A DNA stretch of 60,000 bases from Bolinopsis microptera. Taxonomy: Eukaryota; Ctenophora; Tentaculata; Lobata; Bolinopsidae. Below the pieces are notes generated by a model. That model was not told the origin of the DNA and did not search any database. It saw only the letters and a list, made by a program, of their open reading frames with translations. The translations under genes and the position numbers were made by a program. Below, piece after piece: positions 1 to 60,000 of the stretch. Every line of letters begins with the position of its first letter. Positions within the stretch are counted from its first letter, which is position 1. The stretch is from NCBI RefSeq assembly GCF_026151205.1, contig NC_087084.1, forward strand, positions 12,491,453 to 12,551,452, written 5' to 3'.

Positions 1-990
1 CGGCCCCTAAGAAGTAAAGAAAGGGAGCTGCGAAGAGAGTAGATGCAGCCATCTGAAATCTGAATCCAGCAGTTGTATAGTTCTTCTTGGACATTCTAGG
101 AATCGGGAAAAGATAGGCATATTGTTTGCTGTCTCACGACATTACGGTCGTGTACTAACAGCTGATAAACTCACCTACCTATCAATCCAATTCTGCCCAT
201 TATTCGTCAGTCATTGGGTGACGTGATATGCAGATTACCGTGAGACTCCAGATCTCAGGAGGGCTAGTAGTCAGCCACCCGTGGTTTGCGTGGAATTAAG
301 ACCTACGAGTGTCTTTGACTCTTTCTTGATGGTGGAACAGCATGATACTGATAATTAATGTCGTGGTTCAACTTCCGAGTGGGTCGTTAGTGACCCAGTT
401 GATCGATTTTAGAATTTAAATCAACGTACAGGAGTAATGACCAAGATATAACATGTTTTTATACTATTACTAATAATTGTAAAAGTTTGACAACATTATA
501 TTTAATTAATCGATTTTGTGGTCTTAGTGGGTCGCTAATGACCCATTTAACCGATTTTTCGCAGTTTATGATGATTATCACTTGCTGAGAGGCGATTTTG
601 AACTGATGATGTCACGCTTTAGGCTGAATTCAAGAAGTTACATGAACATATGTAGTAATAAGCAAGTGAGCCGAGTGGGTCGTTAATGACCCAAATTCTT
701 TATTTTTAAAACGTTAGAGTCACACAGTATTGACCAAATGTTTTTAACTTATGCTACAGTTTTTATTTTATCCTAACGTCTTTGTTTCAGAAGTTAAAGC
801 CGAAAAACCGTGATGGGTCGTTTGCGACCCGGACGAGTGGGTCGTATGCGACCATAGCTGTATCTTTTAAAGTAAACGAGATACAAATTAGCTTTTTTGG
901 ATATCTTATTTTTGCTGTAAAGTGACCTAGTGTGTTAAACGGCATCAAAATCGGCAAACTTTAAAACTCGTCGTCCCTAATGGGTTAAAG
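1..990. repeat. Dispersed GGGTCG..GACCC palindromes, probable transposon remnant
   Basis: Five near-palindromes of the form TGGGTC-(5 or 6 bases)-GACCCA lie at about 380-397, 528-545, 676-693, 814-830 and 838-854, the first three 148 bases apart. The stretch ends near 972-988 in CCCTAATGGGTTAA, which resembles the TTAA-flanked end of a piggyBac-type element. No left partner end is seen inside the window and no transposase frame is visible. The class is a guess. Confidence 0.4.
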
Positions 991-1223
991 CAATTTGCCC
1001 TTGAGTATGATAATTATAACCAGTTTAATCTTGTTCAGCGTACTCGAAAACATAGCCCTATATTATTAAAACTTTGTAACCCTGGTTACAAGGTTTTCGC
1101 TTCGATTTTCATCCATAAAAAATCCTTATATTTTCAATTCTCTGCCGGCCAGCTGTGTTTAATAGTAAATTAGATGTCCCTTACACGCACCTAGCGTACA
1201 CACCTTACACAAGTTACATAGCA

Positions 1224-1390
1224 CCCTATTGGCTCTGCACAGTCACGTGTGCAGTGACGTGGGCTAATCAGGGAGACGCACTCTAAACGTGATCTCTCCT
1301 GCGATAACCATAACAAATTTCCTTCATTACGTCCATTGGACGCGCACAGTCACGTGCGGGCAGTCACGTGCAGCGTGACTGCCAATCAGA
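1224..1390 (+). promoter_or_regulatory. CCAAT/CACGTG-rich candidate promoter of PSMD1
   Basis: Three CACGTG E-boxes (1244, 1351, 1365) and three CCAAT boxes in either orientation (ATTGG at 1228 and 1335, CCAAT at 1382) fall within 165 bases. They lie about 500 bases upstream of the PSMD1 start codon. The clustering suggests a promoter, but no transcription start can be seen. From 1391 to 1882 I see nothing else except possible 5' untranslated sequence. Confidence 0.4.
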
Positions 1391-1882
1391 TTTTGTTATT
1401 ATTTTGAGTTGTCCGACTATTTTGAATCTATTTTGATTTGAACAGAGGTCCTTATTTTACTTCCTACTTGTGGGGCCAATTAGTCCCTAGTATAGCGGGA
1501 TGCGTACATGGTGAAATTAACAATGTACTTGAACATTTCAGCACCGCGCGTCAACAATTGTTTAATTCAGATTATCGCGCAAAATAACTTTGCGCAGGCT
1601 CGACACGTACGCACGCTGACATCTGAAAATGTCCTACAGATATTTTCAAAATTTTCCTTTCATCAAAGTTTTTCTCCAGATAAACAGCTTCCAGTAGCTT
1701 GATTGATGGCAGAAAAGCTTCTCTTCAAAAATGTGTTATTCTATTCTGATGATTTTCTGTTTATCAATGCTTTCTTTGGTAGTAGCACCTTCTCAATAAT
1801 TCTAAATGCAAATCATGTTTGACTGTATCTTGAACAGAATTAAAAGCTTAATCTATTTGTTACTAACAATAAAGTGAGTAGG

Positions 1883-4800
1883 ATGACTGCAACGATATCG
1901 TACAGCAGTGCAGGGATAACCTCTGCAGCTGGAGTGATATCTCTTTTGGATGAACCTCAAATAGAGCTGAAGATATTTGCCCTGAACAAGCTCAACCTCA
2001 TTGTCCATGAATTCTGGGCCGAGATCTCAGATGTTGTGGATAAAATGTTAGTTCACATTTTCTACTTGTGTTCCATAAATTATACATTTTTATTCTATAT
2101 TATATAATGGGTATTCCTTTTCTTATTTGAAGTTTAGGGTTTGAATTAAAGTTATTGCGGCTAGCAAAAAGGTACTGAGTTAAAAATTCAAATCAAATGA
2201 AACAATGAAGCCGATTAATGTGATTTTTAAAAGAATTCTTTAGAATTGAATATTTCAATGCGAACTCTTCAGTGAAATTCTGTATGAAGATGAGTCATTT
2301 GAGGAGCAGGAACTATCAGCGCTGGTCGCATCTAAAGTATACTACCACCTTGGAGCATATGACGAAGCACTGCACTATGCGCTAGGCGCTGCCAGTTTAC
2401 TGGACGTCAACCAGTCTTCTGAATATGTTGACACTGTTGTAGGTCAGTTCCTTTCACTGCTTATACATATATTTATATATTATATACTAGAAACCCGCTA
2501 GTCGAAAGCTTAGTACGAGGAAATTCAAAAAATCAGTTATGTTTTAATTTCTCTTCATCATCTAGCTCTGTTATACTGTAGAAATTTAGTTAGGGCAAGA
2601 GTTGATTTTTCTGTGAACAAATTCGTAACAAAGGTTTGTCTACAGGAATGTGTTGTCCATAGTCCCAGGAACCACAAAAAAAACCGTCCAGCTGAAACTT
2701 TTGGGCAAAAATTTTTATAGTCATTTTTCTCCAGGAACCCATACGCCCCACCCCTAATATTGGTTATTCGGCTCCCGAAGGTCTTGAGATCTCCATAGGG
2801 GGTGCAAAATGACCGCAATGGCCACATTATGGCAGGCGAATGATAGTTTCAGAACGATTGGGGCTTTAGTTTTCGAAATAAATGGAATTTTTCGAAATTT
2901 TTCGAAATTTTATTGAAATTTCGAAAAAAAAATATACCAAATTATTTTTAACGCTTATTTCAAATCTATTTAAAAACTCATCTACAAATAGCAAATACAG
3001 TTAATCTAAAATGTGTATTCTCAGTAAATACCATGACAATTATTAATACACAGTTAATATTAATCAAAATTCGCTTGTTCTTCAGGTTCATCATGTCTAA
3101 TGTTTGTGCAGTTCACAAGCTGGCAAACAATTGAAGCCATATTTCCTACATGAACATCTGAAAGTCAAACAGGCCTGTTTCACATCGACAGAACAGTTAC
3201 AACATATAAGGTTCAAAATAGACTCTGGAGCAATTATAGCTTTTGTTGCAACTGGTTCGTAAGTGCCACCAGGAGCCAATTTCCAGCCGTAGTCAAGGGG
3301 ATTCAGACTGTCAGCGTTAAGCATGACCCAGTTATGGTACTGTAAGTAAGCTCTAAGGATGTGCTCCGTTGCTGAAGCTATTGTTGGCTTCAGCAACGGA
3401 GCACATCCTTAGGAATCTCAAAGCAGAAAGAGTCTTTTTCTTGTCACCATAAATGTACTGCAAGAAACAGAGGCCTGCCTCAATAATCTTTTCTTTTGAT
3501 TCTCTCACCGAAAGTAATGTTGCCAACTGACCTTGCTCATCAAAGGTGAGAGCTTTCTTTAGCACTTTAACCTTGCTAAAACCAAACAGTCCACTGACGC
3601 TATCACAACCTGGATTTCTTTACAGCAATATTAGCACAGAACGCTTTTACTCTCATCTTGTGCTCGTGATCTTTAGTAGAAGGCTCATATCCATCAAAAA
3701 TCACAGTAACTTCCCGATTTTTAGGGATAAGCTTCAAGTACTCCATTGCTACCTCACCATAATTGTCACACCCTTTAAATGAGCTTAGTTGGTGAATTAG
3801 CCAACCTCCATCAATGACTAGTGGGATCGTGAAGCTGCAAGATTTAAATGTAGATTGGTTTATGTTTTTGAGGTAGCTACCAAGAGCAGCCTTATTAGAT
3901 TTCCTCATCATCTAATATTGATCAAATAAGCTCATCGGCACCACAGTTAACTCGTATGTTAGGCATTCCTCTATTGAAGTCTCTCTATCAGCAACCAAGA
4001 CTAGACGGTTAAAACACTTCAACGGATCGACTGCAACGCTTTTATTATTCACTTTAACCTGCTTTCTTAGTTGTGTCAAGTTCTTTGCTTTACCTTTGAT
4101 ACTTATCTTATCGATGAATATCAACCCATCTAGCTCACGTTGAAGGACAGCCCCAACGGCCAAACATTCCTCGGGATTCACCTCATCGTTCCCAGACTGT
4201 GATATAAGACCAGTCGAAAAAGATATTAGCTTCGGATTCTGTAAAGTCGACAGTAACTTTAAACCAATTTAATAATTTTCCAAATACATCACAGTTTTTC
4301 TTGATTGATGACTTGGTAAGATCTGAGTGGATGGCAGCTTTAGTTGGTACTACTCGCTTCGATGAATTAGCTAATGAATCTCCAAAAGACTGATTTATTA
4401 AAGCCATCTGATTCAGGGTGGCCACCCATAACTTGTGAGCGGACTCACAATTACACATCCTTCCACTTGTTAATCCACCACTAGATTTAGCTGCCCTCAT
4501 AAGACTCTGCTCTATATGGAGAGGTCAGTCCACACCCCGGCCCACTCGTGGTCGTTGTAACAAACCGTGTGAAGCCCAGTTACTTTGAAGGTCTTTAAAA
4601 GCGCCCCATACTTGACTTCAAAAATAGCATCCTGCTCCAAATACAGTTTTAAAGGTTTTGCATACTGTCCCCTCCCAGCTGCTGCGAAGTAGGGCAGCAT
4701 CAAAGCTACTGCTGATAAATGCATATTGTAGTCGTGCAACCTCTCTGCTCTTATGAAGTCCTTTACTAGTGTTATCATATTGTGGTAAGTAACCCATAGA

Positions 4801-7800
4801 GCTGCTGTTCTACTGTTGGAAAACAGGTTCTTTAGAATCAGAGTTATTTTCTCTGATAGATCCTGAATAGATTTAGTCTTAAAGTTAACACCTAGATGTT
4901 CGTTCACACATTTGTTGATGTAACCTTCCAAGTCTACTAGTTCATCGTCGTAAACTTCTTCCTCTATAGTGAAACAACAAAGAGCGGCGTCGATCAGAAA
5001 GTGGGCTCTCAACGCTTTATATTATTATAGTAAGATCCTCCATCCGATATATGCGTGACGTCTCCAGGATACACGAGTTTGATGAGCTCCTCTAAACCCG
5101 AGTCTGCCATTATATAGCCTATGCAGCCAAGAAAACTCTTGACAGTGTGGAAGCCCCTAACCCTGACCACAATAGGCATCCCAGTTTCCAGTACTATTCG
5201 GGTGGCCTTAATCCACAATGGCAAATCGAATGTGATTATCATCGGCTGTTGTTTGTTAGTTAACCTTGATATTTGTTAATTGAAGTTATTTCCCGAGTAA
5301 GATTTGAAATAAGCGTTAAAAATAATTTGATGTATTTTTTTTCGAAATTTCAATAAAATTGAGAAAAATTCCGAAAAATTCCATTTATTTCGAAAAATAA
5401 AGCCCCAATCGTTCTGAAACTACCGTTCGCCTGCCATAATGTGGCCATTGCGGTCATTTTGCACCCCCCATGGAGATCTCAAGACCTTCGGGAGACGAAT
5501 AGCCAATATTAGGGGTGGGGCGTATGGGTTCCTGGAGAAAAATGACTATACAAATTTTTGCCCAAAAGTTTCAGCTGGACGGTTTTTTTTGGTGGTTCCT
5601 GGGACTATGGACAACATATTCCTGTAGACAAACCTTTGTTACGAATTTGTTCACAGATTGACCCATAAACAGCAATTCTTGCCCTAACTAATTATGGATT
5701 TTTCGTCAAGTTTAAAATATAAATTATAGATATATTCTTGATAGTATTGCCTGAATAAATAGTATCTGGAGAGAAGATTTGTAGGATACAATACTTGAGT
5801 AGGAACAATGTGCCTCGTGACGTGTAAAACTGTAGGTACTTCGCACGACAATAGCTGGATAATGCAACATTGTTCACACACGTTTCGTGTACCTTCTTAG
5901 CTTATCAATTACAGTGAATAGGATATTGACTTTGAGTAGGGAATGTTAGGACATGATTGGATCTGGTGATATAAAGTAAGAATAGCTCATTGCATGTAAT
6001 CCTCAACAAGCTAGTATATTTTTACAGGAAAAATTGTTCATCCTTTTATTTTGTGCTCAATAGGCTTGGCCTGGGCGAAACATACTTATTCATTTCTATA
6101 GCTCATTTTATATACCTCATATTCAGATGACGCTGTTATCAATCTACCTTTTCGTTTGTATTGGTTCGTGATCAAAGGGACAGTTTCAATTTTCCGTATC
6201 ATTACAACCTGTTCCTGACCATACATTTTTCTTGTACGAATTTAAAGCTTTTTTCGATTATGAGTGTTGTGCCTCATAATATGGTAAACACTGAGTAAAA
6301 ATTTAAAATCAGTTATGTTATAGTTTTTTGTCATCATCTATCTATCTATGATCTAGCTCCGTTATATAAATTGTATGGATTTTTATTTGCTGATAACGAT
6401 AAAAGTTTTATTTAAGTATTCCCTAATCGATATTTTTACCGCATCAAAAAACATCAATCACAACCAAAGTTATGGATAGTCATAGCGTAAATTGTAATGT
6501 GAGCTAGTTATGACGTATCATAGAGCAATGAGCATGGCAACACGCGTTGCTAATCTGTCTTTGCTCGCGCACGTGCAATCTCTTGATGTTGCTAAGCAAT
6601 ATCGCAGGTAACCTTCAATGAAATTACACCATTATTCTAACGTTTATTTTACCTCACTTCCGACGTTAATTATAGAAAATCTAATGCCTTAATCAATGAA
6701 ATTGGCCACACCAGAGGGTAGGATTTTGGTCAATTTTCAGTGTCCCCGTTGCCGGGGGGATTTCGTCAAATTTCAAATATAATAATAATATAGATATATA
6801 TTAACTTAGCTATTGTCTATCAATTGGAAGGTGATGGTTGGAGTAGGGATAATTATAATTTGTTTAATTTTAATCGAAATATGCACTAGATATTCAATGA
6901 AATGAAATGGCATTATTCCATCATTGAAACCCCCTTTTCTTTCTCAAACCTCAGCAACCCAAATAATGGTAGTCAACCAAACATTTTTCTATGAAAATTA
7001 TTTGGAATGTTTCGAACATTCCACATAAGCTCTGCTCGGTTTATAACTACAAAATAATCACACCTTTCAGCTCGTGCGATAGATCAGTACATTACACAGA
7101 GGATAAAGTTGTGTGATGATGGTAACGATATCACCATCGACTCAAGATTAGAGCTCATTGTTGAGAAAATGTTTCAGAGATGTTTTGATGACGGCAAATA
7201 CAAACAGGTAACATTTGTAGATTATATATAATTTCAAGACTCTGATATTCCCGAATTTGGAAATGCTATTAATTCTGATTAAATTCTGACCCGCTCATTC
7301 AGTTCCTCATTCCAATTATCTTATAAATTAACTTGGTCCTATGGAAATTTACATCACAGTTAATTGTTTCCAATCTAATCCTCTACCATAAACCAACATA
7401 AAATTTCAACTGTAAAAACACAACTGTAAACATACAACAAACTGTACAAAAATACAACAAAAACACAACAAGTAAAATGCTAATATCAGGCGGTGGGGAT
7501 AGCACTTGAAACAAGACGTTACGATATGTTGGAGTCAGCAATAATGAAGAGTGACGATATACCAAGTCTGCTGAGTTACGCACTGGGCATTGCTATGACA
7601 CTGTTGCAGAAACGAACTGTCAGAAATACGGTCAGTTCCTCGTCTGTGTAGATGAGTTCTGAATATTATAATTAATTAATTATAATTAATTTGTCTTTTA
7701 ACTGCGTACACACTTTGTCAGGTTCCTTTTATAGTTTTGATCTTTATATGGTCATAATATAACTAAAATAACGGAAATATTATGTACATTAAGCCGTGAC

Positions 7801-10800
7801 TAAATTGAATTCAACTACGATTGTATTATCAGTAAATAAACGGAGAAAGTTATTGCCACTATCAGCACTTCACAAGTATATAAAACTAACACAATAATTA
7901 AGCTAATTATCAATAAATAAGCTAATTAAGGAATACAAATTTTAAGGAATACTAAAGATAATACTGAAACAGGTATTACAAGTGTTAGTACGTCTCTACA
8001 CCAACCTATCTGAACCAGACTACACCAACATGTGCCAGTGTTATATCTACCTCAATGAACCTCAAACTGTAGTCAACATCCTCAACAAGCTCGTCAGTGG
8101 CTCTGAGGTTTGTGTTTTAGTTTTTATGTGTTAGTTTTTCTTTGTGCTTGTCTTGGAATCTCGGGTATTTCGCTGTGAAAATAAAATAATTTGAAATTAG
8201 TTTATATTTGAATTCGACTAACTTTAAGTAAAACAACATTTTTTTACATGAGAACTCCTCAGGACGAGTTACTGATGGTATTCCAAATATGTTTTGATGT
8301 GTACGAGTCAGCGACTCAGCACTTTATTGATGAAGTGATGGAGGGGCTGGGGATCAAACAGAAGAAGGAAGAGGGAACAGCCATGGAAGTAGAGAGCTCC
8401 GGTTAGTTTAGTTTTTAAAATATTAGTACATTTACTTATGTCTTTTACTATTTGTATTTCATGATTGCTAATCCAGGGTAGCCCAGGTGGCACTGGGATG
8501 ACCCTAAAATTCAACCGTTGGTACTAATATTTGAGCTTTCTAATTGCGATTGAGTTATCTCACTTTTAAAAATACAATAAATATCTAGCTCCTCTTAACT
8601 CACTACATAATGGACAGGAGAATTGGGAAGAAAAAACAAATTCTCGGTACATGGTTGCCTCTACTTTGAAAGGGACATAATATCATAATTTGTGATAATT
8701 ACGATTAATGGTGCCAGCTGGCTGTGTTTTACTTGTGGGTTGTCGGAAAAAGCCACTTTACAATATTAATTCCTCAAATTTTTATTGTAGATTTTAATGT
8801 GGCCAAGCAAAAACGCAAGAAACAGCTCCAAATGCCAAAGAACTGGCTATATGCTTGCTTCTCTCGCCGTGCTAGCCCTGGGAAGCCGAAAACAGAAAAT
8901 TTGTATCTAGGAGGAAATTTTAAATGTGGGCCCCGGCCCTACACCGCCGACTGCCGACCATGTCATCTTTCTTCAATTTTGCAATTTGGCAAGTCCCCAT
9001 AGGGTAGAATGTAAATGCAACTGAAGCTACTTATTCACTGGTATACATGAAAGTAGCTGACTAAAAATGTAAATGCTACGACCCGAGGGCAAAGCTCGCC
9101 GAAGGCGGAGCTTTATTTAGGGCTAGATGTCCCTCTGAATGCCCTTTTTTAGGTCAAAATGTATGCCCCTCCAAGATATTTTTCTCTGTTGGCCAATATG
9201 GTGTAAATCAGTGGCGTAACGTTGCCTGTTGGCACCCCCGCAATAAATGCGCCCTCCTGTTGGCGCCCCCTCCCCTTTTGGCGCCAACAGGAGGGCGAAT
9301 TGGACAAATTAGGTGATTTTAGAGGATACACCGGTAAAATCTCTAAAAAAGTGTGTTTCTAGATCAAAACGTGCAGTCAGCCACTGGTGTGAACCTTAAT
9401 CAAACTTTACTTTTCAGAGCCAGTGAAGCCGTCCGAGGAACCAGTTAAAACTGTAGCACAAGACTCAGCGATAGATAAGAAGCGAGCTCAAGTTGGGTCT
9501 ATTCTTAGTGGTGAAATACCAATCACATTGAAATCCCAGTTTTTGATCAGGAAGAATTCGAGCGATATGCTGGTGCTGAAGAATTGCAAGGTATGTTGTA
9601 CTGATTTATTGGTATGTTGTACTGATTTATTGGTATGTTGTACTGGTAGTTTTGAAGTAAAAATATTGACTATATCGCTTATGTGAGCTCATCACGAATT
9701 GAAAATTGGAAATTGCACGTATCCAAGACGTCAGAAATCAGACCACCATTAATCAGTCTTATCAATTTCGACCAATTTCGTGTTACTGTAATTTATCTTG
9801 TTCATGTTCTGAACGTGTCGCTCCTACGATGGTCATATGACTTCTTAGTTGCTTGCCACAGGGTCGTTTGAAATAACATCATAAAACATGGGACAAACGC
9901 GCTAAAATTACTAACTACTAGCAAAAGTTACGTTATTTTCTATGAAAATTTCATGGTAAGCATAGCCAATTGCGCGGCGCGATCGATATATCACGCGCGG
10001 ATTCTTTTATTTATATTCGAATACGTCGATAAGTTCGCGAGTTTTCTGAGCCCTTATGAGCAAAAGAACAGTCCAATATACTGAATACTCACGGTTGAAA
10101 ACCATGACAAAGCTCCAACTTTCTTATTACATTGAATAGCTTTATCCTTCCTATAAAATCCACTTGTAAGACGTTTTTCTTTCAGGATGCATCCAGGAAC
10201 GCGGTATGTCACACTGCTACTGTGATAGCCAACTCACTGATGCACGCTGGGACAACATGTGATGCATTCCTGAGGTGGGTGTGGCAGTTTTGTTACACAA
10301 TCTTATTATTTGAGATTTTAGGGTAGTGTTAAATTGATTGGTTTATCGTTATAAAAAATAAAGTTTGGTCTTCATTTCAGAGATAACCTCGACTGGCTAG
10401 CAAAGGCTACAAACTGGGCCAAGTTCACAGCTACTGCCAGTATTGGAGTTATTCATCACGGTCACGAAACTAATGCCCTCAAACTCATGTCCTCTTATCT
10501 ACCTAAGGTATGTTTTGTTACTTAGTAACCAAATACTTTGCATTCCTTGTGATCGTTTTGGAAATATCTCGATTTAGTGACCCTAACATTGTGTTAATAA
10601 TTGAATTTGTAAAAGTATGGTAGAAAATCCTGCTTACAAACTCTAAAATATAAGAAGAGCATCTATCATTAAAAGAAAATTACCCTACTCCTTTACTCGA
10701 AAAGAAACATAAATTCACCATAGCATAGTTGATAAATTAAAAGGAAACATTGTCCCAGGAGCCAGCAAGCGGTAGTCCGTACCAGGAGGGGGGTGCCCTG

Positions 10801-13800
10801 TATGCGCTGGGTATGATCCACGCTAACCACGGTGCTGCTATCATACCTTACCTCTCTGAACAGCTCCAAACTGCTACCAACGAGGTTTGTTTACTTGTTT
10901 GATAAGTTATACAATTACACATAAGCGCTGACCTTTAACCGGCGATAATTCCGGCTAGTAACAATATTTTTCCGTGGGACCAAAAGCAGCTGATAGATAT
11001 CAGTCCCCTCTATAAAACTTCAATTTCGAGAGAATTTTGATGAAGACCCGGCCCCCTTAAAAATTTAATTATCTGTGGTTTATATTACTGCTCAACTTGA
11101 ATTTCTGATTTACATTTATATGATATTAAAACTTTGGAATTCTTTTAAATACAAAGAAAATGTCCTCTCTCAGACGGTAAAACACGGAGGATGTCTAGGA
11201 TTGGGGCTAGCAGCGATGACATCAAAGAGTAGTGATATATACGAGCAGCTCAAGAACAATCTGTATCAGGACGATGCTATCATCGGGGAGGCGGCTGGCA
11301 TCTCTATGGGTCTTGTTATGATGGGTGAGTTGGCTTGTCAGGCTCCCAAAGTGTTCAAAACGTTCTTAAAGTTCCTGACTAGATTCCAAAGTTCCTGAAA
11401 AATTCCCAAATTGTCGATAAGTTGCCAAATTAATTGAGTTTAACAAGTTCCCAAAGATTGCGACTAGATCCTAAAGTTCCTGACAAATACCCAAAGTTTT
11501 AGAAATGTTCCCAAGATGTTCTGAAAGTTTTTATAAACTGTTTTTTCAGGATCGTTAGATGAGGATGCTCTGTCTGACATGGTCCAATATGCTCACGAGA
11601 CTCAACACGAGAAAATTCTCCGTGGTTTGTCTCTCGGTAAGTGGTGATTTTAGATTTTTTAGAGCTAATGTTAATTTAATTAGGTGATTAGTGATTAATC
11701 ATATCTCAATAAGATAATAACTAATTAAACGCATAGTTATCTCATTCTTCACTCCTGTAGGAATTGCAATGATCTGTTACGGGCAGCTGGAAGCAGCAGA
11801 CCCCACTATTCAGTCCCTTACTGACGACAAGGACCCCGTGCTAAGAATGTGTGGAATGTACAGCGTGGGAATGGCATACGCTGGAACTGGAAATAACAAA
11901 GCCATCAGACGTCTTCTTCACGTTGCGGTAATTACACGATTAGTAGATTTATAAAATATGATAGTTTAATCAGTTAGTTGATAAGTTTTTGGGTCGGAAA
12001 ACAGCTGCACAGGTAAGTCGAATTTATTCAAGCTGAGTTGCGGTTGTGTTCCTGTAAGGTGGTGTAGGACGTAAATAGCATGGAGGACACCCCCATATTC
12101 CATAAACATACTAAAATTAACTATAATTAGTAATCCACTTATATCTAGGTATCTGATGTAAATGATGACGTACGAAGAGCAGCTGTTATCTCAATCGGCT
12201 TCCTCCTCTTCAATGCTCCTGAACAGTGCCCCAATGTAGTGTCCCTTCTTTCTGAGTCCTACAACTCACATGTGCGGTACGGTGCTGCTCTCGCACTCGG
12301 AATTAGTTGTGCAGGTTAGTCAATAGTAATTAGTAGGGCACATTGCATACACATTACACACTGTATATTGTACAGCGTAGTTCCTATAACATGAAGTTTA
12401 AATATATAATCTCACTTTCTTTGGCCAACATTTTCACTTAATTTACCCTCAAGGTCCAAATTTCACTCTATCTACCCTCAAGTAATCAAGTTTAATTTTA
12501 TCTGCAAACAAATTTTACTTTCTCTCTCACCAGGATCTGGAATGAAAGAAGCGCTCAGTATCCTAGAACCCATGATAAACGACCCTGTGAACTATGTACG
12601 TCAAGGTGCACTGCTGGCTTCCGCCATGGTCCTGGTCCAACAAAACGACCACATGTGCCCCAAACTGAAGACCTTCAAAGACCTGTTCACTAAGACTATG
12701 AGTGATAAGCACGAGGATGTTATGGTCAAGTTTGGAGCTATTCTTGCTCAGGTAAAATTTATTTTTGTTGTACCCTTGAGTCGTTAGTTCTGTTAGTTTG
12801 AGGGAATTAAAAAGAGGGATGATTGTTTTTAAGCATAAATAAATTAAGTATAAAATACACCCGAACTAACTCATCTACTTACTACTTAGAACAAACTGAC
12901 ACTTCCCTCCCAGGGTATAATTAACGCAGGAGGAAGGAACTGCACTATATCAATGAGGACCCAATACGGTCACACTAACGTGCCTTCCGTTGTTGGTCTT
13001 CTAGGTAAGCAGCTACTTCACTCTCAGCTTTTAGATTATTATTATACAAACATGCTAGTTTGAACTTGTTAGTTTAAACATGCTAGTTTGAACATGCTAG
13101 TTTGAACATGCTAGTTTGAAAATGAAAGTTTTAACTTGCTAGTTTAAACTTATCAGGGAGTTCTAATATTTCCCGTTATTTCAACCCAGACATTTCACAC
13201 TCCTCTGTTTCAGTGTTTACACACACTTGGTTCTGGTTCCCTCTGGCTCACTTCCTCTGTCTGGCATTCCAGCCTACATACCTTATCGGTCTTAATAAGG
13301 ATCTCAAGGTATATTGGGAATAAACACCAGCAACATTGTCAATTTTTAGACTTCATCTTACTATTTCCGTCATATTACACTCTTTGCGATCATTGAAATT
13401 TCTTGAATCCTAACCTCATTGTCACGCAATTCAGATGCCGGTAATGAAATTTAAGTCGTGTGCTAAACCCTCTGCGTACGCCTACCCACCTCTTCTAGAG
13501 CCACCAAAGGAGAAGGAGAAGGAGAAGGTTGGACAATTCACATTTCACAGTTGTGTTTTTACTGTACGAACGGGATTATTTGTTATTAGATTGAATATTT
13601 ATTATGTATTTACATGGAGGCTCTGACTTTAGCTCTAAGAAATTTGATCGTCAGAAAATGTTGTCTAGTCATAGTACATTACATCTTCCGTACATTGAAA
13701 GGAGTAGGGATTAAACATTTTTATGTGAATCCAATGCTATGTATGAGATAAATTGAATGCACCTTTAAAAAAATCAAACAACAAAACCCTCTTCGCTCAG

Positions 13801-14891
13801 GTATCAACCGCTATCCTATCCACCACTGCCAAGAAAGCAGCTAAGAGTAAGACCGCTGCTGCCACTCCAATGGAAGTAGACCCTCCAGCTACCGCTGCTG
13901 CTGAGAAGAAGGGTTAGTTACATTGTTATCAGACTTTATTTCTGGGACGTATATGTGTGTCGACTGTGTTCGGTTTTTTAATACTGGATAATTAGTTTTA
14001 AATTCATCCAATGATACAAATATATTACATTGTTGAATACACATATAGCTTCATTTTGAGTACAATGTAAGAGGGACGTTTTGATTTAATCTTGATGCAT
14101 GGTATCAATCCCCAGTTATTATAGTGACAACGATCTGTTTCATTTGCAGAATGTGACTTTTTAATACTGCATTTCTTTTGAAATTCTAACTTTTATCTAA
14201 CCTTTAGAAGAGAAAAAGGTCGAAGAGAAAAAGGACGAGAAGAAAGAAGAAAAGAAAGAGAAAGGTGATGATGAGAAGAAGGAAAAGAAGGAGGAAGCAA
14301 AGTGTGAACTGATTGCTAATCCTGCCAGAGTACTTGTTGGTAAGAAACCTTGTAATTTAACCGCGTGATATTAAACTTTTAAATCTTTATCGATACTATT
14401 CAAGTAGCAACAAATAATTTCACCCTGTATTTTACGTCATAAATCTGCGTTTTTAAGAACTCCTGTATTTGTACCTGAATAAGCTTCTTTCATGAAATGT
14501 CCTTGTGTTTCAGAACAACGTAACGTGATGGATATAGAAAGCAGTAGTCGGTACAGCAGTGTTTGGAATAGGAACGGTCTGGGCGGGTTTATAGTGTTGA
14601 GAGACACTAAAGGTGGGGTCGAGGAGGACATCATTGAAACTCTTCAACCTACCGGTTAGTTCTTAATTTAACCTACCGGTTAGTTCTTAGTTTAACCTAC
14701 TGGTTAGTTCTAAAAATCTCTCCTGTGTTACCAAATAACACCAGCGGTGGATATTTAATGTCGGATTCGTGAATTACATATTAGAATACCAACATAAACA
14801 TTAAAGAGTGTTAATTTCAGCAGCTGCAGAGGAAACTACAACGGAGGAGAAGGAGCCCAGCCCTCCAGAACCTTTTGAGTACACCGAGTAA
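1883..14891 (+). CDS. PSMD1: 26S proteasome non-ATPase regulatory subunit 1 (RPN2)
   Basis: RPN2 is the large base subunit of the 19S regulatory particle and scaffolds RPN13 and the ATPase ring. Coding exons: 1883-2046, 2273-2442, 7071-7207, 7490-7630, 7973-8107, 8263-8401, 9418-9590, 10186-10274, 10381-10507, 10759-10884, 11174-11324, 11550-11636, 11761-11927, 12149-12314, 12534-12751, 12914-13004, 13214-13308, 13435-13527, 13801-13912, 14208-14339, 14514-14654, 14821-14891. All phases agree and give 974 residues, close to the human 953. Visible parts are the conserved N-terminal helical region ([14 protein letters not shown]), proteasome/cyclosome repeats at about 390-760 ([32 protein letters not shown]), a Lys/Glu-rich stretch at about 820-900 and the C-terminal PPEPFEYTE, the RPN13-binding tail. 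The ATG at 1883 adds about nine residues before the conserved [11 protein letters not shown]. No frame is broken, so the gene looks functional. Confidence 0.97.
3097..5242 (-). pseudogene. Broken gene of an uncharacterised TE-associated family (RNase H-like start, FEN/XPG-like nuclease, CXC tail)
   Basis: Read on the minus strand, successive pieces follow one protein family that I know only as uncharacterised, often multicopy, animal proteins. 5242-5009: [10 protein letters not shown]..., a possible RNase H-like strand with an acidic residue. 5012-4512: [10 protein letters not shown] to [12 protein letters not shown]. 4500-4183: [15 protein letters not shown]. 4181-3603: [11 protein letters not shown], then [12 protein letters not shown] and [12 protein letters not shown], which resemble the N-terminal acidic motifs of FEN1/XPG nucleases. 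3595-3353: [13 protein letters not shown], like the FEN helix-hairpin start. 3396-3097: a cysteine cluster (CNCS...CRCSCRK...C) like a CXC domain. Breaks: a frame shift near 5012, one near 4505, an in-frame TAG near 3912, a deletion near 3600 removing the middle of the nuclease, and a palindrome near 3380. This copy cannot encode a working protein. Confidence 0.7.
3353..3412. repeat. Perfect 26-bp inverted repeat with 8-base loop
   Basis: Arms 3353-3378 and 3387-3412 are exact reverse complements around the loop TATTGTTG. The palindrome lies inside the broken transposon gene exactly where coding sequence is missing, so it is probably a templated inversion at a deletion junction. Confidence 0.9.
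9250..9297. repeat. GC-rich perfect 18-bp inverted repeat in PSMD1 intron 6
   Basis: Arms 9250-9267 (CGCCCTCCTGTTGGCGCC) and 9280-9297 are exact reverse complements around a 12-base pyrimidine-rich loop. Neighbouring sequence (about 8790-9330) is more GC-rich than the rest of the intron and looks like an old inserted element, including AGTGGCGTAACG at 9211. No coding frame is convincing. Confidence 0.85.
9586..9648 (+). repeat. 21-bp tandem repeat covering the PSMD1 exon 7 splice donor
   Basis: The first bases of intron 7, GTATGTTGTACTG..., are repeated three times with a 21-base period starting exactly at the exon border (exon ends 9590). Each copy carries a GTATGT donor-like sequence. Confidence 0.85.
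11335..11540. repeat. Degenerate minisatellite in PSMD1 intron 11
   Basis: Repeated variants of AAAGTTCCTGA and TTCCCAAA fill most of the intron with irregular spacing. No other function is seen. Confidence 0.5.
13052..13155. repeat. 14-bp tandem repeat in PSMD1 intron 16
   Basis: ACATGCTAGTTTGA and close variants repeat about seven times. The array ends about 60 bases before the next exon's acceptor. Confidence 0.75.
14647..14711 (+). repeat. 24-bp tandem repeat covering the PSMD1 exon 21 splice donor
   Basis: The exon/intron border CCTACCG|GTTAGT and the following bases occur three times (last copy CCTACTGGTTAGT) with a 24-base period. Exon 21 ends at 14654 in the first copy. The next copy would add 24 bases, a whole number of codons (frame CGG TTA GTT ...). 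Confidence 0.85.
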
Positions 14892-15000
14892 AGGAGAGGG
14901 TTTTTGAGGGTGGACTATTATAGACTATAATATATAGACTATATTATAGACTCTATAGACTATATGCACATTTATAGATTTGAGAACTATAATATATTTG

Positions 15001-15196
15001 TAAATGTATTGGACACTATAAATTTTTACTTTATAGTTCGTCCAAGTGTTTGATATTTCCACGATGATGAAGTATATATATATTTCCTCTTGCAGAAGTA
15101 AATGTATTGGACACTATAAATTTTTACTTTATAGTTCGTCCAAGTGTTTGATATTTCCACGATGATGAAGTATATATATATTTCCTCTTGCAGAAG
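15001..15196. repeat. 98-bp perfect tandem duplication in the PSMD1 3' flank
   Basis: 15001-15098 and 15099-15196 appear identical, running from TAAATGTATTGGACAC to CCTCTTGCAGAAG. The unit includes a (TA)n tract. It lies about 110 bases after the PSMD1 stop codon, probably in the 3' untranslated region. No clear AATAAA is seen before about 15955. Confidence 0.9.
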
Positions 15197-15639
15197 AATG
15201 AGGTTTTTGTTAACTCGTATGACATTTCGGGAATACCCCCCAGAGAACTGAGCACAGTTTCCAAAAAGTGGAGTTATAAAGTTTAGCGTTAAATTAAACG
15301 CTCGAATGCTGTCACGTGGTGCAGAATTGAGCTCGTCTGATTCGGGACCCTGTCATAACCATATGTTCCTTTGGTACCTCAATTGATATTCAATTAGAAG
15401 CAGCTTTTAAATAAGAAACGGTTGTTATTAACAACACGGCATGTCATACCAGGCGGCAGTTTCTATGACAAACGGGAGTAACAATTATTGTAGTGGTTTG
15501 AGAGAATACTTGTGATGCGGTTGTGCTGGCACGATGTCTAGAAAGTTAATTGTAATTTGTCATCAATTGAAAATTCTCGAAATTCTTTTCCCTCCCAAAC
15601 ATGCTGTGTTTCTCTTTTTCAAGAACAACTTATTTTTTC

Positions 15640-15725
15640 TCTCAAGAATGTTCCAGATTAAAGCAGTTACGCACTACTGCTACTGCTACCCGTACTGGTA
15701 GTGTACCACATTTCAGCTCGATATT
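15640..15725 (-). pseudogene. Fragment of a paralogue of the adjacent receptor
   Basis: AATGTTCCAGATTAAAGCAG and the following bases through CTACTGCTACCCG match the receptor exon at about 17200-17260 (ATGTTCCAGCTAAGCAG ... CTACTGCTACCCG). Only about 85 bases remain, so it is a remnant of a duplicated gene or exon, in the same orientation as the intact gene. Confidence 0.6.
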
Positions 15726-15829
15726 ATTTGGTATGCGTTAAGTGCTAGTAACAATTTAGATTAAAATAATGCTTTCTGATTAATTTTTGTTGTGATTTAT
15801 ATCAATTATTGTGATTGTATACAGGTGCA

Positions 15830-16660
15830 GACTGCAGACAGGGAAAATTAAAACTCACATTGAAAAAAAAGAAATTAAAATATAAATTGAACAATATTCA
15901 AACTTTTAAAAAGTAATCAACTAGATAAACGTTCATTAAATATCGAATGAACTCCGTAATAAAAAATCAATATCAAAGTTTGAGTAAAGAACACTATCAA
16001 CAAACTCACTGTAACACAGATTTAAAATTAATAATACTCGACTACTCTTTTTTTTTTCGATTTTACAAATTATGCTGTTAAAATAATTGAAAATAAAGAA
16101 TTGTTATGAATATGAAAGTATCGTAATTCTTATTATCGACAATAAAACATTCAAGCAGGTAATCATCATGATCAGAGTCAACGCTTCACTTTGCCATTGA
16201 ATTCCAACTTATGAATAATGATCGAATAAAGTCCATTATACAAAATCACTATCAAAGTTTGCGTATCAAGAACACTTAACACTATCGATAAATTCGTTGT
16301 AACAAATAATTAAACTCAATATTACCAAACAACTCTTTTTTTTCCCGATTTTACAAATTATACTGTTAAAATAATATTGATCCATTAGAAATAATCAGTA
16401 TAACACAAAATCAAACTTAAATCCTGGAATAATTATACTCGACAACTCTTTTTTTTTCGATTTTACGTATCATTTAAAAAATTTACTTATAAAAAGATAA
16501 AATGTACAAGTAGAACACAAAATAAAACTTAAATTGAACAAATACTCAACACTTTTTTTCGATATCATAAAAAATATAAAAACATTTGTGTGTTTTTCAG
16601 TAATACTAATCCTAACTGTTAATAATCAAACATTTAAGCAGGTATTAAAATAATCGTGGT
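15830..16660. repeat. Diverged tandem units, AT-rich, 3' side of the receptor gene
   Basis: A unit of roughly 200-300 bases with landmarks CTCGACTACTC, a T-run, then CGATTTTACAAATTAT and ...ATCAAAGTTTG recurs at about 15900-16080, 16220-16370 and 16430-16560 with much divergence. It is probably the 3' untranslated or flanking region of the minus-strand receptor. Confidence 0.5.
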
Positions 16661-16690
16661 TACTGATTACATTCCATCATATCTCAATAC

Positions 16691-18648
16691 CTAGCTGAAG
16701 TTGGCATACAGGTCATCCTGCTGCAAGGTTTTTCCTCTTTCTGGGAGAGTAGGTTTGGCAACTTCACTGCAACTTCCACCTTTCTTTTGACTGGTCGAGG
16801 GCTCAGCTTGGTACGCCATCTGTATATCTTCCGTCCTGATCCTTGCTCGTCTTTCCTTCCAGATGTAGAGAATGATTCCTACCACCATGGCGAGGATCAG
16901 TATGCAAAGCACTAAGCTCACCACTGACAGAGCGTCAACAGCAGACTTTTGGCAGATGGTTCTATCTTTGGACGGCGAAGTTCCTTCTGGACAGATGCTG
17001 CAAGTAGCCCCGTTTCCAACGTGACTTTCTGGACACTCAGTACAGGCATGCTTCTCCCAGAAGAATCCTTTAGGACAAGAAGAGCACTCAGAAGATTGGG
17101 ACTCAGATACTGTGAAGACAGGGCATTTTGAGCAGACGGAGAAGAAATGTCCACTGAAGTGGTTTGCAGGACAGGCTTCACACCGGCTACTGTCCTCCCT
17201 CCAGTATGTTCCAGCTAAGCAGTTACACACTCCACTACTGCTACCCGGAGTAGTGCATTTCACACAGCTTTCTCCATCCCAAGATAGTCCACTTGGACAG
17301 TTACACTCTTCAGAGAGAGGGAGGGAGGTGGCCTCGTGAGGACATCTTATGCAAGTACCTTGTTGTTTGTCTTTGAAGAAGTTTGCAGGACAGACTTTAC
17401 AGGATCCATCCCCGTTGGAGTTCCATTCCCATCCATACCCCTTCTCACAGCTGCAAACTTGTCCATTGTTGATTGGCACTGATCCAGCAAGACAACTTAC
17501 ACAGTCACTCGGGGCAGTTCCTCCTTCCTTGCTGACTGTACCACTTGAACATGGCACACAGCTGCTGAGGTCAGAGTAGAGGTATGTGCCAGCGAAACAG
17601 GCGCAGTGTGCTGATCCTTTTACAGAAGTAGAATTTCCCGGGCATTCCAGACATTCATCTCCGTCAGGACTCATGTAGGTGTCATCATTGCAGGAGCAGT
17701 AGGTGGATCCGGCGAGGGAAGTGAAGTTAGTAGGATAGGATCCTTTTACAGAAGTAGAATTCCCCGGGCATTCCAGACATTCATCTCCGTCAGGACTCAG
17801 GTAGGTGTCATCATTGCAGGAGCAGTAGGTAGATCCGGCGAGTGAAGTGGAGTTGGTAGGACATGAGAGACAGGTAGACGCTTCACTAGGTTCGTGGGAG
17901 TAGGTATTGGCTGAGCATTCATAGCACGTTCTGGAATCTGGCCGTCTTTGTCCAGGAGGGCAGACCAGTTTGTAGTTGTATTTTGGGAGAGCACACCATA
18001 GCCAGACGTCGTTGTCGTGAGTTTCTCCTGTAGTGTCTCTTCCGTAGACACACAGAGGAAACACGTCTTCACTTTCCAAACAGTTCATGTTTTTGAACTT
18101 GATTTCTAAGCTTTCTTGAAATTGGTATTTCCGACCAATGCTCCAGCTCATGACTTTGTCGTACCCCATGATACGACAAATCAACTCCGCAGTCGTTTCA
18201 TCAAACTTGTTGCCACTTACCGTCCCTCCGTTGTACATGAGAAGACCGTGTCCTTTTTGAGTGTCCTGTTTGTCTTTGTCCACGAGGTAGAATGAGGTGG
18301 AGTCTCCAAGCTGCGTCCGAGCGTTGCATTTAATCCAGAGAGAGTAGGCATAGTACATATTATTTGCTGCCTGGTAACGACACTGTGGAACTACACTACC
18401 TGTACATTCAAGTTGAGAATACCTGAGAGGGTAGTTCTGCTGCCATTCTTTAGCGGCATTAGTATTACTGTAGTAGGACTGGTAGCCTAACATCCGGCAC
18501 ATCCAGGTCAGGGTGGTAGAGCGAGATCCTATGTTCCTGTAGTCAACTGTTCCTCCGTTAAGATCAAGAAGTCCGTAGCCAACATTATTTGGTATCATGT
18601 TGTAGGAGTCGGTGTTAACGAGATGGTAGTTGTAGATTGCTGCTGCTC
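16691..18648 (-). CDS. Single-pass receptor with SRCR-like and ephrin-receptor-like cysteine-rich repeats (last exon, 5' end not seen)
   Basis: This is one long exon of about 652 codons. The minus strand reads TTATTTCAG|GAGCAGCAG at its edge, a splice acceptor, so the apparent upstream Met is intronic and the signal-peptide exon lies elsewhere. Order: two SRCR-like domains (GGTVDYR...CRMLGY; GGTVSG...CRIMGY), then about ten GCC2/GCC3 ephrin-receptor-like modules (CP..T.S..G...C.C..G.Y), a transmembrane helix (SVVSLVLCILILAMVVGIIL), a stop-transfer KERRARIR and a tail of about 60 residues. The tail ends DDLYANFS, where YANF fits the Y-x-N form bound by GRB2-type SH2 domains. There is no kinase or TIR domain. 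A cell-surface recognition or adhesion role is inferred from the domains only. The gene is convergent with PSMD1. Confidence 0.85.
17613..17864 (-). repeat. 126-bp tandem duplication inside the receptor exon
   Basis: Two nearly identical 126-base units (period measured from GATCCTTTTACAG at 17613 and 17739) encode two adjacent 42-residue modules. In one copy the module's first cysteine has become tyrosine (CPTNSTS versus YPTNFTS). The frame is kept. Confidence 0.9.
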
Positions 18649-19056
18649 CTGAAATAATCAATTGTTAAGGTACTTTTAATGATAGAATGATGCATCTAAA
18701 CTGTTTTAATTTCCTTCGTATATAAATTTACAGTAATGACTATCAACAGGTGTTTTCAGTACTAACAGGTCGTTATGCAAACAAGAAGTGTGCTTCCGGC
18801 TTCGTAAAAGAGAGGACAAACTTGGTTTCTAAATAATATAATCTCAATTCATGTCTTGCAATCTTTAGATTGTGAATTTAATGTATTTGTACTCTACAAG
18901 TACAAGTATAACTAAATATTAATAATTTATAAATGTCCCAATAAAAAAGCAACCACGTGATCAGTGTTAACGACTCAAGAAAACGTAATTTATCGTTTAC
19001 ACTTTACAGGGTATGACCTCACGAGTCCGTGAAAAATGTTTCTAGTTTATTTGAGT
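18649..19056. other. Receptor intron or flank, no feature recognised
   Basis: AT-rich sequence upstream (minus strand) of the receptor exon. I looked for a signal-peptide exon on the minus strand and found none that I can support. Confidence 0.4.
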
Positions 19057-19283
19057 ACTGTCACCAAGATGCAGTTAGGTATAACCAGTTAGACCTAACC
19101 AGTAAGGCCTAACCAGTTTGGCCTAACGCAGAGTTAGGCCTAAATTAGGCGTTAGGCCTAACTGCATCTTGGTGACAGTTACTGTTAGGCCTAACGCCTA
19201 ATTTAGGCCTAATTTAGGCCTAATTTAGGCCTAACTCTGCGTTAGGTCTAACTGGTTAGACCTAACTGCATCTTGGTGACAGT
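19057..19283. mobile_element. Foldback element built of TTAGGCCTAA palindromes
   Basis: The ends ACTGTCACCAAGATGCAG and its reverse complement lie at 19057 and 19283, and a further inverted copy lies near 19162. The interior is almost entirely TTAGGCCTAA or AACCAGTTAGACC repeats. It is about 227 bases with no coding frame, as expected for a foldback MITE. No clear target duplication is seen. Confidence 0.75.
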
Positions 19284-20881
19284 TAGGATGTGGCAGCCGC
19301 ATAAAGTTTTTTACAATCTGTCTCATATCTTTCTATTTTGTAAGCTGATGGCTTGTTATTAATAGTAATACCTAAGTGAGGATCACGTAATGCTGAGCTT
19401 TGATGTGTTTAAAATGCAGATGAGGTGGGCAATGAGCAATTTATTGCGGGTGTCATGTGATGAATGGGTACCCGACAACCCGATCGGATACTAGCTGAGC
19501 TACTGACTAGTAATACTGACTAATAATAATCATGTCCATAAATCTTTATTAACTGAGGAAGAAGTGATGGATACAGACGGCAAGGGGTAGGTTTAGTCCT
19601 CTCGAAGAAGACTATAAATTCATTGATTTCATACACTCCAATATCATAACGTATTCTTGCAGCGAGGTTGCACTGTCCACATATCAGCATTTCGATTGTG
19701 ATAGTTTATGCCCAAACAGAGGATGCAGCAGTCGGGGTAAAGTATGACTTTTATTTATCAGCAGCTATCTGGGGCATTTGATGAACTACCAGCTCATGAC
19801 GTAAAGTTTTTACTCGGAGTCCGGAGATCTAAATGCTCGCATTGGCCAAGATAACTCAGTTTGGTCCGGTGTGATTGGTAAGTATTTCCTTCAAGTTTCA
19901 TCAAATGACAACGGCATTCGACTATAATTATTTCTGTACGATACATCAGCTGACAATCGGTGGGACCCTTTTCCAGATTCGTGATATTCATGAAGGTAGT
20001 TGGAAGTCTCCAGATGGCCGCACAGTAAATCAGATTGCATGACCATGTCTGTATTTCTACCAAGTGGTGTCACTCTTTACTTGACGTAAGATCATGCAGG
20101 GGTGCAGTCGCAGACATTGGCTCCGATCATTACTTGGTCCGGGGTCAATGTAGAGTCAAACTTATGGCAGTTCAAAAAATGAACGCGTCTGGTAAAGTGG
20201 TAGGATATCTCCAGCGATTGAGAATCTTAGAGATTAGTCAAAGGTTGAAGAGTACTGCATTGCTCTTCAAAATCGTTTTAGCTGCCTACCCATGGAGGAG
20301 AATCTTGATGGAGAATGGACATTAGTTAGGGATACTATTAAAGAAGTGTCTATGGATGTAGTACTGGGTGAGCGCCTTGGCGCAGAAAGCAGCAGCATCT
20401 GACTCAGGAAACAATAAGCCTTATTGCACAACGCAGTAATATTAAACAAAAGGCTCCTAGTGACAGCAACAACAGGAGCGAATATTCTTGGGCCAACAAC
20501 AAACTTGTGCTGGGATTGACGAAATCTCCAATAGACAGTTAAAGTACGGGGCAAGTGGTCTTGTGGATAAGTTGGAGATATTGTTCTCTAAAGTTTGGAA
20601 TTCATAAACAGTGCCTGGCGACTGGTTAAAAGGCATCGTGATAATTGTCCCGAAGAAGGGTGATACCTCCCACTGCTCCAATAATAGTAGTAATAATAAT
20701 AGTATAGGGGGATCACTCTTAAATCCACAGCATCTAAACTGTATCAAATCATCATATTACAACGCATGAGTGACGGTTTAGAAGGTTTGCTACGAGGCAA
20801 TCAGTGTGGGTTCAGAAAGAACAGGTCATACATTGATCAGATTTATTCACTCCGCACCATTATACATATTACTGCCTTGAA

Positions 20882-21083
20882 TATATCTTATCGGACTTTA
20901 TTTGAACGGAAATTAATTGGACGCTGGAGGCCCTAGTGTTCATTTTAATGTCCGTTCAAATAAAGTCCGACAAGATATTTAAATAAAATATACTAAATAT
21001 ATGTCTTCGAGTGTTCATTTTAATGTCCGTTCAAAATTATGTCCGTTCACAAAATGTCCGGTCAAATAACGTCTGATAAGGTA
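20882..21083. mobile_element. ~200-bp foldback insertion in the LINE reverse transcriptase
   Basis: The left end TATCTTATCGGACTTTATTTG is mirrored at the right end (GTCTGATAAGGTA), and further inverted and direct copies of TCATTTTAATGTCCGTTCAA lie inside. The LINE coding sequence stops before it and resumes after it. Confidence 0.65.
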
Positions 21084-21169
21084 ATCTCCCCCTGTTTATA
21101 AATTTTGTAGACTTCAAGGCAGCTTAATTGATTCAATCGACAGGAATTATATTTGGAAAGTTTTCAGTC

Positions 21170-21854
21170 ATCTTACTATATATAAAGCGAGACGATATAT
21201 ATATATTTATTTATCCGCACCATTTTACTGACACCACGGCATCAACTTTAACACGGGTTTCCGCAAAAACCGTACAAGATATAAAACTGAAACTTTTTAA
21301 ACTGATTCAAATGCTATAATGGCCTTCAAATCAGCATGAAAAAATCGAAAATCGGCCAAGGAATAAGAATTTTAGTACCCAAAATTTGGACCCCCAAGTG
21401 GTGTCAAAAACGCGAATTCAATAGGTAATAATTATTTTTACTGGGAGACTTTAGGGTAGGAAACTGATCCGGCCACCAAAGAGCCTTGACACCAGTTTTA
21501 AAGGTTTGACGGGTTCCTGCTAGTTAATATAACTAGCAGGAACCCGTCTAACCCTAAAGTGGTGTCAAGACTCGAGAGACTAAAATAATTATTACCTATT
21601 TAATTCGCGTTTTTGACACCACTTGAGAGTCCAAATTTTGGGCACTAAAATTATTATTCCTTGGCCTATTTTTTATTTTTTCATGCTGATTTGAAGGCCA
21701 TTAAAGCATTTGACCCAGTCAAAAAAGTTTCAGTTGTATATGTTTTACGGTTTTTGCGGAAAGTCGCGTTAAAGTTGATGCCGTGGTGTCAGTAAAATGG
21801 CACGGATATATACACATATATATATATATCGTCTCGCTTTATATATAGTAAGAT
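21170..21854. mobile_element. ~685-bp foldback element (full-length palindrome) inserted in the LINE
   Basis: Both ends carry ATCTTACTATATATAAAGCG in inverted orientation. The two halves, about 340 bases each, stay complementary to the centre at about 21508-21546, an almost perfect hairpin (CGGGTTCCTGCTAGTTA..). There is no coding frame. LINE coding sequence lies directly on both sides. Confidence 0.85.
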
Positions 21855-22620
21855 ATGGCCTGCCATGTAAATAGATCCGAATTATACAGGCATGAGGCAT
21901 TCTTTAATGGAACTGTCAGTGCTGTCAGACACAACGGTGAATTGTCAGAATGGTTTGAAGTAAGTTCTGGCAATGGCCCCCACTTTTTAATGTCTGCCTC
22001 AATGTGGCTGCTGAGAGAACAGAAAGCAGCAAAGTGGTGTCTCACGGAGCGGTTCTTCAAAGATCTATCAGTCCGCTTGTTGATGATATCACTGTGTTAG
22101 ATACGGATTATGCAGATGACATGGCTGTACTGGATAACAGCGAGGAAGGTTTACAAGAAACAAGTAACCTTTTGTGTATGTATGATGCCCAGGGAGGTCT
22201 CAGAATCAATGGTAAAAAGACTGACGCTATGGTAATCGGTAAAGCAACCTCTCAACGGCCATATACGAAAGAAGCCACTGTGAACATTACTGTTGAAGAC
22301 ACACCAGTGCAGCAAGTTAGTGACTTTACGTACTTAGGTACAATTATTTCCAGCGACGGTATTATCGACCGTCAGCTGTCTGTTAGGATTCAGAAAGCTT
22401 CCGGAGCCTTCAACCAACTCAGTAATATATGGAAAACCGCAACATCAAGTCTTATACAAATATCATGATTTATAAGGCAGCAGTTTTGACAATATTGTTA
22501 TATGGTAATGAGGTTCAGAATCGCTTTGAGGTGTTCCATCAGCACTGGAGGGAGCTGATACGACATAAACGGGAGTTCATTGGTGTATGCCACTCGAATG
22601 GAGGAGACCTAATCAAGTAA

Positions 22621-23329
22621 GTAATCTGTGGTACAGCCCATTTATAGGTCAATTATATTTTATCCATGGATCACATCACTAATTAATCGTTATTAATTGG
22701 CAACGTGATCTGACCCCCCCCCCTCACCCGGCTTCCCAGAGGGGTCTAATCGTCAATTAGTGCTTCAACTTCAAGCTTCCATGTTAATACGTACATGGGG
22801 TAAGATCACTTGGTTCATCAAAGTTGGTAGATTAAATTTACGGCGAGTCATTAACAAAGGTCACTTGGTTGCGTTTTTTGGACACCCTGTACTACCAGTA
22901 TATATTAATATATTCCTGTACTACCAGTATACATATTCAGTCATCAATGAATCAATTGGGTCGAACAACAAGTTTATATCTATATCTGAACCCGCTTACC
23001 TTGGATGGAGCCCATGAAGCATAGAAGAAGGAACATTGTTTGACTTCATATAGTTACCTTGAAAATAAATGTTTGCGTAAATTAAAATTAGCTTAAATCG
23101 TGATAGTCGTTAGATGATGTAATGTTAATTTATGACCGTCAAATTTGTAATGCCTAATTAAAAAGATTTCGCGTTTGAAAACGAATCGCAAATCAGTTTA
23201 TCAAGTTAGTATAAATTCCTTTAAAAAATCATTTTAAAAAAATTATTTAAAAAAAAGTTAGTATAAATTCTAGCTACAAATTATTGAAAAAAAATGTTCG
23301 CTGAAGAAATGTGCAGAATTATTATTAAG
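22621..23329. other. AT-rich stretch with no recognised gene
   Basis: It contains a C-run near 22711 and short A/T-rich tracts. I see no coding, RNA or terminal-repeat signal. Confidence 0.4.
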
Positions 23330-23710
23330 ATACCAGTAACGAATAAAAGCTGTTCGTTTGTAATAATGAAATATTATCATATTAAGATATTAGTGCCGGT
23401 ATAAATCCCGTGATTGTATGCAGTATGGCTGTGATGCCATTTCTGCCGGGTTCACATCAGGTTGTTTCTACTCAATACCATGTTTTCTACAAACAGTCTA
23501 CCTGCTGACGCCTATAGAACGAGATCAGTCATTTGGCATCTGGCCAGTAGCCATAAGCCCATCCATTATACAATAAACCTGACCAACAATTAATAGGAAG
23601 ATATTATAACTGTTTATATTGCGATAGTGAGACTGAGAGCCTGGAAATCTCAAAAACTTAATCGATGCTTTAGGAGTAAGAAGTGTTTGAAGTTTGTATT
23701 GATATCCTTA

Positions 23711-25760
23711 AAGGACCAGTTAACTGAAAAATTTATAGTCTCAAATTTGGCTAAGATTTAAATCAGCTGTGACAAACTGGTAAAGAATCGTATCGCCGAA
23801 AGAACCAACTCTCTAGCGTACGTGTAACGCGTGTTATTGCAATAATAAGGCTGTGGCCTCGTGACGTCACGAAGTCCCTCAGTGCGCGCTGGCATAGCGT
23901 AATACGTTGCAAATGTTTATCGTTGTCATTAAAACACATGTAACTCACTTAAATTTTAGAATTATGACTATTACCCTAGTTCTCCCAAATCCTTATAGTT
24001 TTGGCTATCATCCTAACTAAAGGAATAGCTGATTGGATGTACAGTGTTCACGTCATGATTTTAAACAGTGATATAGGTTCTTGAACAGTGGTGGGTGAAT
24101 GTACGGTTAGAAAGTTTCTGCTATTACAGTTCTTATGTCATATGTGATAATTTCGGATTGTTTTCATTGCTTAATTACACAAGCAGCCAGCAGGGAGACT
24201 GTACCGATTATTTTTCCCCAGTCCATGAAACTCTAACGAATTTAGAAAGGATCTAGATAAGTAGGAGTTTGTTCAATTCCGAGAGCAATTATATTTCAGC
24301 ATAGCGAAATTTCTAATTTTAATCCGCATGTGTCAGCCAGTACAGGAGACAAGAAGTCTGGCTACTTTACGGCCGTTCCTCTGGGACCATCAGTAGAAGT
24401 AGCTTCTATCAGAACAGTGCCGTGGGAACAGAATTCCCGCCAAAATACCCGGTCTACCAAATAGTAATACAGATTGGAGTTCGAGTGTACGGTGTGCGGT
24501 GTGTTTTGAATTAGACTTGCGGCTTACCTAGTTGTTATCCTAATTGCATTATCATCGGTACATAACATAAATAAACTACTGGTAAGTTTAAATACCAAGT
24601 GCAAACGTGTTCAGTCGATCGACCCACTGAACAACTATAGAACTTCCAAGACCCTATTATTCTTTGGCCATATATTACGGCACGATCGATTGTTATATGG
24701 TTAAAGTTAAACGACCAACGCTAATCTATACAATTCTAAAACTATGAGCTAGCACTTTAATCTAAAAATACACTTTTTATATTACTCCTGATTTTTACAT
24801 TTCACGTAAAACATTGTCGCCACAGGTTGATCATGGACACTAACAGCTTAATTTGAGATAAATGACTTATGAGTTTCTCTAAAGTTAACTCTTAAGTTGT
24901 GCAGTCCAGTCATTTTTGGACATTTATGGAAATGAACCTGCAAATGTTCAGATACTAACGAAACTTTGCACAGACCTTCCCGAAGGTATGAATGAACGAT
25001 TTTCGTTTGGAGACATTTTTTTTGACAGTGGAGAAAACCCAGGAGGGCCACGCCCATATTGACCCAATAACGTAACCGACCCCTTGCTTCTGAAGGTCGT
25101 AGAGACTTCAAAATAGGCTTAAACGAAGCCGCATATGCATGTTTATATAGGAGTTATTGAGCAACACATGGCCTAAAATCCATACTTTTCGAGAAATTCG
25201 CCAAAAACCATTTTGGGCGTGGTGCTGAGCCCATTTTCGATAGGATCGTGATAGAGTCTTTAGACAGGGTGCAAAAGAACCGCAATTAGCATATTAATTT
25301 ATGACTTACGAACAAACATATGCCTTAAAGTGCTTACTTTTTCAGTTATTGGCGAAAAACTGATTTTCGGTTCCAGAAATCATGCAAAACTATGGGTATC
25401 TGGTAAATTGGGCTATGAAGGCCCTAAAGGTTTTTAAATGTGTGCAAATTGTGCAGAATGGCCATGTTTATATACAACTTATGAAGCAACTTGTACCCTA
25501 AATTACTTACTTTTCGAGTTATTCGGGGAAAAACATTGTATTATGCCCATTTTCTACCTGTAAACAGTAAAATACAGTCTCACGGGCTCCTCTGCGCGCG
25601 CAAGGGACTTCGTGACGTCATCGCCAAAATAATACAAACGCTATTTACACGCGTTAGAGAGCAGTTAGAGATTTAGGAATTTCGACTCATTGCTTAGTTT
25701 GCTATTTGTCACAATCTGTCAAAATATGAGGATAACTTTTTTTTCAGTTAACTGGTCCTT
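23711..25760. mobile_element. ~2-kb non-autonomous TIR element inside the tandem array
   Basis: The ends AAGGACCAGTTAACTGAAAA (left) and its inverse (right, 25741-25760) begin inverted repeats of about 170 bases that share CTTCGTGACGTCA and other blocks. The neighbouring array copies show the uninserted site (GATATCCTGTAAACTTGTGCG). The interior, roughly 24840-25560, holds degenerate units around TTTTCGAGTTATTCG. There is no transposase frame. Confidence 0.75.
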
Positions 25761-26528
25761 GTGCGATCATCGAGCTTATAAGTGCAACAAACCACACGAC
25801 CACGCTCCCATCATTCTTCCACTACGTTGCCACCATGTTGTATCACGTTGCCAGTATCAATATTTAAAATGTCAATTAAAAATGTAACGTACGTAACTAT
25901 AAACTTGTTCAGCATTTTCCTGCCCAATGACCATATACCTGTAACCAGTGCAAGGATAATTTACACGAATAAGAGTGGCTTCAGTAGATCTGGTTACTTG
26001 TGTGTTGTAGGGAGGCGACTTTACAACCTTACTTACCAAGACGTGCGCCGAGTTGGACTTGTCTTATCTACGGTCTTATCTACGGTCTATTTAGAACAAA
26101 TATTTCACCCGTTAAGGAGGTGAGCCATATTTTTTGACACTTAACAGAGATCAACCAATCAGCTTCCAGCATTGGCAATTTTATGAAGTCACTATTACTC
26201 TTTGAAAACTATGGTAATGGTACACTTCACCATTGGCAGTATCCTTATCTATCGCACTATAAACACTATACAATGGAGTTACATATATTATCATCATCAG
26301 CGGCGTATTTGCTGATGCGACATGATTTATAAGGATGTCCTGCATCCAAATTCCAACCACCAAAACCTACTATTTCAATTATGTAGATTAGATTATATCT
26401 CGAGAACATTCGGCGGTTTTATCTAAAACAAAGTATCCGGTGTGTCCACGTGACCCACCATCAGATGACTTGATCTAAATCTGAGAACCTCAGGACTTGT
26501 TGTCCTAGAAACGTTTTAACCCAGAACC

Positions 26529-26687
26529 ATGTTGTCTCCGGATCAGCAGATACTGTGTTTGGTCCTAATAATGGAAGATAAGCATGCTATTAAAGCAAGC
26601 AACCAGATCTTACCCAGGTTGAACATTATCTTGGATACTCAGGTGACACGCCGGATCCTTGGTTCAGATCACAAAGTTGAATGTTAA
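26529..26687 (+). other. Highly conserved block of the 1.6-kb unit with a 52-codon open frame
   Basis: This frame starts MLSPDQQILCLVLIMEDKHA and ends RILGSDHKVEC. The same frame is open at 28170-28328 with one residue changed (R to H). In the third copy (about 29811-29960) the ATG is lost though the remaining frame is open, and the truncated fourth copy keeps only its second half (30836-30925). The DNA is more constant than the rest of the unit. I do not recognise the peptide; the block could equally be an RNA or regulatory element. Confidence 0.35.
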
Positions 26688-29600
26688 CTCTCGACATATA
26701 ATCTAATGTAGACTTACCCATTCGCTCATTGAACCCGTTACGAGATAAGCCTGTCACGAGATAAGATTCCAGTACTGTCGGTGATGATTTGCAACTACTT
26801 ACGCTATTTTATAGAGTGTGCGGATGAAAAACCAGTGTTGTGTTTGTTTTAAGTCCGTGTTGTTGTTTGTGCCATTTTAATTTTTCACCACGATACTTTG
26901 GAAAATCAACAATTTGCAGCTACAGGAAGTATGTATGAACCTCACAATTTAAGATATCCTACTCCATAGATTACTTAATTACAATTTCAATGACGATTAT
27001 GTTGATAAATAAAAGCTGTTCGGTTGGAATAATAAAATATTATCATATTAGTGTTGGTATACATCTCGTGATTGTATGCAATATGGCTATGATACCTTTC
27101 TGCCGGGTTCACATCAGGTTGTTTCTACTCAATACCCTGTTTTCTACAAACAGTCAACTTGCTGACGTGTACAGCTAGAAGAAGAGTTATCTGGCCAGTA
27201 GCCATAATCCCAATATCCAATATACAATAAACCTGCACGACGAATAATAGGAAGATATATTATAACTGTTTATATTGAGATGGCGAGAGCCGTGGAATGG
27301 AAATCTCAAAAACTTATTCGATGCTTTAGTGTTTAGGAGTAAGAAGAAGTGTTTGAAGTTTGTATTGATATCCTGAAAACTTGTGCGATTATCGAGCTTA
27401 AGTGCAGCAAACCACACCACCACGCTCCCATCATTCTTCCACTACGTTGCCACCATGTTGCATAAGGTTACCAGTATCAATATTTATGTCAATTAAAAAT
27501 GTAACCTACGCGTACGTAACTAAAAAATTGTTCAACCTTTTCCTGTCCGATAACCATATAAATCCTGTAACTGCAGTGCAAGGAAATGTACACGAATAGC
27601 TAGGAGTAGCTTCAGTAGATCTGGTTACTTGTGTGTTGTAGGGAGGCGACTTTATAATCTTACTTACCAAAACGTGCGCCGAGTTGGACTTGTCTTATCT
27701 ACGGTCTTATCTACGGTCTATTTGGAACAAATATTTCACGAATATCACCCGTTAAGGAGGTGAGCCATATTTTTTGACACTTAACAGAGATCAACCAATC
27801 AGCTTCCAGCATTGACAATTTTATGAAGTCACTATTACTCTTTGAAAACTATGGTAATGGTACACTTCACCATTGGCAGTATCCTTATCTATCACACTAT
27901 GTCTATACACACTATACAATGGGGTTACATATCATCATCAACGGCGTATCTGCTGATGCAACTTGATTTATAAAGATGTCCTGCATCCAAATTCCAACCA
28001 CCAAAACCTACTATTTCAATTATGTAGATTAGATTATATCTCGAGAACATTCGGCGGTTTTATCTAAAACAAAGTATCCGGTGTGTCCACGTGACCCACC
28101 ATCAGATGACTTGATCTAAATCTGAGAACCTCCGGACTTGTTGTCCTAGAAACGTTTTAACCCAGAACCATGTTGTCTCCGGATCAGCAGATACTGTGTT
28201 TGGTCCTAATAATGGAAGATAAGCATGCTATTAAAGCAAGCAACCAGATCTTACCCAGGTTGAACATTATCTTGGATACTCAGGTGACACACCGGATCCT
28301 TGGTTCAGATCACAAAGTTGAATGTTAACTCTCGACATATAATCTAATGTAGACTTACCCATTCGCTCATTGAACCCGTTACGACTACGAGATAAGCCTG
28401 TCACGAGATAAGATTCCAGTACTGTCGGTGATGATTTGCAACTACTTACGCTATTTTAGAGAGTGTGCGGATGGAAAACCAGTGTTGTGTTTGTTTTAAG
28501 TCCGTGTTGTTGTTTGTGCCATTTTTTAATTTTTCACCACGATACTTTGGAAAATCAACAATTTGCAGCTACAGGAAGTATGTATGAACCTCACAATTTA
28601 AGATATCCTACTCCATGGGATTACTTAATTACAATTTCGCAATCACGATTATGTTGATAAATAAAAGCTGTTCGGTTGGAATAATAAAATATTATCACAT
28701 TAGTGCTGGTATACATCTCGTGATTGTATGCAGTATCGCAGCTAGTGATATACCTTTCTGCCGGGTTCACATCATGTTGTTTCTACTCAATACCCTGTTT
28801 TCTACAAACAGTCAACTTGCTGACGTGTACAGCTAGAAGAAGAGTTATCTGGCCAGTAGCCATAATCCCAATATCCAATATATGCAATAAACCTGACCAA
28901 CGATTAATAGGAAGATATGTTATAACTGTTTATATTGGGATAGTGAGACTGAGAGCAGCTGGAAATCTTAAAAACATATTCGATGCTTTAGAAGTAAGAA
29001 GTGTTTGAAGTTTGTATTGATATCCTGTAAACTTGTGCGATCATCGAACAACAAACCACACCACCACGCTCCCATCATTATTCATTCTTCCACTACGTTG
29101 CCACCGGCACCATGTTGCATCACGTTGACAGTATCAATATTTATGTCAATTAAAAATGTAACCTACGTAACTAAAAACTTGTTCAACCTTTTCCTGTCCG
29201 ATAACCATATAAATCCTGTAACTGCAGTGCAAGGAAATGTACACGAATAGCTAGGAGTAGCTTCAGTAGATCTGGTTACTTGTGTGTTGTAGGGAGGCGA
29301 CTTTATAATCTTACTTACCAAAACGTGCACCGAGTTGGACTCGTCTTATTTACGGTCTTATCTACGGTCTATTTGGAACAAATATTTCACGAGTATCAAT
29401 GATCAGGCGAGCCATATCTGTTGACACTTAACAAAGATCAACCAATCAGCTTCCAGCATTGACAATTAAGAAAGTCACTATATTACTCTTCAAAAACTAT
29501 GGTAGTGGTACACTTCACCATTAGCAGTATCTTTATCTATCACACTATACACACTTATACAATGGGGTACATTGCATCATAATCAACGGCGTATCTGCTG

Positions 29601-31303
29601 ATGCGACTTGATTTATAAGGAAGTCCTGCATTCAACCACCAAAACCTACTATTATAATGTATATTATAAATTGAGAACATTCAGCGTTTTTATCTGAAAC
29701 AAAGTATCCAGCGTGTTCACGTGACCCACCATCAGATGACGTGATCGAAATATGAGAACCTCCGGACTTGTTGTCCTAGAAACCTCTTAACCCAGAAATG
29801 CATTTTTTCTCCGGATCAGCAGATACTGTGTTTGGTCCTAATAATGGAAGATAAGCATGCTATTAAAGCAAGCAACCAGATCTTACCCAGGTTGAACATT
29901 ATCTTGGATACTCAGGTGACACGCCGGATCCTTAGTTCAGATCACAAAGTTGAATGTTAGCTCTCGACATATAATCTAATGTAAGCTGGTTAAATACCTT
30001 ACATATTCGCCCATTGGCCCCATTGAACCCGTTGGCGTTACGAGATAAGATTCCAGTACTGTCGGTGATGATTTGCAACTACTTCCACTATCTTATAGAG
30101 TGTGCGGATTAAATACCAATGTTTTGTTTGTTTTAAGTCCGTGTTGTTGTTTGTGCCATTTTCACCACGAGACTTTTGCAAATCGACAATTTGCTACAGG
30201 AAGTATTTATGAACCTAACAAATTTAGATATCCTACTCCATAGATTACTCAGTTACAATTTCAATCACAATTATGTTGATATTATATAAAAGCTGATCGG
30301 TTGGATTAATAAAATATTATCATATTAGTGCTGGTACACATCTCGTGATTGTTTTGTGTTTGCAGTATGGCTGTGATGCCATTTCTGCTGGGTTCACATC
30401 ATGTTGTTTCTACTCAATACCCTGTTTTCTACAAACAGTATGCCTGCTGACGTATATAGAACGAGAGTCATCTGGCCAGTAGCCATAATCCCATCCAGTA
30501 TACAATAAACCTGCACGACGATTAATATATATATATATAGGAAGATTAATAGGAAGATATATAACAGTTTATATTGAGTTGGTGAGACTGAGAGCCTGGA
30601 AATATCAAAAACTTATTCGATGCTATATGAGTAAGAATTGTTTGAAGTTTGTATTGATATCCTGAAAACTTGTGCGATCTTTGAGCTGAAGTGCAACAAA
30701 CAACACCACCACGCTCCCATCATTTTTCCACTACGTTGCACTTGCATCACTGATCACGTAGCCACCTTTAAGTCAATTACAAATTACAATATTCAATGTA
30801 ACTATAAACTTGTTTAACCGCTCTTTGAACAAGTGACCAGATCTTACCCAGGTTGAACATTATCTTGGATACTCAGGTGACATACCGGATCCTTGGTTCA
30901 GATCACAAAGTTGAATGTTAGCTCTCGACATATTATCTAATGTAAGCTGGTTAAATTTAAATAAATACCTTACCTATTCGCCCATTGAGAGATATGAGCA
31001 ATTTGATATTTAAACAGTATCAAATTGTTTATAATGTCAAATGTGCTCCTGTACCTTTTTATACAAATATGCAAATTATTACGATCATTTCTACATATAG
31101 AAATTATAAAAAATAACTTAACCTAGCTTGCTGGCCTATTGCTTGCTACTCTCACGTATAATGCGAGAAGCTCAAAAAGAGCGCCGCGCATTGGGACTGA
31201 CGTGCCAGGTTACATTACAGACTGATTATGGTCAGCTACAATCTACATGTAATACTATTCTGATATTCAGTTGAATATTTTAACCTACAGTATACTAATA
31301 CTA

Positions 31304-32781
31304 CAGGGTGGCCCAAAAGTGACTACCCACACGCAACCTTTTAATAACTCACGTAATTCGTCTCCAAATTGCACCAAAATTTCAGAGATTATAGATATGG
31401 GTCAAACTTAGATTTCCTGAAAGTTTCGTAAGCCACGCCCAATTACAGTGGGCGTGGCGTGACACTCCCTCTTTTTCACTATTGTCTTCATAAAATGAGA
31501 ACGCTTTAAGCTAAGAACTCCACATTTTTTGCACACATTTGGCTTGATAATTTAAAACCTTTCCCAAAGTTTCAAGTTCATTGTTCAAAATTTGGCTGAG
31601 TTATGACCATTTCAAAATTCATCGGAAACGTGATCCGAGCACTCAGTCAGTGATCTCTGCACTTGGTTAATGGCCTGTTTGGCTCACATGCACCGCTTGA
31701 TTGGTTGCAGGGCTTGTTAGCCCTGCTAGTCACAGGTTCGTTCCTTACAATCGATAAAAAGGAATGAACTATCCATTGAATTATCGAAAATGGTTCACTA
31801 TCCTCCCTATACTGCGGAACAACGATTGTTTGTCTACCTGAACAAAGAGAATGGGGAGTTCTGTCCTCAGCTTAAACGACAATTTCAAATGAAATTCAAC
31901 CGACCATCCCCTTGCCGGAAAAGCTGCTTTGATATGCATCACAAGATCAAGTTCACTTTTTCTGCAAACGATCGGCGAAGAGTCGGCAGAAGACGAACTG
32001 CGAGGACCGAAGAAAACATCACCATGGCATGGTTGTTTGTGACGTGATGGATACACCTAAAATTGGCACCCGAAAACGAGCTCCTGCCTTAGACCTCAGC
32101 AGAACATCCCTTCAACGAATCCTAAAGCGAGATCTTTCTAACCGGGCCTATCGGATCACAAAGAAACACCAACTTTTAGACCGTGACTCCTGATTTTCCT
32201 GAAAAGGTCACGATCTGGTGCGCCATCAGTTCTCGTGGAATCCTAGGACCTTACTTTTACGAAGAATTTGGTGTTTTCCTGTCTAGCAAAGTCATTATCG
32301 GTATCCAATCAATCATGATCAGGTCGTCATCTCCTCAGTATGTTTGGTAAAGCCTAATGAACCTCATTAATACAGCTAACGCCTTACTCTTGATCAGATT
32401 GGGTGACGAGATCACTGATTGAGTGCAGAGATCACTGACTGAGTGCTCGGATCACGTTTCCGATGAATTTTGAAATGGTCATTACTCAGCCAAATTTTGA
32501 ACAATGAACTTGAAACTTTGGGAAAGGTTTTAAATTATCTAGCCAAATGTGTGCAAAAAATGTGGAGTTCTTAGCTTAAAGCGTTCTCATTTTATGAAGA
32601 CAATAGTGAAAAAGAGGGAGGGTCACGCCACGCCCACTGTAATTGGGCGTGGCTTACGTAACTTTCAGGAAATCTAAGTTCGACCCATATCTATAATCTC
32701 TGAAATTTTGGTGCAATTTGGAGACGAATTACGTGAGTTATTAAGAGGTTGCGTGTGGGTAGTCACTTATGGGCCACCCTG
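31304..32781 (+). mobile_element. Deleted Tc1/mariner-like transposon with ~300-bp inverted repeats
   Basis: The ends CAGGGTGGCCCAAAAGTGAC (left) and CAGGGTGGCCCATAAGTGAC (read inward on the right) are flanked by TA on both sides (31302-31303, 32782-32783), the mariner target. Long inverted arms include GGGCGTGGC and the ATTTTGAACAATGAACTTG region. Between them, 31790-32330 is a transposase relic. A helix-turn-helix-like start (MVHYPPYTAEQRLFVYLNKE) ends in a stop, LSRTSLQRILKRDLSNRAYRI follows, then after more stops VTIWCAISSRGILGPYFYEE, which matches the second catalytic region of this superfamily. The rest of the catalytic core is missing. Confidence 0.8.
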
Positions 32782-32783
32782 TA

Positions 32784-34515
32784 TTATAGTATACTGTATA
32801 ATACCGTATAATACAGATCCGCGCATAGTGATAGAGTAGTCTTAATATTGCTACACATTGCACATCTCTTTCACACTCACAGAAAGCCGTGCTGAACTCT
32901 GAAGAGAGCTAGAGATAATATATCAATTATATATTCATAACACTAAGTTACTAGAAACAAACATTTCGTCCGTGATCAGACGTTCATGTCCGCCCCGTTG
33001 TCTTATCTTTACGTACTGTGAGTCCGCAACATTCCAGTATCCGTGCACTACGAGAACAGAGAATCATTGTCTGAAGTTTGAACATGTATCCCACGTCTGT
33101 TTGGTCTCGGCAGTTAAACAAATAAAACAATTTCTTGAAGGAACGCAATTCAAACAACCCCAAAACAACAATTTTCAGTTCAAATGATCAAAACCATTGT
33201 TACCAGGCTATTCTCATAACCTATCGCATTCAGTGGACACAGCACTAGATTCCGACGCGCTCTCAACCACAAAAGTACCTAATTTTACATACAGAACACG
33301 ATCTTAGCAAACATCATAGGTTCAAAATAAGTCCGGAATTTCTGTGCACGTGGAGAGTAGTCGGAATCACGTGTGCATGTCACTACAGCTGATAAAGTTA
33401 ATACCCGGACCAGTTTACTCCGCTAGTCAACCTGCCAGTTAGCATCCATTCTAAAAAGCGCACTTAAACCATTCTACTGGCACCGGCTCATCGCTAGTTA
33501 CATTTTCGGAGATGTGGTGTCTATTTGGTATCGTAGGAATGAAATTAATGAGGGCTCTCAGAAAATTTAATAACGCAACCTGTGAGAAATTTCAAATTTG
33601 TTCATAGATTTTGCCGAACATTTGAATTCAAGATGATTTTAATGGTGAGCGTGATTTAGAGAATGAAAATTTCGTAGATTTTTACGTTAAAAAAAAAGTT
33701 AAAGTAACTCTGTTATTTTGAGTAGTGCAGTGTACTACTTACTAAACGATCTATTTGACCAATTTCAAATGAAATATTGAACACCATTTCAAACTATGTA
33801 CTTAACCATGACATTGGAATTATGTCGTTAAAACTTATCTGTTGAAATTGCGATGAGCCGAAATGTGCCTCAAAATCGTGGGATTTTATCATGAAGTAGT
33901 AGTTAAGTACTTATCTCACTGTAAGGAGAATTCTAATGTAAGGGCAACTTACTAAATTTTAAAGCTTAAAATTGTAGACCAAATAACGACGTCACCAGAA
34001 ACGATGTCGTGACGAAACAGACTTCATGTCATAAAACATGGTATCTGACGTCATTAAACATGAGATATGACGTCATTAAACGTGATTTATGACGTCATTA
34101 AGTAGCGCCCTTCTTATCTCCTATCTACTCACGCCACACATATATAAATTTTTCAAACAAAATTCGCAATGTAAATAAAGAAAGTAAATCGCTAGGCAAC
34201 GTAGCAAAATGGTCTTTTACAACTTTGTGTAAATCATACTAAAGTGTTCGGGTGTCTTAACACGTTCCAATATCGAAAATGCTTCCCGTGCCTTAAAAAT
34301 CTGTTATCAATAAAAATATACTTGTCGCAATTAAAGAAATATTTTCCATGATCACGTACAAAACAGGAAATTTGACGGTGTAAACTTGAGACGGGAAGCA
34401 TTTTCAACTAACACTCGCAGCTCTTTTCTCGTCTCAGAGCACATGAATAATGTAGGGAGGTGTGCGCGCGCTGCACGCTTAGGTTGTCATGACAACGCGG
34501 CACGTTGGAGCAGGG
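32784..34515. other. Intergenic stretch between mariner relic and TLK
   Basis: Apart from the TGACGTCA array below I see no gene. AT-rich sequence with scattered short repeats fills the rest. Confidence 0.4.
34046..34097. promoter_or_regulatory. Three TGACGTCA (CRE) palindromes at 22-base spacing
   Basis: TGACGTCATTAAA-like sites lie at 34046, 34068 and 34090, each a full palindromic CRE. They lie about 640 bases beyond the last confirmed TLK exon. They may be an enhancer-like CREB/ATF site cluster or just a tandem repeat. Confidence 0.45.
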
Positions 34516-34671
34516 TTAGGAGTGACTACTGGTTACTACTGGAGGAAGGAATGTGCCCATTGTCTGGGGAATGGGAGATGGGGGCGCTTCTGGTACCACC
34601 TGAAACGGTGTTGGTATTGCAGTCTGATGGAATGCACGTGCTAGTTCATTATTAATGTTCATACTGCGATC
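34516..34671 (-). other. Possible alternative terminal exon of TLK
   Basis: On the minus strand an open frame of 51 codons plus stop reads DRSMNINNELARAFHQ..., then proline-rich VVPEAPPSPIPQTMGTFLPP to VTSSHS and stop. Its phase fits a donor CCG|GTTAGG inside the preceding exon if the acceptor is the weak GATAAG|GAT at 34672. A better-looking CGCAG six bases further would end the protein after three residues. Known TLKs also end in a Ser/Pro-rich tail. Confidence 0.35.
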
Positions 34672-34739
34672 CTTATCACATCTTGGGACCAATTGCCATA
34701 TTACTTAAAATTTCGCAATCCATAATTAGATGAGAAACG

Positions 34740-37700
34740 TCAAGTTAATCTTAATAAATAAAAATTGAAGTAAGAATATTTCCTAACCGGGGGCTGCATT
34801 TTCTCGCTCTTAGTCCGCTTGGGAGGTTGTTTGAGATAAAGATCTTCTGATAACTGCAACACGTCTACTCTCAGATCAGCCCGGTACGATAAACACTTTC
34901 TTATAAACGTCTGAGGTGGAATTATAAATACTTTCTTATAAACGTCTGAGGTGGAATTATAAACACTTTTTTATAAACGTCTAGGGTGGTACGATAAACA
35001 CTTTCTTATAAACGTCTGAGGTGGTACGATAAACACTTTCTTATAAACGTCTGAGGTGCAGTGGAATTATAAACAGTTCGCTACAAACGTCTTGGGTGAA
35101 CTTGAAGAAACTTTTATTTTTCTAGCTAATCAGAAAGTGAGATATTAAATAATTACGTTAACTAGACGTTAACTAAACAAATTGTACCCCGTAAGAAATT
35201 CATGACAGAAAATCAACTGCAGTGCTAACTGCTAGGGATAATCAATGAAAAGGTTGATAAATAAATATACAATAAACTAACCTTGGCTTCCTGTGATATC
35301 TTAGGGGAAGCTGGAAACTCCACTTCCTTAGCTTTCAAGATAGTGTTGAACTTGAGGATAGCGTCTTGTGCCATGTTGTTACCGAATGGCTTCTTGCCAT
35401 ATAAACACTGCGATATTTAATGTTATAAACAATGATTGCAAAAAGTTCATCTTTATAAACGCTTGAATGCTCATAATTTTGGAGGAATTGAAAATAAATA
35501 TTGAAACATAAAACTAGTTAAAATTTTCCCTTTAAATTGCAGAAATGTTGAAATTACTAGTATAGTTGAAATATTTGGGTAAAATGCTAGATTCTATCTG
35601 GCGAAAATCGACTTGAATAAATAACAATTAAATTCAATACCTGATAAAAGATGACTCCTATAGACCAGACATCTACTTTGCTGGATATCTTGGGTGACTC
35701 TGTAAAACACTCTGGAGGTAAGTACCAGTATGTGCCGGCTCCTGTAGGAATTTCAGTTATTTTAGTGTAAATTATTATACTGACAGGTGTGTTTGAGCTT
35801 GTTATGTATAAGCGGGCTTAGTGATACAGTTTCACAATTCATTCGAATAATAATTATAGTAAATATACAAATTGCAGAGTTGTAACCATACTGCTTACAC
35901 GAAACTACGAAAAAGTGGGATGCGACGACAACATATAATATTAGGAGCAGTAAATAAAAACAAAGCACTAATTCTGTTTTAACCTTGAGAAGTAAGCTCC
36001 ATACCACCGTCGTGACTATTCTCCATTATTTTACTGAGACCAAAGTCTGTTATCTTTAGGCTGCCGATAAAGTCTCCCTTACCCACCAGCAGAATATTCC
36101 CTGGAAGGAGAATTACAGGGTTAAAAACGAAGTGATTCATCAACAATTAGGCTGATGAACTTGAATGATCTTTAAAAACAAAATTGGATACTACAAAATA
36201 ACACGAAAAGTCTTTTCAGTTAGTGTTATCTAACTAACGACAATACAACAATTTGACTCAAAATAAGATAAGAACAATAATAACGAACAAACCTGGTTTA
36301 AGATCGTAGTGAATAACAGGGTTTTTCTTGAGGTTAAGATACTTAAGAGCGCTTACTATCTGCATTATAATACAACGAGCTTCTTGCTCCCTAACACCTG
36401 GTAAAATTGCAGACTTATTAAACAAGTTTTATTCTTACACGAATTATAATTGAAATTGCGTTTTATTAATCCAAATATCGAAACATCTATCTTGTTTATA
36501 TCTAGAGGTATCTTCTAATCTTTAATATCTATAATTATTTAGACATCATCAGTCTGGCTCACTTTTATTCTGCTTAAGGTAGAAGTCCAAGTCGTTGCCA
36601 TCACAGAACTCTAGCACCGTACAGAATGACATCTGATCTATCTCGAACACGTCAAACAGTGATACGATGTGAGGGTGATTTAAACTCTTCTGAATGTCAT
36701 ACTCCCGAACTGAAGTAGAATTATAATAAATTTAAACTTCTTGAAAGAAAAAAAGAAATTAGTTGATAAATATTCGTTACACTTACTCCCACAAAACTAC
36801 AAATGTATACCAAATGTATACCAAATGTATACCAAATGTATACCAAATGTATACCAAATGTATACCAAATGTATACGTTTAGAGTTTTCTGTAGTAGTGG
36901 AACAGCAATACTAAGGTAATGGGACTATTACCTTAGTATTGCTGTTCCACTACTACAGAAATAATCCCGATAACACTCGACCTCTGCCTGATCCAGAGGA
37001 TATCACCATTTTACCTTCACACAGACATCGAACGCTGTACGAAGATGATGATCAGACCTCATTATTAAGTTTAGAGTTTTCACTTAAAATTTAAAATAGT
37101 AGGTACATACCAGCATGTTTCAAATAGTTGGCGCGTTTCTCGTCTTTCCACTCACTCGCAAGCTGGTGAACTTTACAAGCAACATAACGCTGTCCTTCGA
37201 AATCGTACGCTTTATGGACTTCACTGAACCCACCCTTACCTGGGACGAGGTGGTATGATTGGGATGTAAAATGTACGCTTAATCCTCGTAAATAATAACT
37301 TGAACTAAAAGAATTTCTGGTATTTACTGGTCAGTAACTTTACCACTTACCAATTAAGTGTAGCAGGAGGTACCGCCCATTCTTCAGGGTGGGATTATCT
37401 TTAAATCTGGAAGGTCATGATGTGTTGAGAACGCAACACAATTTTACTAACAATCTAGAAAATGATGTAACACAATTATTTTTGGTCATGTTATGAATTA
37501 ATTTCTATTTTCGGTTAAACAGTACCCATTCTTATAACACTACACTCATTGCCCTTCTTTTACCTGCTGTTGTTTTCAGCCTGTATTCGTTTGCTCTCTC
37601 TCATGTGAAGTTGACACTCTTGTTGCAGTTTCTCGATCTCGGTCTGAACAGTGTATCGATTAAACGATAAAATAATGATATTCGAAGCAAACGAGATTTA

Positions 37701-40700
37701 TTTATTACAAAATAAGAGCTAGAGGTGGTTTAAAATAACCAATTAGAACCCAGTGTTCCTTTCACCTGACACAAACCAACAAATCAGAACACAGTAGCTC
37801 ACCTGAATATCGAGCTCCTCCTTCTTGAGTGCAGCAGCTTTTATCTTCAGAATTTCTTCCATTTCGTGAAGCTCCTGCTGGTCTATGACCGGTGTAACAT
37901 CCCCAGAAATCCTTTTATTTTCCTTCTTAGGAGTCGGACCGTTCATCATTTTACCTAAATTATACACTGGTTCAGATCATATTAGGAGTAATAAATAAAC
38001 TGAGCCAAAATCTTAACTTAAGCAACGCCTTAAATGCTATTATTCAGTTTCGTTCCAACTTAAGTAAAGAAAAATAGTAAAATTACGACATTAGAACAGG
38101 GATCAGATGCTAACAAAGATTTTCGGACTGAACTATTTATAACGTCGCACTTACGTTTTTGACGAAGAACTTTCTGATCGTTTTCTAAACTCTCTTTGTT
38201 CTGTTTAAATCGTTCGACTCTCTGTTTGTGTTCTCGAAACGCATAACTGAAAGGAAATGTTAAGGTATTTTACTTTTACATAACTGAAAGGAAATGTTAA
38301 GGTATTTTACTTGGACCGGAGAGTAGAAGAATTGAAATGCAGCGTCACAAATCAGGCGTGATAGGATGCGAATTACAAACCAACTAATTTAATCATAAAT
38401 AAACATAAATTAGTCCGTGAACAGAAAAATTACAATATTAACTACACAATGGCGGACTAGTAAACAGTATAATTAACACCAATTAACCTATTAATTAATT
38501 AATTACAATAAAGACAAGCTAACCCGTTCACCCAGTCTTCTTGGTAGTGAGCTCCTGATCTAACAGTATTATATTGTCCTAATCTCAACTTGTTGTTATT
38601 ACACCTCTCCCGCGACTGCTTACTGTATCTGTCCACCTGAGGTCAAGAAAAATTAGCAACTTACTTGAAACATAATAAATCACGTGTTGTTTGTTTTCCA
38701 ACACCGCACAGCATGGTCGTGGTCTAAAACGATTCACTCTTGTGAATTTACGATATGCAATGATCTTAATATGCATTGATAGTACAACATAGCACTTAAT
38801 CTTTAACAAGAGCATGCGATATGAGTTTAGCTGTATATAATGCAGGGACAAAAGAAAATCGCGATCATTTTCCCCAAAAATCGCGATACCGCGATTTTTA
38901 ACAGACTATACATAAGACTATACATAAAATTTGTCGCAAATAATGGGAAAAACTACCTTTTCGAGGAGGAGCATTTTCAGCTCTTTTTGGCACTCAGAGT
39001 ATCTGTGGCTCTCTTGCTCCAACTCTCTGGTGAACTCTGCCTCCCTCTGCTTGTACTGATTCTGAAAAGAAAAGGTTGAAGATTGAGTGTTTCTTGGAAC
39101 TGCATGCTGTTAAATAGAACTGATAACACGAACCTTGTTTAGCCATTAGCTGATTTTATAATCCAATTAAAAAGTGAATTTCATTTTCAGGGTGAATTTC
39201 ATAACAAAATATATCAAGATATTTCAATTTACCCCAGAAAAGGTACAAACCTGGAGGTTTTCAATAGTTCTGCGCAGCTCCAGCTCAACAAGTTGAGATG
39301 ATTCTGAAGGGGGCGGCATTCTGCTCTCTTCTAATCTCCGCAAGTCTTGCGCTGTGACCACAGTCTGTGGGGTATAACATCTGGTTTATATGGTGTACTG
39401 TAACCAATGTGACGGATAGCCCAAATCATAGGACTAAAACATACCTGTTCCAGGTAGACTGATCATTGATCAACGTGAGCACGTGATCAAATTATTTTAT
39501 GATTTTTTTGCCATGTTAAAAATTATTGCCGACGACACTAAAATAATACTACACGTACAACCCAAACTTTACGATATAATCTCTTGTCGTTTAACAGATT
39601 TAACGGTCAAATATCCTGGCAGTACCCCCCCTCCCCTGCTACCCCGTCTAACCTGACAAGCTGACTCGTTAGTACAGGAAGTGTTCGAATGAAAGGAAGA
39701 GTTGGAGTCGTTAGCGCTGCTAGCTCCCGCTCTCAGATATAGGGGTTCCTGGTTCCCTGTACTCGGTCTCCCATTGTTAGCTCCAGCTCCGTCCTGCTGT
39801 TATCATGATGTTGGGATATTGTTTGGCAAGTCTTATAGTAGTATTATGTTAATTTTTCCGCGGAATATCTAATCGTTGCTATGAAATAGCCCCCTTCCTC
39901 AGTTATCTGATATGCTTGAACTGCACTTCTCACTCTGATCATGCTGCCGTAGCCACATAATAGTAAAAAAAGCAACTTACGCTGTCGGAGTATATAAGGA
40001 CAGATTCTGGTTTCCTGGCATTTCCGTTTAAATTGTCCAGTTGGGGGTTGTTGCTCTGAAAATAAATCTGTTAGAGGAAAAGCAAAACTGATAAAATCAC
40101 AAAACTAAGAAATACCTTTCATGAGAAATGTAATTACACGAATGGTAAAATCTACATATTCTTAATTATCCAATTAACATGAGAACTTATCTTCTACGGA
40201 GTCACATACGATTACAGCATTTTAAGTAAACCGAGATCCAACTACCAAAAAACCAGTTGATGTAAAATACCTTGAAATATTCACTGATCTTTCTACCGCT
40301 ACGGTTACCAGGACTTTTAACGCCGTCCATGTCGAGTCGGCGCCGTTTCCTGTCGGCAAGGGATCCAGCCGGGGACAAGATACCGTCTTGTGAGATGCTG
40401 TTATCACTGAACTCATGTAGTCCTAAACTCTGTTTGGGAGGGGTCGGTTACGTTCAGAGTTTGCGGTATTGGGAAATTTCAACCAGCGAACAAAATATAT
40501 TTATCTTAAGTTATAGATAATAACATAACTGTTGAATGCCTAATTAAAATTTAATAAAAATAAAAATAGATTAATATAACTTGAGAGTTGTGAAAGAATT
40601 GAAACGCACCTTAGAATCTGAATCAAGTTTTCTCGGCGGCATGACTGGCTGAATCGGCGAAGAGTTCTGAAAATACATCAAACTGTACTCAATACCACAC

Positions 40701-40960
40701 ACCAAAGTCACCCCACATAATCACATACAACAACCAAACTAATGAAGCTAAATACGAGTGTCAAGTTCCCCCTTCACAGGAAATCTAACCAGTGTACTGG
40801 CTATACACTGTGGTATGCAAGATTAATTATACATTGTATGGATATATGACATTGTACCTTGTGTCTGGCTATAAATAGATATCGCTTATTACCTTTCCGA
40901 CAAATCGTGCTTCTAACATCTCCCTTTTCTGAGGATCTAGACCTTTGGGAGCATTAGGGG
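34740..40960 (-). CDS. TLK: Tousled-like serine/threonine kinase (5' exon not assigned)
   Basis: A nuclear kinase that phosphorylates ASF1 histone chaperones. Exons in transcript order: 40960-40893, 40666-40610, 40429-40271, 40055-39981, 39793-39653, 39364-39251, 39061-38957, 38636-38524, 38246-38155, 37954-37803, 37643-37564, 37406-37351, 37239-37111, 36709-36563, 36397-36293, 36100-35984, 35741-35641, 35407-35282, 34910-34740. All phases agree, giving 701 residues. Landmarks: [15 protein letters not shown] at the start, KRRRLD and RKISEYF, long coiled coils, [10 protein letters not shown], then the kinase: GKGGFSEV loop, VACKVHQL lysine, HYDLKPGN catalytic loop, [17 protein letters not shown] and [10 protein letters not shown]. 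The first listed exon needs one base from an upstream exon that I could not place. The terminal frame may instead splice onward (34516 entry). Animals have one or two TLK paralogues and I cannot say which this is. Confidence 0.93.
34884..35098 (-). repeat. ~35-bp tandem repeat (about six copies) covering the TLK last-exon splice acceptor
   Basis: On the minus strand each unit reads CACCTCAGACGTTTATAAG, a splice acceptor plus the first ~20 coding bases of the last exon. The copy ending at 34910 continues into the exon. At least four of the upstream copies keep the CCTCAG acceptor; one has CCCTAG. Confidence 0.85.
36797..36876. repeat. 11-bp tandem repeat (CCAAATGTATA)n in a TLK intron
   Basis: About seven perfect copies lie next to the hairpin at 36887. 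Confidence 0.9.
36887..36960. repeat. Perfect 34-bp inverted repeat with 6-base loop in a TLK intron
   Basis: Arms 36887-36920 and 36927-36960 are exact reverse complements around GGGACT. The right arm belongs to an exon-like open frame (next entry), so the left arm is probably its inverted copy. A hairpin RNA is possible if transcribed. Confidence 0.92.
36921..37088 (+). other. Exon-like open frame on the strand opposite TLK
   Basis: The frame GGG ACT ATT ACC ... runs 55 codons to TAA at 37086. It reads [18 protein letters not shown], then [19 protein letters not shown] and [11 protein letters not shown], like the end of a membrane segment followed by an acidic cytoplasmic tail. There is no start codon. 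It may be a captured exon of another gene. I do not recognise the protein. Confidence 0.35.
38242..38315 (-). repeat. 37-bp tandem duplication covering a TLK splice acceptor
   Basis: The minus-strand sequence CCTTTCAG|TTATG, the acceptor of exon 38246-38155 with its first five coding bases, occurs again 37 bases upstream with the intervening intron sequence. Confidence 0.88.
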
Positions 40961-42272
40961 CTGAAAGGAATAATTTAGAGAAGAACCGAAAATAGTCTCC
41001 TACATAGTAAAAATGTGATTTACAGACCAAATATTTTACGCCAGTCTAACTTAGCAACGAAAATAATGATAAGAACATGACATTAGTAGTGTCTGATATG
41101 TACAGAGCGGACGGTCGTAAGGAAACAAAGAGATTGATATAAGAGACACTCCACACAACGCTTATTAACATTGTAACCGTGCACGTCACTCTTATCAAAT
41201 ATCAATCTCTATACTCGGCTGAACACAATTTCTACAATTGCGCCTTTTTGAGCGCGCGTAAAGCTAAATGTTGAAGATAGGGTACTTTTCATACTATTTG
41301 TTACTGAAATTGTGTGCTTTAATCTGGCGCGTAGCCGCGCGGCTCAGGAGAGCCATCCTTCTAGATGGAAAGTTAGCTGCAGAACTTAAATTAGCAAATT
41401 AAATCAGAAATAGCTGGGGAGAATGGCAAGATAAAGCCGTGTACAGGACTGTTTTCACGGATTACGCAAAAAAATTCCTTCGTTACGGTGAGGGTAAATC
41501 ACATAGCGACCAGTGCAGGGAACAAGACATAAGAGCGCTTTAAAAACAAACATGCAATACGACAAATACACTCCAATGCATTACACACAAAGTAATTATG
41601 TTAATTAGGCTAATTATGTATGAAGTATGACGGTAATGGCAGTGTAACTTCCACCATTTGGTTATCATGGCTATGTGAAACCCACAGACAGGAAATTTAA
41701 AAGTCTGATTACAATTGCTGAGAACTTGTTATTAAATGGGAATATTTAAAAACCAAGTCTACTTGTTTTACTGTTTAACTTTTCACAATTTCGCTCACGA
41801 AAATAATCGAAAGAGCAAATCAGTTTAGATATGTATGTAGTTAGCTCAACTGAGAGAAATACTGCAAGATGTGGATACTGGAAGAAGAAAGTTTCCAGAA
41901 ATAAAATTTACAAAAAAAAAAACAATCACAATCACAAGAAGCCTTCTGACCAATTTGTTATTAATAAGCGAATAAAATGAATCAATTACGGCCCGTAAAG
42001 CACAAAATTGATAATGAGTTAGTAACTAACAAAACAACAAAGATTTGAAGACGATGAAATACTCCCGACCCAAATTTATGCGAACCAAACCTCTTAGCCG
42101 TACGTAATATTACGAAAGTAAAATCTATAAAATATACATTAGTAAATATGCTCCTCTCTAACAACTATAGTAAAAGCAGTAAAATGGAAGAAGAATATTT
42201 TCACACATAATTTCTGTAGAACGAGAAACTTAAAAAGGACAAATCACTTTTATTATATATTCACAAACTTAC
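40961..42272. other. Probable first TLK intron, nothing else recognised
   Basis: There is no convincing coding exon. A GC-rich patch near 41320-41350 (GGCGCGTAGCCGCGCGGC) was checked for tRNA-like structure without success. Confidence 0.4.
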
Positions 42273-42296
42273 ATTACGTTTGTTGTTGTTTGACAT
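42273..42296 (-). other. Candidate TLK start exon
   Basis: The minus strand has ATG followed by eight codons (MSNNNKRN) and a good GTAAGT donor. The splice phase does not fit the next known exon (it would need one extra base), so either another small exon intervenes or this is wrong. From 42297 to about 42990 the sequence is AT-rich and may hold the TLK promoter. Confidence 0.25.
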
Positions 42297-42992
42297 TACG
42301 TAACACTGCATTGTTCAACTTAAAACACAAATCGTAAAAATAGATGGCGGTATTATTATAATATTGGGATTTGGTACGGTACTAAATTATGTTTGTGATT
42401 ATGTCTTAAAAAGAAAATCGAAAATAATAAATTTATTTCATTGAAAATCTGACCGATCCTACACAATTACTGAAAACGATTGGACCGGAAAAGTTTTGGG
42501 TGTAAAAGTTAATTGGGTACACGATAACCAATAACCGTGTAACATGCACATACATGTGAGTACATTTATATTGGTATACCCAATAGTGAAGAGCTCGTAG
42601 TTATTTAAGTTAATGTATATTATTTATGTTATTAAAGTTAATTTATATTATTTAAGTTATTAAAGTCTATTATTTCTAAGCATTATTTAGTTTAATTTTA
42701 AATGTGAACTTAAAGATAATCGATTATTGTACAACTAATTACCGATTAAAAGAACACATGTAATCTACAAGACACGAGTGGAAGTGAAAAGTAATTAAAG
42801 TTGCAAGCATGGTTTCACAACTCCACTACAACAACTAGATTGTAGTACAAAAGAAGAACAATTCCAGCCAACTAGATGAAACGATACAAAATTATCACAA
42901 ACGATCACACAGTATTAATAAATCATACAAATAAACTGAACATGTGAGCAATAATGGCAGTTAAACAAAGATAACAGAGCACCGTACAACTG

Positions 42993-43372
42993 AAGTAACA
43001 ACAAGTAACAACAAGTAACAACAAGTAACAACAAGTAACAACAAGTAACAACAAGTAACAGCAAGTAACAACAACTAATAACAAGTAATAACAAGTAACA
43101 ACAAGTAATAACAAGTAATAACAAGTAACAACATGTAACAACAAGTAACAACAAGTAACAACAAGTAACAACATGTAACAACAAGTAACAACAAGTAACA
43201 ACAACTAATAACAAGTAACAACAAGTAACAACAACTAATAACAAGTAACAACGAGTAACAACACGTAACAACAAGTAACAACACGTAACAACAAGTAACA
43301 ACAAGTAACACCAAGTAACAACAAGTAACAACAAGTAACAACACGTAACAACAAGTAACAACAAGTAACAAC
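42993..43372. repeat. (AGTAACAACA)n minisatellite
   Basis: A 10-base unit with variants ACTAATAACA, ATGTAACAACA and CACGTAACAACA runs for about 380 bases. It keeps several frames open on the minus strand (VVTCCYLLL repeats), which I regard as an artefact. Confidence 0.92.
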
Positions 43373-43894
43373 AATTCAAAAGTTCGACAACAACTCATGC
43401 GCTGCAACATAATATCAAATAACAAACTGTAACTATCGTACAGTGTACACTTGATAGTACATCGTCCAGTGATAACGGTGGTACAATAAATATGTGCACA
43501 TATGTGTAACATATGTTATATATAGAAGGGTCGAGAACGTCATTAATATAGCCCAGTTTACTATCTAGCAGTATAAGCAGTATTTTGAGGCCGAGGGAAC
43601 CGTGGGTTGGGGTACATCGTGTTTTTTTGTCTACTTTTTTTCAGCCGATTTGAAGAATAAAAACATGAGCACCGTTCTATGTATCATTAATTCTAACTTG
43701 AAAGATGGCCAAAAGTAAAAACTAAAAAGACTTACAAAATCACTAACGACAGATAGATCCGAAACTAAAAATAGATAAAATATTTCCAAAGCACAATGTA
43801 TTGCAGTGACGAAAAGCTCAACAAATCCACGTCTACAAAGTGACTGATTGCACATAATATACTCACTAATCATGTATAGTATTCTGTGCGGGAC

Positions 43895-44101
43895 AGTATT
43901 ATATAAATTATATTATTAAATAAATTATATTATTGTACAAATTATATAAATTATATAAATTATATAAATTATATAAATTGTACAAATTATATAAATTATA
44001 TTATTATATAAATTATATAAATTATATAAATTATATAAAATATATAAATTATATAAATTATATAAATTATATTATTATATAAATTATATAAATTATATAA
44101 A
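43895..44101. repeat. (ATATAAATT)n-type AT repeat
   Basis: Repeats of TTATATAAA with occasional TTATATTATT units lie directly upstream of the LINE ORF1. Confidence 0.85.
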
Positions 44102-44268
44102 GGGCCCGGCTCCTCATGATGATTACTTTACATTGTGTGTAGTGTGTGTAGCTTACGTTGCAATTATCGAGCTCCCTTATCTTTTGTAACTTAGCGATAA
44201 GTTCAGTTTGCTGCTACCGCGTAGTTAGCCTTTGCGTGTGTAATTGTACATTATTATACAAGTACACC

Positions 44269-45177
44269 ATGGAGGATGATCTGAATTTGACCCGATCTCA
44301 GAAGAAAATCAAGGATTTCAACTACGATGAAAAGGAAGATGTAGAGGGCTGTACTGAAAGATGGTTCACTTCGATGGCAAGAGAACTGAAATTAGAAAAC
44401 TTCGAAATTCGTGGAAATATGGACCAGGAAATACTCATGTCTCCGTCTATCTATAAAAGGTATATGGCAAACTGGGTTATGCAAGCAGCAGACCTCGTAC
44501 GACGGCAGAGTAGTCAGATGAGCGCTATGATGGAAATCGTTGAGTGCCTCAAGACGGAAGCACTAGCAGACAAGGAAAAGATGGTCAGGTTGCAGGACCA
44601 GTTGCTAGTGCAGAAGGACGAACAACTACAGTTGTTTAAGACGTCAGTTGAAGAGACAGTACAAACAACGGTGGAGACAGGAATTAAGAGCTACAGTGCA
44701 GCTGTACAAAAGAACAGCACAAGTGGCGCGGTCTGCAACAGTAAAATTCTGAAGAATGTAATGAAGAGTGTGGCTGCAGAGGAGGACAGGAGCAAGAATC
44801 TGATAGTGTTTGGTCTGAAAGAAGAGGATGAAGAACAGCTACCAGCTCTGGTAACCGCACTATTGGAGGAGATCGGGGAGAAACCTCATTTTGAAGCGAC
44901 TAGAGTCGGCTGGAAGAGGCCAGGTACGGCTATCCGACCAGTCAAGATCACCGTCCTAAGCTCAACAGCAGTTCATCAGATTCTGATGAAAACAGGGAGA
45001 CTGAAGATGGCTGATGCACACAAAAATGTATGGATCTGTCCTGATAGATCCAGTGAAGAGCGTGCAGCAAGGAAGAACGTGGTAACTGACCTGAAGAAGA
45101 GGAGGGCTGAACAGACTCATCTCGACCACTACATCCGTAACGGGAAGGTCTGTAGCCGGGTTAAGAAGACACCATGA
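44269..45177 (+). CDS. LINE ORF1-like protein (coiled coil plus RRM-like domain), intact frame
   Basis: An intact 302-residue frame. The ATG at 44269 has a good context (CACCATGG) and replaces an upstream non-ATG extension. Order: acidic/basic N-terminus (MEDDLNLTRSQKKIKDF), a helical segment with KMVRLQDQLLVQKDEQLQLF at about 105-140 that looks like a coiled coil, then an RRM-like fold starting SKNLIVFGLKEEDEE at about 185. The end is typical of LINE ORF1 proteins (ICPDRSSEERAARKNVVTDL, IRNGKV). Such proteins bind element RNA. There is no adjacent endonuclease. Whether it belongs with the reverse transcriptase fragment at 46010 is uncertain, since about 800 non-coding bases separate them. 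Confidence 0.75.
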   Translation: MEDDLNLTRSQKKIKDFNYDEKEDVEGCTERWFTSMARELKLENFEIRGNMDQEILMSPSIYKRYMANWVMQAADLVRRQSSQMSAMMEIVECLKTEALADKEKMVRLQDQLLVQKDEQLQLFKTSVEETVQTTVETGIKSYSAAVQKNSTSGAVCNSKILKNVMKSVAAEEDRSKNLIVFGLKEEDEEQLPALVTALLEEIGEKPHFEATRVGWKRPGTAIRPVKITVLSSTAVHQILMKTGRLKMADAHKNVWICPDRSSEERAARKNVVTDLKKRRAEQTHLDHYIRNGKVCSRVKKTP

Positions 45178-46009
45178 TGACGTAATTCATGTTTCTCGGA
45201 CACCACCGATCAGTATAATATGTACTTGTAGGGGTATTTTAAGAGTTAACGGACGTTATCTGTATTTGAGAGACAATTATATTATATACATACATTATTA
45301 TTTGATTGTTTCACACTTTTCACATTTCATAATTTTATTACTAGGTGGAGGTGATGTTATTGAGACTTTGGGCGGCCAAAAAACTCCTGTTCTGAAAGTT
45401 GTCCTCTGTACTTGTTTCACTGACCCACGCTTTTTAGCATTTATACATTTCGGCCCATTTTATATGTTTGTTCGAATTGCTGTACATTTGTATACTTGCT
45501 ATTTTGTAAAAGTTTCAAATCAAAATCATATTTTCATGGCAAGTTAGGATAAACAAATAACGGTGTGTAATCGCGTACACAATTAGAAAATACACGAGAG
45601 ACTAGTTTTCATACTATTCCTGGGTAAAAACATAATTATGCACCCTCTCATGAATCTATCAGCTTAACAACGAAATTTCAGAGACGCAACACACACTGGT
45701 GAACATTTAGTATGTTTAAAAGCTTCAAATAAAGTATAATGCGAACGTTTTAATAGCTGATATATAAAGGACCCAATATTTGATAAAGATGGTATAATCA
45801 ATGTATCATTCTATATTTTAGGACCACAGTAAATAAATGCTGCCTTAGTTCTACTAAATTGAGGTTTCCTATGAACTTTTAGCAAATAGAAGCTATTCCA
45901 GCTGTAAAGTGTAAGTATATAACACACAATATAACACAACATACTGCACATATACACACAGTACTTCATTGTAACTATTGATAAATCAAGATCAAAGAGA
46001 TGCTTCCTT
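45178..46009. other. Non-coding stretch between LINE ORF1 and RT fragment
   Basis: AT-rich sequence with no endonuclease or N-terminal reverse transcriptase motifs. If the two LINE pieces are one element, its centre has been deleted or replaced here. Confidence 0.4.
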
Positions 46010-47155
46010 AGAATTGGAGGTTCAATTCTAGGTCCAATTCTGTTTATACTGTACACAAAGGAGCTTAATCATATTGCAAAGAGACATGGATTTAACATCC
46101 ACATGTACGCAGATGACACCCAACTTTACATTGAGTTTAACCCACTAATTCGAGATCTGTCAACAATCGAAGAGAGAATTACATGTTGTTTTCAAGAAAT
46201 TAAGAGCTGGATGACCCAAAATAAACTCAAATTAAACCAAAACAAAACAGAAGCTCTTGTAGTACAGACCAAGAACAGTTACTCTTCATGTCCAGTCGAC
46301 TCAATACAACTTGACAATGCAGCTGACCCTGTGGATGCATCCCACACAGTAAAAAGTTTAGGTGTCCTCTTTGATCAATTCCTTACATTTGAAGATCAAG
46401 TCAATTCAATTATCAGTTGTTGCAACATCCATTTGAGGAACCTTCGAGTTATAGGCTCAAAGCTTAACTATGACCTAAAAAGACAGCTCATTCACTGTTT
46501 GATCTTTTCAAAACTAGACTATTGCAATGGACTTCTCTATGGTTTACCCGATTTTCTCATAAAGAAACTCCAGAAGGTACAAAATTCCTGTGTACGATAT
46601 TAAAAAAAGACAAGGTATTAAAAAATGGGACAGTGTCACTCCATTCCTGAAAAAGGCCCATTTTCTTCCAATTAGACAGCGAATAGAGTATAAGATTACT
46701 CTAACAGTGTTCAAATGCATCAACAACATAGCTCCAGACTAGACTATATATCACCAAATGCATCGACATCAAGAGTCAACCTGTACGTGTGCTACGAACT
46801 GAACAAGACTATTTCCTCCTAAATGTTCCTCCTGTCTCAAATTATAGTAAAACTGAGAGAGGTTTTAGTTACTGTGGACCCTCAGTAAGGAATCAGCTTC
46901 CTTATCAACTGAGAACATTGACTGATATTGTCTTTTTTTTAAAGAGACTAAAGACTCATCTACTTGAAAAAGTGTTCATATAAGTATCATATAATATCTT
47001 TCTCATACAAACCATACTTCATACACACTAAGTTCTTATGTACATGTTCATGAGTCGCTTTAGATGGCTTGAACTGAATCTCAGGATTTTGAGTTCTTTT
47101 TGGCTATAAAGCGATGTTTACATTTCTAGTTATTATTATTATTATTAGTATGTCA
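46010..47155 (+). mobile_element. 3' end of a CR1/L2-like LINE (reverse transcriptase tail)
   Basis: [17 protein letters not shown] leads into the catalytic [11 protein letters not shown] near 46105, then [36 protein letters not shown] and [12 protein letters not shown], in the order typical of CR1/L2 reverse transcriptases. A frame shift or stop near 46602 interrupts it. The C-terminal GFSYCGPSVRNQLPYQLR follows, ending at 46983. The 3' tail GGCTATAAAGCGATG and a terminal (ATT)n at about 47130-47150 fit a LINE 3' end. Confidence 0.85.
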
Positions 47156-47277
47156 CTAGTTAACGTTACGTAATACACACACCACAAGTACGATAACACA
47201 TGGTTAAAGGGACCAGTTAGGAGAGAGTTTCCTGTGTAATTACAACCAGAGGTTGTGTCATAATACATACATCATAC

Positions 47278-50158
47278 AGCACATAATACAGTTACTGTAA
47301 CGTGTGGTAATACATTTACTGTAACGTGTGGTAATACATTTACTGTAACGTGTGGTAATACATTTACTGTAACGTGTGGTAATACATTTACTGTAACGTG
47401 TGGTAATACATTTACTGTAACGTGTGGTAATACATTTACTGTAACGTGTGGTAATACATTTACTGTAACGTGTGGTAATACATTTACTGTAACGTGTGGT
47501 AATACAGCACATAATACAGTTACTGTAACGTGTGGTAATACATTTACTGTAACGTGTGGTAATACATTTACTGTAACGTGTGGTAATACAGCACATAATA
47601 CAGTTACTGTAACGTGTGGTAATACATTTACTGTAACGTGTGGTAATACATTTACTGTAACGTGTGGTAATACATTTACTGTAACGTGTGGTAATACAGC
47701 ACATAATACAGTTACTGTAACGTGTGGTAATACAGTTACTGTAACGTGTGGTAATACATTTACTGTAACGTGTGGTAATACATTTACTGTAACGTGTGGT
47801 AATACAGCACATAATACAGTTACTGTAACGTGTGGTAATACATTTACTGTAACGTGTGGTAATACATTTACTGTAACGTGTGGTAATACAGCACATAATA
47901 CAGTTACTGTAACGTGTGGTAATACATTTACTGTAACGTGTGGTAATACATTTACTGTAACGTGTGGTAATACATTTACTGTAACGTGTGGTAATACATT
48001 TACTGTAACGTGTGGTAATACATTTACTGTAACGTGTGGTAATACATTTACTGTAACGTGTGGTAATACATTTACTGTAACGTGTGGTAATACATTTACT
48101 GTAACGTGTGGTAATACATTTACTGTAACGTGTGGTAATACATACAGCACATAATACATTTACTGTAACGTGTGGTAATACATACAGCACATAATACATT
48201 TACTGTAACGTGTGGTAATACATTTACTGTAACGTGTGGTAATACATTTACTGTAACGTGTGGTAATACATTTACTGTAACGTGTGGTAATACATTTACT
48301 GTAACGTGTGGTAATACATTTACTGTAACGTGTGGTAATACATTTACTGTAACGTGTGGTAATACATTTACTGTAACGTGTGGTAATACAGCACATAATA
48401 CATTTACTGTAACGTGTGGTAATACAACACATAATACAGTTACTGTAACGTGTGGTAATACATTTACTGTAACGTGTGGTAATACATTTACTGTAACGTG
48501 TGGTAATACATTTACTGTAACGTGTGGTAATACATTTACTGTAACGTGTGGTAATACATTTACTGTAACGTGTGGTAATACATTTACTGTAACGTGTGGT
48601 AATACATTTACTGTAACGTGTGGTAATACATTTACTGTAACGTGTGGTAATACATTTACTGTAACGTGTGGTAATACATTTACTGTAACGTGTGGTAATA
48701 CATTTACTGTAACGTGTGGTAATACATTTACTGTAACGTGTGGTAATACATTTACTGTAACGTGTGGTAATACATTTACTGTAACGTGTGGTAATACATT
48801 TACTGTAACGTGTGGTAATACATTTACTGTAACGTGTGGTAATACAGCACATAATACATTTACTGTAACGTGTGGTAATACAACACATAATACAGTTACT
48901 GTAACGTGTGGTAATACATTTACTGTAACGTGTGGTAATACATTTACTGTAACGTGTGGTAATACATTTACTGTAACGTGTGGTAATACATTTACTGTAA
49001 CGTGTGGTAATACATTTACTGTAACGTGTGGTAATACATTTACTGTAACGTGTGGTAATACATTTACTGTAACGTGTGGTAATACATTTACTGTAACGTG
49101 TGGTAATACATTTACTGTAACGTGTGGTAATACATTTACTGTAACGTGTGGTAATACATTTACTGTAACGTGTGGTAATACATTTACTGTAACGTGTGGT
49201 AATACATTTACTGTAACGTGTGGTAATACATTTACTGTAACGTGTGGTAATACATTTACTGTAACGTGTCATAATACATTTACTGTAACGTGTGGTAATA
49301 CATTTACTGTAACGTGTCATAATACATTTACTGTAACGTGTGGTAATACATTTACTGTAACGTGTCATAATACATTTACTGTAACGTGTGGTAATACATT
49401 TACTGTAACGTGTGGTAATACATTTACTGTAACGTGTGGTAATACAGCACATAATACATTTACTGTAACGTGTGGTAATACAGCACATAATACAGTTACT
49501 GTAACGTGTGGTAATACATTTACTGTAACGTGTGGTAATACATTTACTGTAACGTGTGGTAATACATTTACTGTAACGTGTGGTAATACATTTACTGTAA
49601 CGTGTGGTAATACATTTACTGTAACGTGTGGTAATACATTTACTGTAACGTGTGGTAATACATTTACTGTAACGTGTGGTAATACATTTACTGTAACGTG
49701 TGGTAATACATTTACTGTAACGTGTGGTAATACATTTACTGTAACGTGTGGTAATACATTTACTGTAACGTGTGGTAATACATTTACTGTAACGTGTGGT
49801 AATACATTTACTGTAACGTGTGGTAATACATTTACTGTAACGTGTGGTAATACATTTACTGTAACGTGTGGTAATACATTTACTGTAACGTGTGGTAATA
49901 CATTTACTGTAACGTGTGGTAATACATTTACTGTAACGTGTGGTAATACATTTACTGTAACGTGTGGTAATACATTTACTGTAACGTGTGATAATACAGC
50001 ACATAGTACATTTATTGTAACGTGTGGTAATACAGCACATAATACATTTACTGTAACGTGTGGTAATACATTTACTGTAACGTGTGCTAATACAGCACAT
50101 AGTACATTTATTGTAACGTGTGGTAATACAGCACATAGTACATTTATTGTAACGTGTT
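47278..50158. repeat. 24-bp satellite array, about 120 units
   Basis: The unit is TACATTTACTGTAACG + TGTGGTAA. Variants carry a 12-base addition (GCACATAATACA) or GTT for ATT, and these variants recur at intervals. At 49261-49380 units ending TGTCATAA alternate with TGTGGTAA units. Long open frames on both strands (NTFTVTCG, CITTRYSK and VLPHVTVN repeats) follow from the unit being a multiple of three with few stops. I do not call a gene. Confidence 0.97.
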
Positions 50159-50330
50159 TTAAAAACCCTTAGCCGAATAGAGTCCTCTAAAGCCCCCTCA
50201 GTAGTAAAACTTAAAAGTTTTATTTAGTAAAAGTGTTAATTAATGAATACCCTTGCAGGTACCACCCGTATTCACATTCAGTATTGAGTCAGGTCATTTT
50301 TCAGGATGAGATTGGGGACGGGTTCCCTCA

Positions 50331-50531
50331 AACAAACAAACAAACAAACAAACAAACAAACAAACAAACAAACAAACAAACAAACAAAATAATAAAAAAC
50401 AAACAAACAAACAAACAAACAAACAAACAAACAAACAAACAAACAAACAAACAAACAAACAAACAAACAAACAAACAAACAAACAAACAAACAAACAAAC
50501 AAACAAACAAACAAACAAACAAACAAACAAC
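50331..50531. repeat. (AAAC)n microsatellite
   Basis: About 50 copies of CAAA, broken once near 50388 by AATAATAAAAAAC. Confidence 0.98.
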
Positions 50532-51853
50532 ATGCTACTTACTCGTATCTTTAGAAGGTTTAGTTACATTCCAGGTCTCTACTTCATCCCCATCTATTAG
50601 TGTATTCATATGTCACAATCCTTGCAGAAGAAAAAAGTTAGTAATTAGTCAACTAACTTACAGTTTCATTTAAATTTAGCGGTATCCAAAATATCTGCAA
50701 CTTGTGCGAAGCGGCATATATCGATAAAAAATTACTGAAAGTTTTCTTTTTTATAGTGAGTATAATGAAATATTTGTTTCGCGATGGAACACAATGAAAA
50801 AAAATGCTCAACAATCTCCTTTAACCGTTAGTAAACTTCTCTGAAAAAAAGAGGTAATCATTATAGCGAGACAAAGCGAGTATAAATTATCAAACTTATT
50901 ATTTCAAATAAAATTTTTCCTCAACCAGGAAAATGTTTTCTAGTAGTACATTATAAAACTCTAAAAAGCTAAAAATCGTTCAAATTCAAAACAATATCTG
51001 GGGTGCTTGTTATTTCCCAAAATCCACAATACGTTCCCAGAACAAGTGTTAATGTTGCGCACTGTTCATTCTGAATGATTCTATTTTTGCATGATATGTG
51101 CGAAAAAAGGAAGTTTAACTAACATGATTATGTTCGGAGAGTCTAGTACTGATATGATGTAAGAATTCAAACATCTACATGCATTGTGGAACGTTTTTCT
51201 ACCAAATTCCAGAACACGTGGGCGATGATTATTGCTGACGTGTTGAGGAGGAGGGTAACGTTCGACAGCCACAAACACACTATTAGCTGGATACAAGCAC
51301 GTGTCCAAACATACATACCTCAACTTCTTCTGCCTTACAAACATGTAAGTTTTAACTGATTAACCCAATAAAATTTAACCCTCCCTAATTTTTTCCCAAA
51401 AAAACATAATAATTCCCCGAGAAACAGTTGAGTTGATCGCCAAATTCCGGATTGCACAAGTTTGAACACAAACAAACAATTAATCGTTATTTAATGAAAG
51501 AACAGGGTCACTTCTCTGAGATACATGTAGAATAACAACCAACTAAGACATTAACATTACAAACGACAGCTATCCACTTGAACGACGTCTTGATCTCCGA
51601 ATGATGATGAGTGACGTCCATATTTGGTTCTGCGTGTCGTGATTCTCAGATATTGCCCTGAGGGCGACTCTTTTTTATGCTCTACAACTCTTGACAAAAC
51701 ACTGATGACGTCACCAACTCAACATTCCCCCAATAGCATTCCGCACCCAACATAACAACCCTTGACCAGCAAACTGCTCCACCCCACTTCTCATCCCACT
51801 GAATAAACTGACCACATTCTTGACATACTTTACAGCATACAGTACCATAAACT
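50532..51853. other. COPS8 3' flank, no gene recognised
   Basis: AT-rich sequence. An 87-codon minus-strand frame at 51081-51344 resembles nothing I know and shows no splice context, so I do not call it. Confidence 0.4.
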
Positions 51854-53243
51854 TTACACGTTCTCCAAGAAAGATATATAATTAGATAGCTCTGATAACC
51901 CGATCACAGTTTTGGAGGGGCACTTTTCTGGTACAGTCGGGAACACAAACTCCTCCTGCACGTTGTTCTGCGCGCTATTCTGCGCACTGTTCCCTGCGCA
52001 CTCCTCGCGCCGCCACCCCAAACTATCAACAGTCTCCCTGGCACCCTCCCTGCTACTCAGCCCCGTCATAGTCTGAAACTCTGCTAACGATAAGGACTTG
52101 TAGGTAACTGATATAGTGTGTAACGTCCGGCGTGTATAACTTGACAGTACCAATGTTTCTAGTGAGGTTGGTGAGGGGACGCTGTATACATTAGGGTAGT
52201 CCTCCAGTATCATGGCGCGTCCTATACTCCACATTCGCGTGAGTTCAGTGTGTGATTTGAGGGAAGAGGGTACTCGTAGCCACAGAAGTCGAGCCTCGTC
52301 TGAATCACCCTGTAGAGTGGCGGGTTAGTTTTACTAATAGTGGGTTAGTTTTACTAAAAGTGGGTTAGTTTTACTACTACTAAAGAGCCAGGTGTTCCTT
52401 AACATAACCGAGAAATACAGAGTGCAAGTAGTGAGTGAGCGACTAAAATGCTAATGTTACCTTGGCAACTAGTTGGTTTGCAAATGCCCTGTTATCTACC
52501 TTTATAAGATATTCTGTTATATACCTTGATAAGATGAGCTGCTAATAAAAACTTGTAAGTGTCCGGCGAGATGTCTCGACTTGTGTTGATCTCCTCCTCT
52601 AGACAACGCGATATCACTTTGTCTGTTGAACCTTTACGTAACAGTGCTATCTTCTCTGATGCCTACAAAGAGGTCGGTGTTAATCTGAAATCATCTGGAA
52701 AAAATCTGTATAAATCTGAAAATATTTGTTTCCATATACTGACAGTGCAAGTGATTTACGAATTTTATTGATCAATGCTGTTCACTGGTTGGTTAATAAT
52801 GTCTGTCACGTGTCACATGGCCTCCCCACAAGTATCCAAATCAATATTATATTTAAATCATATCGTACGGGTTGAACGATCAACGTGATGTTAAATATGT
52901 GCAGATTGTTACATTCGTAATAAGAGTAAAAATAAAGTGGCTAAAATCTCCCTTTTTCACCCTGTACATATTATTTAGAGTATAACACGGATAATATAAG
53001 CATGATAAGGAGGATGTTCTTGATGTTCACTAACTAGTTGGTTAATATCACTGGCATGGATGAGAAATACTTGCCACTATTCCGCCTTCCTTAAAATCAC
53101 CATATTTAAGTGATTAATTTAACTAAATAATGATTCGAATAATCTATTAATTTAACTAATTAATAATTTTTAGATTAACTAATTAATTATTTAAATAATC
53201 TATTCACCTGATCTCGGACATCCTCCTGTGTGTCTACTTCCAT
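51854..53243 (-). CDS. COPS8: COP9 signalosome complex subunit 8
   Basis: CSN8 is the smallest PCI-domain subunit of the COP9 signalosome, which removes NEDD8 from cullins. Exons: 53243-53208 (MEVDTQEDVRDQ), 52662-52525 (ASEKIALLRKG... to FLLAAHLIK) and 52309-51854 (GDSDEARLLWLRVPSSLK to YISFLENV). All are in phase zero. The total is 209 residues, the same as human CSN8. The hallmark ARLLWLRVP, the MWSIGRAM helix, the winged-helix start TISVTYKSLSL and the C-terminal LSNYISFLENV all match the family. A low-complexity insertion NSAQNSAQNN lies in the C-terminal third. A two-codon upstream frame (ATG AAT TGA) precedes the start on the transcript. PIGQ lies upstream on the same strand. Confidence 0.93.
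52321..52378 (-). repeat. 20-bp triplicate carrying a branch-point-like ACTAAC, next to a COPS8 acceptor
   Basis: On the minus strand AGTAAAACTAACCC is repeated three times with a 20-base period. The nearest copy lies about 12 bases before the CTACAG|GG acceptor of exon 3. ACTAAC fits the animal branch-point consensus. Confidence 0.75.
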
Positions 53244-53786
53244 CAACCACTGTTCAATTCATCAAGCTAAAAATACCAGGTTCTGTTAGTTTACCATGTA
53301 AGATGAAATTATATTGAGATAATCCCTATAATCTATATAGCTATCATTATACTTTTATAATGATACGGAATTTAGGAAATTATCTTATTTAGTATTAATC
53401 AAATCTCCTGTTTTATAACTTTTACAGAAGTTAAATTTAAATCAATATCATGAACATAATCTGGAATATTAATGCATTAAAACTTAATTCATCAATAACT
53501 TAACAAAAAGAGCAGCTGACTCACATAAACAACATCTTCCCCATCTGAATAGAGTCAGAATAACAAATTAAAAAATATAAACTTAGTTAAGAAAAGCTGG
53601 AAATAACACAATATTAATATTCAGTATAACTAATATACAAACAATTCAAAGGTCAGAATACCTTAATAAATAGTACATCAAATGTAAAGCAAAGAGATCA
53701 TACTAAAGCATTATTATTATATTAAGTTATCACCATGACAACTTAACTTAAAAAGACATCACCTAAACAATTTATCACCATGACAA
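53244..53786. other. Intergenic gap between PIGQ and COPS8
   Basis: About 540 AT-rich bases. A duplicated ATCACCATGACAACT lies at 53729 and 53773. The gap probably holds the PIGQ 3' end and COPS8 promoter; no motif is decisive. Confidence 0.4.
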
Positions 53787-56700
53787 CTAAAAAGATATCT
53801 TAATAACGTCACCCTTCAAACACTTACTCTTTACTTTCGTCAGACTGAGTTTATGATTACCTAAACTAGTCCGTTTCAAACAGCTAACCAGCGTCTTATA
53901 AACAGCGGTCACTATAAACACGTTACCATGGTTACCTGGTGAACCATCAGCACTCTCAGAACCATCATTACCCTGGTAACCCGCACCCTCGTCACCATGA
54001 CAACCAGATAAAGGCTGTATCATGACGTCACACATAACGTCACTGTCACGTGACACAACTTTAACCAAATCTCTGATAGGACAGGTTCTGATAACGGATA
54101 TAGCAGTGACAATACACATCTGAACCAGCACCAGAGCTAGATTAACAAGTGTAAAGACACAGTAATAGAGCAGTGTGGTAGGGAAGAGGAAGAGAAGGGT
54201 GGAGAAGAGGAGGGTGCCCAGAATCAGCTGATCTCCGTGTGTTTTAACTGAGTCTACCCTGGACCGGAGAGGGTTGTATTTTACTCCAGCAAACAGACGA
54301 CCTGAGGTTAGAGTCATTTTTATTGTGTTTAACATTTAAATTTTAACTTTTGATTGGGGGTTGGCCCGTAGTACCAGTCAATGTTTACACAAAAATATTA
54401 TATGATTATTGTAATAAGATGTATTCATTCCCGCGGGGCACGCAAATATGTAAATATATATATCAAATATCAATATGAGATACGATATTGAACTTTTACG
54501 ATAGGTAAAAGATACAAGACGCTGTAATTGTGATTTGAATTTATATATTTTACACGTGCAATCTGAACACGCGCATTTAATCTGGTATGAACTGCTGTGA
54601 GATTGAGAATGTACACGTGACAATACGACATTCCGTATCTTATACCCAGTACATAATTAGCGTTGTCAGTTCTAAGTTTCATATTACTTCTCGTAACATT
54701 ATGTACTTGAAATTACAATCCCTGTACAGTGTACATTCCTTATGTAGAATTACAGAGAAGTGTAGAGAAAGAGAACAAGGATACAATCCTGATAGTACTA
54801 CCAACCAAAAGTGCCACATATTACTTGGATCTTGGAATGCAGCAAGATTTGACTGTTCGACAGAATATCATGTACTACCGAACAATGTATCTGAATTCTG
54901 ATACAGTTATAGTTTCCGGACTTTTGGTTATGTAATCCACCACGAAACACACATAACAATGCATAAAACAGTGCATTAAACGTAAAATAAAATCTATGCA
55001 AATTGTTTTGAACCGACAATTTAACTTGAACAATTATTACGAGTAACTTAGTCACGCTCGGGTAGCTATTATATTAAAATAAACATTCAGTTGCTAGCTT
55101 GCACACTTACAGTATAACAATTCGTGAGTGATATCCGTGATGTACAACACCGTGACGTCACTATCACGTGACTCAGTGACGTCACTGTCACGTGACTCAG
55201 TGAGAATTAACACCGTGCCTACTCACACTATTCTCATTTAAACGGCCGTAATTCTTGCCACCCCGGCCCCACAGACATTCAGAATAGAGATAAGAAATAT
55301 TAACAATTAAGCAATCACACATAATAATGGGTTTACTGACCTAGCGAAACTAGAGCCTTAAGCTGAGCGCTGTACAAATTACACGCGTACGCGTAGAAAC
55401 AGTGAACATGAAGCAGGAGTATGATGGAGAAAGATAAGGTGTAGGAGAGAAAGCACGTGATTCCCGGGATACAGGTTAGGGATATGGTGTAGAGGATACA
55501 AGGCATGTATCCAGAGATCAGATCTAGATATCCTGCAGGGGGGATTAGGTGTTAGAACCTGTTCAAGATATGGGTCAACGCTCAACAACGATCTATTGCA
55601 ATGTGGTAAAATTATCTAATTCTTATCTATGGTTAAGAAATAATCGAGACAAAATTATAATTGTTCAGCTTTTTGGCTGATCTGATTGTGTCTGAACTCT
55701 AAAAAAGAAGACTAACCTTTAAAAAGGTGAATATGGTAACGGAAGAATAGTCCCAAGAACTGAACGAGCTCGTTATTCAGCTTCAATCCAGCAGGAACTT
55801 CTCCAAGCCAGGATATTGTATGATCAAGAAGGTTAGCTAGCAACACCGCTTTATCTGGAAGAGGAAATGTGTTCTGATTGGTTGGTTTGTGTCACGTGGT
55901 GTGAATACTGTGTTCTGATTGGTTGGTTTGTGTCACGTGGTGTAAATACTGTCTTCTGATTGGTTGGTTTGTGTCACGTGGTGTGAATACTGTCTTCTGA
56001 TTGGTTGGTTTGTGTCACGTTGATAAAATACAGTGTAATGATACGACCCACTTCATAAGGTTCTGACCTATGAGAGAGTCTGAGAATTTGCGGATGTCGG
56101 TGTAGAACCAAAAGTAGTAGAAAAGAAGGAGTCCCAAAGAAATGTCCAGTATCCTGTTTTCTAGCGCCATCTTGGGGAATATATCTCTCCTTAAACGATC
56201 TGTAAAATAACATTGCTAATTAGATAAAATAATTAGTTAATTAAACCACCAAATTCAAATAATAGATCTGAAGATAAGAAAGCAGCAGAAAAACTACCCC
56301 AACAACAAACTGTGTGACTGACAAAGTGAATGTTACAAATAACAATATAACGTGACAGTTCAGGGTACAGTACCTAAAATAGTAGGTTTACTAATGGGGC
56401 TATCCACTGGTTCTGTAGGTGCTGTATCGTCATCAGTGGAGGTGGGCTCTGTGTTTATGTACCTGAAGAAGGGGGCTGTGAAACTCAGACAATAGATCAT
56501 GTGATTAGTATAGGTGTCACGTGTTATGTCACGTGTTATATGAACTTCGTCTCCCGAACTTGCTATTTCATTTTTAGAGCTGTACACGAAACCAATAACA
56601 CTTATTGACGCGAAACAACAACTCCGTCAGACAGGAACACTGAACAGAACAACACAGTATTCACGCAACGTGACTAACCAACCAATCAGAAGACAGTATT

Positions 56701-57080
56701 CAAACCATGTGACTAACCAATCAGAACACAGTATTCAAGCAACGTGACTAACCAACCAATCAGGAGACAGTATTCAAACCACGTGACTATCCAATTTAAA
56801 TACAATATTTAAAGTTCATATCATGTAACACAATAGTATTAATACAACTACAAGACGTGACTAAACAAACTGATCGATTAGAAATAATATTTTAAACTCA
56901 CCTTTCTTTGAATTTCTTCAGAACATGCTCGTTTTGACACACGAATATACAGTTAGCATCGTTAACTAGAGTGTTGCTTTCTGATGAGCTACTATCCACA
57001 TTCCGCCTCTTCATTACTGGTGTTTTATACAACTGGTTAGAAACACTGTGAGTTAGATACACTGGTTTAGTTAGAAACAC
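53787..57080 (-). CDS. PIGQ: Phosphatidylinositol N-acetylglucosaminyltransferase subunit Q (GPI1)
   Basis: PIGQ stabilises the ER enzyme that makes GlcNAc-PI, the first step of GPI-anchor synthesis. Exons: 57080-56902, 56462-56374, 56199-56068, 55854-55717, 55532-55341, 54301-53787. Phases agree and give 414 residues. Matches to the family: ILDISLGLLLFYYFW (membrane), GEVPAGLKLN...FRYHIHLF, GYMPCILYTISL, then GVKYNPLRSRVDS, GDQLILGTLLFSTLLF and FPTTLLYYCVFTLV, with several transmembrane helices. The N-terminus is much shorter than in mammals (about 590 residues or more), lacking most of their non-membrane region. The first Met is uncertain because the frame is open upstream of the conserved part (57080, or 57014 at MKRRNV). 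The C-terminus has a Gly/Asp-rich stretch (HGDEGAGYQGNDG). Confidence 0.9.
55152..55199. repeat. 24-bp direct repeat of CRE + E-box in a PIGQ intron
   Basis: GTGACGTCACTATCACGTGA is repeated as GTGACGTCACTGTCACGTGA 24 bases on, each unit with a full TGACGTCA and a CACGTG. It could be a regulatory element; its position within the PIGQ intron gives no clear target. Confidence 0.75.
55871..56034. repeat. 41-bp tandem repeat x4 with ATTGG and CACGTG, PIGQ intron
   Basis: TTCTGATTGGTTGGTTTGTG + TCACGTGGTG recurs at 55871, 55912, 55953 and 55994. It lies between the exons ending at 55854 and starting at 56068. Confidence 0.92.
56653..56797. repeat. Inverted-orientation copies of the 41-bp PIGQ repeat
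   Basis: Four diverged units of 36-39 bases (ACAGTATTCA...CGTGACTAACCAACCAATCAG) are the reverse complement of the array at 55871. They lie in PIGQ intron 1, so the two arrays face each other across two exons. Confidence 0.85.
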
Positions 57081-57230
57081 TGTGATTTGTTGGACTTCAA
57101 ATTTGAGACGTATTTAGATTATGGTAATATTAAGTTGTAACATTCGGGGGTCCGTATTTAACAAATAGAATCAGTTACGATGTACTGTATTTGATACAAG
57201 ATGGTCTAAGAGGAAACATTGAAATATCAT

Positions 57231-57236
57231 TTTATT
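57231..57236 (-). terminator. AATAAA polyadenylation signal of DNLZ
   Basis: TTTATT on the plus strand gives AATAAA on the minus strand about 115 bases after the DNLZ stop codon. No comparable signal was noted between EMC6 and DNLZ. Confidence 0.55.
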
Positions 57237-57349
57237 TAGTCAAGAATTGAGTTTACATCCAATCAATAGAAATAAATAAAATCAAAGAAAAATCCAAACT
57301 CATCTCAGACAAAGTCATACAAAATTCTGAAGAAACCACTTCAGTCAGT

Positions 57350-57799
57350 TCAACCCCCCTTCTCCCCTGCCGCTTCATTAAACAAACCCAGATCAGTCAC
57401 ATCCAGCAAATCAACATCCGACAAAGTCTTCACCTCCTCCTCCTTCTCCCTCAAAATATCCACAACATTAACCTTCTCATCCCTGAACCACCCCAGGTTA
57501 TCCGCTATAAGATGTAAATTATCACACCCGTCACACCTTATCAACACTACCCCCTGCTCATACGACTTCTTGGACATTGTCTTAGCTTGTCTGGTCTTAC
57601 AGACATTACACGTGAAGATTATTGACATGGTGGGCTTTATTCGTCCGATTGTAGTCTGATCTGATAGCAAGCGAGATAAAGGAATGCTGGGTATTTGATT
57701 CTGATTACATAATCCTGATTGTATGCCAGGGGTGTTGAAGTTGCGTCCCACAGCGCCCAGAATAACACGCGAACATCTTAAAAACCTGCTAGTAAACAT
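57350..57799 (-). CDS. DNLZ: DNL-type zinc finger protein (mitochondrial HSP70 escort, Tim15/Hep1)
   Basis: DNLZ keeps mitochondrial HSP70 soluble in the matrix. This single-exon frame has 149 residues, similar to the family. The N-terminus MFTSRFLRCSRVILGAVGRN is rich in Arg and hydrophobic residues with no acids, a typical import presequence. The zinc ribbon has CNVCKTRQAKTMSKKSY and, 22 residues on, CDGCDNLHLIADNLGWF with the DNL motif. An acidic tail follows. The start codon at 57799 overlaps the end of EMC6 by 11 bases in a different frame. Since the presequence begins at this Met, the overlap seems real and not an annotation choice. Confidence 0.93.
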   Translation of the reverse strand: MFTSRFLRCSRVILGAVGRNFNTPGIQSGLCNQNQIPSIPLSRLLSDQTTIGRIKPTMSIIFTCNVCKTRQAKTMSKKSYEQGVVLIRCDGCDNLHLIADNLGWFRDEKVNVVDILREKEEEVKTLSDVDLLDVTDLGLFNEAAGEKGG

Positions 57800-58106
57800 T
57801 AACCAGCCCGTAGAGAAATGTCCAGAAAAGAATGAAAGTCAGCGTTCCCCCGAGTACTCCCGTAGTCCAGATATCCCACGAGGACAGGAAATACTTCTGC
57901 CAGGTGAAATTAGCTTTTCCTATGAGAAGAACTGACATAAGTAGGGAGGAAAATATGTAAAAGACAAAGCCGTGAATACCGTATAGTCCGAGAACGCCGG
58001 CCACGCTGCCTGAGATTGCAGAAAGCGCAGTGCGGCAGTAATTCAACACCACGTGGTTCATTTGAAGTGCGGACGCGCTTAGCGCTGATGCTTCTTTACG
58101 TATCAT
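57789..58106 (-). CDS. EMC6: ER membrane protein complex subunit 6
   Basis: EMC6 is a small core membrane subunit of the EMC insertase. This single-exon frame has 105 residues, close to the human 110. NYCRTALSAISGSVAGVLGL, GFVFYIFSSLLMSVLL and the C-terminal FILFWTFLYGLVNVY match the family, with three hydrophobic segments. Its stop codon (57789-57791) lies inside the first codons of DNLZ, so both must share one primary transcript. The minus-strand sequence before the ATG contains AAATACCAG twice (20-base repeat), a possible cis- or trans-splice acceptor. Confidence 0.94.
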   Translation of the reverse strand: MIRKEASALSASALQMNHVVLNYCRTALSAISGSVAGVLGLYGIHGFVFYIFSSLLMSVLLIGKANFTWQKYFLSSWDIWTTGVLGGTLTFILFWTFLYGLVNVY

Positions 58107-58190
58107 AACTACCTGGTATTTAATTAATTACCTGGTATTTAATTAATTATTTAATTAAATAATTAATTTAATTAATTATTTAATTAATTT
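58107..58190. repeat. AT-rich (TTAATTAA)n and duplicated AAATACCAG upstream of EMC6
   Basis: ACCTGGTATTTAATTAATT is present twice in tandem, followed by TTAATTAA palindromes. Confidence 0.7.
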
Positions 58191-59542
58191 GGTTGACACC
58201 TACAACTTACTATTCTAGTTAATCACACGTGTCGAGTATTTACAGTTAAGTGAGTTCCATGTTATTATTATGGTAAGCACTGTAAATTATAGTTGGCAGA
58301 TCTAGTAATGATCGGCGGAATGTTATCAGTATAAAATTCAATGCAAAAAATTACAGTTAAATTACTTTATTATCTATAAATTTGGTCTAATTTTGATGCA
58401 ATGAAAATCTCTGTCGCGTTTGTCTGAATAAAAACGATAATATGTAGAATGAGGCAAAACAAAAACTTATGCCGAAGCTTCATATCTGTCATTGTAACAA
58501 TTTTACATTGTGCTATAATATAAACTTTGTAAAAACCAATTTTGCAGTAATCGAATTTCCAATAAATAACTATCACACAATAAAGGACAAATTACATCAC
58601 TTTAACCCATAGCTTAGAAAATAATGTATCGTTAAGAGAGTTATTAATCATCTATTAGTCTAGGATAATAATGCGAAGGGTATAGGTATTGGCATGACGA
58701 CATTTAGAAATTTTAAGAAATTTCTCATAATTTATAACGAGGGTAATAATGTGCATAGTTTAGAGGGGTACTTAATTAATTAATTAATTAATTAGGGGTA
58801 CTTAATTTAAATCGTACAAACAAAGCTTAGTATTTACAAAACATCAATATCTTTTCCTCAAATATTTACCAAAATAATGCTAAAAATAGCTCAACGGATC
58901 AATGTTTAACGCTTGGAATGTCATGATTAGTAAAGTTGTGACTGTCTTATCTGCTTTTATGTTCAGCACGTGCTTCGAATGGATGTTATCGTTAAGTTTA
59001 GCCTTTATTTCAAATAAAATAATAATATATGCTGTGTCATTATGGACATAATACGTTGAGAAGTTTAACACAGTAGTTTGACTTGGAACTACTGTTGTTG
59101 TAAGGAAACAGTTCAGTGGATCATGTTTTGAGGTACACAGCAGGTAATTAGTAACTAATTAGGTAATTAGTTACTGATTAGGTAATTAGTTACTAATTAG
59201 GTAATTAGTTTAAACGACAAACTCGGAGTTATCCATACACCACAGTCTTATTAGGCAAAAACACGTCACATCATGATAAAATTAATAAACCCTCAATAAT
59301 ACTTTTCAAGCGGTAAAAACGTAAATCAATCCCGATTCTTTGTTTTCAACGGTTATTGCACAGTATCAAAGAAATGTACTAATAATCAAAATTGGTATAA
59401 ACGCACGATTTGCTAATTCAAAATTTTTTACAAACTTATAGTATAAATTCAAATCACTAGCCTGCAGTGAACACCCAATCTCTGCAAAACCTATTTTTTT
59501 AAAAAATTGACGACTGATAAATGAACTAAACATAACTATACG
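58191..59542. other. Intergenic region between ARF-like gene and EMC6
   Basis: AT-rich. (TTAA)n-type runs lie at about 58771-58793. A repeat of ~22 bases (ACTAATTAGGTAATTAGTT) lies at about 59140-59212. Two minus-strand frames of 60-70 codons have no recognisable features. No gene is called. Confidence 0.4.
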
Positions 59543-59998
59543 TCACTTCTTCTTTTTCCTCCTCTTATCTCTCTTATGATCCTTAATCATCTCAGCAATA
59601 ATCTCAATTCCCTCCCAGATGCCCTCCCCGGTAACCGCACACGTACCCTGCACATACCAGCTGTGGTTATTGTATCTGTTCATGTGCAGCTGCTCAATTA
59701 GTTGAGGTGGGTTAACAGCTCCCCGCATGTCCTGTTTGTTACCGAATATCATTATGGGCACGTCCTGCATCTCTGGTAATGCCAACAAGTTTGACAGTTC
59801 TTCTCGTACTTCGTCAACGCGAGTAAAGTCCCAGCAGTCCACCACGAAGATGAGCCCGTCAGTACCTTTGAGGTAGTGTTTCCAAAGGGGACGCAGTTTT
59901 TGTTGTCCCCCAATGTCCCAGACAGTGAAACTGACACTTTTGGAATGTTTGACCGTCTCCACATTGAATCCGATAGTTGGAATGGTGCTGACAGTTTC
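59543..59998 (-). CDS. ARF/ARL-family small GTPase, 3' part (5' end beyond the window)
   Basis: The frame is open from the window edge (ETVSTIPTIGFNVETV) to the stop at 59543, about 151 residues. It has the switch I TIGFNVE, the G3 motif WDIGGQ followed by KLRPLWKHY, NKQD (as GNKQDM) and TCAVTGEG, all in ARF order. The P-loop and N-terminal amphipathic helix are off the window. The C-terminus DHKRDKRRKKKK is strongly basic, unlike ARF1 but like ARL4, whose basic tail binds phosphoinositide membranes. The core otherwise reads closer to ARF. The role is probably vesicle or plasma-membrane traffic; the subfamily is undecided. Confidence 0.9.
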   Translation of the reverse strand, partial: ETVSTIPTIGFNVETVKHSKSVSFTVWDIGGQQKLRPLWKHYLKGTDGLIFVVDCWDFTRVDEVREELSNLLALPEMQDVPIMIFGNKQDMRGAVNPPQLIEQLHMNRYNNHSWYVQGTCAVTGEGIWEGIEIIAEMIKDHKRDKRRKKKK

Positions 59999-60000
59999 AT

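Follow-up and report, generated by a model that had tools for sequence, protein, structure and literature searches.

Overlapping EMC6 and DNLZ genes in the ctenophore Bolinopsis microptera and candidate routes to DNLZ expression

Dicistronic animal messages that are translated from both frames are known, for example GDF1/CERS1 and Drosophila stoned. In Ciona, a trans-splicing animal, many operons have no intercistronic sequence according to two reports (PMC7986045, PMC11155486), the second of which also gives a definition of the Ciona operon. Two further reports describe a test of the RFC140-flp operon of Hydra by a two-reporter construct (PMC3273482) and a chaetognath survey (PMC12460157).

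In the ctenophore Hormiphora a leader was found on 56% of Iso-Seq reads (PMC8527503), yet PMC7986045 gives operons as unreported in ctenophores as of 2021. It is this combination – a leader on over half of the mRNA reads and no reported operon – that gives a ctenophore gene pair such as the one described here its significance. Among the matches listed in literature searches, no paper title named a ctenophore operon, and neither of two listed papers that mention both EMC6 and DNLZ has a title about gene order. According to PMC10232365, Iso-Seq data exist for Bolinopsis, and long reads were used to fill gaps in the assembly of B. microptera. The EMC6-DNLZ pair is a concrete candidate for an operon with an internal acceptor, for a true dicistronic message, or for two plain overlapping genes.

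The EMC6-DNLZ overlap and its surroundings

The window, meaning the whole 60,000-nucleotide stretch that was analysed, is C13:12491453–12551452 and has a G+C content near 38%, and the host genome that was searched comprises 264,652,675 bases in 232 contigs. EMC6 and DNLZ lie head to tail on the minus strand, and their coding regions share 11 nt (57789–57799) that are read in two different frames, as the original prediction held. The following features were placed in this part of the window:

59543..60000, minus strand: 3' part of an ARF-like GTPase gene (PF00025, E=1.5e-47)
58106..57789, minus strand: EMC6 coding region, 105 codons plus TAG, without intron (PF07019 and structure alignment)
57799..57350, minus strand: coding region of DNLZ (zf-DNL, HSP70 escort), 149 codons plus TGA, without intron; residues 1–58 presequence-like
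57789..57799, minus strand: 11-nt overlap, from the DNLZ ATG to the EMC6 TAG, in two frames
56907..57014, minus strand: probably the first exon of the gene that follows on this strand, which may be PIGQ (open reading frame and acceptor-like site only)
55715–55891 and 53790–54335, minus strand: PIGQ (Gpi1) exons (PF05024, E=1.8e-10 and 7.5e-26)

The predicted EMC6 protein matches the whole of the Pfam model PF07019 (E=2.9e-22, profile positions 1–81 of 81). Against the EMC6 chain of solved EMC structures (6ww7, which we take to be the human complex), residues 8–105 of the query align with residues 13–110 of the 110 in the chain. The alignment thus reaches the last residue of both chains, so the EMC6 stop looks like the true end of the protein. 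The protein covers the full length of the domain model and agrees with the family at its C-terminus, which places it in EMC6. Directly before the EMC6 ATG (58107–58200) the sequence is repetitive and rich in TTAATTAA, and taaataccaggta occurs there twice.

The predicted DNLZ protein matches PF05180 over residues 60–121 (E=3.2e-30, profile positions 2–63 of 64) and Tim15 (2e2z, E=4.7e-17), and its DNL zinc finger places it in the Tim15/Zim17 family. These matches agree with the earlier view that both proteins are full length. The same prediction had a mitochondrial presequence starting at the overlapping ATG, and here the evidence is divided. Residues 1–58 contain seven lysines and arginines and one acidic residue (D+E), and the strongest amphipathic moment of the protein lies at residues 5–22; composition and moment, the two measures by which the presequence was assessed, both agree with a mitochondrial presequence. 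Codon usage across residues 1–58, judged with codon counts from ten glutamate-receptor-like frames of 654–894 codons each, is neutral and lends no support. No in-frame ATG lies upstream of the DNLZ start within its open frame (stop to stop, 57353..57838), and in the other direction the first in-frame ATG is that of Met58, where the zinc finger core borders on the N-terminal part. Loci L002–L011 and L013 contain glutamate-receptor-like genes whose open frames are long. In a comparison by way of these receptors, vertebrate-type kainate receptors came first among 481 matched sequences, and the Mnemiopsis receptor domain ML032222a was among the 60 listed, so that the comparison did not settle the species.

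The EMC6 protein and the DNL zinc finger each gave a single match in the genome and no second copy, and both genes are therefore presumably expressed from this locus. The idea that second copies elsewhere might excuse an overlapping pair was rejected on the same search. As far as sequence alone goes, the overlap is real, and it is more than a chance pairing of open frames because both proteins belong to real families. A search for EMC6 relatives in viral_contigs gave six pattern matches, none of which was confirmed.

The order of genes on the minus strand is two photolyase-like frames, the ARF-like gene, EMC6, DNLZ, PIGQ and a gene of the CSN8/PSMD8/EIF3K type. Five frames between 50.7 and 60 kb were among the 45 best-scoring frames of the window plus a further 29.7 kb, after filtering of repeat-like frames, and all five are on the minus strand. 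The ARF-like GTPase is seen as a 193-aa frame in locus L033 (PF00025, E=2.3e-63), where two adjacent photolyase-like frames of 537 and 476 aa lie upstream of it (minus strand, 5036–1320). From the ARF-like stop to the EMC6 ATG there are 1,436 nt. The spacing expected of a spliced-leader operon, with same-strand neighbours close together, is seen on the other side: EMC6 and DNLZ are at −11 nt, and the DNLZ stop is 335 nt from the next ATG. This ATG opens the probable first exon at 56907..57014 and has an acceptor-like site (top 0.4%) 18 nt before it; the 36-aa piece encoded there had no Pfam match.

Two other parts of the window contain open frames of less certain status. A long tandem repeat at 47258–50223 (of the CITTRYSK type), in which either strand can be read without a stop for as much as about 690 codons, is probably not a gene. 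At 3356–5021 there are minus-strand frames among the exons of a gene for a proteasome subunit that is encoded on the plus strand (RPN2_N at 2250–2498). They are possibly a nested gene or a mobile element, and the pieces 3356–3619 and 4515–5021 had no Pfam match at the cut-offs used.

Neighbours of other short genes were surveyed at three Tim10-family matches (L041, L042 and L043), a sample too small for claims about operons. In L041 (minus strand, 1695–1004) a Tim10-family gene is followed by a same-strand KIF2A-like frame (PF22923, E=7.4e-24) 281 nt after the Tim stop. No strong acceptor precedes the KIF2A-like ATG: the best within 285 nt is in the top 16%, and another is in the top 21%. No same-strand neighbour could be named beside the Tim10-family genes of L042 and L043, where a sub-threshold Swi5 match (L042) is on the opposite strand.

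Spliced-leader RNA genes in the genome

The 3' end of the Hormiphora leader was searched in the genome with two mismatches allowed, giving 643 matches, compared to 386 with the reversed pattern. Most of the 643 are noise, but there is a cluster on C13. It consists of tandem units of about 0.9 kb in which a spliced-leader (SL) RNA gene alternates with 5S rRNA. The array is at C13:12.806–12.899 Mb (L022–L025 and L027–L032), outside the window and about 256 kb away on the same chromosome. A blastn search with one array copy gave 98 rows in 93 kb (ten fragments, 12.806–12.899 Mb), all on the plus strand; these include the query copy and the halves of copies at fragment ends, and exclude three rows from a duplicate locus. 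The sequence covered begins 170 bases before the first copy, and the array may therefore extend closer to the window. Two array fragments contained 20 plus-strand matches to 5S rRNA at E up to 0.01, of which 19 exceeded the gathering score.

A consensus of 88 array copies contains, besides the leader, a donor of sequence GTAAG, two hairpins, one of them 3', and a ATCTTTTGG stretch that may be an Sm site. The leader in this consensus has one T fewer than the copies that were inspected individually. The putative SL RNA, as assembled from copies and consensus, folds at z = −2.96, with two of 200 shuffles as good. Its leader, the 5' end of which was set by homology to Hormiphora, is identical to the published Hormiphora leader at 40 of 46 positions (score 31, versus at most 12 in 2,000 shuffles). 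The other array copies share 70–84% identity with the query copy and show numerous indels, a divergence that probably reflects unpolished long-read sequence.

Leaders that bring their own ATG are known from flatworms. The leader as delimited here contains none, and this candidate was set aside. The result holds for the 5' end adopted here, since the genomic consensus has an ATG a few bases before that point. Linkage of SL RNA genes to 5S rRNA repeats is known in other taxa, with the two genes alternating in a tandem repeat as they do here. No ctenophore report of this linkage was found, and the term "5S rRNA" is absent from the Hormiphora paper (PMC8527503).

With the tandem repeat and a leader of 40/46 identity, SL RNA genes are present in this genome. 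A spliced leader is probably available in the host, as judged from the array, and the animal very probably uses spliced leaders. Since it carries these genes, separately processed EMC6 and DNLZ messages would be likelier than a single message.

Candidate routes to DNLZ expression

Splice sites and poly(A) signals around the DNLZ start that bear on its expression are as follows:

58126..58134, minus strand: donor-like site cag/GTAATT just upstream of the EMC6 ATG (top 0.6% of 7,885 GTs)
57932..57951, minus strand: best-scoring acceptor-like site between the EMC6 and DNLZ ATGs (ttcctccctacttatgtcag), a candidate trans- or cis-splice acceptor
57636..57641, minus strand: AATAAA inside the DNLZ frame, a possible EMC6 poly(A) signal
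57231..57236, minus strand: AATAAA after the DNLZ stop, a possible shared poly(A) signal

Acceptors were scored with a model built from 18 of 24 junctions of four myosin loci, picked by eye; six were dropped because the boundary could not be placed by eye, and two further myosin junction pairs were left out for length. The 18 known acceptors scored −5.6 to 8.0 when left out, with a median of 1.9. The donor model was built from 18 donors, including one whose junction was absent from the acceptor set, and donor scores, unlike those of the known acceptors, were not computed with the site left out.

The original prediction saw no AG acceptor just before the DNLZ ATG, and this was confirmed: the nearest upstream AG ends 57 nt away (57857) and scores poorly. 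As an argument against a spliced leader it is weaker than was stated, given the SL RNA array, the leader-bearing Hormiphora reads and the site at 57932. The AG ending at 57932 scores 4.4 (4.388), in the top 1.4% of the 6,693 AGs on both strands of the window and above the median of the known acceptors. The site comes shortly after the last Met codon of EMC6 (57938), and the DNLZ ATG follows 132 nt later. All three ATGs that precede the DNLZ ATG are in the EMC6 frame and upstream of this site, and from 57932 to the DNLZ ATG there is no ATG in any frame, so that trans- or cis-splicing here would make the DNLZ ATG the first.

The candidate scores as well as true acceptors, yet an acceptor as good occurs in 9.8% of random stretches of 139 nt and in 20.7% of those of 300 nt. 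When EMC6 was recoded synonymously 10,000 times, an equal acceptor arose after the last Met in 8.4% of cases, a sequence free of ATG in 15.4%, and both in 1.4%. A short way before the EMC6 ATG there are donor-like sites, ranked among the GTs of both strands of the window, of which 58131 is the strongest; together with 57932 it would define a candidate alternative cis-intron of 200 nt with the same effect as a trans-splice. The nearest acceptor-like site of EMC6 itself (58113) is weak (top 13%); a strong one is found 173 nt upstream. Splicing at one of the AGs near the beginning of DNLZ (57789, 57786 and 57777) was not preferred because the start codon would be lost.

The leading explanation is that DNLZ is separated from EMC6 at the RNA level by splicing within EMC6; it would be the most plausible of the four considered, while falling a little short of an even chance. 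The two genes, packed head to tail, would be cotranscribed. The DNLZ mRNA would receive a 5' end by splicing onto an acceptor within the EMC6 coding sequence, for which 57932 is the best candidate, and the 5' exon would more likely be a spliced leader than the product of a cis-intron from the donor-like site at 58131. Splicing at 57932 would remove the EMC6 start and both internal Met codons, leaving 132 nt free of ATG ahead of the DNLZ ATG. The unspliced message would act as the mRNA of EMC6 and end either within DNLZ or beyond it, and each pre-mRNA molecule could yield EMC6 or DNLZ, not both. The data show the overlap, the two proteins, the SL RNA genes and the site scores; we infer cotranscription, the expression of the SL RNA and its use at this locus, the use of 57932 and the choice of poly(A) signals.

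Splicing within EMC6 is supported by the SL RNA-5S array, the identity of the leader to that of Hormiphora and the leader-bearing Hormiphora reads; by the above-median score of 57932, its ATG-free tail, the rarity of the two together in recodings and the donor at 58131; by the strong acceptor-like site before the next same-strand ATG; and by the precedent of Ciona operons without intercistronic sequence. It is weakened by the absence of a well-scoring AG in the last 57 nt ahead of the DNLZ start, by the frequency of equal acceptors in random and recoded sequence (the coding sequence of a membrane protein is T-rich anyway), by an acceptor set of 18 of 24 junctions chosen by eye, and by the weak acceptors at 58113 and before the KIF2A-like frame. 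The absence of ATG traps across the whole of EMC6 is not needed by this explanation and fits scanning better. The full form of the model, a ctenophore operon with an SL acceptor inside the upstream coding region and a pre-mRNA that becomes either EMC6 or DNLZ, is tentative and on balance improbable. If true, it would be a built-in choice between the protein-handling machineries of two organelles – an ER insertase subunit and a mitochondrial chaperone escort.

Next comes the dicistronic translation that was originally proposed, a minority candidate that is clearly less probable than splicing. A single mature mRNA would carry both frames, and DNLZ would be made by leaky scanning past the EMC6 start or by backward reinitiation after the EMC6 stop, which overlaps the DNLZ start. 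The overlap and the ATG content of EMC6 are in its favour. EMC6 contains no out-of-frame ATG before the DNLZ start, as was the case in only 2.3% of 5,000 and 1.9% of 10,000 synonymous recodings (mean 2.9 in the latter; P=0.023 and 0.019). Of 728 overlapping windows taken across 13 other frames, DNLZ among them, 16 likewise had none (mean 4.4). This test was post hoc; its P of about 0.02 favours scanning. By eye, the contexts of the start codons point both ways. In favour of this model, C occupies −3 at both internal ATGs of EMC6. Against it, there are three ATGs to bypass, the first has G at −3, and the DNLZ start is flanked by T at −3 and at +4, which vertebrate rules would class as poor. In eukaryotes, reinitiation is as a rule inefficient once 105 codons have been translated. 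The candidate acceptor at 57932 leaves a splice route open.

Somewhat less probable again is a promoter and cap site of DNLZ's own inside EMC6, in which case the genes would overlap but be uncoupled. Any start in the roughly 135 nt between the last EMC6 Met and the DNLZ ATG would then work, as this interval is free of ATG, and no special RNA processing would be required. The promoter would have to sit in the EMC6 coding sequence, and ATG-free tails, found in about 15% of recodings, lend it little weight.

An artefact or another DNLZ start, by a sequencing indel or by an unseen upstream exon that is spliced just after the ATG and supplies the DNLZ N-terminus, is very improbable: the noisy stretches of the assembly (such as the divergent, indel-rich SL array copies), the AG ending at 57786 (score −0.8, top 16%) and the neutral codon usage of DNLZ residues 1–58 would allow it, but EMC6 aligns to its last residue and the DNLZ frame is open from its ATG through the zinc finger, with a presequence-like helix at the start.

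Comparison with known systems

If the two genes are separated by splicing within EMC6, the nearest described parallels are in animals with spliced leaders. Like many Ciona operons, EMC6-DNLZ is a pair of gapless same-strand neighbours in an animal of this kind. In Ciona, as described in the reports cited above, the second gene was shown to receive the leader, whereas EMC6-DNLZ is known from the genes alone; and unlike those operons, the EMC6 and DNLZ coding regions overlap, so an acceptor would sit inside the upstream coding sequence. The RFC140-flp operon of Hydra is likewise a one-strand gene pair in a non-bilaterian with spliced leaders, but it has intergenic sequence, which EMC6-DNLZ does not.

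If a single message is translated from both frames, the closer parallels are GDF1/CERS1 and stoned. There, as here, two full proteins are encoded on one strand and the upstream frame has few ATG traps. The EMC6 start, unlike theirs, is not in a clearly weak context, and EMC6-DNLZ has been described as a gene pair rather than as a message.
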